Part shown: in pieces, positions 1-64,000 of the stretch
How the letters are laid out: the number at the start of each line of letters is the position of its first letter
Position numbering within the stretch: the first letter of the stretch is position 1
Source: Haloterrigena alkaliphila
GTDB taxonomy: Archaea; Halobacteriota; Halobacteria; Halobacteriales; Natrialbaceae
Assembly: GCF_017352155.2 (NCBI RefSeq)
Contig: NZ_CP071462.1
Span: 124,001 to 188,000 of the forward strand
DNA: 64,000 bases
Direction: 5' to 3'
Translations under genes and position numbers: made by a program
The notes under the pieces: generated by a model
The model's database searches: none
Told to the model about the DNA's origin: nothing
Seen by the model: the letters and a program-made list of their open reading frames with translations, nothing else

Positions 1-2666
1 GTCAGGGTGCCGGAGTCGGAGTCGTCGTCGACGGAGACATCCCAGTTGATGTCACCCTCGGCGCTGGTGTCGAAGTCGTAGCTGTTGGTGATCTCTTCGC
101 CGGCCTCGAGCGTAAGGTCCTGCTCGTCGACGACTTCGCCGTCGATGGTGACCGTGTAGCTCGTGGTCTTCTCGAGATCAGCGTCGTTGTTGGTGACGGT
201 CACGTCGAGCGACGCGTCGTCATCAACCTTGACGTTAGTGGGTGCGTCACCCTCGACGGTGACGTCGCCCTTAGTTTCAGCCTCGCCATCAACGATGATG
301 CCCTTCGTGGAGTCGGAGGCATCCTCGTTGAGTTCGCTGACGGAGATCGAACGGATCTCGGTGCCAGCGTCGTAGTTGCTGAGGTCGAAGGTGGCGCTGA
401 TCGTACCGTCTTCAGCGACCTCCGTGGTCGCGGTCTTGACTTCCGTCGGGAGGCGGACGTTGTAGCGGACCTCCGTGCCAGGTGCGATATTGGACTCGGC
501 CGTAATCTCCGAGTTCTCGACGTTCTCGACCAGCAGGCGCTCGTCGTCGTCGAAGTCGCCCGTGATCGTGACGTCACGCTCTTCGACGCTGAATGTAGCG
601 TCCGAGCGCTCGTCCTCGTCGACGTAGTCGTTCTCCTCAGTCACTGCGAACTCGACGTTCCACGTCTCGTCGGCGTCGATCGACGTGTCGCCGTCAGCGG
701 CCGCCGAGACGTCAACGACGACGTAGAACGTGTCGTTTGCAGCGTCTTCGTGGACCGTTGCACTGCTACCTTCGATGTCGGACAGCTGGAGCTGTTCCGG
801 ATCGTCGTAGCGCGGGTTGTGCGTGTTCGTCAGGTTCAGTTCGAGACCTTCACCGTTCCAGTTACCGCTGTCGTCGAGGAGGTAGCCGTAGACACCGCTG
901 GCGTCAACCTCGGCGACGAGCAGGTCATCGGCCGCGATCGTGTCGCTCTCCGAGCTTGCTCCGAGGATGTCCTCGATGTTGTCGTCGTGAGCGAGGTCGC
1001 TGGGTGCGACGTGAGTCGTCACGTCGCCAGTGTTGCGTTCGCTCAGGACCAGGAACGAGGCGTCGGTCGCTCGGTCGCGGGCGTCGTTGACGAATGCTTC
1101 GAGTTCGTAGTCAGCGTCGAGCAGACGGACTCCAGAGTCGAACGAGGTCTGGCTGTCGACTTCAACCTCGTCGTCTTCCGAGGAGAACGCTTTGTCACCG
1201 TGACCAGCGTAGTAGGTGTTGAACTTGACGGTCACTTCGCCGTCGTCGTTCGTGTCGGTCAGGTTGAGGGTGGCGTCGTAGTTGTTGTCAACCTCAGAGA
1301 GGTTCACGTACGCTTCGTCGGTGTCCTCAAGGTCGACGGTGAACTCGACGACGTCACCGATCTCTTGTTCGTACTGGTTCGCATCGAAGTTCGCGACCTG
1401 TTCTTCTTCCGTAACGGAGAAGCTGTCGGACTCGGCGGTGATACCGCTGTCGACGTCCTCAACTTCGACCGTGTAGTCGCCCGGCTCGGGCGCAGTCAGC
1501 TCAGCTTCGTAGACACCGTTGGAGTCGAGCGAACCCGAATCAACGGCACCGTCGACTTCCTTACCGTTGGAGTCGAGGAGACGGGCTTCGACATCGCGGT
1601 CGATGTCGTCAGCCTCGACGGTGGCTTTGATGGTGTCGCCCTGCGCGTACTGGCTCTTGTCGGTCGAGACCGACACACCGAGATCGTCAACCGTCACGTT
1701 GACAGTTGCATCACTAGCGAACGTGACAGTGATCTCGTCACCATTTTCGTAGGCATCGGTGTTGAGCGTACGGACAACGCTGTTCTCACCGAGACCACGA
1801 GTCACGGATCCGTCAGGGGCCGCGATGTCGACGCTGGTGTCCGGGTTACTCGCTGCGAGGAGAGCCAGGTTTTCACCATCGTAGGCATCGAGGTCTGCGG
1901 CACCGCCCTCGTCGGGGTCCTGAACGGTCGTCGACGTCGTCTCGATGTCATACTCCTCACCGAGGATGTCGACCGTTGCGCCCGGCGCAAGGCCACTCTC
2001 ACCGAGCGTAGCACCGTCAAGCTCGATGATCAGGTTGTTATTAGCTAGGTCGGCACTAGCACCGTAAGTGCTGGTGTCAGCGGTGTTTTCCCCGCCAACG
2101 TAAACGTTGTTCACAACGTTCGTGTTGCTGTTCCGGTCAGTGACGTTCACGTGAGATGCTTCGAGACCGGCAATTTCACCGTCGAAGACAACCTCAACGT
2201 AATGGGTACCACTGTCCGTGAATTCCTGCGGACCCTGATCAACGGAGTCGAGACCGAGGGCCAGCGTCGCAGAATCAGTGACTGCAGTGCTCAGCGAGGT
2301 TCCGTCACCCTGGAGCAGTTCAGCAGTGTAATCATTATCCAGAGTTGCTTGCGTAATGTCGTCTTTCAGGTCGACCGTGACGACCTCCCCTCCGTGGTCT
2401 TCTTCATTGAGGGAGAGGTTTGCAACCTCGTCACCAGTAGCATTGGTGATACTGAGGTACTCTGCGTTGCTGAATTCATCGCTCAATTCAACTTCAACCG
2501 TTTGACCATCCGTCGCTTGGTCATTGAATTCGAGGTCGTCTGTGCTGCCTACGTCTGCTGCTGCGCCGCCCGCGAATGCTGCGGACATGGCGAACACAGA
2601 CAGGACCATAAGCGCGGCCAGGAACGCTGCTCGTCCCTTTTCGCGATATGTAGTTTCGCTTGTCAT
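1..2666 (-). CDS. S-layer (major cell surface) glycoprotein, paralogue 1; C-terminus cut by window edge
   Basis: Surface-layer glycoprotein, secreted and assembled into the cell envelope lattice. The ATG at 2664-2666 opens with the haloarchaeal S-layer signal peptide (REKGRAAFLAALMVLS, residues 9-24) ending in an Ala-rich cleavage region near residue 36. About 888 residues are visible, strongly Asp/Glu/Thr-rich, with many N-x-T/S sequons. From about residue 350 onward the sequence is almost the same as paralogue 2 (EEEQVANFDANQYEQEIGDV, then NLSEVDNNYDATLNLTDT), whereas the first third after the signal peptide is clearly diverged. The visible part is already longer than the whole of paralogue 2, so this protein carries an extra domain before its C-terminus. 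The PGF-CTERM tail expected for the family lies outside the window. The start is set by the signal peptide and by the leader shared with paralogue 2. Confidence 0.9.
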   Translation of the reverse strand, partial: MTSETTYREKGRAAFLAALMVLSVFAMSAAFAGGAAADVGSTDDLEFNDQATDGQTVEVELSDEFSNAEYLSITNATGDEVANLSLNEEDHGGEVVTVDLKDDITQATLDNDYTAELLQGDGTSLSTAVTDSATLALGLDSVDQGPQEFTDSGTHYVEVVFDGEIAGLEASHVNVTDRNSNTNVVNNVYVGGENTADTSTYGASADLANNNLIIELDGATLGESGLAPGATVDILGEEYDIETTSTTVQDPDEGGAADLDAYDGENLALLAASNPDTSVDIAAPDGSVTRGLGENSVVRTLNTDAYENGDEITVTFASDATVNVTVDDLGVSVSTDKSQYAQGDTIKATVEADDIDRDVEARLLDSNGKEVDGAVDSGSLDSNGVYEAELTAPEPGDYTVEVEDVDSGITAESDSFSVTEEEQVANFDANQYEQEIGDVVEFTVDLEDTDEAYVNLSEVDNNYDATLNLTDTNDDGEVTVKFNTYYAGHGDKAFSSEDDEVEVDSQTSFDSGVRLLDADYELEAFVNDARDRATDASFLVLSERNTGDVTTHVAPSDLAHDDNIEDILGASSESDTIAADDLLVAEVDASGVYGYLLDDSGNWNGEGLELNLTNTHNPRYDDPEQLQLSDIEGSSATVHEDAANDTFYVVVDVSAAADGDTSIDADETWNVEFAVTEENDYVDEDERSDATFSVEERDVTITGDFDDDERLLVENVENSEITAESNIAPGTEVRYNVRLPTEVKTATTEVAEDGTISATFDLSNYDAGTEIRSISVSELNEDASDSTKGIIVDGEAETKGDVTVEGDAPTNVKVDDDASLDVTVTNNDADLEKTTSYTVTIDGEVVDEQDLTLEAGEEITNSYDFDTSAEGDINWDVSVDDDSDSGTL

Positions 2667-2775
2667 TTATGTTGTCTTGTTGTTTTGGATTTCGGTTGGT
2701 TAGCGCACGATACATCCGGGATGCGACAACCGGCTGCGGTTGAACCGCATACTCATCATCAACCCACTCGGCCGC

Positions 2776-2813
2776 CCGGGTAGGGGTATCCGACTGACTA
2801 TCATCTTATATAA
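2776..2813 (-). promoter_or_regulatory. Promoter region of S-layer paralogue 1
   Basis: On the minus strand a TATA box TTATATAAG lies at 2805-2813, followed by the motif TACCCCTACCCGG at 2776-2788. The same 13-mer follows the TATA box of the second S-layer gene. The start codon is about 110 nt downstream, so the transcript should have an unusually long leader for a haloarchaeon. The last ~40 nt before the ATG are C/A-rich with no Shine-Dalgarno sequence. Confidence 0.6.
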
Positions 2814-2970
2814 TAAGTCTTCTGTTGTTATATATGGTCGTAGTAATTGTCGATCTGTTTTCAGAATCTGGCTCTACTATGCACTTAACCCGAATAGAGC
2901 TCGTTTTGCTCCTCAAATATTCCTATTGGGATCATTGAGATTCGCGGTGGAAGGACTAGGTCTCTTCCTT

Positions 2971-3009
2971 AAAAGAAATGAAAGTGCGTCGGGGCCGGAC
3001 GGAGTCCGG
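2971..3009 (-). terminator. Intrinsic terminator of S-layer paralogue 2
   Basis: Just past the stop codon at 3030-3032, the minus strand has a perfect 6-bp stem CCGGAC/GTCCGG with a 3-nt loop (2995-3009), then a T-rich run TTTCATTTCTTTT (about 2971-2983). Archaeal polymerase stops mainly at U-tracts, so this fits termination of the S-layer mRNA before the next promoter at 2805-2813. Confidence 0.55.
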
Positions 3010-3029
3010 TAGTTGGTTAGGTGGCCGAG

Positions 3030-5606
3030 TTAGTTCTGGCGGCGGAGTGCCAGCATGGCGGCGGCGAGCATCGCGACGAGGGCGACAGCGATGCCGAAGC
3101 CGGGCGTTCCGTCTTCGTCATCGTCTTCCTCGCCGTTCTCCTCGGTGCCGTTGTCCTCGGTTCCGTTGTCTTCGGTACCGTTATCCTCGGTTCCGTTATC
3201 CTCGGTTCCGTTATCCTCGGTTCCGTTCTCTTCAGTACCGTTCTCCTCGGTACCGTTCTCCTTGTCGTCCTTCTTGTCAGGATCCTCGTCGACGATGACG
3301 CCTTTCGTGGAGTCGGAGGCGTCGTCGCCGAGTTCGGTCACGGAGATCGAACGAATCTCGTCACCAGCGTCGTAGTTGCTGAGGTCGAAGGTGCCGACGA
3401 TCGAACCGTCGTCAGTGACTTCCGTGTTGAAGCCGATGACCTCCGTCGGGAGACGGACGTTGTATCGGACTTCTGTACCAGGTGCGACGTTGGAGTCAGC
3501 GGTGATCTCGGACTCTTCACCGTTGCCGACCTGCAGTCGCTCGTCCTCGTCGAAGTCACCGGTGATCTCGACGCTGCGCTCTTCAACGCTGAAGGTCGCG
3601 TCGGTGCGCTCGTCCTCGTCGACGTAGTCATTGTCCTCGGTCACAGCGAATTCGACGTTCCAGGTCTCGTCAGCGTCGATCGTCGTGTCGCCGTCAGTGA
3701 CGGCAGCGACGTCGACAACGACGTAGAACGTGTCGTTTGCAGCGTCCTCGTGGACGGTTGCGCTGTCACCTTCGATGTCAGAGAGGAGGATCTGCTCCGC
3801 ATCGTTGTAGCGCGGCTCGTGCGTGTTCGTCAGGTTCAGCTCCAGGCCCGTGCCGTCGGCCAGTTCACCGTCGTCGTTGAGGAGGTAGCCGTAGACACCG
3901 CTGGCTTCAACCTCTGCGACGAGCAGGTCACTGTTCGCGACCGTGTCGCTCTCGGAGCTTGCCTCGAGGATGGTCTCGAGGTCGTCATCGTGTGCGAGGT
4001 CGGCGGGTGCGACCGCGGTGGTCACGTCGCCGGTGTTACGCTCGCTGAGGACCAGGAACGAAGCGTCGGTCGCTCGTTCGCGGTCTTCAGTGACGAACGC
4101 TTCGAGCTCGTAGTCTGCGTCGAGCAGGCGAACGCCACTATCGAACGAGGTTTCGCTGGCGACCTCAACCTCGTCGTCTTCGGAGGTGAACGCCTTGTCG
4201 CTGTCCTGACCAGCGTAGTAGGTGTTGAACGTGACGGTCACTTCGCCGTCATCGTCAGTGTCGGTCAGGTTGAGGGTGGCGTCGTAGTTGTTGTCAACCT
4301 CAGAGAGGTTCACGTATGCCGAATCGGTGTCCTCGAGTTCGACCGTGAACTCGACGACGTCACCGATCTCTTGTTCGTACTGGTTCGCGTCGAAGTTCGC
4401 GACCTGTTCTTCTTCCGTGACGGAGAAGCTGTCAGACTCGACGGTGATACCGCTGTCGACGTCCTCAACTTCAACCGTGTAGTCGCCCGGCTTGGGCGCG
4501 GTCAGCTGAGCGTTGTAGATACCGTCGGAGTCGAGCGAACCCGAATCAACGGCGCCGTCGACTTCCTCACCCTCAGAGTCGAGGATGCGGACTTCAACAT
4601 CGCGGTTGATGTCGTCAGCCTCAACAGTGGCCTCGATGGGGTTACCCTGGGCGTACTGGCTACGGTCAGTCTCGACCGTCACACCGAGGTCGTCCAGCTC
4701 GAGCGTGCCTTCGGAATCATCAGAGAAGGTGACGTTGACTGAGCTACCGTCACTGAGGCCGCTGGTATCGAGCGTGCGGACCAGACTGTTTTCACCGAGG
4801 GCACGAGTGACCGTTCGGTCCTCGGTCTCGATGTCGATTTCTTCGTTCGTGGTACCGACGATGGCGATCGTTTCGCCAACGTAGGCCGAATCGTCCGTAC
4901 CCGATTCGAGCGTAGTCGAGGTCGTCTCGATATCGTGCTCGACACCGAGGATCTCTATCGTGGAACCACTGGCGAGTTTCTCAGCAGGGCTGAGCGTAAC
5001 AACGCCATTGGCATCTCCCGAAAGCGTATCGAAGTTAACGGAATCACCGTTACGGTTAGTGATTTCAACCTGATCTGCGTTCAGGTTGGAGAAGTCACCG
5101 TTCTCGTAGACGATCTCCAGCATGTAATCGTCGGTGGATTCGTCAACGACGTAGGAGACGGGACCTTGATCAACTGCGGAAGCGTCATCAACGAGCGACA
5201 GGGTTGCATTATCCCAGCTGTCGGCAGTAGAGTCCGCACCCACAGCGGCTCCAGTCGCATCAGCCAGATAGGCATCATAATCGTCAGCGCCAGTATCGAG
5301 CGTGTCTGCTGTGATCTCGTCATCGAGTTCAATCGTATTGATTTCACCCGTCTCGAGATCATCGACACTGACGTTGCCGATCTCTTCGGACGCGTTTTCA
5401 ATGATCAGGCGATCTGCCTGATCAACATCTGTAATCTCAACATCTACTGAGCTACCAGTTGTAGCTTGATCTGCGAATGTAACGTCATCGGTCGCGGCTG
5501 CCGCCGAGCCCACAAACGCTGCGGACATAGCGACAACAGAAAGTACCATAAGCGCGGCCAGGAACACTGCGCGTCCCTTTTCGCGGATGGTTGATTCGTT
5601 TGTCAT
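3030..5606 (-). CDS. S-layer (major cell surface) glycoprotein, paralogue 2 with PGF-CTERM anchor
   Basis: Complete 858-residue secreted surface glycoprotein. Signal peptide 1-38 (REKGRAVFLAALMVLS, then GSAAAA). The body is acidic, with numerous N-x-S/T sequons. A run of eight NGT sequons in a 5-residue repeat (EDNGT/EENGT) precedes a Glu/Asp stretch. The C-terminus has the tripartite PGF-CTERM signal: PGF at about 835-837, a hydrophobic segment, then RRQN. Known PGF-CTERM proteins are processed by archaeosortase ArtA and lipid-anchored, and Thr/Asn-rich linkers just before the motif are heavily glycosylated. I chose the ATG at 5606 because it starts the signal peptide (MTNESTIREKG); an upstream in-frame ATG at 5684 lies in the leader. 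It has its own promoter and terminator, so it is probably not co-transcribed with paralogue 1. Confidence 0.95.
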   Translation of the reverse strand: MTNESTIREKGRAVFLAALMVLSVVAMSAAFVGSAAAATDDVTFADQATTGSSVDVEITDVDQADRLIIENASEEIGNVSVDDLETGEINTIELDDEITADTLDTGADDYDAYLADATGAAVGADSTADSWDNATLSLVDDASAVDQGPVSYVVDESTDDYMLEIVYENGDFSNLNADQVEITNRNGDSVNFDTLSGDANGVVTLSPAEKLASGSTIEILGVEHDIETTSTTLESGTDDSAYVGETIAIVGTTNEEIDIETEDRTVTRALGENSLVRTLDTSGLSDGSSVNVTFSDDSEGTLELDDLGVTVETDRSQYAQGNPIEATVEADDINRDVEVRILDSEGEEVDGAVDSGSLDSDGIYNAQLTAPKPGDYTVEVEDVDSGITVESDSFSVTEEEQVANFDANQYEQEIGDVVEFTVELEDTDSAYVNLSEVDNNYDATLNLTDTDDDGEVTVTFNTYYAGQDSDKAFTSEDDEVEVASETSFDSGVRLLDADYELEAFVTEDRERATDASFLVLSERNTGDVTTAVAPADLAHDDDLETILEASSESDTVANSDLLVAEVEASGVYGYLLNDDGELADGTGLELNLTNTHEPRYNDAEQILLSDIEGDSATVHEDAANDTFYVVVDVAAVTDGDTTIDADETWNVEFAVTEDNDYVDEDERTDATFSVEERSVEITGDFDEDERLQVGNGEESEITADSNVAPGTEVRYNVRLPTEVIGFNTEVTDDGSIVGTFDLSNYDAGDEIRSISVTELGDDASDSTKGVIVDEDPDKKDDKENGTEENGTEENGTEDNGTEDNGTEDNGTEDNGTEDNGTEENGEEDDDEDGTPGFGIAVALVAMLAAAMLALRRQN
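3131..3261 (-). repeat. 15-bp tandem repeat encoding the N-G-T sequon linker
   Basis: The coding sequence repeats a 15-bp unit (plus-strand form resembles GGTTCCGTTATCCTC) about eight times, giving EDNGT/EENGT. Every unit contributes one N-glycosylation sequon just before the membrane anchor. Neighbouring units differ only at silent or E/D-switching positions, so copy number could change by slippage. It is coding, not CRISPR-like. Confidence 0.85.
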
Positions 5607-5690
5607 TGGTTGTCTTGTTGTTTGGTTTGGTTGGTTGGCGTGCGATGCGACATGGAGTGCGATCAGTGCGGACGTCCGCACCAACTCGCA

Positions 5691-5717
5691 CCGGGTAGGG
5701 GTAACTGGATCTATAAA
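5691..5717 (-). promoter_or_regulatory. Promoter region of S-layer paralogue 2
   Basis: A minus-strand TATA box TTTATAG sits at 5711-5717, followed by the motif TACCCCTACCCGG at 5691-5703 that is shared exactly with paralogue 1. The start codon is about 85 nt downstream. The leader just before the ATG (5607-5640) is made almost entirely of A and C and resembles the leader of paralogue 1. Confidence 0.6.
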
Positions 5718-6367
5718 CCATCCCGTAATAAGCTTTCTGGAGCTCGAATAGGTCCATTAACTTGAGTAATGCTCTATAAACCGCAAGACGTGAACGAGTT
5801 TGTTGGATTGCCGGACGACAGCAATATGTCCATGAATGACTGTTACAAGAGAGTATTATTTATATGGAGGTGGATAATCGCGAGCCAGTAGGGCGCTCTA
5901 AGCGAGAACGCGCGTTCTCCAGCCACCTGCGACCGCGAACTTGAGGTACAACCCATCCCGTGTGTGTATAATAATATATTACTCGCCGCAGAACTCGATT
6001 AGGGCCTAATTTGGGGCGACGGGGTGGGGAGAGATGACAACTTACTCATATTTCGTCGCTATCCGCTCAAGTCGACAGGTCACAGCGGCCGACGGTCACT
6101 GGAGCGAGTTTGGCCGTCTCTCGACGCGAGCCGGATCGACTGCATCATACGCAGGGCAAGCGCGACTAGGCAAGTAATCCGTAGCGTCCTCAGAAGCACG
6201 TGATCGAGACGGCATTTGAGTCGGGATAGCTGTTGCCTGCTGCAAGCCACTGGCGCGAGCGTAGTCGCATCGGATCAGGCGCCGACGGTGTCACTATACT
6301 CGAGCACGATACCGACTGCTACCACGAAAAATCCAGTTACGAAACACCGCGAACGACCTCGAGCGGC
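5718..6367. other. Non-coding stretch upstream of the S-layer genes
   Basis: About 650 bases without a convincing gene. The first half is AT-rich for this genome (for example TATTATTTATATGG near 5855-5868) and may hold distal promoter elements for the S-layer gene. The second half is GC-rich. Open frames here lack haloarchaeal protein composition and overlap the glyoxalase 3' end. Confidence 0.5.
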
Positions 6368-7156
6368 TCAGAACGGGAACAGCGAGTCGGCCTCGAGATC
6401 CCGCTCTATCAGTTCGATCTCGTGGCCGTCCTGATCCCGCGTGAACGCGTACATGTTGTCGTTGCTCTCGGGATCGCGGTAGTCGTCGGCCCCGCGTTCC
6501 ACGAGAGTCTCCCAGTCCTCGGTCAGATCGTCGACGCGGACGCAGAGGTGGCCCCACGCGTCTCTCATCTCGTAGCTGCGGCCGTCGTAGTTGTACGTTA
6601 ACTCGACTGACATCGCCTCGCTAGCGGCGTCTCGGGGTTCGACGAAGTAGTTCGCGAAGGTGTCGGACTCCCAGCGGCCGACCTCGTCGTACTCGAACTT
6701 GCGAGTCCAGAAGCCCAGCGCCTCGTCGGCATCCTCGACGCGGATCATGGTGTGGTCGAGCGACCACAGCGCCCCCTCGTCACGCTGGACGATTTCGATC
6801 TCGTGACCGTCCGGGTCCTTCACGAACGCGTAGCGACCGCCGCAGGACTCGGGGTCGCGGTAGTCCTCGACACCCCCGTCCATCAGCTGCTGGTAGTAGT
6901 CCTCGAGTTCGCCCTCGGGAACCCGGACGGCGATATGGCCCCAGGCATCACCGACCTCGGGTTCTTCGCCCTCGTTGTGGGTGATCTCGAGCATCGCGCC
7001 GTCCTCGTGCATCCCCTCCGGTCCGAGATAGACGATGGTGAAGCCGTCGCCCTCGAAGCGGTCCTTCTCCTCGTACTCGAGGTGGGTCTGGTACCACTCG
7101 AGCGACTCCTCGAGATCCGAGACGCGGATCATCGTGTGGTCGAGCGTTCCGTCCAT
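6368..7156 (-). CDS. Glyoxalase I-like protein with two VOC domains
   Basis: Metal-dependent glyoxalase/VOC protein of 262 residues, built from two homologous domains (about 1-125 and 130-262). Each keeps the glyoxalase I metal-ligand pattern: H7, E57, H74, E121 in the first half and H135, E185, H203, E248 in the second. Each also has the paired motifs LDHTMIRV, AWGH and DGHEIE. Such enzymes isomerise the thiol hemiacetal of methylglyoxal. Haloarchaea use gamma-glutamylcysteine rather than glutathione, so that is the likely thiol (inference). The start is 48 nt downstream of the nhaC stop on the same strand, so the two may be co-transcribed. A fused two-domain form should act as a monomer with two metal sites. 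Confidence 0.85.
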   Translation of the reverse strand: MDGTLDHTMIRVSDLEESLEWYQTHLEYEEKDRFEGDGFTIVYLGPEGMHEDGAMLEITHNEGEEPEVGDAWGHIAVRVPEGELEDYYQQLMDGGVEDYRDPESCGGRYAFVKDPDGHEIEIVQRDEGALWSLDHTMIRVEDADEALGFWTRKFEYDEVGRWESDTFANYFVEPRDAASEAMSVELTYNYDGRSYEMRDAWGHLCVRVDDLTEDWETLVERGADDYRDPESNDNMYAFTRDQDGHEIELIERDLEADSLFPF

Positions 7157-7204
7157 ACGCGAGCGAACGCCTGCGACTCCAAAAAGCGTGGCGAAGGCGG
7201 CGGT

Positions 7205-8926
7205 CTAATCGAGGTCTTCGGTCGTGGAACCGGGTTCCGTCCCCGGCTCTCGACTCCCGCGATCGACGTCGATCGACGAGGCCCTGGGATCGACGCCCTT
7301 GCGACGCGCGTCGAGCTCGGAGAGGCCGTAGACGAGACCGACGAGCAGGACGGCCCCCAGCGGGAGGAAGACCATCCACGGGACACCGAGGAACCCGTAG
7401 AGCGCGTAACAGACGATCACGACGAACAGGACGGTTCCGGCGTAGTACAGCTGCGTGCGGATGTGATCGATGAGATCCGCACCGGTGAACGTCGCGGAGA
7501 GGACGGACGTGTCGGAGATCGGTGACGAGTGATCTCCGAAGATCGCACCCGAGAACACCGCACCGATCATCACCGGCATGAGTTCGAAACTGCCGGTGAG
7601 TTCGTAGGCGACTCGAATCGCGATCGGCGTGACGATTCCCATCGTCGCCCACGACGACCCCATGGTGAACGCGACGAACGCGGACACGAGCAACACGACG
7701 ATCGGGAGCAGCGCCGGGGAGACGATCCCCTCCGCGACGCCGGCGACGTAACTGCCCGTGCCGAGTTCCTCGGCGACCGCGCTGATCGACCAGGCGAGGA
7801 CCAGAATCGTCACCGCGGTCAGCATGAGGCTGAACCCCTCGAGAACCGTATCGATACTATCGCCGAGATCGAAGAGGTCGTACGCCAACCCGATGAGTAT
7901 CAGCGTCGCGACCATAGCGAACGATCCCCACACGAGGGCGGCCGCGAAGTCGCCGGCTCCCACGACGTCGACCAGAACCTGCACGACGCCGTCGGTACCG
8001 ATGGCCGTCTCGAGCGACGTTGGCGCATCCGCTTCGGCCTGGTCCGAGAGCCACGACTGATAGCCGGTCCAGAACGCACCGGCGAGCGTAACCGAGATCA
8101 GGACGGCGATCGGTGCGAAGAAGGTCCGGAGCATCGGCCGGTCCTCGATCGGAGCACCCAGGTCTTTTTCGACTTCCTGGAGCGGCTGTGCCTCGTCGCG
8201 GTTCACCTTTCCCGTCTGCCAAGCGCGGTGTTCGGCGTCGAGCATCTCCCCGTAGTCGCGCCGCGAGACGACGATGATCCCCACCATGAGGATCGCGAAC
8301 AGCGAGTAGGCGTTGAACGGAATCGACCCAACGAACGTTTCGAACGCTCCCGGCGTGTCGGCCGCGGCGACGCTGTAATCCTCGCTCTCGACGAGCGCGG
8401 TGTACCCTTCGTCGATCATCGACAGCTGGAACGCAACCCAGCTCGAGAGCCCGATCGTCGCCACGGGCGCGGCCGTCGAGTCGACGATGTAGGAGAGCTT
8501 CTCTCGAGAGATGCGCATCTGATCGGAGATCTCGCGCATCGTACTTCCCACGATGGCGGTATTGGCGTAATCGTCGAAGAACAGGAGCATTCCCAGTATC
8601 CACGCCGCGAGCCCGGTCTTGCGCTGGGTCTCGAGCCGGCTCGTCGCCCAGTTGCGAACGGCGGTCGCGCCGCCGAGTCGCCAAATCAGCGCTACGCCGG
8701 ATCCCAACAGGAGGGTGAAAATCAGAATCTGCGCGTGAAACACGTCCGCGATCGACCCGGCGATCCAGTCGAACGTTTGTCCGATACCGATACTTTCGGT
8801 CGCGATGACGCCGCCCGACCAGATCCCGAGAAACAGCGACAGGATCGGCCGACGCGTGACGATCGCGAGCGCGATCGCCAGCAACGGCGGAACCAGTGAA
8901 TAATATCCGGCCTCAAACATGCTCAA
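7205..8926 (-). CDS. nhaC: NhaC family Na+/H+ antiporter (first of three)
   Basis: Polytopic membrane antiporter of 573 residues with about 12 hydrophobic segments, expected to export Na+ in exchange for H+. Family signatures include FFDDYANTAIVGSTMREISD (about 117-136), the GSSWATMGIVTP region and FGDHSSPISDT, which carry the conserved acidic and serine residues of the ion-translocating core. The C-terminal ~40 residues are soluble and acidic. It sits just upstream of the glyoxalase gene on the same strand. The upstream region is AT-rich and contains a separated inverted repeat, CAGATAA (8943-8949) and TTATCTG (8988-8994). A related amino-acid/proton exchanger function cannot be excluded. 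Confidence 0.85.
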   Translation of the reverse strand: MSMFEAGYYSLVPPLLAIALAIVTRRPILSLFLGIWSGGVIATESIGIGQTFDWIAGSIADVFHAQILIFTLLLGSGVALIWRLGGATAVRNWATSRLETQRKTGLAAWILGMLLFFDDYANTAIVGSTMREISDQMRISREKLSYIVDSTAAPVATIGLSSWVAFQLSMIDEGYTALVESEDYSVAAADTPGAFETFVGSIPFNAYSLFAILMVGIIVVSRRDYGEMLDAEHRAWQTGKVNRDEAQPLQEVEKDLGAPIEDRPMLRTFFAPIAVLISVTLAGAFWTGYQSWLSDQAEADAPTSLETAIGTDGVVQVLVDVVGAGDFAAALVWGSFAMVATLILIGLAYDLFDLGDSIDTVLEGFSLMLTAVTILVLAWSISAVAEELGTGSYVAGVAEGIVSPALLPIVVLLVSAFVAFTMGSSWATMGIVTPIAIRVAYELTGSFELMPVMIGAVFSGAIFGDHSSPISDTSVLSATFTGADLIDHIRTQLYYAGTVLFVVIVCYALYGFLGVPWMVFLPLGAVLLVGLVYGLSELDARRKGVDPRASSIDVDRGSREPGTEPGSTTEDLD

Positions 8927-9080
8927 ACAGTCGCTAGACGGTCAGATAATGCTATTGATTGTGATACCATTCCGTCATATTATGCTGTTATCTGCTCTCA
9001 ACTGGTTAGGGATGACCCGTCTCGACGGACAGCAGTGACCCCTGAGCGGGAACGGAATCGTGAGTTCGTCGGACCGACGA

Positions 9081-10190
9081 CTATCGCCGCAGAATCAATT
9101 TGAGGACGTCCTCGTCCTCGAGAACGTGGTCCTTCCCGACCTGCTGCTGGTCGTGGGTCGCGCTGGGACCCGTTACCCGCGCGAAGCGGAACCGCTCTTG
9201 CATCTCGCCGCCGAGTTTGTCGATGGCTTCGCCGACGGTCGCCCCTTCCTCGATGACGAGTGGTTCCTCCCAGTCGATGCCCCGACCGGGTTTGTCCATG
9301 TAGACGCGGATCAGTCCCAGATTGTTCCAGATGCGGTCTTTGAGGGCGTCGAGGCCCCTCTCCTCCTCGGCGCTGATGAACGTGACCTCCTCGGGATCGA
9401 GGTCGCGTTCGCGCAACTGCTCGTCGACCGTCTCCTTGTAGTCGGGTTCGATCAGGTCGACCTTGTTGACGGCCGTGATCGAGGGGATGTACTCCCGGTT
9501 CTCCATCAGACCGTCGACCAGCCGGTCGATGGTGACGTTCTCCTGGAGGTTGACGACGGCGTTAACGTAGCCGTGTTCGCGGAGGACCTGCTTGATCGTC
9601 TCCTCGTCTAGGTCCTGGTCGGTGCTCGAGGTGATCTTGATGCCGTCCTTGATCTTCGGCCGGACGGTCACTCGCGGGGGCTTCCTGTCGACGCGGATGT
9701 TGATGTCGTACAACTCCTCCTGCAGGCGGTCGTACTGGTCGATCTCGAACACCGAGAGCATGAAGATGATGAGGTCGGCGTTGCGGACGACCGCCAGCAC
9801 CTGCTGGCCGTCGCCCCGACCCGAGGCCGCACCCTCGATCAACCCGGGCACGTCCAGCAGCTGGATGTTCGCGCCGCGGTGCTGGAGCATCCCGGGGTTG
9901 ACGTCCAGCGTCGTGAATTCGTAGGAGCCGGTCTCGCTCTCGGCGTTGGTCAGCGAGTTCAGCAGCGACGACTTGCCGACGCTCGGAAAGCCGACCAGCG
10001 CGACGGTCGCGTCTCCGTGTTTCTCGACCGAGTAGCCGGTGCCGCCGCCCGCCGAACTCTGGTTCTGGAGCTTCTCCTTCTTCTCCGCGAGCTTGGACTT
10101 CAACCGGCCGATGTGGGCCTCCGTCGACTTGTTGTAGGGCGTGTTGGCGATTTCGTCTTCGATCTCCTCGATCTCCTCCTCGAGCCCCAT
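9081..10190 (-). CDS. DRG-type (Obg superfamily) GTPase with TGS domain
   Basis: Developmentally-regulated-GTP-binding-protein homologue, 369 residues, the archaeal member of the Obg superfamily associated with translating ribosomes. An N-terminal charged helical segment (1-45) is followed by the G domain: G1 GFPSVGKS (67-74), G3 DVPG (113-116), G4 NKVD (242-245), G5 near SAEEERG. The C-terminal ~80 residues form the TGS domain, which ends GKDHVLEDEDVLKLILRR. Length and domain order are standard. The gene is divergent from the small gene at 10372, with about 180 nt between the starts. Confidence 0.95.
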   Translation of the reverse strand: MGLEEEIEEIEDEIANTPYNKSTEAHIGRLKSKLAEKKEKLQNQSSAGGGTGYSVEKHGDATVALVGFPSVGKSSLLNSLTNAESETGSYEFTTLDVNPGMLQHRGANIQLLDVPGLIEGAASGRGDGQQVLAVVRNADLIIFMLSVFEIDQYDRLQEELYDINIRVDRKPPRVTVRPKIKDGIKITSSTDQDLDEETIKQVLREHGYVNAVVNLQENVTIDRLVDGLMENREYIPSITAVNKVDLIEPDYKETVDEQLRERDLDPEEVTFISAEEERGLDALKDRIWNNLGLIRVYMDKPGRGIDWEEPLVIEEGATVGEAIDKLGGEMQERFRFARVTGPSATHDQQQVGKDHVLEDEDVLKLILRR

Positions 10191-10371
10191 TTGTCAGTAT
10201 CCAACCGCCCGCGCCGAAAAACACTTTCCATGCCGACCGCCGACCCCCGTCACGCGGCCGGGCTCTCGAGTTCGACGCCGAAGCGACGACTGAGTGGTAC
10301 TACTCGAATCCGTTACCATTCGAACGTGACTTCGACATACATAAACGACAGCGCGGGGTAGCCAGAAAGTG

Positions 10372-10575
10372 ATGCCAGACGCGGCGCGGCTTCGCGACAG
10401 CACGCAGATCGTCCTCCCGCGGGAGACGCTTCAGGGGCTCGAGCCCCCGCTGGACGACGAGTTCACGGTGACCGTCGTCCAGGAAGCGGAGGGGCTGTGC
10501 CGAATCATCGGCAGCCCCGTCGAGATCAAGGACGCGAGCGAGTTCCTCGCCCGCCGGGGAATCACCGTTCGCTGA
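10372..10575 (+). CDS. Small conserved haloarchaeal protein of unknown function
   Basis: A 67-residue soluble protein (MPDAARLRDSTQIVLPRETL at the N-terminus) with no membrane segment or metal motif. The composition (acidic, Leu/Val-rich) and the preserved frame look genuine. Start choice is GTG 10369 or ATG 10372; I prefer the ATG. An AbrB-like or small dimeric beta fold is possible from the IVLP and DEFTVTVV segments, but I do not recognise the family. It lies alone between divergent DRG and an opposite-strand membrane gene. Confidence 0.7.
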   Translation: MPDAARLRDSTQIVLPRETLQGLEPPLDDEFTVTVVQEAEGLCRIIGSPVEIKDASEFLARRGITVR

Positions 10576-10771
10576 GTCGACGACCGGGGAATCACGGCTG
10601 CTGACCGATAACCGGCGTCTCGTCCCGAACTAACGACTGGCGCCTCGTCCGGCGTACCGCGTCCGCCGCCCATCCACCGGGTTTCGCTCTCGGTTACTGC
10701 TTTTGCCCGCTCATTTGCGATACCGTAACCGCGATTCCTCGCCGACTCGAGCGGGGTCTCGTAGCGACCCC

Positions 10772-11200
10772 CTACTCCGCTCGAGGCTCGGCGTCCGTCC
10801 CGCCGGTCCGGGTCGCCACGCGCTCGCGGAGGTCGGTCCGGAAGACGAGCGCGACGCCAGCCGACACCGCGGCCAGATAGACGAGGGCGTCGGCCACCAG
10901 GAGGCGCATCGAGATCACGTTCAGCCCCCAGAGCCCGACGAGCCACTGGAAGGCGACGAACAGGATCACGATCAGGAGCGCGGCGTGAAACAGTCGCTCC
11001 TCCGGTCCGTCGTACGTTTCCTCGAGGACGAACCCGACCGCCAGCGCGACGACCACCAGAACCCAGTTCGGTACGACGACGCCCGTCAGTTCGCCGGCCG
11101 ACGTGAGCAGTTCCCCGAGCGGCAAGAGCGCGGGCGAGACGAGAACCGCGATCAGGAGCGCCCAGACGGCCCGTCCGGCGGCGTCGGTCGCGCGGCTCAC
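10772..11200 (-). CDS. Small four-helix membrane protein of unknown function
   Basis: A 142-residue integral membrane protein with about four hydrophobic segments (around 11-35, 42-60, 70-92, 98-120) and a short charged tail. It begins with GTG at 11198-11200, overlapping the stop codon of the beta-propeller gene (GTGA), so the two are translationally coupled. I do not recognise a family. The coupling suggests a membrane partner or anchor for the exported propeller protein (inference). Confidence 0.7.
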   Translation of the reverse strand: MSRATDAAGRAVWALLIAVLVSPALLPLGELLTSAGELTGVVVPNWVLVVVALAVGFVLEETYDGPEERLFHAALLIVILFVAFQWLVGLWGLNVISMRLLVADALVYLAAVSAGVALVFRTDLRERVATRTGGTDAEPRAE

Positions 11201-12411
11201 TGCGGACTCACCTCGTACACCGTCTCGCCGAGTAGGTGGTAGACGCGATCACCGGCGATCAGCGGCGTACTGCCGAACGGGTCGCTATCGTCGGTGTCGA
11301 CCGAGACGCGAAACCGCTCGTCGCCGGTGTCGGCCTCGAGCGCGAGGAGTCCGTCCGCCCGCGAGGCGTAGACGGTCTCGCCGCCGACGCTGAGCCCGAA
11401 CTCGAGGGCCGAGCGTTCTCGCTGCCACACATCTCTCCCCTCGAGGTCGATTCGATCGATCGATTCGGCGTTCGGTCGCGACCAGTACAGTGCGCCGTTC
11501 GACGCGTCAAGTGCGATCGAGTCGTGATGCGTGCTCCGGTCGGTCGACTCGTCGGGGATGGTCCACCGTCGATTCCCGGAGTCGGTTTCGAGAGCGGTCA
11601 GGTCGCCGTTCGATGCCACGACGGCGACGAAATCGTCGGCGACCGCGACCTGCCCGCGGCTCAGCGACGAGGCGCCGATAGCCGCGTCGCTCTCCCAGCG
11701 TCGAGCGCCGGTTTCGGCCTCGAGGCCGACCAGTCGGCCGTCGTCGTAGTGGGCGCCGACGAGGAGCCCGCTGCGGGCGGCCAGCGGCGTCAGCCGCCCG
11801 GCCTGTCGCCAGCGTTCCAGCCCCGTCTCCGCGTCGAGGGCGAGAAGCCGGTCGCCGCCGTCGACGAGGGCCGACACGGAGACGGTGTTCCCGAACAGGT
11901 GGAGCCCGTCGCTGCTGCTGTTGAGTTCGTAGCGCCAGCGCAGCCGACGGGAGTCGAGGTCGAGCGCGCAGACGTCGGTCTGAAACACGAGATAGACGAC
12001 GCCGTCGCGAACCCGCGGCTCCGTATCGAGCTGCGGGCGGTCGTGCGTCCCAAGCGGCGGGGGCTGTCGGTACGCGTACCGCCAGCGCTCCGCGCCGCTC
12101 CCGACGTCGATCGCCCGGAGCGATCGGTGCGTCGGGACGAGCAGCGTCCCGTCGACCAGTGCGAGCCCCGCGTGTTCATATCGTCGGTGCGTCTCGAGCG
12201 TCCGATCCCAGCCGACCGTTCCGTCCGCGCCTGGACCGGGATCGGCCGTCGTCGCGCTGTTTCTCGAGTCGGCGCGCGGCTGGAGCCACCCGTCTTCGGC
12301 GTCCGGACCCGCGTGGTTCGACGTGCCGATGCGCGGACCGAGGAGACTGGCGCCGAGCAGCGACCCGCCCGTCACGCCGAGCAATCGACGTCGGGTCAGT
12401 GACGGATACAT
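11197..12411 (-). CDS. Tat-exported PQQ-like beta-propeller protein
   Basis: A 404-residue protein with a twin-arginine signal (TRRRLLGVTGGSLLGASLLG, residues 6-25), so it is exported folded, as is common in haloarchaea. The body has repeated propeller blades of the PQQ-binding-like/BamB type, with recurring A-x-D-x-x-(S/T)-G-x-x-x-W/R-W motifs (AIDVGSGAERWRY, ALDAETGLERWRQ, GLEAETGARRWES, ALETDSGNRRWTI, ALEADTGDERFRV). No haem or catalytic motif is visible, so it is more likely a binding or scaffold protein than a quinoprotein dehydrogenase. I chose the ATG at 12411 because it starts the Tat signal. It overlaps the downstream small membrane gene. Confidence 0.85.
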   Translation of the reverse strand: MYPSLTRRRLLGVTGGSLLGASLLGPRIGTSNHAGPDAEDGWLQPRADSRNSATTADPGPGADGTVGWDRTLETHRRYEHAGLALVDGTLLVPTHRSLRAIDVGSGAERWRYAYRQPPPLGTHDRPQLDTEPRVRDGVVYLVFQTDVCALDLDSRRLRWRYELNSSSDGLHLFGNTVSVSALVDGGDRLLALDAETGLERWRQAGRLTPLAARSGLLVGAHYDDGRLVGLEAETGARRWESDAAIGASSLSRGQVAVADDFVAVVASNGDLTALETDSGNRRWTIPDESTDRSTHHDSIALDASNGALYWSRPNAESIDRIDLEGRDVWQRERSALEFGLSVGGETVYASRADGLLALEADTGDERFRVSVDTDDSDPFGSTPLIAGDRVYHLLGETVYEVSPQ

Positions 12412-12655
12412 ACTCGAGACAGACGTACAGGGAATATATGTTTTTCCTCCTTCAGATCGGCGCCGCAACGCCGGTTCCCCGTTCCGAGCGAACCGGTCGG
12501 TCTCGAGTGATCCAGACCGATAGCGCATACCTCCGTCTTCAGGCGGAGGTCAAGCGATAGGCATAGTGCGTCAATCCACGAGTCCCGCCATTACTGGATT
12601 TCCCACGCTTCACCGAAGGTATTAAGACGCCAACGAACCATAGTGTGCAACACGG

Positions 12656-13045
12656 ATGAAGACCACACGGCACGCGACCTACAACCTCAACTACCACATA
12701 GTGTGGTTGCCGAAGTACCGCCAGTCGGTACTCGTCAACGAGGTCGCCAACCGTGTGCGAGACATCCTCCACGAAATCGCCGACGACAAAGGCTTAGAGA
12801 TTATTGACCTGACCGTTCAACCCGACCACATCCACCTGTTCGTCAGTAGTCCACCGAAGCACGCGCCGTCGCTTCTCGCCAACTGGTTCAAGGGTATTTC
12901 CTCGCGGAAATACAACCACCGCTACGCGGACAACGACGGTGAGAAGATTCGATGGGCGAGAGGCTACTACGCAGGAACGGCGGGTCACGTTTCCAGCGAA
13001 ACGGTACAGGACTACATCCAGCGTCACGAGGAGGGCGACCAATGA
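12656..13045 (+). CDS. tnpA: TnpA, Y1 HUH transposase (IS200/IS605)
   Basis: A 129-residue single-strand DNA transposase. It has the HUH metal motif in QPDHIHLF (about 55-62) and the catalytic tyrosine in the C-terminal helix (DYIQRHEE, about Y118). The N-terminal YHIVWLPKYR is typical of the family. Length is normal and no frameshift is seen, so it looks active. The stop overlaps the tnpB start (ATGA at 13042-13045). TnpA excises and inserts a single-stranded circle by recognising the end hairpins. Confidence 0.95.
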   Translation: MKTTRHATYNLNYHIVWLPKYRQSVLVNEVANRVRDILHEIADDKGLEIIDLTVQPDHIHLFVSSPPKHAPSLLANWFKGISSRKYNHRYADNDGEKIRWARGYYAGTAGHVSSETVQDYIQRHEEGDQ

Positions 13046-14280
13046 CCGAACTCACCAAGACGTTGGAACTCAAGCTGGTGGACCCGAACGCGCACAAACG
13101 ACGAAAACTCCGCGAGACGCGGGATACCTACCAGCAGGCCCTTCAGGATGCGTTCGACGCTGGTTGCACCACTCAAACCGAAGCGAACGACATAGTGGTC
13201 AACTACGACCTATCGGGGTACGCGAAGAACGCCCTCAAAAAGTACGTCCCGCAGTTGACGACGACGTACAACGCGGGCGACCTACACGACGACCACCCTG
13301 TTCGGTTCACCAATGAGGGGTTACGCCTCGACCACAATCCCGAGAACGCTATCGAGTGGTACGTCAAAATCCCGCACCACGAGGACTACCACCTCTGGAT
13401 GCCAGCACAGCCGAATCCCGACCAACGGAACTGGTTAGAAGCGTTGAACGTTGGTGACGCGGAGATGGGCGAGAGTCGGCTGTTTCAGCGGGATGAGACG
13501 TGGTATCTGCACGTCACCGCGACCCGCGACGTGGAGGATTGTTCCGAAGCGTCCGAAGATGAACGGACGCCTATCGGAGTGGACATTGGAGAAGCGTCAC
13601 TTGTCACGGTGTGTCACCGCGACGACCACGGTTCTCCGACTCGCCCCGAACTGTGGGCCGACGAGGGTAAAACCGTTCGTCGGCTACGCAAGACCTACTT
13701 CACCGCTACGCGACGGCTTCAAGAACGCGGAAGCGACCGTATCGCCGAATCGTTCGGCGACGACCTGTGGAACCAGATAGACGACGTGTTCCATCGTGTC
13801 ACCCGCGAAGTCGTGGAGTACGCAGAATCCGTTGAGAATCCCGTACTGGTTCTGGAAGACTTGACGTACATTCGGGAGTCGATGGACTACGGCGAGTACA
13901 TGAACCGTCGTCTTCACGGATGGGGGTTCGCCAAACTCCACGCGCAGATACGCTACAAAGCCGTCGAGAAAGGGATTCCCGTCGAGACGGTCAATCCGCG
14001 TAACACGTCGAAGGAGTGCCATGCGTGCGGTGAAGTCGGGTATCGCCCGAAGCAGGCGACGTTCAAATGCACGAACGACGACTGCTGGATGGGCGAGTAC
14101 CAAGCGGATGTGAATGGGGCGATAAACATTGCAGACCGCTACCTCAGCGGAGAGAGTCGTTCCAGAGAACACCCGAACGACGATGACTCGGCTGAGGATG
14201 GGGCGCATTTGACCGCGCCACAAGACAGCCAAGCCGATGTTGAAATCCAGCAGTTGACGCTTGGAACGTATGCGTCTTGA
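13042..14280 (+). CDS. tnpB: TnpB, RNA-guided nuclease of IS200/IS605 element
   Basis: A 412-residue OrfB/TnpB protein with all RuvC catalytic acids present: D181 (GVDIGEASLVTV), E272 (VLVLEDLTYI) and D356 (QADVNGAINIADR). The zinc finger is complete (C326, C329, C343, C348). TnpB proteins are RNA-guided endonucleases that use an omega RNA from the element's right end. The complete active site and zinc finger suggest a working nuclease. The ATG at 13042 overlaps the tnpA stop. The last ~45 residues past the RuvC III motif are low-complexity and variable, and overlap the region where the guide RNA is expected to begin. Confidence 0.95.
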   Translation: MTELTKTLELKLVDPNAHKRRKLRETRDTYQQALQDAFDAGCTTQTEANDIVVNYDLSGYAKNALKKYVPQLTTTYNAGDLHDDHPVRFTNEGLRLDHNPENAIEWYVKIPHHEDYHLWMPAQPNPDQRNWLEALNVGDAEMGESRLFQRDETWYLHVTATRDVEDCSEASEDERTPIGVDIGEASLVTVCHRDDHGSPTRPELWADEGKTVRRLRKTYFTATRRLQERGSDRIAESFGDDLWNQIDDVFHRVTREVVEYAESVENPVLVLEDLTYIRESMDYGEYMNRRLHGWGFAKLHAQIRYKAVEKGIPVETVNPRNTSKECHACGEVGYRPKQATFKCTNDDCWMGEYQADVNGAINIADRYLSGESRSREHPNDDDSAEDGAHLTAPQDSQADVEIQQLTLGTYAS

Positions 14281-14360
14281 AACCACAGGGTCGTTGCACT
14301 CGGCCTGAAATCCCGTGGCGGGATTCCCGCGTCTTCAGGCGCGGGAGGAGGTCAACCAGC
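14281..14360 (+). ncRNA. Candidate omega RNA 3' scaffold of the TnpB element
   Basis: The right end after tnpB folds into two adjacent hairpins (14309-14325 and 14325-14346) and ends near GTCAAC at 14351. In characterised TnpB systems the omega RNA covers the 3' part of tnpB and the right end, with the guide being the flanking DNA just past the element. Here the guide would begin about 14355. Placement rests on family knowledge plus the visible hairpins. Confidence 0.4.
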
Positions 14361-14385
14361 GTCCGAGCCGCCCCGCTCTAGACGT

Positions 14386-15726
14386 CTACCGCTCCGGATG
14401 CGTCGGCGCGTCGAACCCGCCTCGGACCAGCGGCTTCGCGATGTGGCGGCGCGCACACGGCGGCACCTCGTACCACCCCGTCTCGAGGTCGCGCTCGAGC
14501 GGGCGCTCCGTCTTTCCCTCCGCCCTCGTCCCGCAATCCCGGCACCGATACCCCTGCCCGCGGCCGGCGCTCTCCATCGTCCGCTCGCAGTCGGGACAGG
14601 TCGGCGTCACGCGCTCGGTCGTCACGAGCTCCCGAACCGCGAACTTCTCGAGTTTGAGCGTTCCCCGCGCAACCTCGCCGCAGGCGGTGATTCGATCGCC
14701 GACGCGGAGCGCCCGCACGCGGTCGCGAAAGCGTTTGGTGGGTTCGAAGGCGGCGCACTCGAGGCGCTCGGGGTCGCCATCGTCACGGTCGCCGTCGTCA
14801 GTATCGCCGTCGTCAGTATCGTTGTCGTCGGGCGATTCGCCGCGGTCGCCCTCGAGGGCGACGAAGACGTGGCCGCCGCGGCGGGTCTCGGGCGCACTCG
14901 CGACCACGCCGTTGACCCGGTAGGCGCGACCGTCAGTCACCGACTCGAGGGTTCCGTCCCGGAGGTGGACGTCGGTTCCCTGATTAGTCACGAACGACTG
15001 GCTCGAGTCGACGGGTTCGCCTGCGATGCGGTCGGCGACGTCGCGGACGGCGTCGGGGTCGTCGCCGCGGATCCCGTATAGAATCGGGCCGGGCGTGTGG
15101 GGCACGCAGACGGTCTCGCCTTCGCCCCGGTCGACCGTGTCCCAGACCGCGGGGTAGCCACGATCGGCCGCCTCGAAGACGCTCTCGCGGTCGACCTCGC
15201 GCGGCGTGCCCCACTGATCGGGAGCGCGGTAGGAGATGTGCTCGTGAGTCCACTCCTCGAGGGCGTTCCAGGCGCCGACGGCGGCGAGCGCCCCGATCCG
15301 GCCGCGGCCGTCCCCAGTGTGCCACGAGCGGTAGCCCCGCCGCTCGAGCAGTTCGGTGGCGTCGCGAATCTGGAGGTGGTCGCGGATCGCCGCGCGGGTG
15401 AATTCGCTCACGTCGTCGGCGACGGCGTCGAGTCCGTCGCCGGTGACGACTAGCCCGGGGTTCGTCCGCTCGTCGGCGGTTTCGGCCAGCGACTCGAGTC
15501 GCTCGCGGGCGAGCGCGAACGCGTAATCGGGATTGGCGTCGGTGTGGATCGCGAGCGCGGCGTTCCCCCGCGTCTTGTACTCGACGGCGGGATTGAGTCG
15601 CACGAGGAGGAGTCTCGAGACCGTATTCCCCTCCCGGCGCAGTCGCTTCGCGATCTGCGCGGCGACGTAGGTCGTACACATTCCCCGCTCGCGAGAGTCG
15701 GTATCGTCGAGGCCGACGACGGTCAT
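14386..15726 (-). CDS. tiaS: tRNA(Ile2) 2-agmatinylcytidine synthetase TiaS
   Basis: A 446-residue homologue of TiaS, which attaches agmatine to C34 of the CAU-anticodon tRNA-Ile so that it reads AUA; this is specific to archaea. The N-terminal MTVVGLDDTDSRERGMCTTY motif is the family hallmark, followed by the FLD-like domain, an OB-fold region and a C-terminal zinc ribbon (CPDC, then CRDC). An acidic linker with a D-D-G-D repeat (around 308-325) is a lineage-specific insertion; its DNA shows a short tandem repeat near 14786-14826. Essential for decoding AUA codons. Confidence 0.93.
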   Translation of the reverse strand: MTVVGLDDTDSRERGMCTTYVAAQIAKRLRREGNTVSRLLLVRLNPAVEYKTRGNAALAIHTDANPDYAFALARERLESLAETADERTNPGLVVTGDGLDAVADDVSEFTRAAIRDHLQIRDATELLERRGYRSWHTGDGRGRIGALAAVGAWNALEEWTHEHISYRAPDQWGTPREVDRESVFEAADRGYPAVWDTVDRGEGETVCVPHTPGPILYGIRGDDPDAVRDVADRIAGEPVDSSQSFVTNQGTDVHLRDGTLESVTDGRAYRVNGVVASAPETRRGGHVFVALEGDRGESPDDNDTDDGDTDDGDRDDGDPERLECAAFEPTKRFRDRVRALRVGDRITACGEVARGTLKLEKFAVRELVTTERVTPTCPDCERTMESAGRGQGYRCRDCGTRAEGKTERPLERDLETGWYEVPPCARRHIAKPLVRGGFDAPTHPER

Positions 15727-15955
15727 CGGGCGGGTTTCGAGCGCGACGGAATAACCCCTTTCGGGACGGACCGCACGTCTGGACCGCGCCGGACCGACGT
15801 CTGGACGGCGCTGGCGGAGGCAGTCGAGGGAAACTGAGCGAAACCGGTCAGTTCGAGTGACCTATCATCGCCCGACGGGAGATACCCGTATATAAGTATA
15901 CTGCCGGTACGCATCCGAACCGGGACACGGCACCCGGATATCCCGGGGAAAACGT

Positions 15956-15961
15956 CTTATA
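15956..15961 (+). promoter_or_regulatory. TATA box of the HTH regulator gene
   Basis: CTTATA lies 24 nt before the ATG at 15985, the spacing expected for a leaderless haloarchaeal transcript. No Shine-Dalgarno sequence precedes the start. Confidence 0.5.
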
Positions 15962-15984
15962 CGAGGAATAGCTTACGTACCCGT

Positions 15985-16959
15985 ATGTCCCGCTCCGCAC
16001 TGGTCGGCAACGTAACCGCGATGTTAGAGGACGCGGGATTCGTGGTCAGCGACCGGTGTGCGATCCGGCCGAAGAGTTTCGATATCGCCGCGCGCCGGGG
16101 AGAAGACCTCATTCTGGTCAAGATCCTCGGCAACATCGACGCGTTCAACGAGGCGACGGGCCACGAGATGCGACGGCTCGGCACCTACCTCAACGCGACG
16201 CCGATAGTCATCGGCCTGCGGAGTCGCGACGAGGATCTCAAGCCGGACGTGGTCTACTTCCGCCACGGCGTCCCCGTCTTCAGCCCCGACACGGCGTACA
16301 ACCTGTTCATCGAGGACGTCCCGCCGCTGATCTACGCCGCGCCCGGCGGCCTCTACGTCAACATCGACGGCGACCTGCTGGCCGACGAACGACAGGACAG
16401 AGACTGGAGTCTCGGACAGCTGGCCACCGAACTCGGCGTCTCCCGGCGCACCGTCTCCAAGTACGAGGACGGCATGAACGCTTCCGTCGAAGTTGCGATG
16501 GAACTCGAGGAACTGTTCGACGCGCCCCTGACGAGTCCCGTCTCCGTCCTCGACGGGGCCGACGAGGTCCACGAGACGGAGGCGACGCCCGACGACCCGG
16601 CGGCCGACCCCGACGACGAGGAGGTCGTCGCCGTCCTCACGCGGGCCGGCTACAACGTGCATCCGACGCTCCGCTCCCCGTTCAAGGCCGTCAGCCGCGA
16701 CGAGGAAGACGACAACGACGACGACGTCGTGCTCACCGGCCACTCCGAGTTCACGAAGGCCGCCGAGAAACGCGCCCGGATCATGAGTTCGATCGGTCAC
16801 GTCACCCACACCCACTCGGTGTACGTCGTCGACCGCGCGAAACAGGAGTCCGTCGACGGCACCGCGCTCGTCGAGCGCGACGAACTCGAGCAGCTCCGCG
16901 ACGCGGCCGAACTCCGGAAGGTCATCCGGGAGCGTGCCGAACCCGAAGAGGCGGCCTGA
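15985..16959 (+). CDS. Conserved archaeal HTH-type transcriptional regulator
   Basis: A 324-residue putative archaeal regulator. The N-terminal half (1-120) resembles a nuclease-like/KEOPS-independent sensor domain, with [21 protein letters not shown] Cro/C1-type helix-turn-helix follows (about 140-165: [20 protein letters not shown]). After an acidic linker, a C-terminal domain contains [16 protein letters not shown]. The family is widespread in archaea (HTH-type regulatory protein of unknown target). Divergent from tiaS with about 260 nt between. Probably a leaderless transcript. Confidence 0.85.
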
Positions 16960-17058
16960 TCGGCCGCCCCGGCGACGCCGGTCCGGTTCTCGAGCGGAGA
17001 AATGCGTCCGATGGCAACACCTATCGGCGCTCGCACATAACTGTCGTCAGCGTATCCG

Positions 17059-17268
17059 ATGTCCGAACGAAATACCGTCGCCCTCGTCAGCGGACGTCGT
17101 GCGATCCTGACCGGCTGTCTGGCGGTCCTCCTGCTCGTCTTCAACTACGGCTCGCTCGTCGAGACCGCGTTCGACGCGGCGGCGGCCGCGGCCGTCTTCC
17201 TCGTCCTCGGCTATCTCACGCTCACAGTGGGTGATCTGCTCTTCGAGCGACTCCTGTGGAGCGGCTGA
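17059..17268 (+). CDS. Small membrane protein of unknown function
   Basis: A 69-residue protein with two hydrophobic segments (about 13-30 and 36-58) and a short charged N-terminus. Its tail ends FERLLWSG. It is preserved as a clean frame between two well-supported genes. I do not recognise the family; it may be a haloarchaeal small membrane protein. Confidence 0.6.
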   Translation: MSERNTVALVSGRRAILTGCLAVLLLVFNYGSLVETAFDAAAAAAVFLVLGYLTLTVGDLLFERLLWSG

Positions 17269-17325
17269 TCGTCCCTTTAGAACAGTCGATTCCGAAGCGA
17301 TCCGTCACACCGGTTTCGGGCTCGT

Positions 17326-17583
17326 TTACGCCGCGCCGTTGCCGTACGTCTTCTCGAGGTACTCGACGATGTCGTCGCTCTCCGACATCCCTTCGACGCC
17401 GTTGGCGTCGTCGCTGATGACGGGGACGCCGGTCTGGCCGCTGACCTTCTCGACTTCGGTGCGCTCGTCGTGCGAGCGGGGCACTTCGATCACGTCGTAC
17501 TCGAGGTCGAGGTCGTCGAGTTTCGAGCGGACTTTCGCGCAGTACGGACAGCCGGGCAGTTCGTACATCGTGATGTCAGCCAT
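17326..17583 (-). CDS. Glutaredoxin-like thiol-disulfide protein
   Basis: An 85-residue thioredoxin-fold protein with the redox motif CPYC at C12-C15, the cis-Pro segment TGVPVI and a C-terminal ESDDIVEYLEKTYG helix, matching the glutaredoxin/GST-N fold. It reduces disulfides in the cytoplasm, in haloarchaea probably linked to gamma-glutamylcysteine or thioredoxin-like partners (inference). The ATG at 17583 gives the normal length; the upstream extension to 17676 lacks coding character. Confidence 0.9.
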   Translation of the reverse strand: MADITMYELPGCPYCAKVRSKLDDLDLEYDVIEVPRSHDERTEVEKVSGQTGVPVISDDANGVEGMSESDDIVEYLEKTYGNGAA

Positions 17584-17691
17584 GCTGGAATATACTGGGG
17601 CCTCGAGCCGTAAGAGCGCAGTGGTTGCGGTGGTCCGGCGGGGCGAAATCGCGAGGAACGATGACTGACAATTCAACCGAGCACCGACGAC

Positions 17692-19104
17692 TCAGCCGAG
17701 CATCCCGCTCGTGTAGACGTAGAAGTAGCCGACGAGGATCAGCGACATGAGCCACTGGCCGGGGCGAACGTCGCCGAACTTGCCCGTCGCGGCCTTGATC
17801 ACCGGGAAGACGATGATCCCGGCCGCCAGCCCGTTCGCGATCGAGTAGGTGAGCGGCATGATGGTGATCGTCAGCCCGGCGGAGACCGCCCACGCCGGAT
17901 CGTCCCAGTCGACGTCGAGGACACCCTCGAGCATGATGATCCCGACGACGACCAGCGCGATGAACGACGCGTAGGCGGGAATTATCGCGATCAGCGGAAT
18001 GAGCACGAGCGTGGCGAGAAAGAGGAGGCCGACGACCAGCGCCGTCAGTCCCGTGCGCCCGCCTTCCTCGACGCCGGTCGAGGACTCGATGTACGTCGTG
18101 ACCGTCGAGGTGCCGACCATCGCGCCGACGGTCGTCCCGACCGCGTCGGCCATCAACGGCTCGTCGATGTCGGGGAGGTTGCCGTCCTCGTCGAGGAAGC
18201 CGCCGAACTGGGAGACGCCGATGAGCGTCCCGGCGGTGTCGAAGAAGTCGACGAAGAAGAACGTGAAGACGACCAGGGCGAACGTGAGCGGGTCGACGTC
18301 CTGCAGGCCGTCGACGAACGCGAACAGCAGCGGCGAGATGTCGTACTGAGGCGATGTGACGACCGCGAAGGAAAGACCCCCGTCGTCGCCGACGAGCGCC
18401 TGCGGGAGAACGGCCGAGCCGGCGAGCCCAGTCAGGTACGTCACCCAGCCGACCGCCGTCGTCGCGACGATACCGATGATGATCGCGCCGGTGAGACCGC
18501 GCGCCCAGAGCACGAACGTCAGGAGCAGGCCGAACAGTCCGAGCAGCGCCGCCGGACTCGTCGCGAGATCACCGAGCGCGACCGCGGTGTCCGGATCCGG
18601 AACGACGATCGACATCTCGAGCAGCCCGATGAACAGGAGGAAGATCCCGATCCCCGCCCCGACGGAGAACTTCACCGGTTCGGGGAACAGTCGAATCACG
18701 TACTCGCGGGCGCCCACCGCCGTGATGACGATGAAGATGATCCCCTCGACGAACACCGCGGCGAGTGCCGTCTCCCACGGGATCCCCATCCCGAGCACGA
18801 CCGTGTACGCGAAGAAGACGTTCAGTCCCATCCCCGGCGCGAGACCGAACGGTCGATTCGCGTAGAAGGCCATCACGAAGATGGCGACGGCCGACGCGAT
18901 GATCGTCCCGATGGCGATCATCTGGACGACCTCGATGTAGCCGTACCCCTGGATTTGAATCGCGTCCGCCAGAATGAACGGATTGACCAGAATGATGTAC
19001 GACATCGCGAGGAACGTCGTGATCCCCGCGACGATTTCGGTACCGACGTCGGAGTCGTGTTCGCCGACGCCGAAGTAGTCGCCGAGCGTATCTGATGCCC
19101 CCAT
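17692..19104 (-). CDS. NCS2-family purine permease (AzgA-like)
   Basis: A 470-residue polytopic permease with about 13 hydrophobic segments. AzgA/GhxP-subfamily marks include the N-terminal GTEIVAGITTFLAMSYIILVNP region, NRPFGLAPGMGLNVFFAY and FFFVDFFDTAGTLIGV. Members import adenine, guanine or hypoxanthine with protons. The ATG at 19104 starts MGASDTLGDYFGVGEHDSDV; the preceding in-frame stretch is non-coding. It ends 108 nt upstream of the glutaredoxin start on the same strand. Confidence 0.9.
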   Translation of the reverse strand: MGASDTLGDYFGVGEHDSDVGTEIVAGITTFLAMSYIILVNPFILADAIQIQGYGYIEVVQMIAIGTIIASAVAIFVMAFYANRPFGLAPGMGLNVFFAYTVVLGMGIPWETALAAVFVEGIIFIVITAVGAREYVIRLFPEPVKFSVGAGIGIFLLFIGLLEMSIVVPDPDTAVALGDLATSPAALLGLFGLLLTFVLWARGLTGAIIIGIVATTAVGWVTYLTGLAGSAVLPQALVGDDGGLSFAVVTSPQYDISPLLFAFVDGLQDVDPLTFALVVFTFFFVDFFDTAGTLIGVSQFGGFLDEDGNLPDIDEPLMADAVGTTVGAMVGTSTVTTYIESSTGVEEGGRTGLTALVVGLLFLATLVLIPLIAIIPAYASFIALVVVGIIMLEGVLDVDWDDPAWAVSAGLTITIMPLTYSIANGLAAGIIVFPVIKAATGKFGDVRPGQWLMSLILVGYFYVYTSGMLG

Positions 19105-19306
19105 ATTGGACGTTCGAGCATAACCATACCGATTAGTTAAATGTTCCCGTCCGCGTCCGTCGCTCGAATACGCACGTTCGTGTACAACCCTCCCGAGGGT
19201 CGTTTTTCCCCGCTGGTCCAGTTTTGATTTTAGTAGCGTTCGATCGACGGATCGAATCACCTTACCGATCGTGGCGGCAATACCCGTCCATGGGGGACGA
19301 TAGCGC

Positions 19307-20653
19307 GTGATCGAGAACCGGGACCGACTGGCGACGACTGACGCCCGTGAGGTCGCCCTCGAGTGCGTCGAAGCCGGGATCGCGGCCGGACAGCCCCGGC
19401 GCGTGATCCGCGAGGCGGTCTCCCTCGAGGGTGATGAGACGCTCCGCGTCGGCGACGCGACGTACCATCTCGAGCACTACGACGAGATCGTCGTCCTCGG
19501 GGGCGGCAACGCCGCGGTCCACGTCGCCGCGGCGCTCGAGGACGTCCTCGGCGATCGAATCGACGGCGGCCTGGTCGTCACGGACGACCCCGGCGAGACC
19601 CAGTACGTCTCCGTGCGCGAGGGTGACCACCCGGTCCCGAGCGAGCGCGGCGTCGAGAGCACGCGCGACCTGCTCGCGGCCGCCGACGCCGCCGACGAGG
19701 ACACGCTCGTGCTGGCGGCGATCACCGGCGGCGGCAGCGCGCTCATGCCGGCGCCCGCGGGCGACGTCTCGCTCGAGGCCCTGCAGGCGACGACGACCGC
19801 GCTCCTCGAGAGCGGCGCCGACATCGGCGAGATCAACGCCGTCCGAAAGCACTGCTCGGCGCTGAAGGGCGGGCGACTGGCCCGGCGGGTCGCCCCGGCG
19901 ACTGTCGTCTCGCTGGTCTTCAGCGACGTGGTCGGGAACGATCGCAGCGTGATCGCCAGCGGTCCCCTCGCGCCCGACGCGTCGACGTTCGCGGACGCGC
20001 TCGCCGTTCTCGAGCGATACGGGATCGACGCCCCCGAGCGCGTCGTCGACCGCCTCGAGCGCGGCGCGGCCGGCGAGGTCGACGAAACGCCGGGTCCCGA
20101 CGATCCCGCGTTCGACAACGTGTCGACTCACGTCATCGCCGACGGGATGACGGTGCTCGAGGCCGCGCGCGACGTCGCTACCGAGCGAGGCTACGAGGCG
20201 CTCGTGCTCTCCTCCCGCGTGCGCGGCGAGGCCCGCGAGGCGGCCACGACCCACATTGCGATCGCGGAGGAGGCGCTGGCCACCGGAACGCCGGTCTCGC
20301 CGCCGGCAGTGCTCCTCTCGGGCGGCGAGACGACCGTGACGGTCCGGGGCGACGGGACGGGCGGTCCCAATCAGGAGTTCGCGACGAGCGCGGCCGTCGA
20401 AATCGCGGACGGAGGTGGCCCCGAGAACGGAATCATCGTCGCCGCGGTCGACACCGACGGGATCGACGGCGCGACCGACGCCGCAGGTGCGCTCGTCGAC
20501 GGAACGACGGTCGCGGACGGCGAGCGGGACCGGGCGCACGCGGCGCTGGCCGACAACGACGTCTATCCGTACCTCGAGGAGCGCGACGCGCTGATTCACA
20601 CCGGTCCGACGGGGACGAACCTGAACGATCTGCGTCTCATCGTCGTCGACTGA
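19307..20653 (+). CDS. Glycerate 2-kinase (GckA/MOFRL family)
   Basis: A 448-residue kinase that converts D-glycerate and ATP to 2-phosphoglycerate. Features are the N-terminal DUF4147-type domain with VLGGGNAAVHVA and EGDHPVPS, the glycine-rich AITGGGSALMPAPA, and the C-terminal MOFRL domain (LLSGGETTVTV, GGPNQEFAT, DTDGIDGATDAAGA, TGPTGTNLNDL). Length is standard. The start is GTG at 19307. In archaea this enzyme serves sugar or glycerate degradation. It is followed by a repeat-rich non-coding region. Confidence 0.92.
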   Translation: MIENRDRLATTDAREVALECVEAGIAAGQPRRVIREAVSLEGDETLRVGDATYHLEHYDEIVVLGGGNAAVHVAAALEDVLGDRIDGGLVVTDDPGETQYVSVREGDHPVPSERGVESTRDLLAAADAADEDTLVLAAITGGGSALMPAPAGDVSLEALQATTTALLESGADIGEINAVRKHCSALKGGRLARRVAPATVVSLVFSDVVGNDRSVIASGPLAPDASTFADALAVLERYGIDAPERVVDRLERGAAGEVDETPGPDDPAFDNVSTHVIADGMTVLEAARDVATERGYEALVLSSRVRGEAREAATTHIAIAEEALATGTPVSPPAVLLSGGETTVTVRGDGTGGPNQEFATSAAVEIADGGGPENGIIVAAVDTDGIDGATDAAGALVDGTTVADGERDRAHAALADNDVYPYLEERDALIHTGPTGTNLNDLRLIVVD

Positions 20654-20770
20654 GGCCGCCGTCGATGAGCCCGTTGTCGCGTCTCGATCGTCGACAGTAC
20701 GGCGGAGAACGGTTCTCCCTCGAGAGCGCTCCGTCCGTCGTGAACCGTACAGACGGCACGATCTGACCAC

Positions 20771-20902
20771 GTGCTGTGGCGCGCGCTGTGCCGTGGTGAA
20801 GCGATCAGCGAACCACGGCACGACGTTGTGCGAGGGATGAGCGAGCCTGCGAGCGAATCGGCTGGGGAGGGTGGGGAAATCACCGTCGCCACGATAGCAG
20901 GA
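20771..20902 (-). repeat. Structured dispersed repeat, copy A1
   Basis: Read on the minus strand it follows the family order: CTGCTATCGTGGC, the core CCAGCCGATTCGCTC, CTCATCCCTCGC, a hairpin, then GCGCGCGCCAC. The hairpin is a perfect 10-bp stem (20788-20797 GTGCCGTGGT with 20812-20821 ACCACGGCAC). The minus-strand loop starts TCG and ends in a pyrimidine run. The first half is more degenerate than in other copies. Confidence 0.85.
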
Positions 20903-20995
20903 CAGTCCTCTTCACTTGTTCCGTCGATCGACGCGTCGGTTCTATTCACACGCGGACTGCACAGTGAACTCGAGAGTGATCCGAGTAAGACGAAG

Positions 20996-21137
20996 CGTCC
21001 TGCTATCGTGGCGGCAGGGAATCGCCACGTCCTCCCCAGCCGATTCGCTCGCTCCCGAGAGTCACTCGCTCATCCCTCGCGCATCGTCCTGCTGCGGTTC
21101 GTTATTCACTCACCGCAGCAGAGCGCGCGCCACCGCA
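20996..21137 (+). repeat. Structured dispersed repeat, copy A2
   Basis: Order: CCTGCTATCGTGGC, a short hairpin CGTGGC/GCCACG, the core CCCCAGCCGATTCGCTC, CACTCGCTCATCCCTCGCGC, a 10-bp hairpin CTGCTGCGGT (21089-21098)/ACCGCAGCAG (21112-21121) with loop TCGTTATTCACTC, then GCGCGCGCCACCGCA. The stem bases differ from those of A1 although pairing is perfect in both. Confidence 0.9.
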
Positions 21138-21311
21138 CGTCGGATGGGCGACCCGCTGTAACAGCGGCGCGACGATATCGTGCGGCAGCCCAGCCGAAAG
21201 CCGGCCCGTCGAGACACCGCTCGAGCCCCGTCCGAGATCGTCCCGCTCGAGGCCGTTCGCACACCGTTGCCGAGCCAACGTATTTCACCACGGAGCGTGT
21301 ATACGAGTACC

Positions 21312-21974
21312 ATGAGATTCGTCATCGTGGGATACGGACGGGTCGGCTCGCGAACGGCACGGATTCTGTCCGAAGAAGGCCACCACGTCGTGCTCGTCGA
21401 CAACGACCTCGAGCGAATCGAACGCGCGGAGGCCGACGGGTTCGAGACGGTGCAGGGCGACGGCGCCGACGAGGCGGTGCTGGTCGACGCGGGGATCGAG
21501 ACCGCCGACGCGATCGGCGCGTTCACGCCCGACCTGAACGCCAACTTCGCCGCCTGCATGGTCGGCACCCACCACGGCTGTCGGACGGTCCTCCGGATCG
21601 ACGAGGACTACCGCGAGGACATCTACGAGAAGTACGCGGAGAACGTCGACGAGATCATCTACCCCGAACGGCTCGGCGCCGCCGGCGCCAAGACGGCCAT
21701 GCTGGGCGGCGACTTCAACGTCGTCGCCGACCTCGCGACGAACCTCCAGTTGACCGTCCTCGAGATCAAGGACGGATCGCCGGCGGTCGGCAAGCGAATG
21801 AGCGAACTCGACCTCCCCGAGGGGGCGCGGATCTACGCCCACGGTCGCGAGCGCGAGTCGCTGACGATTCCGCTGCCGGGGACGGAACTCGCGGTCGGCG
21901 ACGAGGTCGCGGTCATCACGGAAACAGATCGGGCAGACGACGTCCGGAAGACACTGATGCCCGCGAGCGCCTGA
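21312..21974 (+). CDS. TrkA-type NAD-binding K+ transport regulator
   Basis: A 220-residue cytosolic protein with a Rossmann RCK-N domain (GYGRVG at 7-12, the NAD-binding acid in VLVDND) and a C-terminal TrkA-C domain (about 140-220: LQLTVLEIKDGSPAVGKRM onward). Such proteins gate Trk/Ktr potassium uptake in response to NAD(H) or nucleotides. No membrane subunit is adjacent, so it may serve a transporter elsewhere. The ATG at 21312 begins the beta-alpha-beta fold directly. Typical length for the stand-alone form. Confidence 0.9.
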   Translation: MRFVIVGYGRVGSRTARILSEEGHHVVLVDNDLERIERAEADGFETVQGDGADEAVLVDAGIETADAIGAFTPDLNANFAACMVGTHHGCRTVLRIDEDYREDIYEKYAENVDEIIYPERLGAAGAKTAMLGGDFNVVADLATNLQLTVLEIKDGSPAVGKRMSELDLPEGARIYAHGRERESLTIPLPGTELAVGDEVAVITETDRADDVRKTLMPASA

Positions 21975-22184
21975 AGGGCCGACAGGGACCGTCTCCCGTC
22001 ACCGCCGGACGGGCGGTTCGACGCCGCGCCCGTCCGGTGCGAAGCGGGAAACGGGAAGGGAGGGATGCTGGCGCGCGGATGGAGTGGGATGGGGAGCGTC
22101 CGCCAGGTGCGCGCCAGATTCGTCTTTTCCGGTAGCGGCAATAAAACCGCGTCAGACAGTCGAACGACGCGAGTCAGACCGGGA

Positions 22185-23333
22185 TCAGCCCTCGCTTTCG
22201 GGGCGGAAGACGAGCACGTTCTGGTGGACCATCGACGGGACGAACGAGAACGGGTAGCCGTAGACGTGCAGCTCCTTCGTCGGATCGTACCAGATCAGGT
22301 TCGCCGCGAGCGTCACCGGCGCGGTCGACTCGATCGCCTGCGCGAGATCGGCCGAGAGGAACTCGTATGACTGCTCCCGGTACATGTCGCCGATGAACAC
22401 GACCAGGTGGCCCCCCGGCGCGACCGCGTCGGCGAACCGCTCGAACTTCGCGGCCATGTCGGCCAGCCACTCGTCTTTCGACTGGGTCTCCTCCTCTGCG
22501 TCGGTGCTCGAGCGAACCGTATCGCCGACGTCGTCACCCGTCCGGATGCTCGTTTCGTCGCCGTCCACCGACGTATCGGTCTCGTCGCCGTCCACCGACG
22601 CGTCGGTCGCGTCCCCGTCGCCGGCGTCGAACGCTCCCAGTTTGCTCTCCCGGGTCTCGCGTTCGTTGCGCGTCTGCTCGAGTTCGTCCATGTGCCAGTA
22701 GGGGACGTCGGTCAGCAGGAGGTCGATCGAGTCGTCCGGGATCTCCGCGATCAGGTCGGCGCAGTCGCCGTGGCGCACGTCCTGGTCGGCCAGCGGGGGC
22801 TCGTCGCGCTCGCGACGCTCCTCGTTCTCGCGCTCGAGGACGGTCTCGTAGATCTCGATCCACCGCCGATTGCGTTCGAAGCCGATCGCCTCCCGGAGCC
22901 CGGTGCTTTCGTGTTCACAGAGGCTCGCGCCCAGCAGGGTGCCGCCGACGCCGGCGAAGGGGTCGAGGACGGTGTCGCCGGCCTTGCTGAATCGGCCGAT
23001 CAGTTCGGCGCAGAGCCGCGGGGGCTTCTGGCCGCCGTGCTCGCTGCGCAGGTCGTGCTGGAGGTCCGGCGGGTAGCCCTCGGCGATCACGGACTTCGTC
23101 GCGTACTTCCACTCCTTGCCGGTGAGGTCGTTGACCCGGTTGCGCTCGTCGTAGATCCCGCGGCCCTCGAGGTAGGTCTGGTGATCGGCCAGTTCGTCGG
23201 TATCGATCACCTCGCCGTCCTCGACCGGCAGCGACTCCTCCCGTGCCCGTTCGGCGTCGAACTCGCCGTCATCGTCCGTGAACAGGCGGCTCTGGCGGTG
23301 CCGGTCCCGGTCCCCGTCGCCGTCGTCTGCCAT
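22185..23333 (-). CDS. SAM-dependent DNA (or RNA) methyltransferase
   Basis: A 382-residue amino-methyltransferase. The SAM-binding motif DPFAGVGGT (about 123-131) comes before the catalytic motif TDVPYW (about 208-213, a D/N-PPY variant). A KPPRL segment just ahead of the SAM motif matches the start of this class. Between the two C-terminal blocks lies an acidic low-complexity insert with a tandem SVDGDET repeat (DNA repeat near 22553-22612). No restriction endonuclease gene is adjacent, so it looks like an orphan methylase. A role in methylating CTAG, rare in haloarchaea, is one possibility; an RNA substrate is another. Family is firm, substrate is not. Confidence 0.8.
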   Translation of the reverse strand: MADDGDGDRDRHRQSRLFTDDDGEFDAERAREESLPVEDGEVIDTDELADHQTYLEGRGIYDERNRVNDLTGKEWKYATKSVIAEGYPPDLQHDLRSEHGGQKPPRLCAELIGRFSKAGDTVLDPFAGVGGTLLGASLCEHESTGLREAIGFERNRRWIEIYETVLERENEERRERDEPPLADQDVRHGDCADLIAEIPDDSIDLLLTDVPYWHMDELEQTRNERETRESKLGAFDAGDGDATDASVDGDETDTSVDGDETSIRTGDDVGDTVRSSTDAEEETQSKDEWLADMAAKFERFADAVAPGGHLVVFIGDMYREQSYEFLSADLAQAIESTAPVTLAANLIWYDPTKELHVYGYPFSFVPSMVHQNVLVFRPESEG

Positions 23334-23418
23334 GGTGCTCGGTTGGGAACCGCTGGCTCATAAAGCCGCGTCTCTCCTCGCTCGCGCGTCACGAGAATTG
23401 GACCGACCGTGGGCGCCG

Positions 23419-23691
23419 TCAACCGGTGTAGGAACTCTCGCCGACGACCTCGAGGAACTCCGCGCGCCCGGTCGACTCGCTCTCGTCGAACTCCGTGATG
23501 CGGAGCCGGACGCGTTTCTCGACGGTCTCGGGGCCGGCCCCCTCGACGATCAGGTGGGTGTCGCCGACGTAGACGTGGCCCTCGGTCCCGTTCGATTCGG
23601 CGACGAAGACGCTGATCTCGTCGCCGGCCTCGAACGACGGTGTCGAGTCGCGGAACGTCCATCCCTTGAAGTACTTACTGACGAAGCTCAT
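23419..23691 (-). CDS. Small TRAM-like beta-barrel protein
   Basis: A 90-residue protein whose residues ~20-85 follow a TRAM-like pattern: GDEISVFVAESN, GHVYVGDTHLIVEGAG, VRLRITEFDES, GRAEFLEVV. TRAM domains bind RNA or nucleic acid. The ATG at 23689-23691 overlaps the stop codon of the NhaC gene upstream (23688), giving translational coupling. No other domain is visible. The pairing of a nucleic-acid-binding-type fold with an antiporter is unexpected. Confidence 0.65.
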   Translation of the reverse strand: MSFVSKYFKGWTFRDSTPSFEAGDEISVFVAESNGTEGHVYVGDTHLIVEGAGPETVEKRVRLRITEFDESESTGRAEFLEVVGESSYTG

Positions 23692-25274
23692 ACGCGAGCC
23701 ACCTCCTCGCTCTCGCGGTCGGTAACGTACTCCCTGCCGAAGCCGGTGATCGCCGCGACGACGAACACCGCGACCAGCAGCCACCCCTGGAAGACGTAGG
23801 GAACGACGTCGATGGGGGTGACGAGCATCCCCGCGTCGAACCACTCGTACTCGCCGGGGAGCTCCTGCATCGCCGAGTAGCCGGCGAGAACCCCGCCGGA
23901 CCACGGGAAGATGTAGCCCAGCGCGGCGGTCTGGCCGTCCAAAATGTTCGCGCGGCGGTAGCCGTTCAGGTTGAACCGCTCGCCGATCTTCGAAATGTAG
24001 GGCCCGATCGCGACCTCCGCGGCCGTGTTGATGGTGATGATCGCGTTGATCAGCGCCGACGTGCCGACCATCGTCAGTTCGGCGTTGCGGACGTTCGTCG
24101 CGAGGTGCTCGAGCGACCAGTCGAGGATCGCCTCGAACGCGCCGCCGCGGATCATGATCTGGGCCGCGCCGATGATCAGCAGGACGAGGATCGAGAGCTC
24201 GAGGAAGCCCGAGACGCCGGTCATCAGACTCCCGCTGACCCCGACCGCGTCGGCCTCCTCGACGATCGTGAGAAACGGCAGGAACTCGAGCGGTTCGGCC
24301 AGCGGCGCGTCCGTCGGCGCGGAGAACGTGACGATGTCGCCGACGCTCGACAGGCCGAGGACGAGGTTGAACGCGATGGCGACGACGATCCCCCACGAGA
24401 TCGCCTCGACGATGTGGCGACCGGCGATCGCCGTCCCGATCACGACGAGCATGGAGACGATGTGGACGAGTCCGATGGGCTCGCTCTCTCCCGCGAGGAT
24501 CTCCTGGGCCCCCGCGCCGATGTCGACGGCACCGCCCATCGTCTGTCCCGCGACGACGTAGCCGACGAACGTCAGGATCGCGGCGATGATGACGTACTTG
24601 AACCGCGAGGCGACGACGCCCCCGATGTCGGAGTCCTGCGTGACGGCGCTGACGATCGTCGTGTCGCTGACCGGCGCGAGGTTGTCGCCGAAGATCGCCC
24701 CCGATAGGATCGCGGCGAACAGCAGCGTCGGATTCGCGCCGAGTAGGATCCCGGTCGGGAAGAACAGGGTCACGAACGCGACGGCGGCGCCGTACCCCGT
24801 TCCGATACCCGTCGTGAACAGCGCCGCGAGGACGAACGTGATAGCCGGGAACAGCGTCGCGCCGACGCCCGCGACGTCGGCGAGCCAGACGAGGCCGCCG
24901 ACGAAGCCGCCGTCCTGCAACAGTTGTGCGAACATTCCCGCCCAGATCCAGGCGACGATGGCCGTGACGGCTACCGGCTGGGTCATCCCCTCGAAGATGG
25001 TGTTCGCGTAGGACGCCCAGTCCCCGCGGACGAAGAACATCCCGAGGATCAGGCCGATCAGGATTCCCACGATCAGCCCGCCCGTGTCCGAGATTCGCCA
25101 GAGCGCCGTCTGCGCGATGGCCCAGACGATGAAAAACAGGATCGGCAGCGCGCTTATCCCGCGGCCGCCGTAGAACGTTATTCTCGGCTCGTCGTCGCCC
25201 GTCCCCTCGACGAACGAATCCGTCGGATCGCCGGTCGGATCGTCGTTGACACCACTCATCGTGTGATACGACAT
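23688..25274 (-). CDS. nhaC: NhaC family Na+/H+ antiporter (second of three)
   Basis: A 528-residue antiporter-family membrane protein with about 12 hydrophobic segments after a soluble acidic N-terminus (1-38). Signatures include AILSGAIFGDNLAPVSDTT (about 190-208) and a TTGIGTGYGAAVAF region. It differs clearly from the other two NhaC proteins in the window and may have another substrate. The start is uncertain: ATG 25274 (MSYHTM) or ATG 25259 (MSGVNDD). It overlaps the downstream TRAM-like gene by 4 nt. Confidence 0.82.
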   Translation of the reverse strand: MSYHTMSGVNDDPTGDPTDSFVEGTGDDEPRITFYGGRGISALPILFFIVWAIAQTALWRISDTGGLIVGILIGLILGMFFVRGDWASYANTIFEGMTQPVAVTAIVAWIWAGMFAQLLQDGGFVGGLVWLADVAGVGATLFPAITFVLAALFTTGIGTGYGAAVAFVTLFFPTGILLGANPTLLFAAILSGAIFGDNLAPVSDTTIVSAVTQDSDIGGVVASRFKYVIIAAILTFVGYVVAGQTMGGAVDIGAGAQEILAGESEPIGLVHIVSMLVVIGTAIAGRHIVEAISWGIVVAIAFNLVLGLSSVGDIVTFSAPTDAPLAEPLEFLPFLTIVEEADAVGVSGSLMTGVSGFLELSILVLLIIGAAQIMIRGGAFEAILDWSLEHLATNVRNAELTMVGTSALINAIITINTAAEVAIGPYISKIGERFNLNGYRRANILDGQTAALGYIFPWSGGVLAGYSAMQELPGEYEWFDAGMLVTPIDVVPYVFQGWLLVAVFVVAAITGFGREYVTDRESEEVARV

Positions 25275-25443
25275 CGTAAACTCACCGTCGTTGAAAACTC
25301 TTACTACGGAAACCGTGAACTAACTATACGAGACGGGCCGGCGGTCGCTGCGACGGGTCGCCGAGACGGACCCTCGTCGCCGGGCGCGGCCGGCACCGAC
25401 CGCTACCCGTTCCTTTTAGTGCCCGTGGCGGGCAGAAGAACTG

Positions 25444-26412
25444 ATGGCAGTCGTCGGAGCTATCGCGCTGCTCGCCGCCGGTATCGGTGGCCTCTGGTTC
25501 GGTGCCCGCTGGCTCGTCGACGGGGCCTCGAGGCTGGCGACGACGGTCGGCATCTCCCCGCTCGTCGTCGGTCTCACCGTCGTCGCGTTCGGGACCTCCG
25601 CGCCGGAGGTCACCGTCTCCGTGACCGCCGCGCTCGAGGGCCAGGGAGACGTCGCGGTCGCGAACGTCGTCGGCTCGAACGTGTTCAACCTCGGCGTCAT
25701 CCTCGGTATCGTCGCCGTCATCGCCCCGTTTCGCGTCACGAACGCGTTGGTCCGTCGGGACGCGCTCGCGATGGGCGGCGCGACGGCGGTCGGCGCGCTC
25801 GTCCTCGCGAATCGAGACGTCTCGCGGCTCGAGGGAGTCGCGCTCGTCGTCCTGCTCGTCGCGTACCTCGGCGCGATCGGACTGGCGATCCGACGAGGCG
25901 ACGACGACGACGATGTACCGAACGAGACGGCCGGCGACTCGAGCGTCGGCCGCGACGAGTCGGCGATTTCGGTCGGTCGCGAGGGCGTCCGCCTGCTCGC
26001 CGGACTCGGTCTCGTCGTCGTCGGCGGTCGTATCCTGGTCGACGCGGCGACGGGGATCGCCATCTCGCTGGGCGTCTCGGCGTGGCTGGTCGGGGCGACG
26101 GTCGTCGCCGCCGGCACGTCGCTGCCGGAACTCGTGACGTCGGTCGTCGCGGCACGGCGCAACGACATGGGGATCGCGGCGGGCAACGTCATCGGCTCGA
26201 ACGTGTTCAACCTCCTGGGCGTCCTCGGCGTCTCGGCGATCGCCCGACCGATGACCGTCGATCCGGCCGTCCGGAGCGGTCTGGCGTGGCTGGTCGTCGT
26301 GACCGCCGTCGGAACGGTCCTGCTCGCGACCGACAGACGCGTCAGTCGTCGCGAAGGGGTCGCCCTCATCGCCGTCGGGCTGGCCTACTGGGTCGCCAGC
26401 GCGGTCGGGTGA
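25444..26412 (+). CDS. CaCA-type sodium/calcium exchanger
   Basis: A 322-residue membrane exchanger of the YrbG/NCX_Mj type with ten predicted helices in two homologous halves. The alpha-1 repeat has GTSAPEVTVS and GSNVFN; the alpha-2 repeat has GTSLPELVTS and GSNVFN. The two glutamates of these repeats bind Ca2+. Between the halves is a short acidic cytoplasmic loop (DDDDD, about 156-175). It probably exports Ca2+ using the Na+ gradient. Length and topology match the family. Confidence 0.92.
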   Translation: MAVVGAIALLAAGIGGLWFGARWLVDGASRLATTVGISPLVVGLTVVAFGTSAPEVTVSVTAALEGQGDVAVANVVGSNVFNLGVILGIVAVIAPFRVTNALVRRDALAMGGATAVGALVLANRDVSRLEGVALVVLLVAYLGAIGLAIRRGDDDDDVPNETAGDSSVGRDESAISVGREGVRLLAGLGLVVVGGRILVDAATGIAISLGVSAWLVGATVVAAGTSLPELVTSVVAARRNDMGIAAGNVIGSNVFNLLGVLGVSAIARPMTVDPAVRSGLAWLVVVTAVGTVLLATDRRVSRREGVALIAVGLAYWVASAVG

Positions 26413-26493
26413 GTTCGCGGCTCCGAGTCCGCGACGCAGGGGTAACACCGATGTTAGCGAGGTCATTTGAGCCTCGAGCCCCTATCTCCACCC

Positions 26494-27504
26494 ATGAACA
26501 TGCTCGTCGACGGCGAGTGGCGCACCGATGCGGGGGAGTACACCGACGACGACGGCTCCTTCCAGCGACAGGAGACGACGTTCCGCGGTCGGATCCGCGA
26601 CGATCCCGGCGCCGAATACCAGCCCGAAGCCGGCCGGTACCACCTCTACGTCTCCTACGCCTGCCCGTGGGCGCACCGAACCCTGGTGACCCGGGCGCTG
26701 AAGGGCCTCGAGGACGCGATCTCGGCCTCGGTCGTCGACCCCTACCGCGACGAGGACGGCTGGCAGTTCACGCCCGAGAAGGACGGCTGTACACCCGATC
26801 ACGTCCACGGCGCCGACTACCTCCGCGAACTCTACGTGCGCGCGGACCCGGACGCGACCTGTCGCGTGACGGTGCCGGTGCTCTGGGACACCGAGACCGA
26901 CTCCATCGTCAACAACGAGTCGGCGGAGATCATGCGGATGCTCGACACCGAGTTCGACGACGTCGCCTCGAGAGACGTCGACCTCTACCCGGAGGGGTAC
27001 CGAGACGAGGTCGACCGGATCATCGACGAGATCTACGAACCGATCAACAACGGCGTCTACCGGGCCGGCTTCGCCACCGAGCAGGCGCCATACGACGAGG
27101 CGGTCGACGACCTCTTTTCCGCGCTCGACCACTGGGACGAGGTCTTGGCGGACCAGCGCTACCTCGCCGGCGACCGCCTGACCGAGGCCGACGTCGCGAT
27201 GTTCACGACGCTCGTCCGCTTCGACAACGTCTACCACACGCACTTCATGTGTAACGTCCGGTACGTCCGGGAGTACGAGAACCTCTGGCCGTACCTGCGA
27301 GAGCTCTATCAGACACCCGGAATCGCCGAGACCGTGAACATGGACCACATCAAGGAACACTACTACACGACACACCCCGACGTGAACCCCAGTCGAATCG
27401 TCGCCCGAGGACCCGACCTCGCGTTCGACGCGCCCCACGACCGCGACGACCTGCCGGGCGGTCCGCCGTCGGATCTGGCTACCGCCGCCAGCGCCGACGA
27501 CTGA
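26494..27504 (+). CDS. Xi-class glutathione S-transferase / glutathionyl-hydroquinone reductase-like
   Basis: A 336-residue protein of the YqjG/xi-GST family, which reduces glutathionyl-hydroquinones. The catalytic cysteine is C57 in SYACPWAHR; the family-specific C-terminal half includes YEPINNGVYRAGFA and FDNVYHTHFMCN. Haloarchaea lack glutathione, so the thiol is probably gamma-glutamylcysteine (inference from known haloarchaeal chemistry). I chose ATG 26494 (MNMLVDGEWR) over the frame's earlier start because family members begin close to this residue. Confidence 0.9.
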   Translation: MNMLVDGEWRTDAGEYTDDDGSFQRQETTFRGRIRDDPGAEYQPEAGRYHLYVSYACPWAHRTLVTRALKGLEDAISASVVDPYRDEDGWQFTPEKDGCTPDHVHGADYLRELYVRADPDATCRVTVPVLWDTETDSIVNNESAEIMRMLDTEFDDVASRDVDLYPEGYRDEVDRIIDEIYEPINNGVYRAGFATEQAPYDEAVDDLFSALDHWDEVLADQRYLAGDRLTEADVAMFTTLVRFDNVYHTHFMCNVRYVREYENLWPYLRELYQTPGIAETVNMDHIKEHYYTTHPDVNPSRIVARGPDLAFDAPHDRDDLPGGPPSDLATAASADD

Positions 27505-27626
27505 GGAGCGAACGCGCCCCGCAGCGCTCGGAGGCGCGTCCTCGAGACCGATCGCAGACGCGCTGCTGGTCCCACGAATACGACATTCCGGCTCGGACGG
27601 CGCGAAAAAATGACCGAGAGACGGGT

Positions 27627-28883
27627 TTAGAGGATGCCGATAATCGTCTCGTACAGCGACTGGATCGTGGTGAGGCTGCCGATCAGCAACACGAGCCCCG
27701 CGGCGACGAACGCCGCGTTCTCGTACCACTCGACGTCGTAGAACTTGTTGACTGCGCCGATGAGCGCGAAGACGGTGACCGGCAGGCCGATCGCGCCGTT
27801 GACCGCGGGCATGATGATGGCCATCTCGACGGGGCCGAACCCGGTGTAGACCAGCAGCGGGAGGGCGGTGGCCGCCGAGACCGCGATCAGCCCGATGACC
27901 GTCCGGCGGAATCCGGCGTCGCCGAACACCGTGTGTCTGCCCAGCGACTGCGGAATCATGAACCCGGCGCCGAACAGCGTCCCGGTCGCGGACGTGATGC
28001 TCGCGAGGAAGACGGCGATCATGAACACCAGGAGCGCGCCCCGGCCGATGATGTCCGCCAGCGGCTGCCCGGGACCGGTCAGCGTCATATCGCCCTGAGC
28101 GAGGGTGACCGCGGAGACGATCATCACGAAACTGCCGATCAGCAGCGTCGTCGCGATGCCGGCGGCGTTGTCCCGGCGGTACTTCCAGACGTCGGTCCAC
28201 TCCTTGGTCGGCCGGATGCTCGACTGGATGAAGAAGTTCGGCCAGTAGACGGTCGTCCCGAGCAGGGCGATGACCGTCGTGAGGTAGCCGATGTCGCTGG
28301 TCAGCGCGGGCTGCAGGCCGGCGGCGACCGACTGCCACGGCACGTCCAGCCCGGCGAGCAGGAGGCCGTACGAGCCGAAGACCGCGAAAACGGCTGCGGC
28401 GATCGCTGCCTCGATGCGGTCGTAGACCTTCAGCTGGACGATGGCGATCCCCGCGCCGCCGGCGAGGACGATGCCGACGACGACGTTGTCCAGTCCGGGC
28501 AGGAGCCAGGCCAGCGCCGCCCCCGCGACGGCGTAGTTCGAGACGGCCCACAGCGCCGACATCAGCGATATCGAGATCACGAGTGCTCGGCCGCCGATCG
28601 GGACCGCGTCGACGATGTAATCCGCCAGCGGTTCGTCGGCCACCGCGAGGCGGGCGCTCATGTCGTGGAGCGCGATGTCGATGAGGAAGGCCAGCGGCAG
28701 GACCCACAGCAGGGAGAACGCGAAGTTCGCCCCGGCGTCGGCGAGGATGTAGACCGACCCCGCGCCGAAGACGTTCGCGGCGAACAGAACGCCCAGCCCG
28801 TACCGGTAGAGGGCGCCGTGTATGGCTTCACCGCCCGGAACGGCGTCGATGACCGTCGAGGAGGAGGCCGACTGTTCGCTCAT
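27627..28883 (-). CDS. Atypical NRAMP/APC-superfamily membrane transporter
   Basis: A 418-residue protein with about 11 hydrophobic segments, resembling the NRAMP family of metal transporters. Two key motifs are altered: the DPGN of helix 1 is replaced in FAANVFGAGSVYILADAG, and the MPHN-like motif of helix 6 appears as VYWPNFFIQSSI. It is therefore either an NRAMP-related carrier with different ion preference (a Mg2+ or non-metal type) or a wider APC-superfamily member. The fold assignment is better supported than the substrate. No metal regulator gene is adjacent. Confidence 0.65.
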   Translation of the reverse strand: MSEQSASSSTVIDAVPGGEAIHGALYRYGLGVLFAANVFGAGSVYILADAGANFAFSLLWVLPLAFLIDIALHDMSARLAVADEPLADYIVDAVPIGGRALVISISLMSALWAVSNYAVAGAALAWLLPGLDNVVVGIVLAGGAGIAIVQLKVYDRIEAAIAAAVFAVFGSYGLLLAGLDVPWQSVAAGLQPALTSDIGYLTTVIALLGTTVYWPNFFIQSSIRPTKEWTDVWKYRRDNAAGIATTLLIGSFVMIVSAVTLAQGDMTLTGPGQPLADIIGRGALLVFMIAVFLASITSATGTLFGAGFMIPQSLGRHTVFGDAGFRRTVIGLIAVSAATALPLLVYTGFGPVEMAIIMPAVNGAIGLPVTVFALIGAVNKFYDVEWYENAAFVAAGLVLLIGSLTTIQSLYETIIGIL

Positions 28884-29380
28884 TCGCGATCACCTCGAGG
28901 CGCGCCTCGGACGACGCTTCCGCCGATCCGTCCGTGACACGCGAACTCGATCCGGCGAGTGATCGACCGCGGGTCGGTCGGGCGGTCGACCGCACGCGCT
29001 CGAAAGGGGGTGGTTCGATTCGGTGCCGGTGCATCCGTGCGAACTGGTGCTCCGTTCATGTTCGGTACGAAGACGGACACTGGCAGTTCCGGCCGACAGG
29101 CGATCGCAGCGTCGTCGCCTCGAGTAACGAGGGACGGCGACGCGTCGACCGGTTCGCCTCACGTCCCTCTGGCCCCGCCATATCGGAGAGTCCCAAGCCG
29201 TACTGTGAAAGCCGTATTTTACATCATACTCCCGACTGTCGCGTCGAAACCCGCGGTTACGACGGGGTTTCCGGGGATCAAACGACGAAAACGAAATTCT
29301 GGGTTGCTCAAATCGGTTGTCCGGTTGCCGCGACTCGAGTCGGCTCTCAGTCCGACCGGTTCACCGCCGATCCGCGCGCG
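28884..29380. other. Non-coding stretch
   Basis: About 500 bases in which I see no credible gene. Long plus-strand frames run through it but lack haloarchaeal protein composition. The only notable part is an AT-richer patch with TATTTTACATCATAC near 29215-29231. No repeat copy is present here. Confidence 0.5.
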
Positions 29381-29599
29381 TTACGAACTCGGCCGGCGCC
29401 CCGATTCGTTGCGCCACGCCTCGAAACTGTGCTCGAACTCCTCCTCCGCGAAGAACACTCGCCAGACGAGGTACGCGGGAATGAGCACCGGCAAGAGCGG
29501 GAGCAGGGCGATCGCGATGATGGCCGCCATGACGTACCCGAACGCGGACATCTGGGAGTTCGGGCCGTAGCCCGTCGAGTCGGCTACTTTGGTGGACAT
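29381..29599 (-). CDS. Small membrane protein of unknown function
   Basis: A 72-residue protein with one long hydrophobic region (about 21-48, possibly a helical hairpin: AAIIAIALLPLLPVLIPAYL) and a charged tail ending FEAWRNESGRRPSS. The clean frame and ATG at 29599 support it. I do not recognise more than a small haloarchaeal membrane family. Confidence 0.6.
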   Translation of the reverse strand: MSTKVADSTGYGPNSQMSAFGYVMAAIIAIALLPLLPVLIPAYLVWRVFFAEEEFEHSFEAWRNESGRRPSS

Positions 29600-29681
29600 G
29601 TGTCCGCATACGGACCTGTCGGTATTCGGTCTTACGGTCCCGAGCCCAGCGATCGGACCCGTTCCGGCCTCGAGGGCGGCG

Positions 29682-30461
29682 TTACCGATCGGGGTCGAGA
29701 ACGTCGGCCGAATCGTCCCGCGGTCGGTAGCCGAGTTCGAGCATCGTCTCCGACAGGGAGAGGAACCGCTCGGCGTTGGCCGAGATACCGTGAGCAGTCG
29801 TCGGCGACGACGCGAGGCTGGTGGTCGCGGCGGCGTCGATCACCCGCCGGCAGTCCCCGTGGCTGAGCCACATCGCCCGGGCGAATCGCTCGCCGGCGGC
29901 GTCGCGCTGCTCGCATTCTTCCCTGAGTTCGTCTTCAGAGAGCAGCCAGCCGATCCGCAGGTTGACCACGTCCAGTCCGTGGCGGTTCGCGTAGTAGTGA
30001 CCCATCGCCTCGCCGAAGACCTTGGTGACTCCGTAGTAGGTGTCGGGATCCATCCTCTCGTCGGGCCGGACGACATCGGGCGACCCGACCGTCGACTCCG
30101 GTCGGATCGGGGAGACGGTGTTCGCCATGTTGACCGCGTGGTTCGAACTCGCGTAGACGACCCGCTCGAGGTCGTTCTCGACGGCGGCCGCGAAGGCGTT
30201 GTAGGCGCCGTCGACGTTCGGCCCGCGCAGGTCCTCCCACGCCGCGCGCGGCTCCGGGTTGGCCGCGAGGTGAATCAGCACGTCGATATCCCGGTCCGAG
30301 AGCGCGTCGGCGAACGCGCCGTAGTCGGCGATCTCGAGCGTTTCGGTGTCGATATCCTCGGTTTCGCTGTGAGAAAAGAGCGTGAGATTCGCGTCGGAAA
30401 ACGCCTCGATGGCCGTTCTGCCGACTCGCCCCGATGCACCCGTAATGGCGATCTCGGTCAT
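29682..30461 (-). CDS. azf: Extended SDR, probable NAD-dependent glucose-6-phosphate dehydrogenase (Azf-like)
   Basis: A 259-residue NAD-binding dehydrogenase with TGASGRVG (7-14), catalytic S106 (YASSNH), Y143 and K147 (YGVTK). It belongs to the uronate-dehydrogenase-like extended SDRs, and its size matches the haloarchaeal 'archaeal zwischenferment' Azf, which oxidises glucose 6-phosphate in the oxidative pentose phosphate pathway of Haloferax. The NLRIGWLLSEDELREE segment and the short C-terminus fit that group. An alternative is a uronate or related sugar dehydrogenase. Confidence 0.65.
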   Translation of the reverse strand: MTEIAITGASGRVGRTAIEAFSDANLTLFSHSETEDIDTETLEIADYGAFADALSDRDIDVLIHLAANPEPRAAWEDLRGPNVDGAYNAFAAAVENDLERVVYASSNHAVNMANTVSPIRPESTVGSPDVVRPDERMDPDTYYGVTKVFGEAMGHYYANRHGLDVVNLRIGWLLSEDELREECEQRDAAGERFARAMWLSHGDCRRVIDAAATTSLASSPTTAHGISANAERFLSLSETMLELGYRPRDDSADVLDPDR

Positions 30462-30649
30462 AGGCCACGAACGTCGAGCGGGCGGAAATAGGCGGGGCCA
30501 GCGCGTTCCGGCCGTTCACGCGATACAAGATTCGATCTCAGACAGACGAGACGGGAGGCCGACGGAACGGCCGCCCGTAACGCGGCCGGGTTCGGCGGGC
30601 GGCGTGCGCGACGCTCGAGCGACTCGCCGCCGGAACGAAAACGCGATCG

Positions 30650-30937
30650 TTACCGTTTCAGTTCCTGGGCGATCGCTTGCATGTTCGCGACGTCCTCGAT
30701 CTCCTCGAGGAGCTCCTCGCGGTTGCGGACGTCTTCGGAACTCGCGCCGTAGGCGCGGACGTACTCGGCGCGGCTGTGCTCGGTGAAGGCGTGTCGAATC
30801 GCGAGGTAGCCGTCGGGGACGACGGTCCCGCAGACCTTACACTCCCGGCGTTCGTGCTCCGTCGCTTGGTGGACGACGGTCGACTCGACGTCCTCGAACA
30901 CCGCACCGCAGCCGTCGATTCCGCATTCCCAGGCCAT
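30650..30937 (-). CDS. C2H2-type zinc-finger protein
   Basis: A 95-residue protein with an N-terminal pair of zinc-binding motifs: C5-x4-C10 with H23 and H28 (VVHQATEHE), then C33-x2-C36 with H49 and H54 (AIRHAFTEHS). A helical acidic tail (70-95) follows. Such small finger proteins are common in haloarchaea; the target (DNA, RNA or protein) is unknown. It is divergent from the gene at 31064 with about 125 nt between the starts. Confidence 0.75.
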   Translation of the reverse strand: MAWECGIDGCGAVFEDVESTVVHQATEHERRECKVCGTVVPDGYLAIRHAFTEHSRAEYVRAYGASSEDVRNREELLEEIEDVANMQAIAQELKR

Positions 30938-31063
30938 TCACTCTCACTGAAGGTATCGACGGGCGGGCCTAATGATACTTTCGCAGCGAACGGGGGTGGC
31001 TCGCGGCGAACTGATCGCCTCGCGTCCGACAGGGATTCATCGGCGCGCCCCCATCGGTCAGCT

Positions 31064-31492
31064 ATGCCCGCGACGAACCGCTCGCAGCTGTGTTCCTTCG
31101 ACGCCGACCGCGTCCGACAGGTCGTCAAGAACACGGTTTCCGGCCCGCTGTACGCCTTCTGCGAGTACGATACCGAGACGTTTCGGCCGCTCTACATCGA
31201 CGATCGGACCATCTCGATGTACGAGAGCAAGGACGCGATGCTCGAGCACTTCGAGCGGATCCACACGAACGTCCACATGGACTTCATGCAGATCGAACTC
31301 TTCCGAAACACGCTCTTCCCGGACGCCGAGCGCGTCGAGTACATCGCGACGGCGATGGACTTCCTGAAGATCCTCCGAGTTTACGTCGGCGACGACGGCC
31401 TGTTCATCGCGACCGACCCCGACGAACCGGTCGAACCGATCGTCGACGCGATCAAGGACACGGTCGGGTGGCCGCCGAATCAGAATTCATAA
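31064..31492 (+). CDS. Conserved haloarchaeal protein of unknown function
   Basis: A 142-residue soluble protein with an alternating alpha/beta pattern (ENTVSGPLYAF-like N-terminus, EYIATAMDFLKILRVYVGDDGLFIATDPDEP C-terminus) and several conserved-looking aromatic and acidic residues. It resembles roadblock-like or sensor-type small haloarchaeal proteins but I cannot name a family. ATG 31064 is the best start; upstream sequence in frame belongs to the intergenic region. It ends 25 nt before the PHP-family gene on the same strand, so they probably form an operon. Confidence 0.7.
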   Translation: MPATNRSQLCSFDADRVRQVVKNTVSGPLYAFCEYDTETFRPLYIDDRTISMYESKDAMLEHFERIHTNVHMDFMQIELFRNTLFPDAERVEYIATAMDFLKILRVYVGDDGLFIATDPDEPVEPIVDAIKDTVGWPPNQNS

Positions 31493-31517
31493 CTCGACCG
31501 ACTCGAAAGAGGCTATC

Positions 31518-32285
31518 GTGAGCGACGGCACAGCGGAAACGCGAGTCGACTGTCACGTGAAGGTGCTCGACGAGGCGGTCGTCGAGCGAGCGATCGACGT
31601 CGGCCTCGACGCGATCGTCTACGCGCCCCACTTCACCAGGATCCCGGAGATCCGGCGGGAAGCGGCCAGCTACTCGACCGACGAGCTGCGCGTGATTCCG
31701 GCGCGGGAGGTCTTCACCGGCTCGTGGCGGAATCGCAAACACGTCCTCGCGATCGGCCTCGAGGAGCCCGTTCCCGACTTCATCCCGCTCGAGACGGCGA
31801 TGGCGGAGTTCGAGCGACAGGACGCCGCGGTGCTCGCGCCCCACCCCGAGTTCCTGAACGTGAGTCTGGGCGAGTCGGACCTGCGTCGGTACCGGGACGT
31901 CATCGACGCCGTCGAGATCTTCAATCCGAAATACCTCCCGTCGCACGACCGCCGGGCCCGCGAACTCGCCGAATCGATGGGGTTCCCGCCCTTTACTTCC
32001 TCGTACGCCCACCTCCCCCAGTCGGTTGGGGTCGCCCACACCGCGTTCGATGTGTTGATCGACGCCGCGGACGACCTCGTCGACGCCCTCCGAGACGGCG
32101 TCGCTCGCCGAGTCGTCCACCACACCGGGAGTCACCGCTGGCGTACCACCGCCGCCGAACTCGCCCACCTCGGCTACGAGAACACGTGGGAGAAGATCGA
32201 CCGGCTCTTCCTCTCGGGCACCGAGCCGACCCATCCACACCACATCGCCTACGACGGCCGGTTCGACGACGTCTCCGTCTACTGA
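31518..32285 (+). CDS. PHP-domain metal-dependent phosphoesterase-like protein
   Basis: A 255-residue PHP-superfamily protein starting with GTG. Motif remnants in order: DCHVK (11-15, where classical PHP has DxHxH), YAPHFTR, PAREVFTG, APHPEF, NPKY and SSYAHLPQSVG. They supply the metal-binding His/Glu/Asp set with small variations. Known relatives include RNase P subunit Rpp30-like and PHP phosphatases. The His to Lys change in the first motif suggests altered metal binding. Probably co-transcribed with the preceding gene. Confidence 0.8.
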   Translation: MSDGTAETRVDCHVKVLDEAVVERAIDVGLDAIVYAPHFTRIPEIRREAASYSTDELRVIPAREVFTGSWRNRKHVLAIGLEEPVPDFIPLETAMAEFERQDAAVLAPHPEFLNVSLGESDLRRYRDVIDAVEIFNPKYLPSHDRRARELAESMGFPPFTSSYAHLPQSVGVAHTAFDVLIDAADDLVDALRDGVARRVVHHTGSHRWRTTAAELAHLGYENTWEKIDRLFLSGTEPTHPHHIAYDGRFDDVSVY

Positions 32286-32402
32286 GTTGCGACCACCAGG
32301 CGACACTCCCACACCCATCGGGAGCGCACTGTCACGCTCGACGAGTAACGGCATTGTCACGCCAAATCACTACCTCCCCACGTGGTGTTCGTCCACCGTA
32401 CG

Positions 32403-32609
32403 ATGGGCGAAACAGTCAAGATCATCAAACTGACCGGTAACTCGAACGAGTCGTGGGAAGACGCCGCGCAGAACGCGCTCGACCAAGCGGACGAAACCCT
32501 CGAGAACATCAGCGGCATCGAGATCGAATCGCAGACGGCGGAAGTCGAGGGCGGGACGATCGAGCAGTACAGAACGACCCTCGACGTCTCGTTCGTGCTG
32601 GACGGCTAG
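32403..32609 (+). CDS. Dodecin (flavin-binding storage protein)
   Basis: A 68-residue dodecin that assembles into a hollow dodecamer and binds flavins; in Halobacterium it stores riboflavin and protects it from light. Diagnostic sequences are VKIIKLTGNSNESWEDAAQN (5-24) with flavin-stacking W18, and the Q-rich C-terminal strand EQYRTTLDVSFVLDG. ATG 32403 gives the canonical length. Monocistronic by position. Confidence 0.97.
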   Translation: MGETVKIIKLTGNSNESWEDAAQNALDQADETLENISGIEIESQTAEVEGGTIEQYRTTLDVSFVLDG

Positions 32610-32649
32610 CGGTCGCCGACCGTAACGCGACAGGCGACTCACCGCAGGG

Positions 32650-33125
32650 CTACCGATCCCCGCGGGTGCGGTCGCCGGCCGCGTCGATTCTCGAGAGCGT
32701 CGCCGCGACCCGATCCCAGTGGCTCCCGCGCCAGAAGTGCTGTCCGCAGTCCCCACAGCGCCGGACGGCGGTGTCGGCGGGGTCGGGCGCGTATTCGGGC
32801 GTCGGTTCTCCCGCCGCGACGCGCTCGAGGCGCCCGTTACACCGGCCGCAAAACGAGGGCTCGTCGGCGAGCGTCAGGTCGACGCCCGCCGCGGCGAGTT
32901 CCGCCAGTTGATCCTCGACGTCGCGGGACTCGAGTAGGATCGCGTCCGCCGTGCGGGCGGCGAGGTCGACGTCTCGCGTGACCAGCGTCCGGTTCTCCGC
33001 TGCGCGAGCGCGCGAAGGGCATTGTCGGCCTCGAGGCCCCGGTCGCCCGCGTAGGCGGCGTCGTGGCCGCACATTCGCAGGTAGGCCGGAAGGCCACCGC
33101 ACATGACGTCGAGGAGCAGTTTCAT
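32650..33125 (-). pseudogene. Mut7-C RNase-domain protein, broken by a single-base frameshift
   Basis: The N-terminal half (MKLLLDVMCGGLPAYLRMCG, to about residue 41 ADNALRALA) lies in one frame from 33125. The rest (AENRTLVTRDVDLAARTADA through CGRCNGRLERV and CGDCGQHFWRGSHW) lies in another, ending at 32650. Adding one G near 33003-33006 would join them as ALARAENRTLVTRD, as expected of the family: a PIN-like RNase domain plus a CxxC...CxxC zinc ribbon, about 158 residues. This is either a true disruption or a sequencing error. All other family features are intact. Confidence 0.85.
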
Positions 33126-33164
33126 TGTCGTCTCGAGCGCGTCCGAACCGAAGTCGGCGAGCGG

Positions 33165-34916
33165 TCAGTGCAGGAACTCGCGCAGGTCCTCGAGTGCCCA
33201 CGTGTTGATCACGTCGTCCGGTTCGGCCCACCCGCGTCGCGCCGTGTGGACGCCCCAGCGCATGTACTCGAGCGTCGACGGCTGATGGGCATCGGTGTTG
33301 ATCGCAATGGGGGCTCCCTCCTCGAGGACGGCCTGAACGGCGCTCCCCCAGAGGTCCAGCCGGCGCGGGTTCGAGTTGACCTCGAGGGCGGTGCCGTGCT
33401 CGGCCGCGGCCTCGCCGAGCGCGGCGGCGTCGAACTCCAGTCCGGAGCGCTCGTTGAGTAGGCGGCCGCTGGGATGGCCGAGCACGTCGATCGTCGGGTT
33501 CTTCGCGGCGCGGACGAGGCGTTCGGTCGCCGTCTCCGCATCCTGTCCGAGCGCGCTGTGGGTTGAGGCGACGATGACGTCTAAGGCCTCGATCACCTCC
33601 TCCGAGAGGTCGATCTCGCCCTCGGCGTCGACGTTGGCCTCGATTCCCGCGAACACCTCGATGTCGACTGCGGCGGCCACTTCGCGGATCGCCTCGACCT
33701 GCTCGAGGATTTCGGTGTCCGAGAGGCCCATCCCGCCGACGATGCCGGGTCCCTCCGCGTGGTCGGCGACGCCGTAGTAGTCGTAGCCCATGGCTTTGGC
33801 CGCCTCGACCATCGCTTCGATATCGGTGTTGCCGTCGGACCACTCGGTGTGACTGTGCAGGTCGCCGCGGACGTCCTCGCGGGTAAGCAGGTCGGGCAAC
33901 GCGTCGTTTGCCGCCGCCGCGATCTCCCCGCGGTCCGATCGGAGTTCCGGCGGAATCCACGGGAGCCCCAGCGCCTCGTACATCCCTTCCTCGGTCTCGC
34001 CGGCGACGCGTTCGCCGACGCGCTGGTCCGACTCGTGGTCCTCGACGTCGCTCACGTCGAAGGCCCCGTACTCGTTCAGCTTCATTCCGCGATCGATCGC
34101 GTAGTTGCGCAGCGCGACGTTGTGGTCCCTGCTCCCCGTGAAGTACTGCAGCGCGGAACCGAACTCCTCGGGGACGACCACGCGGAGGTCAACCCGAATC
34201 TCGCCGACGCGGACGCTCGCTTTTTCGGGGCCGGACTCGATCTCGCCGTCGACCGAGTCCCAGTTCACGAAGGTGTCGACGACCGCCTCGCCGTCCTCGG
34301 TGGCGGCGAGCACGTCCACGTCGCCGATCGTCTCGCGCCACCGCCGGATGGAGCCGGCGACCTCGCAGCGCTCGACCTCGTCGACCGACTCGAGGAACTC
34401 GAGCACGTCGTCCGCGAGCGGCCGGGCCTCGCCAAGCAGTTGGCGCTGGCCGACTTCCCGGGCGAATTCGATGTTCTCCCGGATGTTCTGCTCCGTTTTG
34501 GGGCCGAACCCCTTGACTGCCCGTATCTCGTTGGCTTCGGCTGCGTCCTCGAGGTCGTCGAGCGTCTCGATCCCGAGTTCGCGGTAGAGTTTCCCCGCCG
34601 TTTTGGGACCGACGCCCTCGATGCGCGTGATGTCGGCAATGTCGATCGGCAGCTCCGCGCGGAGTTCCTCGAGTTCCTCGATCTCGCCCGTTTCGACGTA
34701 CTCGATCACCTTCGAGGAGATGGCGTCGCCGACGCCGTCGATCTCCTCGAGAACCGCCTCGTCGCCGTCCTCGACGCGGTCGGCGATCGGGACGGGGTGG
34801 GCGCGGATGTTCTCGGCCGCGCGCCGGTACGCGCGGGGCTTGTACTCGACGTCGTCGGCCTCGAGCAGGTCGGCGAACTCCTCGAAGCGACCGGCGATTT
34901 CGGCGTTGGTCGCCAT
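33165..34916 (-). CDS. polX: Family X DNA polymerase with PHP domain (PolX)
   Basis: A 583-residue repair polymerase. N-terminal HhH repeats include IDGVGDAISSK (59-69) and IEGVGPKTAGK (99-109). The polymerase site is GSIRRWRETIGDVDV, with D199, D201 and D243 as metal-binding acids. The C-terminal PHP nuclease domain starts at DLHSHTEWSDG (H354, H356) and continues through VADHAEG, GIEANVD, STHSAL, LGHPSGR and NTDAH, a full metal set. PolX fills short gaps and trims 3' ends in base excision repair. Its ATG immediately follows the stop of the preceding gene (TAAATG), so they are one operon. Confidence 0.95.
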   Translation of the reverse strand: MATNAEIAGRFEEFADLLEADDVEYKPRAYRRAAENIRAHPVPIADRVEDGDEAVLEEIDGVGDAISSKVIEYVETGEIEELEELRAELPIDIADITRIEGVGPKTAGKLYRELGIETLDDLEDAAEANEIRAVKGFGPKTEQNIRENIEFAREVGQRQLLGEARPLADDVLEFLESVDEVERCEVAGSIRRWRETIGDVDVLAATEDGEAVVDTFVNWDSVDGEIESGPEKASVRVGEIRVDLRVVVPEEFGSALQYFTGSRDHNVALRNYAIDRGMKLNEYGAFDVSDVEDHESDQRVGERVAGETEEGMYEALGLPWIPPELRSDRGEIAAAANDALPDLLTREDVRGDLHSHTEWSDGNTDIEAMVEAAKAMGYDYYGVADHAEGPGIVGGMGLSDTEILEQVEAIREVAAAVDIEVFAGIEANVDAEGEIDLSEEVIEALDVIVASTHSALGQDAETATERLVRAAKNPTIDVLGHPSGRLLNERSGLEFDAAALGEAAAEHGTALEVNSNPRRLDLWGSAVQAVLEEGAPIAINTDAHQPSTLEYMRWGVHTARRGWAEPDDVINTWALEDLREFLH

Positions 34917-35357
34917 TTATCGTCCCCTCCGGGAGGCGCCGCCGTCGTCCTTCCCCAGCGCCTTTTTGAGGAACGACATCCAGCGCTTGCGATCCTGGGC
35001 CTGTTTGGCCTGCTGTTCGCGCTCTAAGTCCGTCGGTCCGAGGCTCTCGAGGGCGTTCAGCGCCCGATCGATGCCGATGATGCTCCCGGCGAGTTCCTCG
35101 CCCTCCTCGCGGCTGATATCGCCCTCCTCGATGGCCTCGAGGCGCTCGCGTCGCTCGCGTCGCAGGTTCCGTTTGGCCTGCTCGACGCGGTCGCGCTCGC
35201 CGGCGGGCACCGTCTCGCGGCGCTTGATCTCGAAGACGAACGTCCGGAGCTCGATCTCCTCCCCCTGGACGGTGATCGTCTCCGGGATGTCCGCGCCGAC
35301 GGTCGCGCCCTCGCGCTCGACGCGCTCGAGCAGCTGCTTGCGCTCGTACTCTTGCAC
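34917..35357 (-). CDS. DUF5788-type haloarchaeal protein
   Basis: A 146-residue basic/acidic helical protein (VQEYERKQLLERVEREGATV, then RFVFEIKRRETVPAGERDRV-like) with a lysine/arginine-rich C-terminus. It matches what I know as DUF5788, of unknown function. I favour the GTG at 35357 because the sequence from there on looks conserved; ATG 35384 is the alternative. The stop codon abuts the polX ATG, so it is expected to be translated with the polymerase and may assist it (inference). Confidence 0.8.
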   Translation of the reverse strand: MQEYERKQLLERVEREGATVGADIPETITVQGEEIELRTFVFEIKRRETVPAGERDRVEQAKRNLRRERRERLEAIEEGDISREEGEELAGSIIGIDRALNALESLGPTDLEREQQAKQAQDRKRWMSFLKKALGKDDGGASRRGR

Positions 35358-35635
35358 GCCTCGATATGGGGGTTCGGGAAGCAAAAATGTACAGTTCGGG
35401 GCGACGCGGGCGGGGCGGCCGGCGGTCGCCGCCGGACGGCCGGTCGAGTCGGTGACTTCCCCACTCTCGTGTCACCACCAGAAACGGTCCGTAAGACGCG
35501 ACTACCGTCCGAAGCGGACCGTTCAACGGGCCGAAACGCTCGCGTATACGGGCGGAAGCACGCCCGCGACCGCGGGAAATCAGTGCGAGGGACGAACCCC
35601 AAATCCCTTAGCGGTGCCACACATACCCCCGCTCA

Positions 35636-36580
35636 ATGGCCAAGTGCGACGTGTGTGGGAAAGACGAAAGCATGCCCTACAACTGTCGGCACTGCGGGGG
35701 CACCTTCTGTGCCGACCACCGGCTGCCGGAGAACCACGACTGTACGGGGCTGCAAAACTGGAACGATCCGCAGGGGGTCTTCGACAGCGGCTTCGACGAC
35801 GGCGTCGAGAGCGGCGGGAGCACTTCCCGGGCCTCGAGTCTCACCGACAAACTGCCGATCGACACGGGACCGGGCGGGCCGCTCGCGTACTTCCGCGGGA
35901 ACGTGACCTACACGTTCCTCGCGCTGATGTGGATCACGTTCCTGTTACAGTTGGTCGTGCAGACGGCGTTCGGGTTCGGCCTCCACCGGACGCTGTTCGT
36001 CCTGACGCCGCAGCATCCGGAGTACGTCTGGACGTGGTTCACGTCGATCTTCGCCCACGGCGGCTTCATGCACATCGTGTTCAACAGCATCGTGATATTC
36101 TTCTTCGGGCCGCTCGTCGAGCGCTACGTCGGCTCGAGGAACTTCGCGATCCTCTTCCTGGTGAGCGGCGCGCTCGCCGGCCTCGCACAGATCGGTATCA
36201 CCCTCCTGCAGGGTCCGATCACCCCCCTCACGCCGGGCGTCCTCGGTGCCAGCGGTGCCGCGCTCGCGATCATGGGCATCCTGACGATCCTGAACCCGAA
36301 CCTCACGGTGTACCTCTACTTCATCCTCCCAGTCCCGATCTGGATCCTGACCGGGTTCACGGCGCTAATCAGTATCTTCTTCATCGGCACCGGGGGCGGC
36401 GGCAATATCGCCCACATGGCCCACCTCGTCGGCCTCGCGATCGGACTGGGCTACGGCGAGTACGTCAAGCGCACCCAGAACGTCCGCACGCCGAACCAGT
36501 TCCAGCTCGGCGGTGGCGGGCCGGGCGGTCCCGGTGGCCCCGGCGGCCCGGGCGGTCCCGGCGGTCGCCGTCGATTCTAA
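35636..36580 (+). CDS. Rhomboid-family intramembrane protease with AN1 zinc finger
   Basis: A 314-residue protein. The AN1-type zinc finger (C4-x2-C7, C17-x2-C20, C25, H28, H34, C36) precedes a six-helix rhomboid core. The catalytic serine is S206 in GASGA, the histidine H263 in AHLVGLAIG, and the oxyanion residues H141, H146 and N150 are present (HGGFMHIVFN). The C-terminal tail is a GGPGGPGG repeat (about 293-310). It should cleave membrane proteins inside the bilayer; the zinc finger would face the cytoplasm and could recruit substrates. Confidence 0.93.
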   Translation: MAKCDVCGKDESMPYNCRHCGGTFCADHRLPENHDCTGLQNWNDPQGVFDSGFDDGVESGGSTSRASSLTDKLPIDTGPGGPLAYFRGNVTYTFLALMWITFLLQLVVQTAFGFGLHRTLFVLTPQHPEYVWTWFTSIFAHGGFMHIVFNSIVIFFFGPLVERYVGSRNFAILFLVSGALAGLAQIGITLLQGPITPLTPGVLGASGAALAIMGILTILNPNLTVYLYFILPVPIWILTGFTALISIFFIGTGGGGNIAHMAHLVGLAIGLGYGEYVKRTQNVRTPNQFQLGGGGPGGPGGPGGPGGPGGRRRF

Positions 36581-36669
36581 CCCATTCATTCGTTCTTCCC
36601 ATCCGGTTCACTCATTCGGTATCGCAACCCCGACACTGATTTTCGCCCGCCGTCAATCCTCGAGCAGCA

Positions 36670-37461
36670 ATGTCCACGGCCCGGCCCGACCTCGTTCCCG
36701 ACGGCTCGCTCGAGCGCGACGAGATGGAAGCCATGCAGCGCGAAATCGCCGACGCCGCGGTGTTCGAAGACGAGTTCGACTTCGATGCCGCCACGCTCGG
36801 CGATCCGCTCGCGTCGGCCTCGAGTCCCGACGACCCCGTGACCGTGGTCGGCGTCGACCAGTCGTTTCTCACGAACGAGGCGGGCGATCAGGACCGGGCG
36901 CTGTCCGCCGTCGTCGCGATGCGCGGCGGCGAGGTGATCGAGCGCGTTCACGCCGTCACGCCCCTCGAGATTCCCTACATCCCGGGCCTACTCTCCTTCC
37001 GCGAGGGACGGCCGATCCTCGCGGCGCTCGAGGAACTTTCCGTCGACCCGGACCTAATTCTCTTCGACGGCAGCGGCCGCATCCACTTCCGGCAGGCCGG
37101 CATCGCGACCCACATGGGCGTCGTCCGCGACGTGCCGAGCATCGGCGTCGCCAAGAGCCTGCTCTGCGGGACGCCGACGGAGGACACCGAGAACCTCCCG
37201 GCGGGGTCCCGCGTTCCGATCGAGTCGAACTCGCGGGTCGACGCCCCCGACGGCACACTACTGGGCTACGCGGTCCAGACGCGCCAGTACGACTCGCCGG
37301 ATCGGTACATCAATCCGCTGTACGTCAGCCCCGGCCACCGCGTCGGCTCCGAAACGGCCGCCGACGCCGCGCTCGCGCTCGCCACGTCGTACAAACTCCC
37401 CGACCCCGTCCGTCTGGCCGACGGCTACGCCGACGAGGCGAAGCGCGGACTCGACGAGTGA
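36670..37461 (+). CDS. nfi: Endonuclease V
   Basis: A 263-residue repair enzyme that nicks DNA or RNA one base 3' of inosine (deaminated adenine). Catalytic residues are D63 (GVDQSF), E112 (PYIPGLLSFREG) and D133 (LFDGSGRIHFRQAG). An Asp/Glu-rich N-terminal extension of about 55 residues is typical of haloarchaeal members. Same strand as rhomboid, 90 nt downstream. Confidence 0.93.
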   Translation: MSTARPDLVPDGSLERDEMEAMQREIADAAVFEDEFDFDAATLGDPLASASSPDDPVTVVGVDQSFLTNEAGDQDRALSAVVAMRGGEVIERVHAVTPLEIPYIPGLLSFREGRPILAALEELSVDPDLILFDGSGRIHFRQAGIATHMGVVRDVPSIGVAKSLLCGTPTEDTENLPAGSRVPIESNSRVDAPDGTLLGYAVQTRQYDSPDRYINPLYVSPGHRVGSETAADAALALATSYKLPDPVRLADGYADEAKRGLDE

Positions 37462-37482
37462 CTCGCTCGCGGACGACGCACG

Positions 37483-38379
37483 TCACGGAGTCGGCAAGAG
37501 CCGTCTGAGCCGGCGGATCACCGGCCCGCCGACGGCGTCCCCGTCTCGAGCGAGGATCACCGTGCGGTCGGTTCGGCGCGCCACCCTCCGCGGGATGGAA
37601 CCGACGAGGCGGCGGTGAACCGCCCCCTGACGCGTCGCCCCGAAGACGACGATATCGTGTTCGGCCGCGGCCTCGAGGAGCGTCTCGACGACGTCGCCGC
37701 CGTCGTAGATCGTCGATTCCGACCGAACGGGCGGCCCCGGCGCGTCCTCGAGGAACGTCGTCGCCCGTTCGATCGATTCGCGGGCCACCGACGGATCCGC
37801 GTCGTCGTCGATGACCGAGCAGAACGAGACGGCCGCATCGTTGCGGGCCGCGATCGCGTTCGCCACGTCGACCGCCGGCCGGACGTGCGGACCGCCCGCG
37901 ACCGGCAGCAGGATCGAGTCGACGCCGTCGGCCTCGTGCCCGATGCGTTCGACGTAGAGATCACACGGGGCGCGCTCGAGAAGCCGATCGTTCGTCGAGC
38001 CGAGTACCGCGTCGGTTCGGCGCTTGCGGTCCTCCCAGCCGACGACGAGCGCCCGCGCGTCGGTCTCGTCGACCGCCGTGAGTATCCCGTCGGAAACCGA
38101 CCGACTGACGACCTGTGCGTCGTCGATCCTGACGTCGTCCGGCGCGACGGCGAGTGCGCTGTCGAGTAGCTTCCGGCTGTTTTCCGCGTACTGCTCGATG
38201 ATCGTCTCGTCCGAATAGACGGAAAACGGCGAGTCGTGGGACTTGACGACGACCGAGACGATCCGAACGATCGCGTCGCTCGCTCGAGCGAGGTCACTGG
38301 CCGTTCGGACGAGTTGCGGGGTGTGGTCGGGGTTTGCGACAGCGACCAGTATCGGTCGGTCCGTCGAAGCGTCCATCAT
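37483..38379 (-). CDS. Universal stress protein with two Usp domains
   Basis: A 298-residue tandem UspA protein: domain one about 9-145 (ILVAVANPDHTPQLVRTASDLA, then VVGWEDRKRRTDAVLGSTND) and domain two about 153-290 (ILLPVAGGPHVRPAVDVANA, then VVFGATRQGAVHRRLVGSIPRRV). The second ends in a loosened ATP-binding signature (G-x2-R/G...GS). It may bind nucleotides; function is a stress or signalling role. Convergent with endonuclease V, 21 nt apart at the 3' ends. Confidence 0.85.
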   Translation of the reverse strand: MMDASTDRPILVAVANPDHTPQLVRTASDLARASDAIVRIVSVVVKSHDSPFSVYSDETIIEQYAENSRKLLDSALAVAPDDVRIDDAQVVSRSVSDGILTAVDETDARALVVGWEDRKRRTDAVLGSTNDRLLERAPCDLYVERIGHEADGVDSILLPVAGGPHVRPAVDVANAIAARNDAAVSFCSVIDDDADPSVARESIERATTFLEDAPGPPVRSESTIYDGGDVVETLLEAAAEHDIVVFGATRQGAVHRRLVGSIPRRVARRTDRTVILARDGDAVGGPVIRRLRRLLPTP

Positions 38380-38604
38380 ATGTGTTACCTAGTGCCACGA
38401 TACCGAATAGTTCTCGGACGCCGGTAGTGAATATCCGCCTCGGTGATAGATACGGACGTTCGGTGGCGTCGCAGTGCTGTCGTCCGGTGGCGTCACGTCG
38501 CCGTCATCCGATGCTCGCAGCGGCCGGCACCCGGGTCACCCGGACAGTCCGTTCAGCGCGACAAACCGTCGCTACTTAGGTATCGCCTCTCGAATCGGTC
38601 ACGT

Positions 38605-39576
38605 ATGGCCACCGCTGAGGACGTCGAGCGCACAGACGACGACGGGCCGGACGGCGCCGTCGTCGAGGATGACCGTAATGCGGCACCGGGAACCGCCGAC
38701 GACCGCGTCGAGGAGACGACCGTGGGCGACGGGGACGACCGCTACACGCGCAAGAAGAGCGTCCTGATCACCGGTTGTTCCTCGGGCATCGGCCGGGCGA
38801 CCGCTACCGCCTTCCTGCGAGACGACTGGCAGGTGTTCGCCACGGCCCGCAACGAAGACGACATCGCGGCCCTCGAGGAGGCCGGCTGTACGACGTTCGC
38901 GCTGGACGTCACCGACCCCGAACAGGTCGCGGAGGCGGTCGAACGGGTCGTCGACGTCGCCGGCGCCATCGACTGTCTCGTCAACAACGCCGGCTACGCC
39001 CAGATGGGGCCGATGGAGGACGTCGCGACGTCGGACCTCCACCGCCAGTTCGACGTCAACGTCTACGGCCCCCACCGGCTCGTTCGCGCCGCCTTGCCCC
39101 ACATGCGCGCCCAGGGCGCCGGGCGGATCATCAACGTCTCGAGCGTCGTCGGTCGGATCGCGTTCCCCGGATCGGGCGCGTACGCCGGGTCGAAACACGC
39201 CCTCGAGGCGATGAGCGACTCGCTGCGCGCCGAGGTCGAGGAGTTCGGCATCGACGTCACCGTGATCGAACCCGGCCCGGTCGAGACGAACTTCTCCGAC
39301 CGCGTCGACGAGGAACTGCCCGACGACGAGCGGACGCCCGCCTACGAGACGCTGTACGACCTCTACGACGAGATGCAACTGATCGGCGGCGGCAACGGCG
39401 GCCCCTTCGCATCCTCGGCCGAGGACGTCGCCGCGGCCATCCTCGAGGCCGCCACGACGCCCGAGCCGCCGGCCCGGTATCCGGTCGGACCGCTGGCTCA
39501 GTACGGCGTCTACGCGCGATTCTTGCCGGACACGCTTCGCGACGCGGGCTACCGGCTGCTCCGGAAGTTAGTCTGA
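38605..39576 (+). CDS. Short-chain dehydrogenase/reductase (classical SDR)
   Basis: A 323-residue oxidoreductase with an acidic N-terminal extension (1-50) before the classical core: cofactor motif TGCSSGIG (56-63), NNAG (127-130), catalytic S180, Y193 and K197 (YAGSKHA). The residue after the second beta strand is not diagnostic for NAD or NADP. The C-terminal region has GGGNGGPFASSAEDVA. Substrate unknown; relatives act on lipids, quinones or sugars. The ATG at 38605 is the first sensible start after an upstream non-coding stretch. Confidence 0.88.
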   Translation: MATAEDVERTDDDGPDGAVVEDDRNAAPGTADDRVEETTVGDGDDRYTRKKSVLITGCSSGIGRATATAFLRDDWQVFATARNEDDIAALEEAGCTTFALDVTDPEQVAEAVERVVDVAGAIDCLVNNAGYAQMGPMEDVATSDLHRQFDVNVYGPHRLVRAALPHMRAQGAGRIINVSSVVGRIAFPGSGAYAGSKHALEAMSDSLRAEVEEFGIDVTVIEPGPVETNFSDRVDEELPDDERTPAYETLYDLYDEMQLIGGGNGGPFASSAEDVAAAILEAATTPEPPARYPVGPLAQYGVYARFLPDTLRDAGYRLLRKLV

Positions 39577-39733
39577 GTCGGTCGACGCGCGCGGTCCAAA
39601 AACGGGAGGCGGGAATCGAAATCGACCGGCCGGGAATCGGCAGGATGCTATGGGAGCGGCGAACCGGTGCTACGGGACGGTCCGCGGTCGCGACGTGGGG
39701 CCGATCGACGATACCTGTCGTCGGAGAGGCGAG

Positions 39734-40009
39734 TCAGTCGGCGGGGTTCGTCGACGTGGTTCGGTCGGCGCTCGCGTCGTCGATCGCCGACGCCGCGGGC
39801 CGATCGGCGCCGGACTCGGCGAGCGCGTACGCGCCGCCGGTACAGCGACGGATACGCCCGGACCGGTACAGCGCACGACAGCGGCGCTCGATCGTTACCG
39901 GATGCGTCTCGAGCGCCGTCGCGAGGTCGGCGGTCGTCGCCGGACTCGACTCCTCGAGGACCTCGAGAATCGCGTCCTCCCGTCGTCGTGCTGTGGTGCG
40001 GTCTGGCAT
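39734..40009 (-). CDS. Small winged-helix regulator
   Basis: A 91-residue protein whose residues ~10-62 form an HTH: ILEVLEESSPATTADLATAL followed by THPVTIERRCRALYRSGRIRR. A short wing (GGAYALA) and an acidic, disordered tail complete it. It is divergent from the MFS transporter gene (start 40160), and a palindrome overlaps that gene's TATA box. I infer it may regulate that transporter. Confidence 0.65.
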   Translation of the reverse strand: MPDRTTARRREDAILEVLEESSPATTADLATALETHPVTIERRCRALYRSGRIRRCTGGAYALAESGADRPAASAIDDASADRTTSTNPAD

Positions 40010-40081
40010 ACCGTCTCGTCCGGATACTCACCGACGATGCGTATCAACGCTGTACCCCGTTCCCAGCGAGTTGGAACGTGG

Positions 40082-40099
40082 TTTCCATTGGAAATATAA
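40082..40099 (+). promoter_or_regulatory. Palindromic operator over the TATA box of the MFS gene
   Basis: A perfect inverted repeat TTTCCA-T-TGGAAA (40082-40094) runs directly into an AATATAA TATA box (40093-40099). A bound protein would block TBP, so it reads as a repressor site. A nearby TTGGAAC (40069-40075) resembles an extra half site. The most likely ligand is the divergent winged-helix regulator (inference). Confidence 0.45.
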
Positions 40100-40159
40100 C
40101 GGAAGGGTCTCCGCCACCGGGACAGTCAAGCGCGTCCTCGAGGAAGGTCCCGTCGTCGA

Positions 40160-41356
40160 ATGGACCGGTCGTACTGGCGGACGGTCGCGCTCGTGACGCT
40201 GTGGCAGGTGTCGGCGAGTATCTGTTACTACACGGTTTTCGCCGCGACGACGTTCTTCCGCGACGCGTTCGGGCTCGCGCGCGTTTCGGTCGGCTTCGTC
40301 GTGACCGCGCTCACGCTGGGCTACGCGGTCTGGCTCCTGCCGGCGGGCGCGCTGATCGACCGGTTCGGCGAGCGGCGGTCGCTCGTGCTCGGACTCGTCG
40401 GGCTGGCGACCGGCGCCACGCTGGTGGCCGGCGCGCCCAGCTACGCGCTGTTGCTCGCGGCCGCGTTCGTCCTCGGGTCGGCGTACGCGACGGCGATTCC
40501 GGGGACGAACAAGGCGATCTACGACGCCATCACCGAGGGCCGCCAGAACCTCGCGCTGGGGATCAAACAGGTCGGCGTCACGGCCGGCAGCGGGATCAGC
40601 GCCCTGCTCGTGACGGGGCTGGCGGGCGTCCTATTCTGGCAAGCCGGGTTCCTGATCGCCACCGGCGTCGCCGTCGTCGTCGCGCTGCTCTTCGCCGTTT
40701 GCTACGAGGAATCCGGCGACGGCGACGGGACGGGCTATCTCGACTTCCGCGCGCTGTCCCGGAACCGTCCCTACCGCGTCCTCGTCGCCGCCGGCTTCTT
40801 CCTCGGTGCGGCGCTGTTCACCACGACCGGCTACACCGTACTGTACGTCGAGGAGGCGGTCGGCGCCTCGGCCGCGTTCGGCGGGGTCGTCCTCGCGCTC
40901 GTCCAGCTGTTCGGGAGCGTCGGCCGCGTGGTCGGCGGCTGGCTCAGCGACAACCTCCCCGGCGATCCGGACGTTCGGATCGGTGCGATCCTGATCGTAC
41001 AGTCGCTCGGGAGCGCCGCGCTGTTCCTCGTCGTCGCGGCGACCGCGACGGTCCGCGGCGCCGTCGTCGCCTTCTCGGCGCTGGGCTTTTTCGTCCTCGG
41101 GAACACCGGCGTCTACTACTCCTACATGGCGACGCTCGTCTCGAGCGACGAGATGGGCGGTGCGACCGCCGCCGGACAGCTCTCGCTGGTCGCCGGTTCG
41201 ATCGTCTCCCCGCCCGCGTTCGGCTACCTCGCGGACGCCGCCGGCTACCGCGCCTCGTGGTGGCTGCTCGCCGCCGGCACCGTCCTCGCCGCCGGACTCC
41301 TGTCGTACGCCGTTCGACTCGAGCCGCCGGTCGACGAGCCGGCGATGAGCGAGTGA
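40160..41356 (+). CDS. Major facilitator superfamily transporter
   Basis: A 398-residue, 12-helix MFS transporter. The loop 2-3 motif reads LIDRFGERRSLVLG (about 67-80), a form of the classic G-x3-DRxGRR. The two halves are separated by an acidic cytoplasmic loop (YEESGDGDGTGYLDF). The YAT-AIPGTNKAIYDAITEGRQ segment and GIKQVGVTAGSG are like the sugar/anion or multidrug families, but the substrate is unknown. Divergent from the winged-helix gene, whose product may control it. Confidence 0.88.
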   Translation: MDRSYWRTVALVTLWQVSASICYYTVFAATTFFRDAFGLARVSVGFVVTALTLGYAVWLLPAGALIDRFGERRSLVLGLVGLATGATLVAGAPSYALLLAAAFVLGSAYATAIPGTNKAIYDAITEGRQNLALGIKQVGVTAGSGISALLVTGLAGVLFWQAGFLIATGVAVVVALLFAVCYEESGDGDGTGYLDFRALSRNRPYRVLVAAGFFLGAALFTTTGYTVLYVEEAVGASAAFGGVVLALVQLFGSVGRVVGGWLSDNLPGDPDVRIGAILIVQSLGSAALFLVVAATATVRGAVVAFSALGFFVLGNTGVYYSYMATLVSSDEMGGATAAGQLSLVAGSIVSPPAFGYLADAAGYRASWWLLAAGTVLAAGLLSYAVRLEPPVDEPAMSE

Positions 41357-41449
41357 CCGGTGGCGGGCGCGAGCGCGCGGCCGATCGCACCCCGTCCGTC
41401 GACCGGGGCCGGAGGACGACGTTAGGAACTGCGCGTGGTACGGTATCAC

Positions 41450-41602
41450 ATGTGCGCAGTCCTGCTACTTGTCGACGACGAGGAATCGAGGGCGCGCGCC
41501 CAGGCCGCGGCGGTCCGCGACCTGCCGGCGGCCGACGAGGAGATACACGTCGACCTGTTGCACGTCCACGAGGACGCTGCAGGGGATGAGGAACCCGAAT
41601 GA
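41450..41602 (+). pseudogene. Truncated universal stress protein remnant
   Basis: A 50-residue frame starting MCAVLLLVDDEESRARAQAA, then VRDLPAADEEIHVDLLHVHE and an early stop at 41600-41602. It matches the first strand-helix-strand of a Usp domain (haloarchaeal VLLLVDxDExRAxAQA form) and then stops, so over half of the domain is missing. About 25 nt later repeat copy B1 begins. It could be a very short real protein; I favour a truncated remnant. Confidence 0.45.
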
Positions 41603-41626
41603 ACGCGGACGGAGTCGAACCGCTTT

Positions 41627-41757
41627 CTCCTATCGTGGCAACGGGGAATCGCCACGCCCTCCCCAGCCGATTCGCTCGTTGCACTCGCTCATCCCTCGCG
41701 CGGAAGTATCAGCTGGCCTCGCAGTGCTCGGCCAGCTGACAGCGCACGCCACCGCGT
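41627..41757 (+). repeat. Structured dispersed repeat, copy B1
   Basis: Order: TCCTATCGTGGC, short hairpin CGTGGC/GCCACG, core CCCCAGCCGATTCGCTC, CACTCGCTCATCCCTCGCGC, 10-bp hairpin TCAGCTGGCC (41709-41718)/GGCCAGCTGA (41730-41739) with loop TCGCAGTGCTC, then AGCGCACGCCACCGCG. The stem is unlike those of the A copies in sequence but pairs perfectly. Confidence 0.9.
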
Positions 41758-41768
41758 GGTACGTGTCC

Positions 41769-41906
41769 GCCGCGCGGTGGCGCGCGCTGGTCCGCGGTGA
41801 GCGACCAGCGAGCCGCGGGGCGAAATTGTGCGAGGGATGAGCGAACGACCGAAGGGAGTGAGTGAATCGGCTGGGGAGGACGAGGCAGTTCCCCGTTGCC
41901 ACGATA
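41769..41906 (-). repeat. Structured dispersed repeat, copy B2
   Basis: Minus-strand copy with a longer spacer after the core (includes CTCACTCCCTTCGGTCG). The hairpin is CCGCGG (41792-41797)/CCGCGG (41813-41818), extended by G-U pairs; the minus-strand loop region contains CTCGCTGGTCGCTC. It ends with the family's GCGCGCGCCACCG. Confidence 0.85.
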
Positions 41907-42028
41907 CGTCGAACACGCTGTGCAAACTGCGTCTCTCTCTCCGAATGAAGAGGCCATCACCGAACGACTGGCTTCGGAACGTCTACCGCGTGAACAGCAC
42001 ACCTGAGATCAACCGCCCGACACGCCGA

Positions 42029-43273
42029 TCACCGCAGACAGGCCGCGACGACCTCGAGCATCCCCTCGCCGCGGACCTCCTCGGCGAACAGCGGGACGCG
42101 GCGGACGTCGGTGCCCCGAAAGAGGTCCTGCGCTTCGGCGAGGGCCTTCTGCTGGACGTCCCACCGCCGCTGGCAGAACTCGCAGTCGTCCAGATTCGGC
42201 TGGAGGAACTCACCGTGCACGTCGTCGGTGACGTCCGAGAGGGGCTCCATGACGCGGTTGACGACCACCGTGCCGACCGGAATCTGGAACTCCTCGAGCT
42301 GCTGGCGCAGGCGTTTGGACTCGAAGACGCTCATCTCCTCGGGGACCATCACGATCCGGAAGTCGGTCCGCGCGGGATCCTGCAGGGCCGCCCGGAGACG
42401 CTCGATCCGGTCGCGGAGTTCGTCCAGATCGCCGAGGTCGTCCGCGCTCTCTGGGGCGTTCTGCCCGGGGAACATCCCCTTCATTCCCTCGAGCATCCCG
42501 CTGAGCCGCTGGCGGAACTTCATCATCCGGCCCATCATCGTGTCCATCAGTTCGGGCAGCTTCAGCAGCCGGAGGGTGTGACCCGTCGGCGCGGTGTCGA
42601 CGACCACGCGCTCGAACCGGGGGTCGTCGAGGTACTCGAGCAGGAGTTGCATCGCGGCGGCCTCGTCGGCGCCGGGCATCGCGCCGCCGAAGAGGGCCTC
42701 CATCGGCGATTCGTCGCCGCCGAGCAGTTCACCGAGGCCGCCGAGCCCACCCATCTCGCCCGCGCCACCCGCGGCGGAGTCGGCTCCGTCGGCGAAGGGG
42801 TTCCGGCCCGCAGCGTCGGCGTCCGCATCGTCGCCGGGCCCGCCAGCACCGCCGCCGAGGAAGCCGATCCCGCCGCCCTCCATCGCGGCCTCCGGATCGA
42901 TCTCCGCCGCGTAGAGGGGGACGTCCTCACGAATGCGGGCCGGTTCGGCCGGGACGTCGGTCTCGAAGGTATCCGAGAGGGAGTGTGCCGGATCCGTCGA
43001 GACGACGAGCGTGCTGGTCCCGCCGCGGGCGCTGTCGAGCGCGGTCGCCGCCGCCATCGTCGTCTTCCCGACGCCGCCCTTTCCCCCGTAGAGGACGTAG
43101 CTGGGGCCGTCGATGGGGTCGTCCGACGGCTCCACGCCGACCGTCTCGCGCTCGTCGACGGACTCCGTCGGCGTCACCTCGATCGTGTGCGAGTCGTCGT
43201 CTGCGCCCTCGGCCCCGTCAGCGTCGGCTCCCTCGGCCTCTTCGTCGACCGGCTCCACGTCGATTCCACTCAT
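42029..43273 (-). CDS. ArsA/Get3-family ATPase
   Basis: A 414-residue deviant-Walker ATPase: P-loop GGKGGVGKTT (63-72), switch I STDPAHSLSDTF, switch II VVDTAPTGHTLRLL. A CEFC pair near the C-terminus may bind zinc as in Get3. It has a ~50-residue acidic N-terminus and a glycine-rich insert (GGGIGFLGGGAGGPG, about 132-200) absent from most homologues, in the region where Get3 has its client-binding helices. There is no ars gene nearby. Roles considered: tail-anchored protein targeting (Get3-like) or metal resistance; the former fits the isolated context. Confidence 0.9.
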   Translation of the reverse strand: MSGIDVEPVDEEAEGADADGAEGADDDSHTIEVTPTESVDERETVGVEPSDDPIDGPSYVLYGGKGGVGKTTMAAATALDSARGGTSTLVVSTDPAHSLSDTFETDVPAEPARIREDVPLYAAEIDPEAAMEGGGIGFLGGGAGGPGDDADADAAGRNPFADGADSAAGGAGEMGGLGGLGELLGGDESPMEALFGGAMPGADEAAAMQLLLEYLDDPRFERVVVDTAPTGHTLRLLKLPELMDTMMGRMMKFRQRLSGMLEGMKGMFPGQNAPESADDLGDLDELRDRIERLRAALQDPARTDFRIVMVPEEMSVFESKRLRQQLEEFQIPVGTVVVNRVMEPLSDVTDDVHGEFLQPNLDDCEFCQRRWDVQQKALAEAQDLFRGTDVRRVPLFAEEVRGEGMLEVVAACLR

Positions 43274-43401
43274 AGCGGTCGGTTCATCCCCCCGCCACGA
43301 GTATTCGTCGGTATCGAGTGGTGTGAGTCTCGAGCAACAGCGTCGACTTCGAGTAACAGCGTCCCTCGAGTCGGCTCTACCGGCGAAACCCAGGAAAAAC
43401 G

Positions 43402-44988
43402 CTAGCGCGACGCAGGATCGACGGCGGACTCGTCGCGGCCGCGGATAACATCAGCGAGACCGAGCCAGATCGGGACTGCCCACGCCATCGCGTACAGCGC
43501 CTGTGAACCTGGATTCGCGAGGACGGAGTAAGCGAGTTTGTGCAAACCGGATCGGAAGGGCACCGCGTCCCAGGCGGCCCGATAGGCCCGCACGACGGCG
43601 TAGATCCAGACGACCGCGTTGAAGCCGACGAGGAACCGCATCGGGGTCGAGAACGCGACCCCGTCGAGGCCGCTGGGGGACAGCAGCGCCACGAGCGCCG
43701 CGGCGGGGAGTCCGACGACGGTGAGAACGGCCAGCGACTGCAACAGGAGGGTCCCCGCCCACCGTCGTCGGTCGTCGACGCCGGCCACACAGCGCGCGAA
43801 CAGGTCCCGATACAGCCGGCGGACCCATCCCCGCTTTTCCCGCACCCAGTCGCCGAATCTCGTCGGACAGGGCGCTCGAACGTACCGGTCGATAACGCCG
43901 AACGCGTAACCCCGGCGGGACGCCGCCACGCCGAGGGGCAGCGCCGACTCCGTCTCGCGTCGCCAGCGGTCGAGGTCCTCCAGCGCGCTCGCTTCGAGGA
44001 ACGCGGCCGTCCCGGGCAGGTGGAACGGGCCCGCACTCGAGCCGGCCTCGAGATCCGAACGGATCGCCGCTCCCATCGACTCGAGCAGCGGGAGGATTCC
44101 GCCGTCGACGTCGTCCACCGTCCGTTTGGCCTGCACGATGTCGTACTCCTCGAGGCCGGCGACGGCGAGTTCGAGCGCGTCGACCGGCACCCGCGTTCCG
44201 GCCTCGAGGACGGTGACGACGTCGTCGGCCGCGACCGATCGGGAGGCGTAGGCGTCGGCCACCGCGGCGGCCGTCGACCGCGAGAGCTCCGGGCCCTCGA
44301 ACGTCCACGCGAGGGCGGGTCGCTCGTACGGCGCCCCCTCTGAGTCCGCCTCCCCGAGGTCGGTCTCGGTCGGACCGAATTTGGTCGGGTCGACTTCGAT
44401 CGGATCGACCTCGAGCCCCGGCGGTCGCCGCGGGTCGATCGTCCCCTCGAGATCGGTCGAACTCGAGTCGGGCGATTCGAAGACGGGGTAGACGGTGATC
44501 GCCGACGCCGGAAAGGTCCCGCGCGCGACGCTCGCGAGCGTTCGCTCGAGGGCGCCCCACCGATCGCTCGCGACCGGCACGAAGACGTGAATCCGCCGAC
44601 GGTAGCGCTCGGGAAGCCGACAGCGGGGGCCGGGCCCGTCTTCGACGGCCGGCGTTCGGTGCGGGTTCGCTTCCGCGTCGGCCGCTGTCGTCTCCGTGTT
44701 GACCCCCGTCGTCGACGTGTCGACCGACGTTGCCGTTGTCGTCCCCGCGTGTGTCCCTGAGTGGCTCGTCCCGCGATGGCCGCCGTCGGCGCGGGCTCGA
44801 GCCCGGTCGGCCGCGTCGTCGGGCCGGCGCTCGTCCTGTTTCGCGGCCCGCTCGAGGACGCGCCCGAGCGTCCGCTCGTCGACCACGTTCGTCGGACGGC
44901 GGAGGAACAGCCCCAGGAGCCCGCAGTTGACGACGAAGTAACAGAGTTGCGTCGCGACGAACGCGGCGACGACGGCCTCGACCAGCAT
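43402..44988 (-). CDS. Glycosyltransferase-like membrane protein
   Basis: A 528-residue protein with an N-terminal membrane segment (1-28), a Thr-rich linker (75-115), a soluble glycosyltransferase-type domain (about 130-380; RIHVFVPVASDRWGALERTL, then DDVVTVLEAGTRVPVDALEL), and three to four C-terminal helices (about 405-515). The nucleotide-sugar DxD motif is not obvious, so it is a divergent family-2-like enzyme at best. The C-terminal helices resemble membrane glycosyltransferases that add sugars or extrude polymers. Substrate unknown. Confidence 0.65.
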   Translation of the reverse strand: MLVEAVVAAFVATQLCYFVVNCGLLGLFLRRPTNVVDERTLGRVLERAAKQDERRPDDAADRARARADGGHRGTSHSGTHAGTTTATSVDTSTTGVNTETTAADAEANPHRTPAVEDGPGPRCRLPERYRRRIHVFVPVASDRWGALERTLASVARGTFPASAITVYPVFESPDSSSTDLEGTIDPRRPPGLEVDPIEVDPTKFGPTETDLGEADSEGAPYERPALAWTFEGPELSRSTAAAVADAYASRSVAADDVVTVLEAGTRVPVDALELAVAGLEEYDIVQAKRTVDDVDGGILPLLESMGAAIRSDLEAGSSAGPFHLPGTAAFLEASALEDLDRWRRETESALPLGVAASRRGYAFGVIDRYVRAPCPTRFGDWVREKRGWVRRLYRDLFARCVAGVDDRRRWAGTLLLQSLAVLTVVGLPAAALVALLSPSGLDGVAFSTPMRFLVGFNAVVWIYAVVRAYRAAWDAVPFRSGLHKLAYSVLANPGSQALYAMAWAVPIWLGLADVIRGRDESAVDPASR

Positions 44989-45101
44989 CGACTAGGGGAC
45001 TGTCGTCCCTCCGTATCTGTATTGCGGCCGGTTCGGCCGGGAGTTCGACCGGGAGTTCGACGGGACCGGTCGGTCGATTCGGGCTCGAGCGACGCGGGCG
45101 C

Positions 45102-46202
45102 TCACTCGAAGTACGCCGCCAGTCGCCGGGCCGCCTCCTCGACGCGCGGGGTGACGAGCGCGAAGCGCAGCCACTCGGTTCGGGAGTCGCCGAACGCCTC
45201 GCCGGGCATCCCCGCGACGCCGGCCTCGTCGATCAGCCGTTCGACGTTCGCGAGGGTCCCGGGGTAGCCGTCGAAGCGAGCCATCACGTAGAACGAGCCC
45301 TGGGGCGTGGTGTACTCGGCGCCCGCGTCGTCGAGGGCGTCGGTGAAGGTCTCGACGCGCTCCCGGAGCAGGTCGCGGTTGGCCTCGTAGTAGTCGGGTC
45401 CCGTCTCACGGAGCGCCCGCAGGACCGCGTACTGGCCGGGGCGAGTGGTGGCGACGTTGACCAGCATGTGGCGACTCCTGGCGTTCGCGACGAGTTCCGG
45501 CGGGAAGATCGCGTAGCCGACCCGAACGCCCGTGATCGCCATCGACTTCGAGAAGGCGTTCGTGACGATCCGGTGGCTCGAGTCGACCGCGAGCGCGCTG
45601 GCGAACCGCCCCGAGAGGTCGTAGTGGTCGTACACCTCGTCGCTGACGAGGACGGCGTCGTACTCCTCGGCGATGGCCGCGAGTTCCCGTACCGTCGCTT
45701 CGGGGTAGACCGCCCCGGTCGGGTTGTTCGGCGTGTTGACCACGATCGCGGCCGTCTCGTCGCTGGCGGCGTCCCGGACGTCGTCCGGATCGAGTTGCCC
45801 CGTCGCGTCACTCGCGACGAACCGCTGGGTCCCGCCGAGCATCGTCGTCTTGCCGGGGTAGTACGGGTAGACGGGATCGGTCAGAACGATCTCGTCCCCC
45901 CGATCGCGCTCGAGGGCCCGCGCCATCGCGAGGTAGTTCGCCTCGCCCGCGCCGTTGGTGACGACCACCTGCTCGGCGTCGACGCCTCTCCGGGCGGCGA
46001 TCTCCTCGCGGAGCTCGAGCAGCCCCTCGCTGGGCGGGTACTGGAAGCGATCCGGCTCGAGGTCGGCGTACGCTCGCAGCCCCTCCCGGAGCGCCTCGGG
46101 GGGCTCCCAGTCGGGGTTTCCGCTGACCATGTCGACGACGTCGCCCGCCGCCCGGTCGGCGTACTCCATGACGTGGAAGAACAGCGGCGTCTCGTACTCC
46201 AT
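45102..46202 (-). CDS. Class I/II PLP-dependent aminotransferase
   Basis: A 366-residue fold-type I transferase. The PLP lysine is K219 in TNAFSKSMAITGVRVGY; supporting motifs are NTPNNPTGAV (156-165), VSDEVYDHY (187-195) and the C-terminal arginine in LRFALV. It looks like an aspartate/aromatic amino-acid aminotransferase of the haloarchaeal type. The ATG at 46202 (MEYETPLFFHVMEYA) gives normal length; upstream frame sequence is non-coding. Divergent from the CinA-type gene. Confidence 0.9.
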   Translation of the reverse strand: MEYETPLFFHVMEYADRAAGDVVDMVSGNPDWEPPEALREGLRAYADLEPDRFQYPPSEGLLELREEIAARRGVDAEQVVVTNGAGEANYLAMARALERDRGDEIVLTDPVYPYYPGKTTMLGGTQRFVASDATGQLDPDDVRDAASDETAAIVVNTPNNPTGAVYPEATVRELAAIAEEYDAVLVSDEVYDHYDLSGRFASALAVDSSHRIVTNAFSKSMAITGVRVGYAIFPPELVANARSRHMLVNVATTRPGQYAVLRALRETGPDYYEANRDLLRERVETFTDALDDAGAEYTTPQGSFYVMARFDGYPGTLANVERLIDEAGVAGMPGEAFGDSRTEWLRFALVTPRVEEAARRLAAYFE

Positions 46203-46335
46203 GTGGGATAGCGCGTCGGCCCGTACCGTCGTTCTTTCCGTTCGCGCTTCCGGCGCGGCCGGTTCGTGGTCCCGCTCGCCGAGCGAGGGACGACCGCGGC
46301 ATTCACGTCGCCTCGGCGCCTGCATTCGAGTACCG

Positions 46336-46854
46336 ATGAACGACGACATCGACCGCGACCTGCCGATGGACGTCGCCGACGCGCTGCGGGACCGCGAGGA
46401 GAATCTGGCCGTCGCCGAGTCCTGTACCGGCGGACTGATCGGGGCCGCGATCACGGCCGTGCCGGGCGCCACCGACTACTTCGATTCGGGGCTGACGACC
46501 TACGCGTACGACGCCAAACGGCGCCACCTCGGGGTCAGCCGCGAGGCGCTGGACGAACACGGCGCCGTCTCGGAACCCGTCGCCCGCGAGATGGCGCGTG
46601 GGGTCCGCGACGCCGCGGACGTCACGTGGGGGATCTCGACGACCGGCGTCGCCGGACCCACCGGCGGCACCGAAGAGAACCCCGTCGGCACCGTCTACAT
46701 CGGCGTCGCCTACGCCGGCCCGTGGGGCAGCGAGTCGTCCTTCGCGTCCGTCTCGCGGTACGTCTTCGACGGCGACCGCGCGGACGTCCGGGCGAAGACC
46801 GTCGATCGGGCCCTCGAGGACCTGCTCGCGGCGATCGAGGAACGGGAGTCGTGA
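46336..46854 (+). CDS. CinA-type nicotinamide-nucleotide amidohydrolase (PncC-like)
   Basis: A 172-residue stand-alone CinA C-terminal domain. The active-site region AESCTGGLIGAAIT (28-41) and the later TGVAGPTGGT (109-118) are diagnostic. The enzyme deamidates nicotinamide mononucleotide in pyridine-nucleotide recycling. It lacks the MoaB-like N-terminal domain of full-length CinA, as usual for archaeal forms. ATG 46336; no operon partner. Confidence 0.92.
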   Translation: MNDDIDRDLPMDVADALRDREENLAVAESCTGGLIGAAITAVPGATDYFDSGLTTYAYDAKRRHLGVSREALDEHGAVSEPVAREMARGVRDAADVTWGISTTGVAGPTGGTEENPVGTVYIGVAYAGPWGSESSFASVSRYVFDGDRADVRAKTVDRALEDLLAAIEERES

Positions 46855-46971
46855 GCGTCGCATCGACGTTCGAATCGTCAGCGACCCGTCTCGTTCGCTC
46901 CAGAACCGCCCGAAGGAAAGACAGTCTCGGAGAGTAAACTATTCGGCACTCGCATTCCCAGTACCCGATAG

Positions 46972-47457
46972 ATGAACAAGAAGGGTCACGTTCTCAACGC
47001 CGCGCTCTTGAGTCTCGGACTGGGGTACGTGCTCGAGCCGTCGGGCGATGTCGAGACGTTTCGGACGATTATCATGATCGGCGTGCCGGTGACGCTGGGG
47101 GCGCTCTTCCCGGACGTCGACACCGCGTTCGGGCGTCACCGGAAGACGCTGCACAACCTCCCGGTGCTGGTCGGCTTCGTCGCCTTCCCGTACGTGTTCG
47201 GCAACCTCGAGTACGTCTGGATCGGCGTGCTCACGCACTACGTGCTCGACGTCGCGGGGAGCAAGCGCGGCATCGCGCTGTTCTATCCGCTCTGGAAGAA
47301 GGAGTTCGGCCTCCCCGTCGGCGTCGCGGTCAGCAGCAGACACGCGGACGTGATGACGATGGTCATCACCGTCCTCGAACTGGCGCTCGTCGCGCTGATC
47401 GTCTTCGAAATCCCGCAGTGGGGCTTCGAGATGGGCCGCCAGATGGCCGGCCTGTAG
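46972..47457 (+). CDS. YdjM-type membrane metal-dependent hydrolase
   Basis: A 161-residue membrane protein with four hydrophobic segments and the family's histidine/aspartate motifs: H6 (KKGHVLNA), GALFPDVDTAFGRHRKTLHN (43-62) and THYVLDVAGSKRG (88-100). These give a His/Asp metal site. It belongs to the LexA-binding/inner-membrane metal-dependent hydrolase group; the substrate is unknown. It ends 67 nt before repeat copy C1. Confidence 0.85.
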   Translation: MNKKGHVLNAALLSLGLGYVLEPSGDVETFRTIIMIGVPVTLGALFPDVDTAFGRHRKTLHNLPVLVGFVAFPYVFGNLEYVWIGVLTHYVLDVAGSKRGIALFYPLWKKEFGLPVGVAVSSRHADVMTMVITVLELALVALIVFEIPQWGFEMGRQMAGL

Positions 47458-47523
47458 GTTCGAATCGGTTCGATTCGGTATCGCTTTTGGACTCGAATTC
47501 TTTCCCCTCCCTGACCATCCGGC

Positions 47524-47656
47524 GTGCGGTGGCGTGCGCCGGGCCGCAGTGAGTCATCGACGAACTGCGGCACGAACCCGCGCGAGGGATGAGCGAGTGC
47601 AACGAGCGAATCGGCTGGGGAGGGCGTGGCGATTCCCCGTTGCCACGATCGCAGGA
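47524..47656 (-). repeat. Structured dispersed repeat, copy C1
   Basis: Minus-strand copy in family order, with the core CCAGCCGATTCGCTC and CACTCGCTCATCCCTCGCGC. The 8-bp hairpin is GCCGCAGT (47543-47550)/ACTGCGGC (47564-47571); its minus-strand loop is TCGTCGATGACTC, nearly identical to that of copy D. It ends GCACGCCACCGCAC. Confidence 0.9.
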
Positions 47657-47762
47657 CGGTGCTCATTGTCCCTCACTTCACTCGTGACCGCGGTTCTATC
47701 CGTACCGTCGAGTCGTGTTCCATCAACACCGATCGCGAACAACAGTGGAAACGTCCGAAAGT

Positions 47763-47905
47763 GTTCTGCTCATTCTGGCGGTCAGGGATTGCCACGCCCT
47801 CCCCAGCCGATTCGCTCGTTCACTCCGCTCACTCACTCATCCCTCGCGCAGTAACATCGATCGGTCCTCGAGTCCTCGGACCGATCGACAGCGCGCGCCA
47901 CCGCA
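47763..47905 (+). repeat. Structured dispersed repeat, copy C2
   Basis: Family order with GTTCTGCTCAT in place of the usual CTATCGTGG start, a short hairpin TGGC/GCCA, the core, CTCATCCCTCGCGC and a perfect 11-bp hairpin TCGATCGGTCC (47857-47867)/GGACCGATCGA (47878-47888) with loop TCGAGTCCTC, then AGCGCGCGCCACCGCA. Confidence 0.9.
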
Positions 47906-48066
47906 CGCCGGCTGGATAGTTCAGCGTCCGACGTCCTCGTCGAAATCGAATAGACTGGCGATAGTGCTCGAGAACCAGACGAGAACTAAGTGACACACCG
48001 AACCGGCGTGCCAACCGAACGAAAACGGAGAACGGCTCGAAAAACGACGAACTGAACGACCCGGCG

Positions 48067-49074
48067 CTAGCGATTCGGCGCCCACTCCTCGCAGGCGTCC
48101 ATGTCGTCCATCGCGGTCTCGTGGCGGGCGCAGTAGGGGACCATCCCCTCCGACGAGCGGACGTACTCGAAGTGCTCGCAGTTGCCGCAGTAGCGGTCCG
48201 TCGGCGCGGCGGACCGGGAGGGCTCCGACTCGACGATTTCGGCGTCGCGGCCGTCGCCGTCCAGCGGCGAGGAGAGGTCCGCGGTGGTCGTCCCGCCGTC
48301 GCTGGTCGCCGCGCCCGGGCCGCGAGGACCGGCGCCGGATCCCGTCCCGGTCGACAGTCGGCGACTCGCGTTCGACCCGCTCGAGGTCGAGGCGCCGGAG
48401 TTCGAAACGCCGGAGTTCGAGACGCTCGAGTCCGCGTCTGAGGCGGCGGTCGGGTCGTCCGCGTTCGTCTGCGTCTCGACGTCGCCGTCTGGCGTGCCGC
48501 CGAGGAAGCCGATGCCGCCGAGCCCGCTCGAGTCGGTCGACTCGGTGACTTCGACGACCGTCTTGTTCTGGCGGGTGACGTTCATCTGGAGGGCGCCGCC
48601 GGGGTCGTTGCGCGTCTTGAAGTTGACGACGGCGGTGAACAGGCTCCAGACGGCCAGGAAGAGCCCGAACAGGTAGACGGCGGAGACCCGCAGCGTGTGG
48701 TCGGCGCCGTAGCTCCGCCAGTCGTAGGGGTAGGCGCCCCAGAAGAGGACGACCCCGAGCAGACACAGGCTCACGCTGATCGCGGCGGCGGCCTGGACTC
48801 GTTTGCCCGCGGGCAACACGAGGAAGACCCCGACCAGCGCGGTGGGAACGCCGAGGCCGGCGAGCACGCCGGCGACGCGAACGGACGCGTAGGGTTCCTC
48901 GACGCCCGGCGAGAGCGCCGTCGCGGCGCCGCTGAAGAGGTCCGTCGTCGCCATAAGGACGGCCACGACGGCCAGGATCGCCCCCACCAGGACGAGCGCC
49001 GTCCCGGCGTACAGTTGCCGGGGGCTCGCCACCTCCCGTGCGGTCCCGTCGTAGACCTCCGTCAGACTTGTCAT
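48067..49074 (-). CDS. Haloarchaeal membrane protein with C-terminal zinc-ribbon-like motif
   Basis: A 335-residue protein with about five hydrophobic segments in the first half (25-50, 66-85, 95-120, 130-155) followed by a Ser/Gly/Asp-rich flexible linker and a C-terminal metal-binding-type motif (YCGNCEHFEYV, then PYCARHETAMDDMDACEEW). It contains GGIGFLGG like the ArsA protein, perhaps by chance. The family is known mainly from haloarchaea and its function is unknown. The ATG at 49074 starts MTSLTEVYDGTARE; the earlier in-frame codons have no coding character. Confidence 0.8.
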   Translation of the reverse strand: MTSLTEVYDGTAREVASPRQLYAGTALVLVGAILAVVAVLMATTDLFSGAATALSPGVEEPYASVRVAGVLAGLGVPTALVGVFLVLPAGKRVQAAAAISVSLCLLGVVLFWGAYPYDWRSYGADHTLRVSAVYLFGLFLAVWSLFTAVVNFKTRNDPGGALQMNVTRQNKTVVEVTESTDSSGLGGIGFLGGTPDGDVETQTNADDPTAASDADSSVSNSGVSNSGASTSSGSNASRRLSTGTGSGAGPRGPGAATSDGGTTTADLSSPLDGDGRDAEIVESEPSRSAAPTDRYCGNCEHFEYVRSSEGMVPYCARHETAMDDMDACEEWAPNR

Positions 49075-49252
49075 GTACGATCGGTTAGGGCTCCCCCCAC
49101 AAAACGCTACGTCAGACACACCTCGCCGGACGGAGAGTTTCGACCGCTCCGAGAGGCGACTCGCGTCCGGCGGATCGTGACTGGCGACCGGCGGACCGCG
49201 ACCGATTCCCGGAAACGAAAGGTTGAATCTATCGGCTCGCAAACGGCAGGCT

Positions 49253-49540
49253 ATGAGCGACGAGGACGACGAGGACGAGCCGGCCGTCGCGCTCGGCGAG
49301 CGAACGCCCGTCGACGGCGCCCCGCTCGCCCGCGTCACGTCCCGACTGACCTGGCCGAAAGAGAAGAGCGAAGTCGATCGCCTCGAGGGCGACAGCGTCA
49401 TTCGGACGCCCGACGGACCCCGGGAGCTGTCGGCCGTCCTCGAGGAGCTCGACGAGACCTACTTCCAGCGCCACCAGGAATTCGAGACGCACGTTCGGGA
49501 CGTGATCGGCGCCGGTCCGGTCACGACCGCCGACGAGTAA
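49253..49540 (+). CDS. DUF5789-type small acidic protein
   Basis: A 95-residue acidic protein (MSDEDDEDEPAVALGERTPV) with the recognisable haloarchaeal segment PLARVTSRLTWPKEKSEVDR and a helical C-terminus (LEELDETYFQRHQEFETHV). I recall this as DUF5789; function unknown. The stop is 4 nt before the GTG start of the CPBP-family gene, so the two are co-transcribed. Confidence 0.8.
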   Translation: MSDEDDEDEPAVALGERTPVDGAPLARVTSRLTWPKEKSEVDRLEGDSVIRTPDGPRELSAVLEELDETYFQRHQEFETHVRDVIGAGPVTTADE

Positions 49541-49544
49541 ATCT

Positions 49545-50243
49545 GTGGCGACGGAGGAGGTCCGAAGCGGCGCTCGCTGGCTTCGCGACCAGTTCAATCG
49601 CCTCACGTGGGTCCAGAAGTCGCTGCTGACCGGCGCGGTGGTGACCCTCCTATGGGTGCAGGTCGTTCCCGACGATATCGGGCGGCGAGCCGTGATCGAC
49701 ACCGTGTTGCTGATCGGCGTGCCGCTCGCGCTCGGGGTGACCCACGGCGAGCACCTCGGCTGGAACGTCAACCGCGTCGCCGTCCGCAACACGGTCTTGC
49801 TCTCGCTGTTCGTCCTGCCGTTCTACCTCGTAGGATCGACGCTGCCGACGATCCGGGGGTTCTACCCGATGTGGGAGACCTCGGCCGCGCTGGGGGAGTT
49901 CGTTCCCCACGCGCTCAGGCTGTTCCTGCTCGCGCTGGCCGCGGAGACCTACTACCGCGGCCTGCTCTGCGTGGGCGTCAGGGAAATCGGCCGGAAAGCG
50001 GTGTTCATCAGTCCGATCGTCTACATGCTTCATCACGCCAGCAAACCGCCGATCGAGTTCTTGCTATCGGGGCCGACCGACGTCCTCTTCGGCACGGTCG
50101 ACTACGAGTCCGACTCGATCCTGCCCTCCGTGGTCGCCCACGGCGCGGGGCTAGTCCTGCTCGACTGGCTCGTCCTCCACGACCCGCTGTTCGACCCCAC
50201 GCCGTTCCTTCGGTTTCTCGAGTGGCTGCCGGTTCCGCTGTAA
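49545..50243 (+). CDS. CPBP-family (CAAX-like) intramembrane protein, altered active site
   Basis: A 232-residue membrane protein with about seven hydrophobic segments. The family's EExxxR motif appears as AAETYYRG, so the first glutamate is missing while the second Glu and the Arg remain. The later His motif is MLHHASKP. In active CPBP glutamic-type proteases the missing glutamate is catalytic, so this may be a non-catalytic relative. It starts with GTG 49545, 4 nt after the preceding stop. Confidence 0.78.
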   Translation: MATEEVRSGARWLRDQFNRLTWVQKSLLTGAVVTLLWVQVVPDDIGRRAVIDTVLLIGVPLALGVTHGEHLGWNVNRVAVRNTVLLSLFVLPFYLVGSTLPTIRGFYPMWETSAALGEFVPHALRLFLLALAAETYYRGLLCVGVREIGRKAVFISPIVYMLHHASKPPIEFLLSGPTDVLFGTVDYESDSILPSVVAHGAGLVLLDWLVLHDPLFDPTPFLRFLEWLPVPL

Positions 50244-50385
50244 CCGCCAGCACCCGGTCCGAGGGTGCCGACAGATCGGTCCCGCCAGTTCGTCGACGGG
50301 CGCCCGGTCACGGCCGCCTATCAGCGGGTTCTAATTAGCGAATAGAAATGTCAAGGTTTACGTACGATCCCGCGGATCGTCCCCT

Positions 50386-51498
50386 ATGGACTCCCGAACC
50401 GCGTTCTTCGCCCTCCTCCTCGTCGTTCTCGGGGTGATCACGACGCTGCTGATCGCCCCGCTGTTGCAGTACGTGATGGCGGCCGCCCTCCTCGCGTTCG
50501 TCCTCTACCCCGCGTACGAGCGCCTCGAGCCGCGGTTCGGCTCGCGACCGGCGGCCATCCTGTTGACCGGGATCGCCATCGTCGCCGCCGTCGTCCCGCT
50601 GCTCGTTCTTTCCCTCGTCGTGCTGGACACCGCCGTCTCGTTTCTCACCGACTTCGACGCCGAACGCGCGATAGAAACCGTCCGCGGGGTGGCGGAGGAC
50701 GATCTCGGCCTCGAGAGCCAGCAGATCGACGCGATCGAGACGGCGATTCACACCGAGGTCGAAACCTCCCTCTCGAGCGCGGCCGAACTCGCCCTCGGCG
50801 AACTGATGCGGCTGGTCAACGCCAGCGTCGAGATGGCGATCGGGCTGGCCGTCTTCGTCTTCCTGCTGTACTACCTGCTCGTCGACGGGGACGAGTTCGT
50901 CGCCTGGCTCGGCGACGTGGCCCCGCTCGATCCGCACGTGCGCGACGAACTCTTTGAGGAGGTCCAGACCGTCACCTGGGCCGTGATCTACAGTCACGTC
51001 CTCGTCGCGATCGTCCAGGGCGGGCTCGGCGGACTCGGATTCGTCCTGCTGGGCGTCCCGAACGCGGCCTTCTGGACGGTGATCATGGTCCTGGTCTCGT
51101 TCCTGCCCGCGATCGGCGTCTGGCTCGTCTGGGCGCCCGCCGTGGGCTATCTCACGACGATCGGCGAGCCGGTCGCCGCCGCGCTCCTCCTGGCCTACGG
51201 GCTCACGGCCCTCGCGCTGGTCGACAACTACCTGCGCGCGATCTTCGTCGATCGGGGCTCCGGACTCCACCCCGCGGCCGTCATCATCGGCGTCATCGGC
51301 GGCATCTACCTGCTCGGGATCATGGGACTGTTCCTCGGTCCCGTCCTGCTCGCGATGTTCAAAGCCGGCGTGAACGTCTTCAACAGGGTCGTCATCGCGG
51401 GCGACGAATCGAGCGCGGCGGAACCCGACCCGGCAGCCGGGTCGCCGGCCGCGGCCGGCGCCGAGCAACCGCTTTCGGAGTCGGACGGCGCGGACTGA
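50386..51498 (+). CDS. AI-2E (PerM/TqsA) family membrane transporter
   Basis: A 370-residue permease-family protein with eight hydrophobic segments. Typical pieces are ILLTGIAIVAAVVPLLV, the long soluble loop between TM3 and TM4 (about 95-140), VFVFLLYYLLVDGDEF, VSFLPAIGVWLVWAP and the C-terminal GGIYLLGIMGLFLGPVLLA. Members include Na+/H+ antiporters and exporters of signalling molecules. The Ala/Pro-rich tail is soluble. Substrate unknown. Confidence 0.88.
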   Translation: MDSRTAFFALLLVVLGVITTLLIAPLLQYVMAAALLAFVLYPAYERLEPRFGSRPAAILLTGIAIVAAVVPLLVLSLVVLDTAVSFLTDFDAERAIETVRGVAEDDLGLESQQIDAIETAIHTEVETSLSSAAELALGELMRLVNASVEMAIGLAVFVFLLYYLLVDGDEFVAWLGDVAPLDPHVRDELFEEVQTVTWAVIYSHVLVAIVQGGLGGLGFVLLGVPNAAFWTVIMVLVSFLPAIGVWLVWAPAVGYLTTIGEPVAAALLLAYGLTALALVDNYLRAIFVDRGSGLHPAAVIIGVIGGIYLLGIMGLFLGPVLLAMFKAGVNVFNRVVIAGDESSAAEPDPAAGSPAAAGAEQPLSESDGAD

Positions 51499-51548
51499 TC
51501 GGGCTCGAGCGAGCGGGTCGTCTCCACGTGAATCGGTGAGAAGCAGCG

Positions 51549-52985
51549 TCAGTCGGCGGTCTGGGCGCGCTCGGACCGGCGCGTCGTCGGCACGCCGAAC
51601 CCGGTCGCGGCCATCGCGAACAGCACGAGCGGCGACAGGAGCCCGAACAGGTAGTACGGCGCGTACTCGAGCGTCGGAACGCCGGTCGCGGAGGCCATGA
51701 AGACCCCGCCCGCGTGCCACGGGATGAGCGCGCCGGTCGGCGTCCCGGCGGCCTCGACGGCCCGGGAGAGTTCGTCGCTGTCCAGCCCGAACTCCTCGTA
51801 GAGGTTCCGCAGCGTCATCCCCGGCAGGACGATGCTCATGTACTGCTGGGCGGTCAGCGCGTTGATCGCGATCGCGGAGACGCCGGTGCCGGCGATCAGC
51901 CCGCCCGAACTCCGGACGCCCTGCGAGAGTCGATGCGCGAGCACCGCGAGCACGCCGGTCTTCTCGAGCAGGCCGCCCAGCACCAGCGCGGCGACGACGA
52001 CCGTGATCGTCCACGCCGATCCCGTCAGGCCGCCGGTCTCGAGCAGGCCGTCGACGAGATCCGTTCCCGTCTCGGGGGCGGTACCGCCCATGAAGACCTC
52101 CCACGCGGGGACGAACCCGGTCCCCTGCACGAGCATCGACGTGGCGACGCCGGCGATGGCGCCGACCACGAGCGTCGGCAGCGCCGGGTAGCCCCGCAGC
52201 GCGAGGCCGAAGGTGACGACGAGCGGGAGGAAGACGAGCAGCGAGACGTCGTAGGCCCCGGCGAGCGCGGTCTGGATCTCGGCGACGCGGTCGGCGGGAA
52301 CGGCCCCGCTGGACTGCAGGCCGAGCACGGCGAAGATCGCGACGGCGACCCCGAACGCGACGGCCGTTCCGGTCCGCATCCGTCGAATGTGGTCGTACAG
52401 CGGCGTGTTCGTCACGCCGGCCGCGAGGTTCGTCGTGTCCGAGAGCGGAGACTGCTTGTCTCCTGCGTAGGCGCCCGAGAGGACCGCACCCACGGTCATC
52501 GCCGCCGGAACGCCCAGCCCCTCGCCGATGCCGACGAAGGCGACGCCGAGCGTCCCGACCGTCGTCCACGAGGAGCCGATCGAGAACGCGACGACCGCCG
52601 CCAGCACCGCCGCGACGGGCAGGAACACCGACGGAGTGAGCAACTCGAGGCCGTAGTACATCATCGCCGGGATCGTCCCGGCGTCGACCCAGGTCGCGAT
52701 GAGCGCGTAGATGGTGAAGATGATCAGCAGCGCCTGTAGCCCCATCAGGAGGCCGTTGGCGATCCCGTCGTAGAGGTCCTCCCACGCGTAGCCCAGATAG
52801 TGGCCGAAGGCGCCCGTGAAGACGATACTCCAGAGCAGCGGGACGTGGGGATCGAGCCCGAGCACGGCCGATCCCACGCCGAGGAAGACGACGACGGCGA
52901 ACACCGGGACGAGCGCCAGCCCGACCGAAGGCCGTCGCTCCGGATCGATGTCCGCGACCGTCGTCGGCGTGAAATCCAGTGACAT
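51549..52985 (-). CDS. nhaC: NhaC family Na+/H+ antiporter (third of three)
   Basis: A 478-residue antiporter-family protein with about 12 hydrophobic segments. Hallmarks are AFSIGSSWTTVGTLGVAFVG (about 136-155) and GAVLSGAYAGDKQSPLSDTT (about 166-186), the classic NhaC core. The ATG at 52985 follows a GTG at 52988; the downstream promoter position makes the ATG the leaderless start. Unlike the first NhaC, the C-terminus is short. A palindrome plus TATA box sits just upstream, so this copy looks individually regulated. Confidence 0.87.
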   Translation of the reverse strand: MSLDFTPTTVADIDPERRPSVGLALVPVFAVVVFLGVGSAVLGLDPHVPLLWSIVFTGAFGHYLGYAWEDLYDGIANGLLMGLQALLIIFTIYALIATWVDAGTIPAMMYYGLELLTPSVFLPVAAVLAAVVAFSIGSSWTTVGTLGVAFVGIGEGLGVPAAMTVGAVLSGAYAGDKQSPLSDTTNLAAGVTNTPLYDHIRRMRTGTAVAFGVAVAIFAVLGLQSSGAVPADRVAEIQTALAGAYDVSLLVFLPLVVTFGLALRGYPALPTLVVGAIAGVATSMLVQGTGFVPAWEVFMGGTAPETGTDLVDGLLETGGLTGSAWTITVVVAALVLGGLLEKTGVLAVLAHRLSQGVRSSGGLIAGTGVSAIAINALTAQQYMSIVLPGMTLRNLYEEFGLDSDELSRAVEAAGTPTGALIPWHAGGVFMASATGVPTLEYAPYYLFGLLSPLVLFAMAATGFGVPTTRRSERAQTAD

Positions 52986-53297
52986 CACCCGTTGTATGCG
53001 GCTGAGGAATAAAAGAAGCGTGTTCTATTATCAATGATAATCCATCGGAGAATCCCGACGGCGATCTCACAGGTATCCACAATGACGTTTTCGGGTGGTA
53101 CAGTAGCGAACAACGGTGAACGTCGACGGATAGCGACGAACGGAAACGACCGCTGTCGATCAGTGGTGCAGTACCGATCGGTGGCCGGCACCGACCGGAG
53201 ACGAAACGCGGAACGAACGATCGATACGACACGAGACGACACAAGACAGCTCGAGACAATTCGAGACGACGCGGAGACCCGCGATCGAATCGACCCG
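52986..53297. other. Non-coding stretch between nhaC and a small membrane gene
   Basis: About 310 bases. The nhaC side holds the TATA box and operator-like palindrome described separately. From 53045 onward I see no convincing feature; plus-strand frames are Arg/Asp-rich noise. Several CGATACGACACGAGACGAC-type short runs near 53220-53270 give it a repetitive look but no clear unit. Confidence 0.5.
53008..53041 (-). promoter_or_regulatory. TATA box and operator-like palindrome of the third nhaC gene
   Basis: The minus strand has CTTTTATT (53008-53015), about 23 nt ahead of the ATG at 52985, giving a leaderless transcript. Eleven bases further upstream is a perfect AT-rich inverted repeat ATTATCA-A-TGATAAT (53027-53041), next to where TFB binds. 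In this GC-rich genome it stands out as a likely regulator site. Confidence 0.55.
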
Positions 53298-53486
53298 TCA
53301 GCGGCGATCGTCAGGCGACTCCTCGCCGTCGGCGCCCTCGAGTTCCTCGAGATACCGCTCGGCGTCGTACTGGATGTACGCCGAGACGACCGCGAGGACG
53401 GCGACGACGAACAGCGGGACGCCGACGAGCAGAACGAGCAGCCCGATCGCGATGAGGAATTCGCTGCTCACGAGCGCCAGAGCCAT
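53298..53486 (-). CDS. Small single-span membrane protein
   Basis: A 62-residue protein with one long hydrophobic stretch (about 10-40: FLIAIGLLVLLVGVPLFVVA) and an acidic C-terminus (DAERYLEELEGADGEESPDD). ATG 53486. Unknown family. Repeat copy D lies about 120 nt upstream. Confidence 0.6.
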   Translation of the reverse strand: MALALVSSEFLIAIGLLVLLVGVPLFVVAVLAVVSAYIQYDAERYLEELEGADGEESPDDRR

Positions 53487-53794
53487 ACCGATCGGAGACG
53501 TTCGAGCGATTTAGGGACTCGGGTTCGTCGTACCACGGCTCGTTGAGTGATCGTTGAGCGATCGGCGAGTGGTGTGCTCGAGGGAGAGAGTGAACTGAAA
53601 GAAGCGTTCTGCTATCGTGGCAACAGGGAATCACCACGCCCTCCCCAGCCGATTCGCTCACATACGTTCGCTCATCCCTCGCACGAGTTCAGACTGCGGT
53701 TCGTCAGGGACTCACCGCAGTCCAGCGTGCGCCACTGCGCCGGACAGTCGGCCAGAGAATGGTAACGCCTCAGCCTCGAACACGAGTTCCGTAC
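53487..53794. other. Non-coding region holding a single structured repeat
   Basis: About 310 bases between the small membrane gene and the nre stop, with repeat copy D at 53605-53737. This is the only unpaired copy in the window. No gene is visible in the rest. Confidence 0.7.
53605..53737 (+). repeat. Structured dispersed repeat, copy D
   Basis: Order: CGTTCTGCTATCGTGGC, short hairpin CGTGG/CCACG, core CCCCAGCCGATTCGCTC, TTCGCTCATCCCTCGC, hairpin GACTGCGGT (53692-53700)/ACCGCAGTC (53714-53722) with loop TCGTCAGGGACTC, then AGCGTGCGCCACTGCG. The upstream flank (AGTGAACTGAAAGAAGCG) resembles that of copy A2. Confidence 0.9.
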
Positions 53795-55096
53795 CTAGTC
53801 TCGAGCAGAGAACGCGCCGAGATTCGACTGCAGTCCCGCTGCGAGTTCGGACTTCCGGCGGAGGCGAGCGTGGGAGACCGGCAACTGCGTCGCGACCTCC
53901 GCGACCGCCTGGTGGAAGGTCTCGGACTCGCCGTACTCCCCCTCGAAGGCGTTGCGCACGCTCTCGCGGACCTGCCAGACGCCGACGGGCGCCCAGTAGT
54001 CGTCGCTCACCTCGCGGAGGACGAGGCACTTCGCCTGTCGGCCGATCGACTCGAGGTGCTCGAGGACGGCCAGTCGGGCGGCGTAGTAGGCCCCGGCGGT
54101 CTCCTCGACGTAACTCGAGCGCCCTTCGAACCCCTCGCTGGCGCTGGCCATCCAGGTGTTCCCCTCCGGATCGGGGTTCCAGATGCTGCCGGGCGCTTTC
54201 ATCTCGACGAGTTCGAACTCCCAGTTGCCCGGCGCGAGGACGACCCAGTAGCGGTTGCCCATGTACTCGTTGGCCCAGACCTGCACCTCGTCGATGCTGG
54301 GCGCGTTGCGGATGCGCCCGCGGAGGAACTGACCGACCGTGTCGTCGACGGCGGTGATCGACCACCGCGTCGGGACGAGGCGGCGCTGGTCGGTCTCGCC
54401 GAGCGCGCCCGCCGAGAGGATCGAGTTGATGTCGTAGACGTCGAACCCGCGCCGGTAGAGGTAGGTCATCGCCCCCTGTGCCTGCCAGTCGTCGTCCTCG
54501 AGGGTCTTCTTGACTGGTTTCGGAACGTAGGGGTTCTCCCGTAGTTCCGCGTTGCGGGCGTTGGCTCGTGGCCCGCGCGGGGTCGCGACGTCGGTCCCGG
54601 TGTCGAGGCCAAGGTCGGGCGTATCGTCGAGGCCGATCTCGAGGTCGACCGGCCGGCCCGCGATGGCGACCTCGCGCTGGACGCCCACGAACCCGTCCCA
54701 GGTGTCGTGGACCGAGGGTGCGAGTCGGCTCGCGATGCTCGGCGAATCGACGTTCGCGCGCTTGTTGGAGTTCAGCAGCCCCGTTCGGCGCTGGAGGACG
54801 TCCGGGATGTCGTACCCCTGTTGGTACCAGTTCCCGTCGGTGACGTACTCCTCGGCGGCGTCCTCGTCCCCGACCGGCGAGAGCACGCCCACGGGGATGT
54901 CGGGGTAGTTCGACCGCCCGACGAAGATCGAGGGGGCCGTCGATCCGACGAGGGAGTCACCCGACAGCGCCTGCTCGAAGTTCCGCTCGAACTCCTCGAG
55001 GTGGTCCGTGATCGCGTAGGACTTCTCCTTCGCGAGGCGCCGTCGCTCGGCCTCCTCGTCGGGCTCTAACTCCTCGATGTAGTCGTCGAGGCGCAT
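53795..55096 (-). CDS. nreA: Nre family DNA repair protein
   Basis: A 433-residue archaeal repair protein of the Nre family, which acts with PCNA in mitomycin C tolerance. The body matches the family through SIFVGRSNYPDIPVGVLSPV (57-76), then NRYWVVLAPGNWEFELVEMK. The C-terminus ends with a PIP-like motif QSNLGAFSARD (Q-x2-L-x2-F), which in characterised haloarchaeal Nre proteins binds PCNA. The N-terminal zinc-ribbon seen in some Nre types is absent. No adjacent partner. Confidence 0.9.
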   Translation of the reverse strand: MRLDDYIEELEPDEEAERRRLAKEKSYAITDHLEEFERNFEQALSGDSLVGSTAPSIFVGRSNYPDIPVGVLSPVGDEDAAEEYVTDGNWYQQGYDIPDVLQRRTGLLNSNKRANVDSPSIASRLAPSVHDTWDGFVGVQREVAIAGRPVDLEIGLDDTPDLGLDTGTDVATPRGPRANARNAELRENPYVPKPVKKTLEDDDWQAQGAMTYLYRRGFDVYDINSILSAGALGETDQRRLVPTRWSITAVDDTVGQFLRGRIRNAPSIDEVQVWANEYMGNRYWVVLAPGNWEFELVEMKAPGSIWNPDPEGNTWMASASEGFEGRSSYVEETAGAYYAARLAVLEHLESIGRQAKCLVLREVSDDYWAPVGVWQVRESVRNAFEGEYGESETFHQAVAEVATQLPVSHARLRRKSELAAGLQSNLGAFSARD

Positions 55097-55343
55097 TCAC
55101 TCCCAGTAGGGGCGGGGCCCGTTTGAATGTTGCATTTCGGGGCAGAATGTCAGAGGCAGAGGTTCGGATCGGTTTGGCACCCACCGAACCTCGAGTAGTC
55201 CTTACGAGCGGAACGATAAGTACCCACAGGCGCGTTTTCTCGTTCAGAAAACGCGACGGTCGGGGCGACGGGACCTCGAGGGTGAGCGGATCGGACCGCC
55301 GACCGTGAGCAACGGGAGCGGGCGAGAGTCTGCTATCGAGTAG

Positions 55344-55350
55344 TTTAAAA
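55344..55350 (+). promoter_or_regulatory. TATA box of the zinc-finger/aEF-1beta operon
   Basis: TTTAAAA lies 24 nt before the ATG at 55374, the spacing for a leaderless or very short leader. A GGAGG at 55366-55370 is too near the start to act as a normal Shine-Dalgarno unless transcription begins earlier. Confidence 0.55.
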
Positions 55351-55373
55351 ACGCCGGGCGGAAAGGGAGGGAT

Positions 55374-55553
55374 ATGAGTACGACGGACGATCAGCAGCGC
55401 CGGTCCTGCGTCTCCTGCGGGATCAACATCGCGGGCACGAACGCCGCCGCGTTCAAGTGTCCCGACTGCGGCGCCCAGATTTACCGCTGCGCCAAGTGCC
55501 GGAAACAGAGCAACCTCTACAAGTGCCCGGACTGCGGGTTCACCGGCCCATAA
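55374..55553 (+). CDS. Small zinc-finger protein with four CxxC/CPDCG motifs (HVO_2753-like)
   Basis: A 59-residue protein with four metal-binding cysteine pairs: CVSCG, CPDCG, CAKC and CPDCG, i.e. two zinc sites. Length, motif order and position just upstream of aEF-1beta match the Haloferax micro-protein HVO_2753, whose solution structure shows two zinc-binding pockets and whose loss affects swarming and biofilm. It ends 6 nt before the EF-1beta start. Probably binds RNA or assists translation (inference from partnership). Confidence 0.92.
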
Positions 55554-55559
55554 CTACCC

Positions 55560-55826
55560 ATGGGAAAAGTAGCTGCCAAAATCAAGGTCATGCCGGACAG
55601 CCCCGAAATCGACCTGGACGCCCTCCAGGAGCGCCTCGAGAGCACCCTCCCCGAGGGCGCCAAGATCAACGGCGTCGAACGCGAGGAGGTCGCGTTCGGC
55701 CTCGTCGCGCTCTACCCGACCGTGATCGTCCCCGACGGCGCGGGCGGCACGGAGGCCGTCGAGGAGAGCTTCACTGACGTCGAGGGCGTCGAGAGCGTCG
55801 GCGTCGAGAACGTCGGCCGCATCTGA
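55560..55826 (+). CDS. aef1b: Translation elongation factor 1-beta
   Basis: An 88-residue archaeal EF-1beta, the guanine nucleotide exchange factor for aEF-1alpha. The ferredoxin-like fold starts [20 protein letters not shown] and ends in the conserved F-x-D-V-E-x-V-x-S-V region ([18 protein letters not shown]). It is co-transcribed with the zinc-finger gene, 6 nt upstream. Confidence 0.95.
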
Positions 55827-56075
55827 GCGGTTCGCACGCGACTCGACCCGTTTTTCGACCGTTCACGCTACTCCAGCCAGCGGTCCGCATCGGGACCGTC
55901 GCTCGCTCGAGGACGAACCGCTGTTTGAACGCCTCGGTGCGCATACCGACCGTTGGACTCGAACGAGAAAGAAGTAGCCCGTCGAGCGGAAAGCGACGGT
56001 GGCCGTCGATGGACGTCTGCGGGCGTCGGCAGGCGTCGGGGGACGGCGCCGGAGTGCCGAAACTCGGTCGACCGG

Positions 56076-56552
56076 CTACTGGCCGACCCCTGGATCGGGG
56101 CCGGAGTCGGGATCGGGTTGGCGGTCCGGATCCGCGCCGAGACCGGCCTCCGAGACGATCCGGGCACCGACCTCGGAGAGGTCGACGGTGACGTCGCCGG
56201 GAACGGCTTTGCTGATCTCGTCGACGTTCCCCGCCAGCACCGTCAGGATGTCGTCGGGGTTGGCGTACAGCAGCATGTTCCCGTCCTGCCCTTCGGCGAC
56301 GAGTTGCGTGTCGTTGAGGACGATCTGGTCGTTCTGGATCGTCGCCGCGACGACCGGCAGCGCCTCCGGCTTCCCCTGTTCGTCGTCGCGAACGCGCCGA
56401 ATGTGGACGGCGTCGAGGTCGAGCGCGTCCTTGTGTTCCCGAATCACTTCGGCGCAGGCGACCATGTCCTGCAGCAGGTCCGACTTCTGGGCGCCCCCGT
56501 GGCCCTCGTCGCCCTCGAGACAGTGCTGACAGACGCGCAGTTCGAGTCGCAT
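56076..56552 (-). CDS. Conserved haloarchaeal protein of unknown function
   Basis: A 158-residue protein beginning MRLELRVCQHCLEGDEGHGG with a C8-x2-C11 pair and a His-rich segment that may bind a metal. The middle has a pleckstrin-like alternating strand pattern (NDQIVLNDTQLVAEGQDGNMLL, split here as two segments) and the C-terminal ~20 residues are Asp/Pro-rich (PDPDSGPDPG). I do not recognise the family. ATG 56552 was chosen because the conserved-looking motif starts there. Confidence 0.65.
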   Translation of the reverse strand: MRLELRVCQHCLEGDEGHGGAQKSDLLQDMVACAEVIREHKDALDLDAVHIRRVRDDEQGKPEALPVVAATIQNDQIVLNDTQLVAEGQDGNMLLYANPDDILTVLAGNVDEISKAVPGDVTVDLSEVGARIVSEAGLGADPDRQPDPDSGPDPGVGQ

Positions 56553-56931
56553 TGCCCCACGATTGGGACTCGACACCGATGAGAATTCCGCTTCGGGGCC
56601 CTCACGTCGCGCTCGAGTCCGACCGTCGCGAAGACGGCGACTGCATCGGCACCGTCTGCAAGCGGACGCAGGCCGCTACGGAGAAGATCGGCCACTCCCA
56701 CGAGAGCAGGATCGTCCGCGAATAGCCGCCCGAACGCGGGCGATCCGGGATCGAGCGTCCGGTAACAAGGTCCGACTATCGAGCGCGACCAGCCATCGAA
56801 CGGGACTCTCATCCGACAACGAAAACCCACTCTCAGAACGTGTAGGCCGCGATTTGAACCGATATCCCTGCGAGTGCACCCGACAGTACCACACCGCTCG
56901 GCGGGTAAGGATGATCCGAGTTACCAGCCAG

Positions 56932-57249
56932 ATGTCTCCCTCAGATCCGGACTTCTCCGACGACCCCGACGCCCCGGTGCGTGTCGAGCACCGATTCGAC
57001 GGTGAGACGCCGCCGAGCATCGCCATCGTGCAGGCCATCGCCGCCATCGAAAACGTGGATCCGATAGCCTCGCCGAGCGACCTCGGGATTACGCTCTACG
57101 ACCACGTCGATCCGACGGCGCTCGACCAGATCGTCACCGGACGGAACGGGTCCACTTCCGTCACGATCGATCTGACGATCCACAACGACCACGAGTACGC
57201 CGTGCGGGTGCAAAATTCGGGGCGACTCATCGTCGAGCGGAGCGGCTGA
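56932..57249 (+). CDS. HalOD1 output-domain protein
   Basis: A 105-residue stand-alone HalOD1 domain (VRVEHRFDGETPPSIAIVQA, then LYDHVDPTALDQIV and VTIDLTIHNDHEYAVRVQNS). HalOD1 is a haloarchaeal output domain, usually attached to receivers or sensors and here alone. Function unknown, probably signalling. ATG 56932 or 56911 (MIRVTSQ) may be used. Confidence 0.8.
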   Translation: MSPSDPDFSDDPDAPVRVEHRFDGETPPSIAIVQAIAAIENVDPIASPSDLGITLYDHVDPTALDQIVTGRNGSTSVTIDLTIHNDHEYAVRVQNSGRLIVERSG

Positions 57250-57364
57250 ACCGAACGCGGCCGGTGGCAGTAGCGGACGAAAGGATGCCGAGAGTCTCTC
57301 TTCGTCCGGGACACGCAGAGGCATCGAGGTCGACGCGGATCCCCTGCGAACGCCCCCTCCGATT

Positions 57365-58048
57365 TCAACGCCGATCCGCGATCTCCCGAATCCGCTCGCT
57401 TCCGCGGTCGACGTAGCCGCCGTGGAAGCAGACGACGTGGTCGACCTCGAGTGCCGCGAGCGCCGCGACCGACTCGAGCGCGCGGTCCATATCGGGCGTG
57501 AAGTCGGGCTTCGGCCCGGACAGCGGTTCCTCGCCGTCCGCGACGAGCGCGTCGCCGGCCAGGAGGAGGCCGTCCTCGGGGAAGTGCAGCGAGACGTGCC
57601 CGGGCGCGTGGCCGGGCGTCTCGACGACGTCCATCGGGCCGGCGAGCGTCGGGATCCGGACGCCGCCGGTCAGTTCGATATCGACGTCGACGGGCGGATA
57701 CCGGTCGCCGTCGCCCTTGATCGGATCGCGCTCGCCGGTGATGTACGGCGCCTCCTCGCGGTGGGTCGCGACGACCGCGTCGACCGCCTCGAGCAGATCC
57801 GCGAGGCCGGCGGCGTGATCGCCGTCGTGGTGGGTCAGGAGGACGAGCCAGATGTCCTCGAGGTCGTACTCGAGCGACCGGAGGTGGGTCCGGATCCCGT
57901 CGAGGCACCCCTCGGGACCCGCGTCGATCAGGACGAGTCCGCGCTCGGTCTCGACGAGCGTGGGCGTGATTGTGAACGCTCTGCCGCCGTAATCGACCGT
58001 GATCGGGAGGACGTGAACGCCGGCCTCGCGTTCTGCGTCGGATGACAT
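57365..58048 (-). CDS. Metallo-beta-lactamase-fold hydrolase
   Basis: A 227-residue MBL-fold enzyme. The metal motif is THHDGDHAAG (72-81), with later ligands in ETPGHAPGHVSLHF (143-156) and AGDALVADG, plus the terminal HGG (about 210). Relatives hydrolyse thioesters, lactones or phosphodiesters; this subset is probably a glyoxalase II-like or quorum-lactone-like hydrolase. Substrate unknown. Confidence 0.87.
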   Translation of the reverse strand: MSSDAEREAGVHVLPITVDYGGRAFTITPTLVETERGLVLIDAGPEGCLDGIRTHLRSLEYDLEDIWLVLLTHHDGDHAAGLADLLEAVDAVVATHREEAPYITGERDPIKGDGDRYPPVDVDIELTGGVRIPTLAGPMDVVETPGHAPGHVSLHFPEDGLLLAGDALVADGEEPLSGPKPDFTPDMDRALESVAALAALEVDHVVCFHGGYVDRGSERIREIADRR

Positions 58049-58138
58049 GTTCGAGCCGTCTCCCGCGAGGACGAAAGAACTGATTATTCGCGGTCGCGCC
58101 GCCGGGACCCGCGCTGGGACCCGTGTCGTCAGATCGTG

Positions 58139-59338
58139 CTATTCGAGCACCGACTCGATCGCGCCCTCGAGGTCGGCGATCAGGTCGTCGACGTGCTCGA
58201 TTCCCACCGAGACGCGGATCAGGCTGTCCGAGAGGCCGGCCGCGATTCGTTCCTCGCGGGGAATCGCAGCGTGGGTCATCGGCGCCGGCTGTTCGATCAG
58301 GCTCTCGACGCCGCCGAGGCTCTCGGCGAGCGTGAACACCTCGGTGTTCGAGACGACCTCGCTCGCTTCCTCGAGGCTCGCGTCGAGTTCGAAGCTGAGC
58401 ATGCCGCCGAAGTCGTCCATCTGCTCGGCGGCGATCTCGTGGCCGGGGTGGGACTCGAGGCCGGGGTAGTAGACGCGGTCGACGTCTGGGTGGTCGTCGA
58501 GCCAGGTCGCGACGGCGCGGGCGTTCTCACAGTGGCGGTCCATCCGGACGGGCAGGGTCTTGGTGCCCCGCAGGACGAGGAACGATTCGAAAGGGCCCGG
58601 CGTCGCGCCGACGGAGTTCTGGTAGAAGCCGAGTCGCTCGTCGAGGTCCTCGTCGTTGGTCAGCAGGGCGCCGCCGACGACGTCCGAGTGGCCGCCCAGA
58701 TACTTCGTCAGGGAGTGGGAGACGATATCGGCGCCCAGATCGAGGGGTCGCTGGAGGTACGGCGTCGCGAACGTGTTGTCGATCGCGCAGAGCGCGTCGT
58801 TGTCGTGGGCGATCTCGGCCGCACCCGCGATATCGACGATCGACATGAGCGGGTTGGTGGGCGTCTCGAGCCAGAGCAGTGCCGTCTCCTCGCGGAACGC
58901 CGCCTCGATCTCGTCGAGGTCGGTCATGTCCACGAACGAGAACTCGAGGTCGTAGTCCTCGTACACCTGCGTGAAGATGCGGTGGGTGCCGCCGTAGACG
59001 TCGTTGCCGGTGACGACGTGGTCGCCCGCCTCGAGCAGGTTGAGCACGGTGTTGATCGAGGCCATCCCGCTGGCGAACGCGCGGCCGTAGTCGGCGTTCT
59101 CGAGGCTCGCGAGGTTCGCCTCGAGGTCGGTCCGGGTGGGGTTCCCGGTGCGGGAGTACTCGTAGCCCCGATGGTCGCCGGGCGCGTCCTGCTCGTAGGT
59201 CGAGTTGGCGTGAATGGGCGTCATCAGGGCGCCCGTTTCGGGGTCGGGCTCCTGACCGGCGTGGATCGAGCGGGTCTCGATCCGGTGGCCTTCCTGCTCG
59301 CTGCGGTCGTCGTCACTGCGGCTGTCGGAATCGTCCAT
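58139..59338 (-). CDS. Cystathionine gamma-synthase/lyase-family PLP enzyme
   Basis: A 399-residue fold-type I enzyme of the Cys/Met metabolism family. The PLP lysine is K212 in SHSLTKYLGGHSD. Supporting motifs are YEYSRTGNPTR (59-69), FASGMASI (88-95), ETPTNP (158-163) and SLGGVESLIEQPAPMTHA (about 340-357). The family covers cystathionine gamma-synthase, gamma-lyase and O-acetylhomoserine sulfhydrylase; sequence alone does not separate them. The 20 N-terminal acidic residues are an extension. Confidence 0.92.
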   Translation of the reverse strand: MDDSDSRSDDDRSEQEGHRIETRSIHAGQEPDPETGALMTPIHANSTYEQDAPGDHRGYEYSRTGNPTRTDLEANLASLENADYGRAFASGMASINTVLNLLEAGDHVVTGNDVYGGTHRIFTQVYEDYDLEFSFVDMTDLDEIEAAFREETALLWLETPTNPLMSIVDIAGAAEIAHDNDALCAIDNTFATPYLQRPLDLGADIVSHSLTKYLGGHSDVVGGALLTNDEDLDERLGFYQNSVGATPGPFESFLVLRGTKTLPVRMDRHCENARAVATWLDDHPDVDRVYYPGLESHPGHEIAAEQMDDFGGMLSFELDASLEEASEVVSNTEVFTLAESLGGVESLIEQPAPMTHAAIPREERIAAGLSDSLIRVSVGIEHVDDLIADLEGAIESVLE

Positions 59339-59431
59339 ACCGGTCGAACGGCCTCGAGCGGGGTGACTCTTGCTCTCGGCGGTGACCGGCGCACTCGTCC
59401 GGCGCCCGACGGTCGCACTTGAGCGCTGCGT

Positions 59432-60121
59432 TCAGCGGATTCGCTGCGGTTGGGGCGTGTCGGCGACCGACTCCGAGACGACGTGATCGACGAGTTTCGC
59501 CTCGATCTTCCGGAGGTGTTCGCCGACCGTGCCGCCCGCGATACCGACCTCGCGGCCGATCTCCTCGTAGGTCGTCTCCCGGGGCGAACCGTAGTAGCCG
59601 AGATCGATCGCCGTCTCGAACAGCCGGCGCTGCCGGGGCGTGAGCTTCGCGAGGAAAACGTTCTCCTCGGGATCGAACGACCGCTTGGTCTCGAGGGTGA
59701 GCTCGACGTCGTCGGGGACGACCGAGCGGGCCTGCTGAAACGACCGCTCGGTCGCGAACAGCGTCACCTTGAGATCGCCGTCGCGGACGTAGATCAGCGG
59801 CGGGTCGAGGAACACCCGGAAGTCCCGCGTCACCCGCAGGAGTTCGCGAACGGTCTCGTTGGGACCGAACAGCGAGCAGACGAAGATGCGGCCGTCGAAC
59901 TCGTCGATCCAGTACCCCATCGAGCCGAGTTCGTCGTCGACGAGCTCTTCGGCGCGCTCGAAGTCGCCACCCAGTTCGTACAGCATCATCCCCAGTTCGT
60001 CGCCGACGAGGCGGATCCGGTGGATCGCGACGCGCCTGACCCCGTCGGTGCGACCGATCCGTCGCTCGAACGGATGGAACCACCCCTGCTGCGGCGAGAG
60101 CCGAAGTTCGTACTGACGCAT
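59432..60121 (-). CDS. Bacterio-opsin-activator-type HTH regulator
   Basis: A 229-residue regulator: the N-terminal sensing domain (1-150) with [20 protein letters not shown] is followed by the Bat-type C-terminal [47 protein letters not shown] (about 161-205, given in shortened form). Members control bacterio-opsin and stress genes in haloarchaea. There is no GAF or PAS domain. It lies divergent from the L21e gene, about 220 nt apart. Confidence 0.85.
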
Positions 60122-60307
60122 GAACGTGTGTGGATACCACAGTATCCCTTCAATAAACGCTCACTACGCTCCCACTGAGTGGGAACGGGCCGACTACCGG
60201 AATTTCGAGTCGGGAGCCGCGTCCGGCGGGACCAGAATTCGCCGTGCCTACCGCCAGACGGCGACGGCGACCGCGTCGGTGGCCACGCGGCCGCAGGAAT
60301 ACGTGCG

Positions 60308-60315
60308 TTTTATAA
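60308..60315 (+). promoter_or_regulatory. TATA box of the L21e operon
   Basis: TTTTATAA lies about 30 nt before the ATG at 60345, giving a leader of only a few bases. The surrounding GCG-rich sequence makes the box stand out. Confidence 0.55.
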
Positions 60316-60344
60316 CGCCGACCGGACAACACCGTCGTACGACT

Positions 60345-60653
60345 ATGCCGAACTCTAATGGCCCTCGTCAGGGAACGCGGAGAAAGCTCGCGAACGATCC
60401 TCGAGACCGAGGCACCTCGCCGCCGCAGCGAGCGATTCAGGAGTACGAGGAAGGCGAAAAAGTCCACCTGAAGATCGACCCGAGCGTCCACGATGGACGC
60501 TTCCACCCGCGCTTCGACGGACAGACCGGCGAAGTCGTCGGCAAACAGGGCGACGCCTTCAAGGTGCAGATCAGCGACCGCGGCAAGGAGAAGACGCTGA
60601 TCGTCACCGCGGCCCACATGCACGCCCAGAACCAGGAGAAGTCCCGGATCTGA
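60345..60653 (+). CDS. rpl21e: 50S ribosomal protein L21e
   Basis: A 102-residue archaeal/eukaryotic-type ribosomal protein. The N-terminal [20 protein letters not shown] and the SH3-like core ([36 protein letters not shown]) are standard. The C-terminus [12 protein letters not shown] is normal. The rpoF start follows 6 nt after the stop, giving a two-gene operon that in related haloarchaea continues with DUF655 and ksgA. Confidence 0.96.
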
Positions 60654-60659
60654 GCCAGG

Positions 60660-61016
60660 ATGACGATCTTCAAAGAGATCGTCGACGAGGAGTTCCTGAC
60701 CGTCTCGGAAACGAAGGAACTGCTCGCCGACATCGAAGCCGAACGCGCGATGGACGAGGACCGCGAGCTTCGCTACGAACTCGCGCGGGCGATCGAACAC
60801 GTCAACCGATTCACCGTCCTCGAGCCTGAAGAGGCCCAGAACCTCGTCGACGACCTGCAGGACGTAGAGAAGGTCGACGAAGCCACGGCATACAAGATCG
60901 CGAACCTCCTGCCGCGCAACCGGGACGAACTCCGGTCGGTGTACGCACAGCAACGGTACTCGCTGTCGGGCGACGAACTCGACGAGATCTTAAACGTCGT
61001 CGCCCAGTACGCCTGA
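60660..61016 (+). CDS. rpoF: DNA-directed RNA polymerase subunit F (Rpb4-like)
   Basis: A 118-residue RNA polymerase stalk subunit that pairs with RpoE. The typical HRDC-like helical core includes LTVSETKELLADIEAERA, then LVDDLQDVEKVDEATAYKIA and LPRNRDELRSVYAQQRYSLS. Length is normal. It starts 6 nt after L21e. Confidence 0.95.
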   Translation: MTIFKEIVDEEFLTVSETKELLADIEAERAMDEDRELRYELARAIEHVNRFTVLEPEEAQNLVDDLQDVEKVDEATAYKIANLLPRNRDELRSVYAQQRYSLSGDELDEILNVVAQYA

Positions 61017-61210
61017 TCGCGGGATCGCGGAACCGCTCGGCGACGCACGCGTTTTCACCGGCGTCGGCGCATCGACGACGCCACGGCGACGGTTCTCCTG
61101 TCCGTCGTACCGACCACCACGGCCGACTCTCGAGTCGCATCGCGATCGTGCGTCGCATCGCGCGACCGCTCCTCGCGGACTCACGACTCGAGTGGGTGGC
61201 TCCATCGCGG

Positions 61211-62356
61211 CTAGCTCGAACCGCCGTACTCGTCGAACACCGCATCCGCGAGCGAGTTTCGGTGGACGTCGTTCGGTCCGCCGGCCATCGTCAGCAGCCG
61301 CGCGTCCCGGAGATAGCGTTCCACGTGGTAGTCGGTCGTATACCCGCGACCGCCCAGAAACCGGATCGCATCGTTCGCGTTGTCGATCGCGGCCTCCGTC
61401 GCCCGGATCTTCGCCATCGGGAACTCCCTCGAGACGTCGGTGCCCGCGTCGGCCCGCGCGGCCGCCCGAAGCGTCAGTAGACGGGCCGTCTCGATCCGCT
61501 CGGCCATCTCGGCGACCCCCCAACGAACCCCCTGAAACTCCCCGACGGGCTGGTGATACTGCTCGCGCTCGCTGACGTACGCGACCGTGTCCTCCAGCGC
61601 CGCGCGGGCGATCCCGACGCCGCGAGCGGGGACGTTGATCCCGTCGTGGAGTCGACCGCGTTGGACGTAGGCCTCGCCGACCTCGCCGATCCGCCGGTCG
61701 TCGTCGACGCGGACGTCCTCGAGACGGACCCGCGGCGACTTCACGCTCCACGAGCCGAGCGTGTCCCACTCCGTCTCGACGTCGAACGCCTCGGCGGGGA
61801 CGAAGAACGCGGAGATGTTGTGCGGGGCCGCTTCTTCGGACCCAGTCTTCGCGTACGTGAGGACGTAGTCCGCGTCGAAGAAGTTCGTCACCCACTGCTT
61901 GTGGCCGTCGAGGACCCACTCGTCTTCGTCTCTCTCGGCGGTCGTCTCCATCTCGAGTTTGTTCGCGCCCGCCGATTCCTCGCTGAGCCCCAGCGCGCCG
62001 ACGGTGTCGAACGTCGCCATCTCGGGGAGATACTCGTCGCGCTGGGCCTCGGTTCCGAACCGGTCGATGACGGTCGCCGTGCCGAGGTGGAGCGCGAGCG
62101 AACTCGCGACGGACATCAGCGCCGCCGCGAGTTCCTCGATCACGATCGCTAACTCGACGAGCCCCTCGCCGCGGCCGCCGTGAGATTCCGGGAGGGTCAG
62201 CCCGGTGAGCCGGCGGTCGCCGAGTTCCGCGAGGATCTCGCTCGGGTACTCCTCCGCCCGATCGAGTTCGATTGCGTTCGGTCGGATCTCCTCGGCCGCG
62301 AACGTTCTGCTCTCGTCCCGCAGCGCTTCCTGCTCGTCGGTCAGTTCGAACTCCAT
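61211..62356 (-). CDS. Acyl-CoA dehydrogenase family protein, atypical catalytic region
   Basis: A 381-residue flavoprotein of the acyl-CoA dehydrogenase family. The FAD/substrate region is LGLSEESAGANKLEMETTAE, the C-terminal domain has ERYLRDARLLTMAGGPNDVH. The usual YEGT segment that carries the catalytic glutamate is replaced by AGGP, and the alternative helix position (as in isovaleryl- or long-chain dehydrogenases) shows RLHDGINVPARG with aspartate rather than glutamate. It oxidises an acyl-CoA alpha-beta bond if active. It lies on the opposite strand between rpoF and DUF655, breaking a common gene order. Confidence 0.88.
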   Translation of the reverse strand: MEFELTDEQEALRDESRTFAAEEIRPNAIELDRAEEYPSEILAELGDRRLTGLTLPESHGGRGEGLVELAIVIEELAAALMSVASSLALHLGTATVIDRFGTEAQRDEYLPEMATFDTVGALGLSEESAGANKLEMETTAERDEDEWVLDGHKQWVTNFFDADYVLTYAKTGSEEAAPHNISAFFVPAEAFDVETEWDTLGSWSVKSPRVRLEDVRVDDDRRIGEVGEAYVQRGRLHDGINVPARGVGIARAALEDTVAYVSEREQYHQPVGEFQGVRWGVAEMAERIETARLLTLRAAARADAGTDVSREFPMAKIRATEAAIDNANDAIRFLGGRGYTTDYHVERYLRDARLLTMAGGPNDVHRNSLADAVFDEYGGSS

Positions 62357-62522
62357 ACCGACCGTCCGACCGTTCGCGGGTTAAGTGTACGTGCGGCGAA
62401 CGGTATTCGAACGACCGGACCGCGACGAGGGCGCGAACGCTGCGTCGGCCGTCGATCGCCGTCGAGATCGGGCTGCAACCGAGCCGACTCTTTAAGTGCG
62501 CTGTTGCCGTATGGTTATCGCA

Positions 62523-63119
62523 ATGACTGAATCCGACGGCGACGAGAGGGACGTCCGTCGCGCGGTCGTATTGGACTACCTCGCACACGGGCTCTCGGAC
62601 GATAGCCGCCCGCAGTACGAGAAGTCACCGGCCGGCTACGCCCTCGAGACCGACGATTTCGAGCTCTATCAGGTCGCCTTCGACGAGGACGAACGGCTCA
62701 CCATCGGAAGCGACGTCGTTCTCGAGCCACGCGACGCGCGCGAGATCGTCACCGAGGCCCGGCGCGTCGAGTACGACGACCTCTCCTCGGGCGCCCAGTC
62801 GGAACTCGAGTACGTCGTCGCCGACCTCGTCGAGGAGGAGGAACAGCGGTTCGTCGACTTCTACAACGACGCCCAGCCGATCACGCTGCGGCTCCACCAG
62901 TTGAACCTCCTGCCGGGGATCGGGAAGAAGCTCCGCAACAGCATCCTCGACGAGCGCAAGCGCAAACCCTTCGAGAGCTTCGAGGAGCTGTCCGAACGCG
63001 TCTCCGGCCTCCACGACCCCGACGAGATCCTCGTCGAGCGCATTCTCGAGGAACTGCGCGACGACGACCTCAAGTACCAGACGTTCGTCGGCCGGCGCGA
63101 ACAGGAACAGAACCAGTAG
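62523..63119 (+). CDS. DUF655 RNA/DNA-binding protein
   Basis: A 198-residue archaeal DUF655 protein with a central OB-like domain and a C-terminal HhH pair (LNLLPGIGKKLRNSILDERK, then FESFEELSERVSGLHDPDEI). It is usually encoded beside ksgA and the L21e/rpoF genes, suggesting a role in ribosome or RNA biogenesis. ATG 62523; upstream CTTTAAG near 62490 is a plausible TATA box. Confidence 0.9.
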   Translation: MTESDGDERDVRRAVVLDYLAHGLSDDSRPQYEKSPAGYALETDDFELYQVAFDEDERLTIGSDVVLEPRDAREIVTEARRVEYDDLSSGAQSELEYVVADLVEEEEQRFVDFYNDAQPITLRLHQLNLLPGIGKKLRNSILDERKRKPFESFEELSERVSGLHDPDEILVERILEELRDDDLKYQTFVGRREQEQNQ

Positions 63120-63304
63120 CGCGGCTCGCTCGAGTGCGCGGTCTCGAGGATTCTGCCGAAACCATCTCCCGGGAGATACGTCTGCGATCCTGCGAGCAGT
63201 GCGCGTACGGCTGTCCGCGAACTGACGGCCGAGGCGCCGCGACGGGAGGCGGTCCCGGTTGTGCGACGGCTGTGGAGCCACTCCGATCCGGCTGATTTCG
63301 GGCG

Positions 63305-63592
63305 CTACTGGGCCGCAGACTTTGGCGACGATTCCGGACGCGGTTCGACCTCGAGTTCCTCCAGATCCTCGAGGTCGCCCTCCGCCGTCGCTTGTTCGAT
63401 TTTCGCGATCTCCTCCGCGTAGTGGAGGAAGGTGTCGACCGAGGCGACGACGACGCGAGCCTCGATCGTCAGCAGTTCGATTCCGACGACGGAAACGCGC
63501 GCCCAGACGTCGATGACGACGCCCTTGTCGAGGATCCGATCGAGCACCTCGGCGAGGCTCGACGCGTCCGGTCGGCGTTGTGGGGATGCCAT
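63305..63592 (-). CDS. gvpA: Gas vesicle structural protein GvpA (isolated gene)
   Basis: A 95-residue gas vesicle shell protein. The core [20 protein letters not shown], then [20 protein letters not shown] and [16 protein letters not shown] is characteristic of GvpA. The N-terminus ([12 protein letters not shown]) and an acidic C-terminus ([20 protein letters not shown]) vary. No gvpC, F, G, J, K, L, M or regulator gene is near it; the neighbours are DUF655 and ksgA. The gene alone could not build vesicles, so it is either an orphan serving a distant cluster or a relocated copy. Confidence 0.92.
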
Positions 63593-63779
63593 GTGAACTC
63601 TACTCGAGACTCGGACACGAGTCCTGTTCATCACACGGGCTGCGTCAGCAAGCATCGTGGGTGATACTGACACTACGGAGTACTCGCGGTTCGGCGATTG
63701 CTCGAAGCGAGCGCTCGAGCGCCCCCGTCCGAGCCGGTGAGACGGTGCGTTTACACCAGTGCCCGCCCAAGCGCCGGCA

Positions 63780-64000
63780 ATGAGAGACCCAGACGGACTG
63801 ATCGCGCGGGCGGGCGTCCGCGGCGATCCGAACCGCGACCAGCACTTCCTCGTCGACGACCGGGTGCTGGATCGGCTCCCGACCTACCTCGAAGAGATCG
63901 ACGCCGATACCTCACACCTGCTCGAGATCGGTGGCGGAACTGGGGCGCTGACCGACCGCCTGCTGGCGATGGGCGACGAGGGCGACCACGTGACCGTCGT
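63780..64000 (+). CDS. ksgA: 16S rRNA (adenine-N6,N6)-dimethyltransferase KsgA, 3' end cut by window
   Basis: The first 73 residues of RsmA/KsgA, which dimethylates two adenines near the 3' end of 16S rRNA. It begins [20 protein letters not shown] and includes the family's [13 protein letters not shown] and SAM motif [11 protein letters not shown]. The ATG is at 63780-63782. The remaining ~200 residues lie beyond the window. It follows gvpA divergently. Confidence 0.93.

Follow-up and report, generated by a model that had tools for sequence, protein, structure and literature searches.

A dispersed intergenic repeat of Haloterrigena alkaliphila with a predicted strand-specific RNA fold and the single unit as its basic element

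A repeat unit of about 150 bp in Haloterrigena alkaliphila is, with high confidence, a dispersed folded-RNA repeat whose basic element is the single unit, inverted pairs of units being secondary. Seven such units lie in the stretch of 64,000 nucleotides that we analysed (the window), as the pairs A, B and C and the single unit D. Read head to tail, the unit consists of GTNCTGCTATCGTGGCAACRGGGAATCGCCACGCCCTCCCCAGCCGATTCGCTC...CGCTCATCCCTCGCGC, a variable hairpin and AGCGCGCGCCACCGCACG. The initial annotation had counted seven copies with six of them in inverted pairs, and its number, orientations, coordinates and spacers were all correct; the interval 20771-21137, which it offered for the pairs, does hold a real pair but spans pair A only.

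The unit coordinates below were taken from covariance model (CM) R1 and are given on the RNA strand (tail to head).
20766..20907, + strand: RNA unit A1, left arm of pair A (CM R1 127.4 bits; tail 20766, head 20907; C1:144766-144907)
20908..20992, no strand: spacer of pair A, its left part being the 3' extension of A1 (CTTCACTT...TCGACGCGTCGGTTCTATTCACAC)
20993..21143, - strand: RNA unit A2, right arm of pair A (CM R1 161.3 bits, the top-scoring copy of the genome)
41620..41762, - strand: RNA unit B1 of pair B (CM R1 125.7 bits)
41767..41918, + strand: RNA unit B2 of pair B (CM R1 139.6 bits)
47519..47661, + strand: RNA unit C1, left arm of pair C (CM R1 142.7 bits)
47662..47758, no strand: spacer of pair C, ~90% identical to the spacer of the pair 1448283/1448532
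47759..47911, - strand: RNA unit C2, right arm of pair C (CM R1 118.7 bits; a close copy of the unit at C1:1448532)
53602..53745, - strand: single RNA unit D (CM R1 143.9 bits)

Pairs A and C have their heads inward, with arms 85-93 nt and 97-107 nt apart, respectively. Pair B has its tails inward across a gap of 4-12 nt; only one further close divergent pair occurs in the genome. Unit D is flanked by the convergent ORFs 53034-53546 (+) and 53795-55096 (-).

When the structure was drawn by hand on the head-to-tail strand of 34 BLAST-selected copies, it contained 737 Watson-Crick cells, along with 66 A·C and 3 G·U. An A·C cell reads as G·U on the opposite strand, so it is the tail-to-head strand that preserves the fold, and for this strand RNAalifold yielded an almost complete fold. 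Judged from these comparisons, the tail-to-head strand is predicted to encode a self-contained folded RNA domain with the following helices.
P1: closing stem, joining both ends of the unit
P2: inner stem, with G·U in 30 of 167 cells
P3: long hairpin with all four Watson-Crick pairs in its stem, capped by tandem G·A steps and GNRA-like loops
P4: hairpin of two-pair steps, with tandem G·A between the steps
P5: 3' stem

In the same 34 copies 93% of the cells were paired, and 143 cells were doubly changed as compared with 45 in column shuffles, none of 500 shuffles reaching the observed number. Pairing dropped to 26-44% in controls with slid partners. The corresponding numbers of doubly changed cells across genera were 459 and 129, in an alignment fitted to the CM. 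The ratio of G·U to A·C in helices P2-P4 was 88:3. Unpaired columns were without strand bias, C>T (5.9%) and G>A (5.0%) being nearly equal, so that the G·U excess is not explained by a transcription-linked mutation bias. Thus, the repeat displays both compensatory changes and strand-specific G·U tolerance, as is required of a structured RNA.

Comparison of the copies has shown the freely covarying 10-bp hairpin stem, the tandem-G·A hairpin, the inner stem and the strand assignment of the predicted fold, whereas the putative closing stem P1 and 3' stem are supported but less firm. Within this genome P1 was weak (G·U:A·C 7:11); across genera its variation was compatible with pairing, in a CM-fitted alignment that is biased towards the stem. 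The 3' stem may be as drawn or, alternatively, form a pseudoknot with GUGGC/GCCAC (118-123/134-139 with 126-131/143-148), which fits 91-94% of cells with zero double changes, and either form is less firm than the other helices. A subset of units was 190-215 nt long owing to an insertion of 50-60 nt in the P4 loop region, which has perfect hairpins of its own, e.g. AAAGACGCGAAGCGTCTTT in the copy C1:655093-655301. Some ten units had an extra conserved block 5' of the tail, CAGTAtnGGCTGAGAAC...GGCTGAGRAACCGG (e.g. C1:330676, 814388, 10448 and 3472776), so that these copies are longer than the core.

The fold could matter as single-stranded DNA, during lagging-strand synthesis or as the substrate of a DNA endonuclease, instead of as RNA. 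In DNA, too, tandem G·A steps and loops of the GCGAAGC-like kind are very stable, and DNA hairpins likewise tolerate G·T better than A·C. However, a multi-branched domain of ~150 nt in which G·U pairs are numerous and loops are GNRA-like is more typical of RNA, and a dedicated nuclease gene was not found; we regard the DNA explanation as unlikely and keep to a folded RNA. Rfam gave no family above the gathering threshold for window positions 19000-55000, or for 20700-21200 with lax filters, the best hits being sub-threshold chance matches. A likeness to the hammerhead, box C/D or group II domain V was considered and dropped because the core letters were missing.

The covariance model gave at least 147 matches on the genome, a minimum because the scored candidates numbered 150; all of them lay on contig C1, of 3.82 Mb. 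The other two contigs had zero units, for which the probability under even scatter is near 1e-7. As many as 63 of the 147 units lay less than 1 kb from another unit, where about 5.5 gaps below 1 kb would be expected at random. Among close pairs (≤300 nt), 23 were convergent (heads inward) and 2 divergent in this genome. The congeners had 13 convergent and no divergent close pairs among the 40 loci fetched, and the named genomes had 7 convergent close pairs, all in Natrialbaceae-type genera, and 3 divergent ones, outside Natrialbaceae. The view that three pairs in the window are not a matter of chance was thus borne out by a large excess of close pairs with one dominant geometry. About 60% of the genomic copies were nevertheless alone (90 single units by a stricter count). 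Hence, of the outcome named beforehand as speaking against pairing, i.e. mostly unpaired copies in random orientation, the first half was found and the second was not: pairs are enriched and non-randomly oriented, and singles are in the majority.

The proposal that pairing is part of the unit was for the most part not supported, as the single copies were equally well preserved. Canonical pairs made up 95% in both single and paired units, the mutual identity of singles was 0.715 as against 0.660 for paired units, and the CM scores of singles were no lower. The two arms of one pair were 66% alike, which is the same as for random units. Pairs contain whole units as inverted arms, and singles have no terminal inverted repeats. 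The words CGGTTCTAT and CACTT are indeed common to the A and C spacers; they belong, however, to a 3' extension that follows single units (18 cases) as well as paired ones (4 cases). A reading of the pair as a composite transposon was rejected, since long-spacer pairs hold ordinary genes and no transposase.

Comparison of the spacers, as the initial annotation had recommended, showed them to be mostly unrelated, with the exception that the spacer of pair C matches that of the pair 1448283/1448532. The spacer and right unit of these two pairs are 90-97% alike; the homology goes no further than the right tail, and in the left arm the hairpin is wholly different. Because of this match it appears that a whole pair can be copied at once. 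At the latter site (C1:1448283-1448684) the left-arm hairpin differs from that of pair C as if swapped by recombination, and one congener has a single unit there.

These observations bear on the possibility that the inverted doublet is a REPIN-like mobile unit, moved by a hairpin-DNA transposase, with the singles as its decaying remnants. Over-represented inverted doublets of a single geometry are a feature shared with REPINs, and the copying of pair C together with its spacer and the presence or absence of pair A between species would agree with a mobile doublet. However, REPIN doublets are better conserved than singlets (PMC3116915), which is the reverse of the pattern seen here, as the singles are not decayed and equal or exceed the doublets in preservation. 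The mostly unrelated spacers also argue against it. A RAYT or Y1 transposase flanked by the repeat was absent: the genome has two Y1 loci (C1:136677 and C2:228704-229062), neither adjoining a unit, the unit nearest the former being ~7.7 kb away and contig C2 having none. We consider this explanation quite improbable and continue with the single unit as the element.

An origin as a transposase-free IS200/IS605-type relic (PATE), or as the guide-RNA end of a TnpB element, appears most improbable. PATEs with near-terminal palindromes are common in Haloquadratum (PMC3119063), but the unit length, strong covariation and convergent pairing observed here are foreign to them. Judged by position only, no unit coincided with or adjoined a Y1 locus or any of the 11 places with a TnpB domain, the nearest being kilobases off, and we rejected the IS605/TnpB origin on this basis. 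The window itself contains an IS605-type element with the only Y1 locus of the chromosome (Y1 domain 12677-13024; TnpB zinc-ribbon 13927-14130; ORFs ~12656-13045 and 12952-14280) and an imperfect palindrome upstream of it (12030-12121). Elsewhere in the window, two equally oriented stretches of ~1.4 kb (289-1688 and 3289-4694) share 85% identity, a shorter pair (2553-2705 and 5491-5640; 82%) suggests the duplication of a gene set, and a short tandem repeat array with copies ~85-89% alike (3133-3262) lies beside the duplicated stretch.

With gene calls made by our own ORF scoring and not taken from annotation, the units were found to sit in intergenic gaps, and convergent gaps were used at about twice the expectation. 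Convergent genes bordered 44 of 101 unit-bearing gaps and 29 of 150 background gaps in this genome (p=6e-5), and 41 of 100 and 49 of 260, respectively, in other genomes (p=4e-5). There was no clear sense bias in same-direction gaps (18 sense vs 14 antisense singles here; 27 vs 21 in other genomes). As a simple 3'-UTR or terminator role would predict such a bias, its absence counts against it, and a simple sense-oriented 3'-UTR element was rejected. The 20 nt after the head were rich in pyrimidines (T+C ~0.65 vs ~0.52). Haloarchaeal terminators consist chiefly of T stretches, however, and T runs 3' of the head were rare, occurring in 14 of 116 copies. In Haloferax volcanii, hairpins close to 3' ends can terminate transcription (PMC7237163). 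We suggest only tentatively that the unit might act at the 3' end of transcripts.

The near-random orientation to neighbours in same-direction gaps and the discreteness of the RNA domain would also suit a multigene family in which each small RNA acts in trans and is transcribed independently from its own promoter. This is very unlikely, since a conserved promoter-like block is absent upstream of the tail, save for a short CCGG-type motif, and the number of copies among relatives ranges from 0 to ~150.

Matches were obtained in 98 of 194 genomes and 39 of 65 genera of a class sample, and the fact that 12 of 40 sampled genomes of the family had none indicates that the repeat has no essential role. 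The exact core pattern occurred at no fewer than 120 places in GTDB genomes, and every match listed was in Halobacteria. Two plasmids carry units; there was no match in IMG/VR contigs and phage collections.

The empty sites that the initial annotation had proposed to look for in relatives do exist: pair A is missing at the same position in four congeners, where the gap is 28-84 bp as compared with ~621 bp here. The empty sites are ~84% identical to the occupied one and are too diverged to reveal a target-site duplication. About 24 of 40 units fetched from three congeners share their gap with a unit here, including the convergent pairs at 2897713, 950628, 791856 and 641937. In five clearly orthologous units, 8 double changes were compensatory, 18 single changes were tolerated and 9 pairs were broken. 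A convergent pair at site 271659 is common to this genome and one of a different genus that has three units in all; the core and hairpin of the right arm are almost unchanged, the left arm is without hairpin and the flanks have diverged (full-length right arm 0.81 vs 0.47 for the intergenic flank, by automatic alignment). Many syntenic units were no more similar than random units, so that replacement, re-insertion or conversion looks the same as evolution in place.

Taken together, we think it likely that the repeat is a dispersed, structure-constrained RNA element that spreads, is under selection in place and is either tolerated at the 3' ends of transcripts or perhaps of use there. Copies would spread selfishly and survive mainly where they are harmless, i.e. 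in gaps between genes and above all in convergent ones. The fold probably stays under selection in place, perhaps because it would give read-through transcripts a stable structure at the 3' end, with a pyrimidine-rich stretch after it. A convergent pair could then serve one transcript from each side.

No description of the repeat was found in the open-access literature. It is possible, though we put it forward with reservation, that it represents an undescribed archaeal RNA class: a selfish-like repeat kept functional copy by copy, with a multi-branched RNA of ~150 nt at ~150 sites in one chromosome, facing pairs that act as two-way 3'-end or insulation elements, and a stem sequence that is free as long as pairing holds. 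Repeats with constraint at the RNA level (REP, ERIC, BOX) are well studied in bacteria but hardly in archaea. The family offers hundreds of natural variants with clean covariation, and its fold, strand and function are directly testable in culturable haloarchaea. Should the 3'-end role be true, it would help to explain how convergent transcripts are kept separate in the compact archaeal genomes of some lineages; if false, the repeat is a widespread selfish archaeal RNA element.

Like REP, BIME and REPIN sequences, the units are high-copy intergenic hairpin repeats with close inverted pairs, patchy copy number and a possible role at transcript ends. They differ in length and structure, a fold of several covarying helices over ~150 nt taking the place of a 20-40 nt palindrome, and also in lacking a linked RAYT-type transposase, in having singles as intact as doublets and in their haloarchaeal host. 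The PATEs, MITEs and SMRs of Haloquadratum walsbyi are similarly small, transposase-free and scattered in haloarchaeal chromosomes, whereas the present repeat has no IS605 link and no near-identical copies, shows strong compensatory evolution of an RNA fold and occurs in many genera. ERIC, BOX and RUP are bacterial repeats of ~100-150 bp that are intergenic and fold once transcribed; they resemble the unit in size, position and folding on transcription, but their sequence and hosts are unrelated, and the constraint here is strand-specific, as seen from the G·U/A·C asymmetry. The hairpin termination sites of Haloferax volcanii are likewise RNA structures close to 3' ends in a haloarchaeon, but they are simple hairpins, unlike this large dispersed repeat with its putative role in termination. 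We would class the repeat among the high-copy intergenic repeats, from whose other members it stands apart by an RNA fold that is far larger and more strongly supported.
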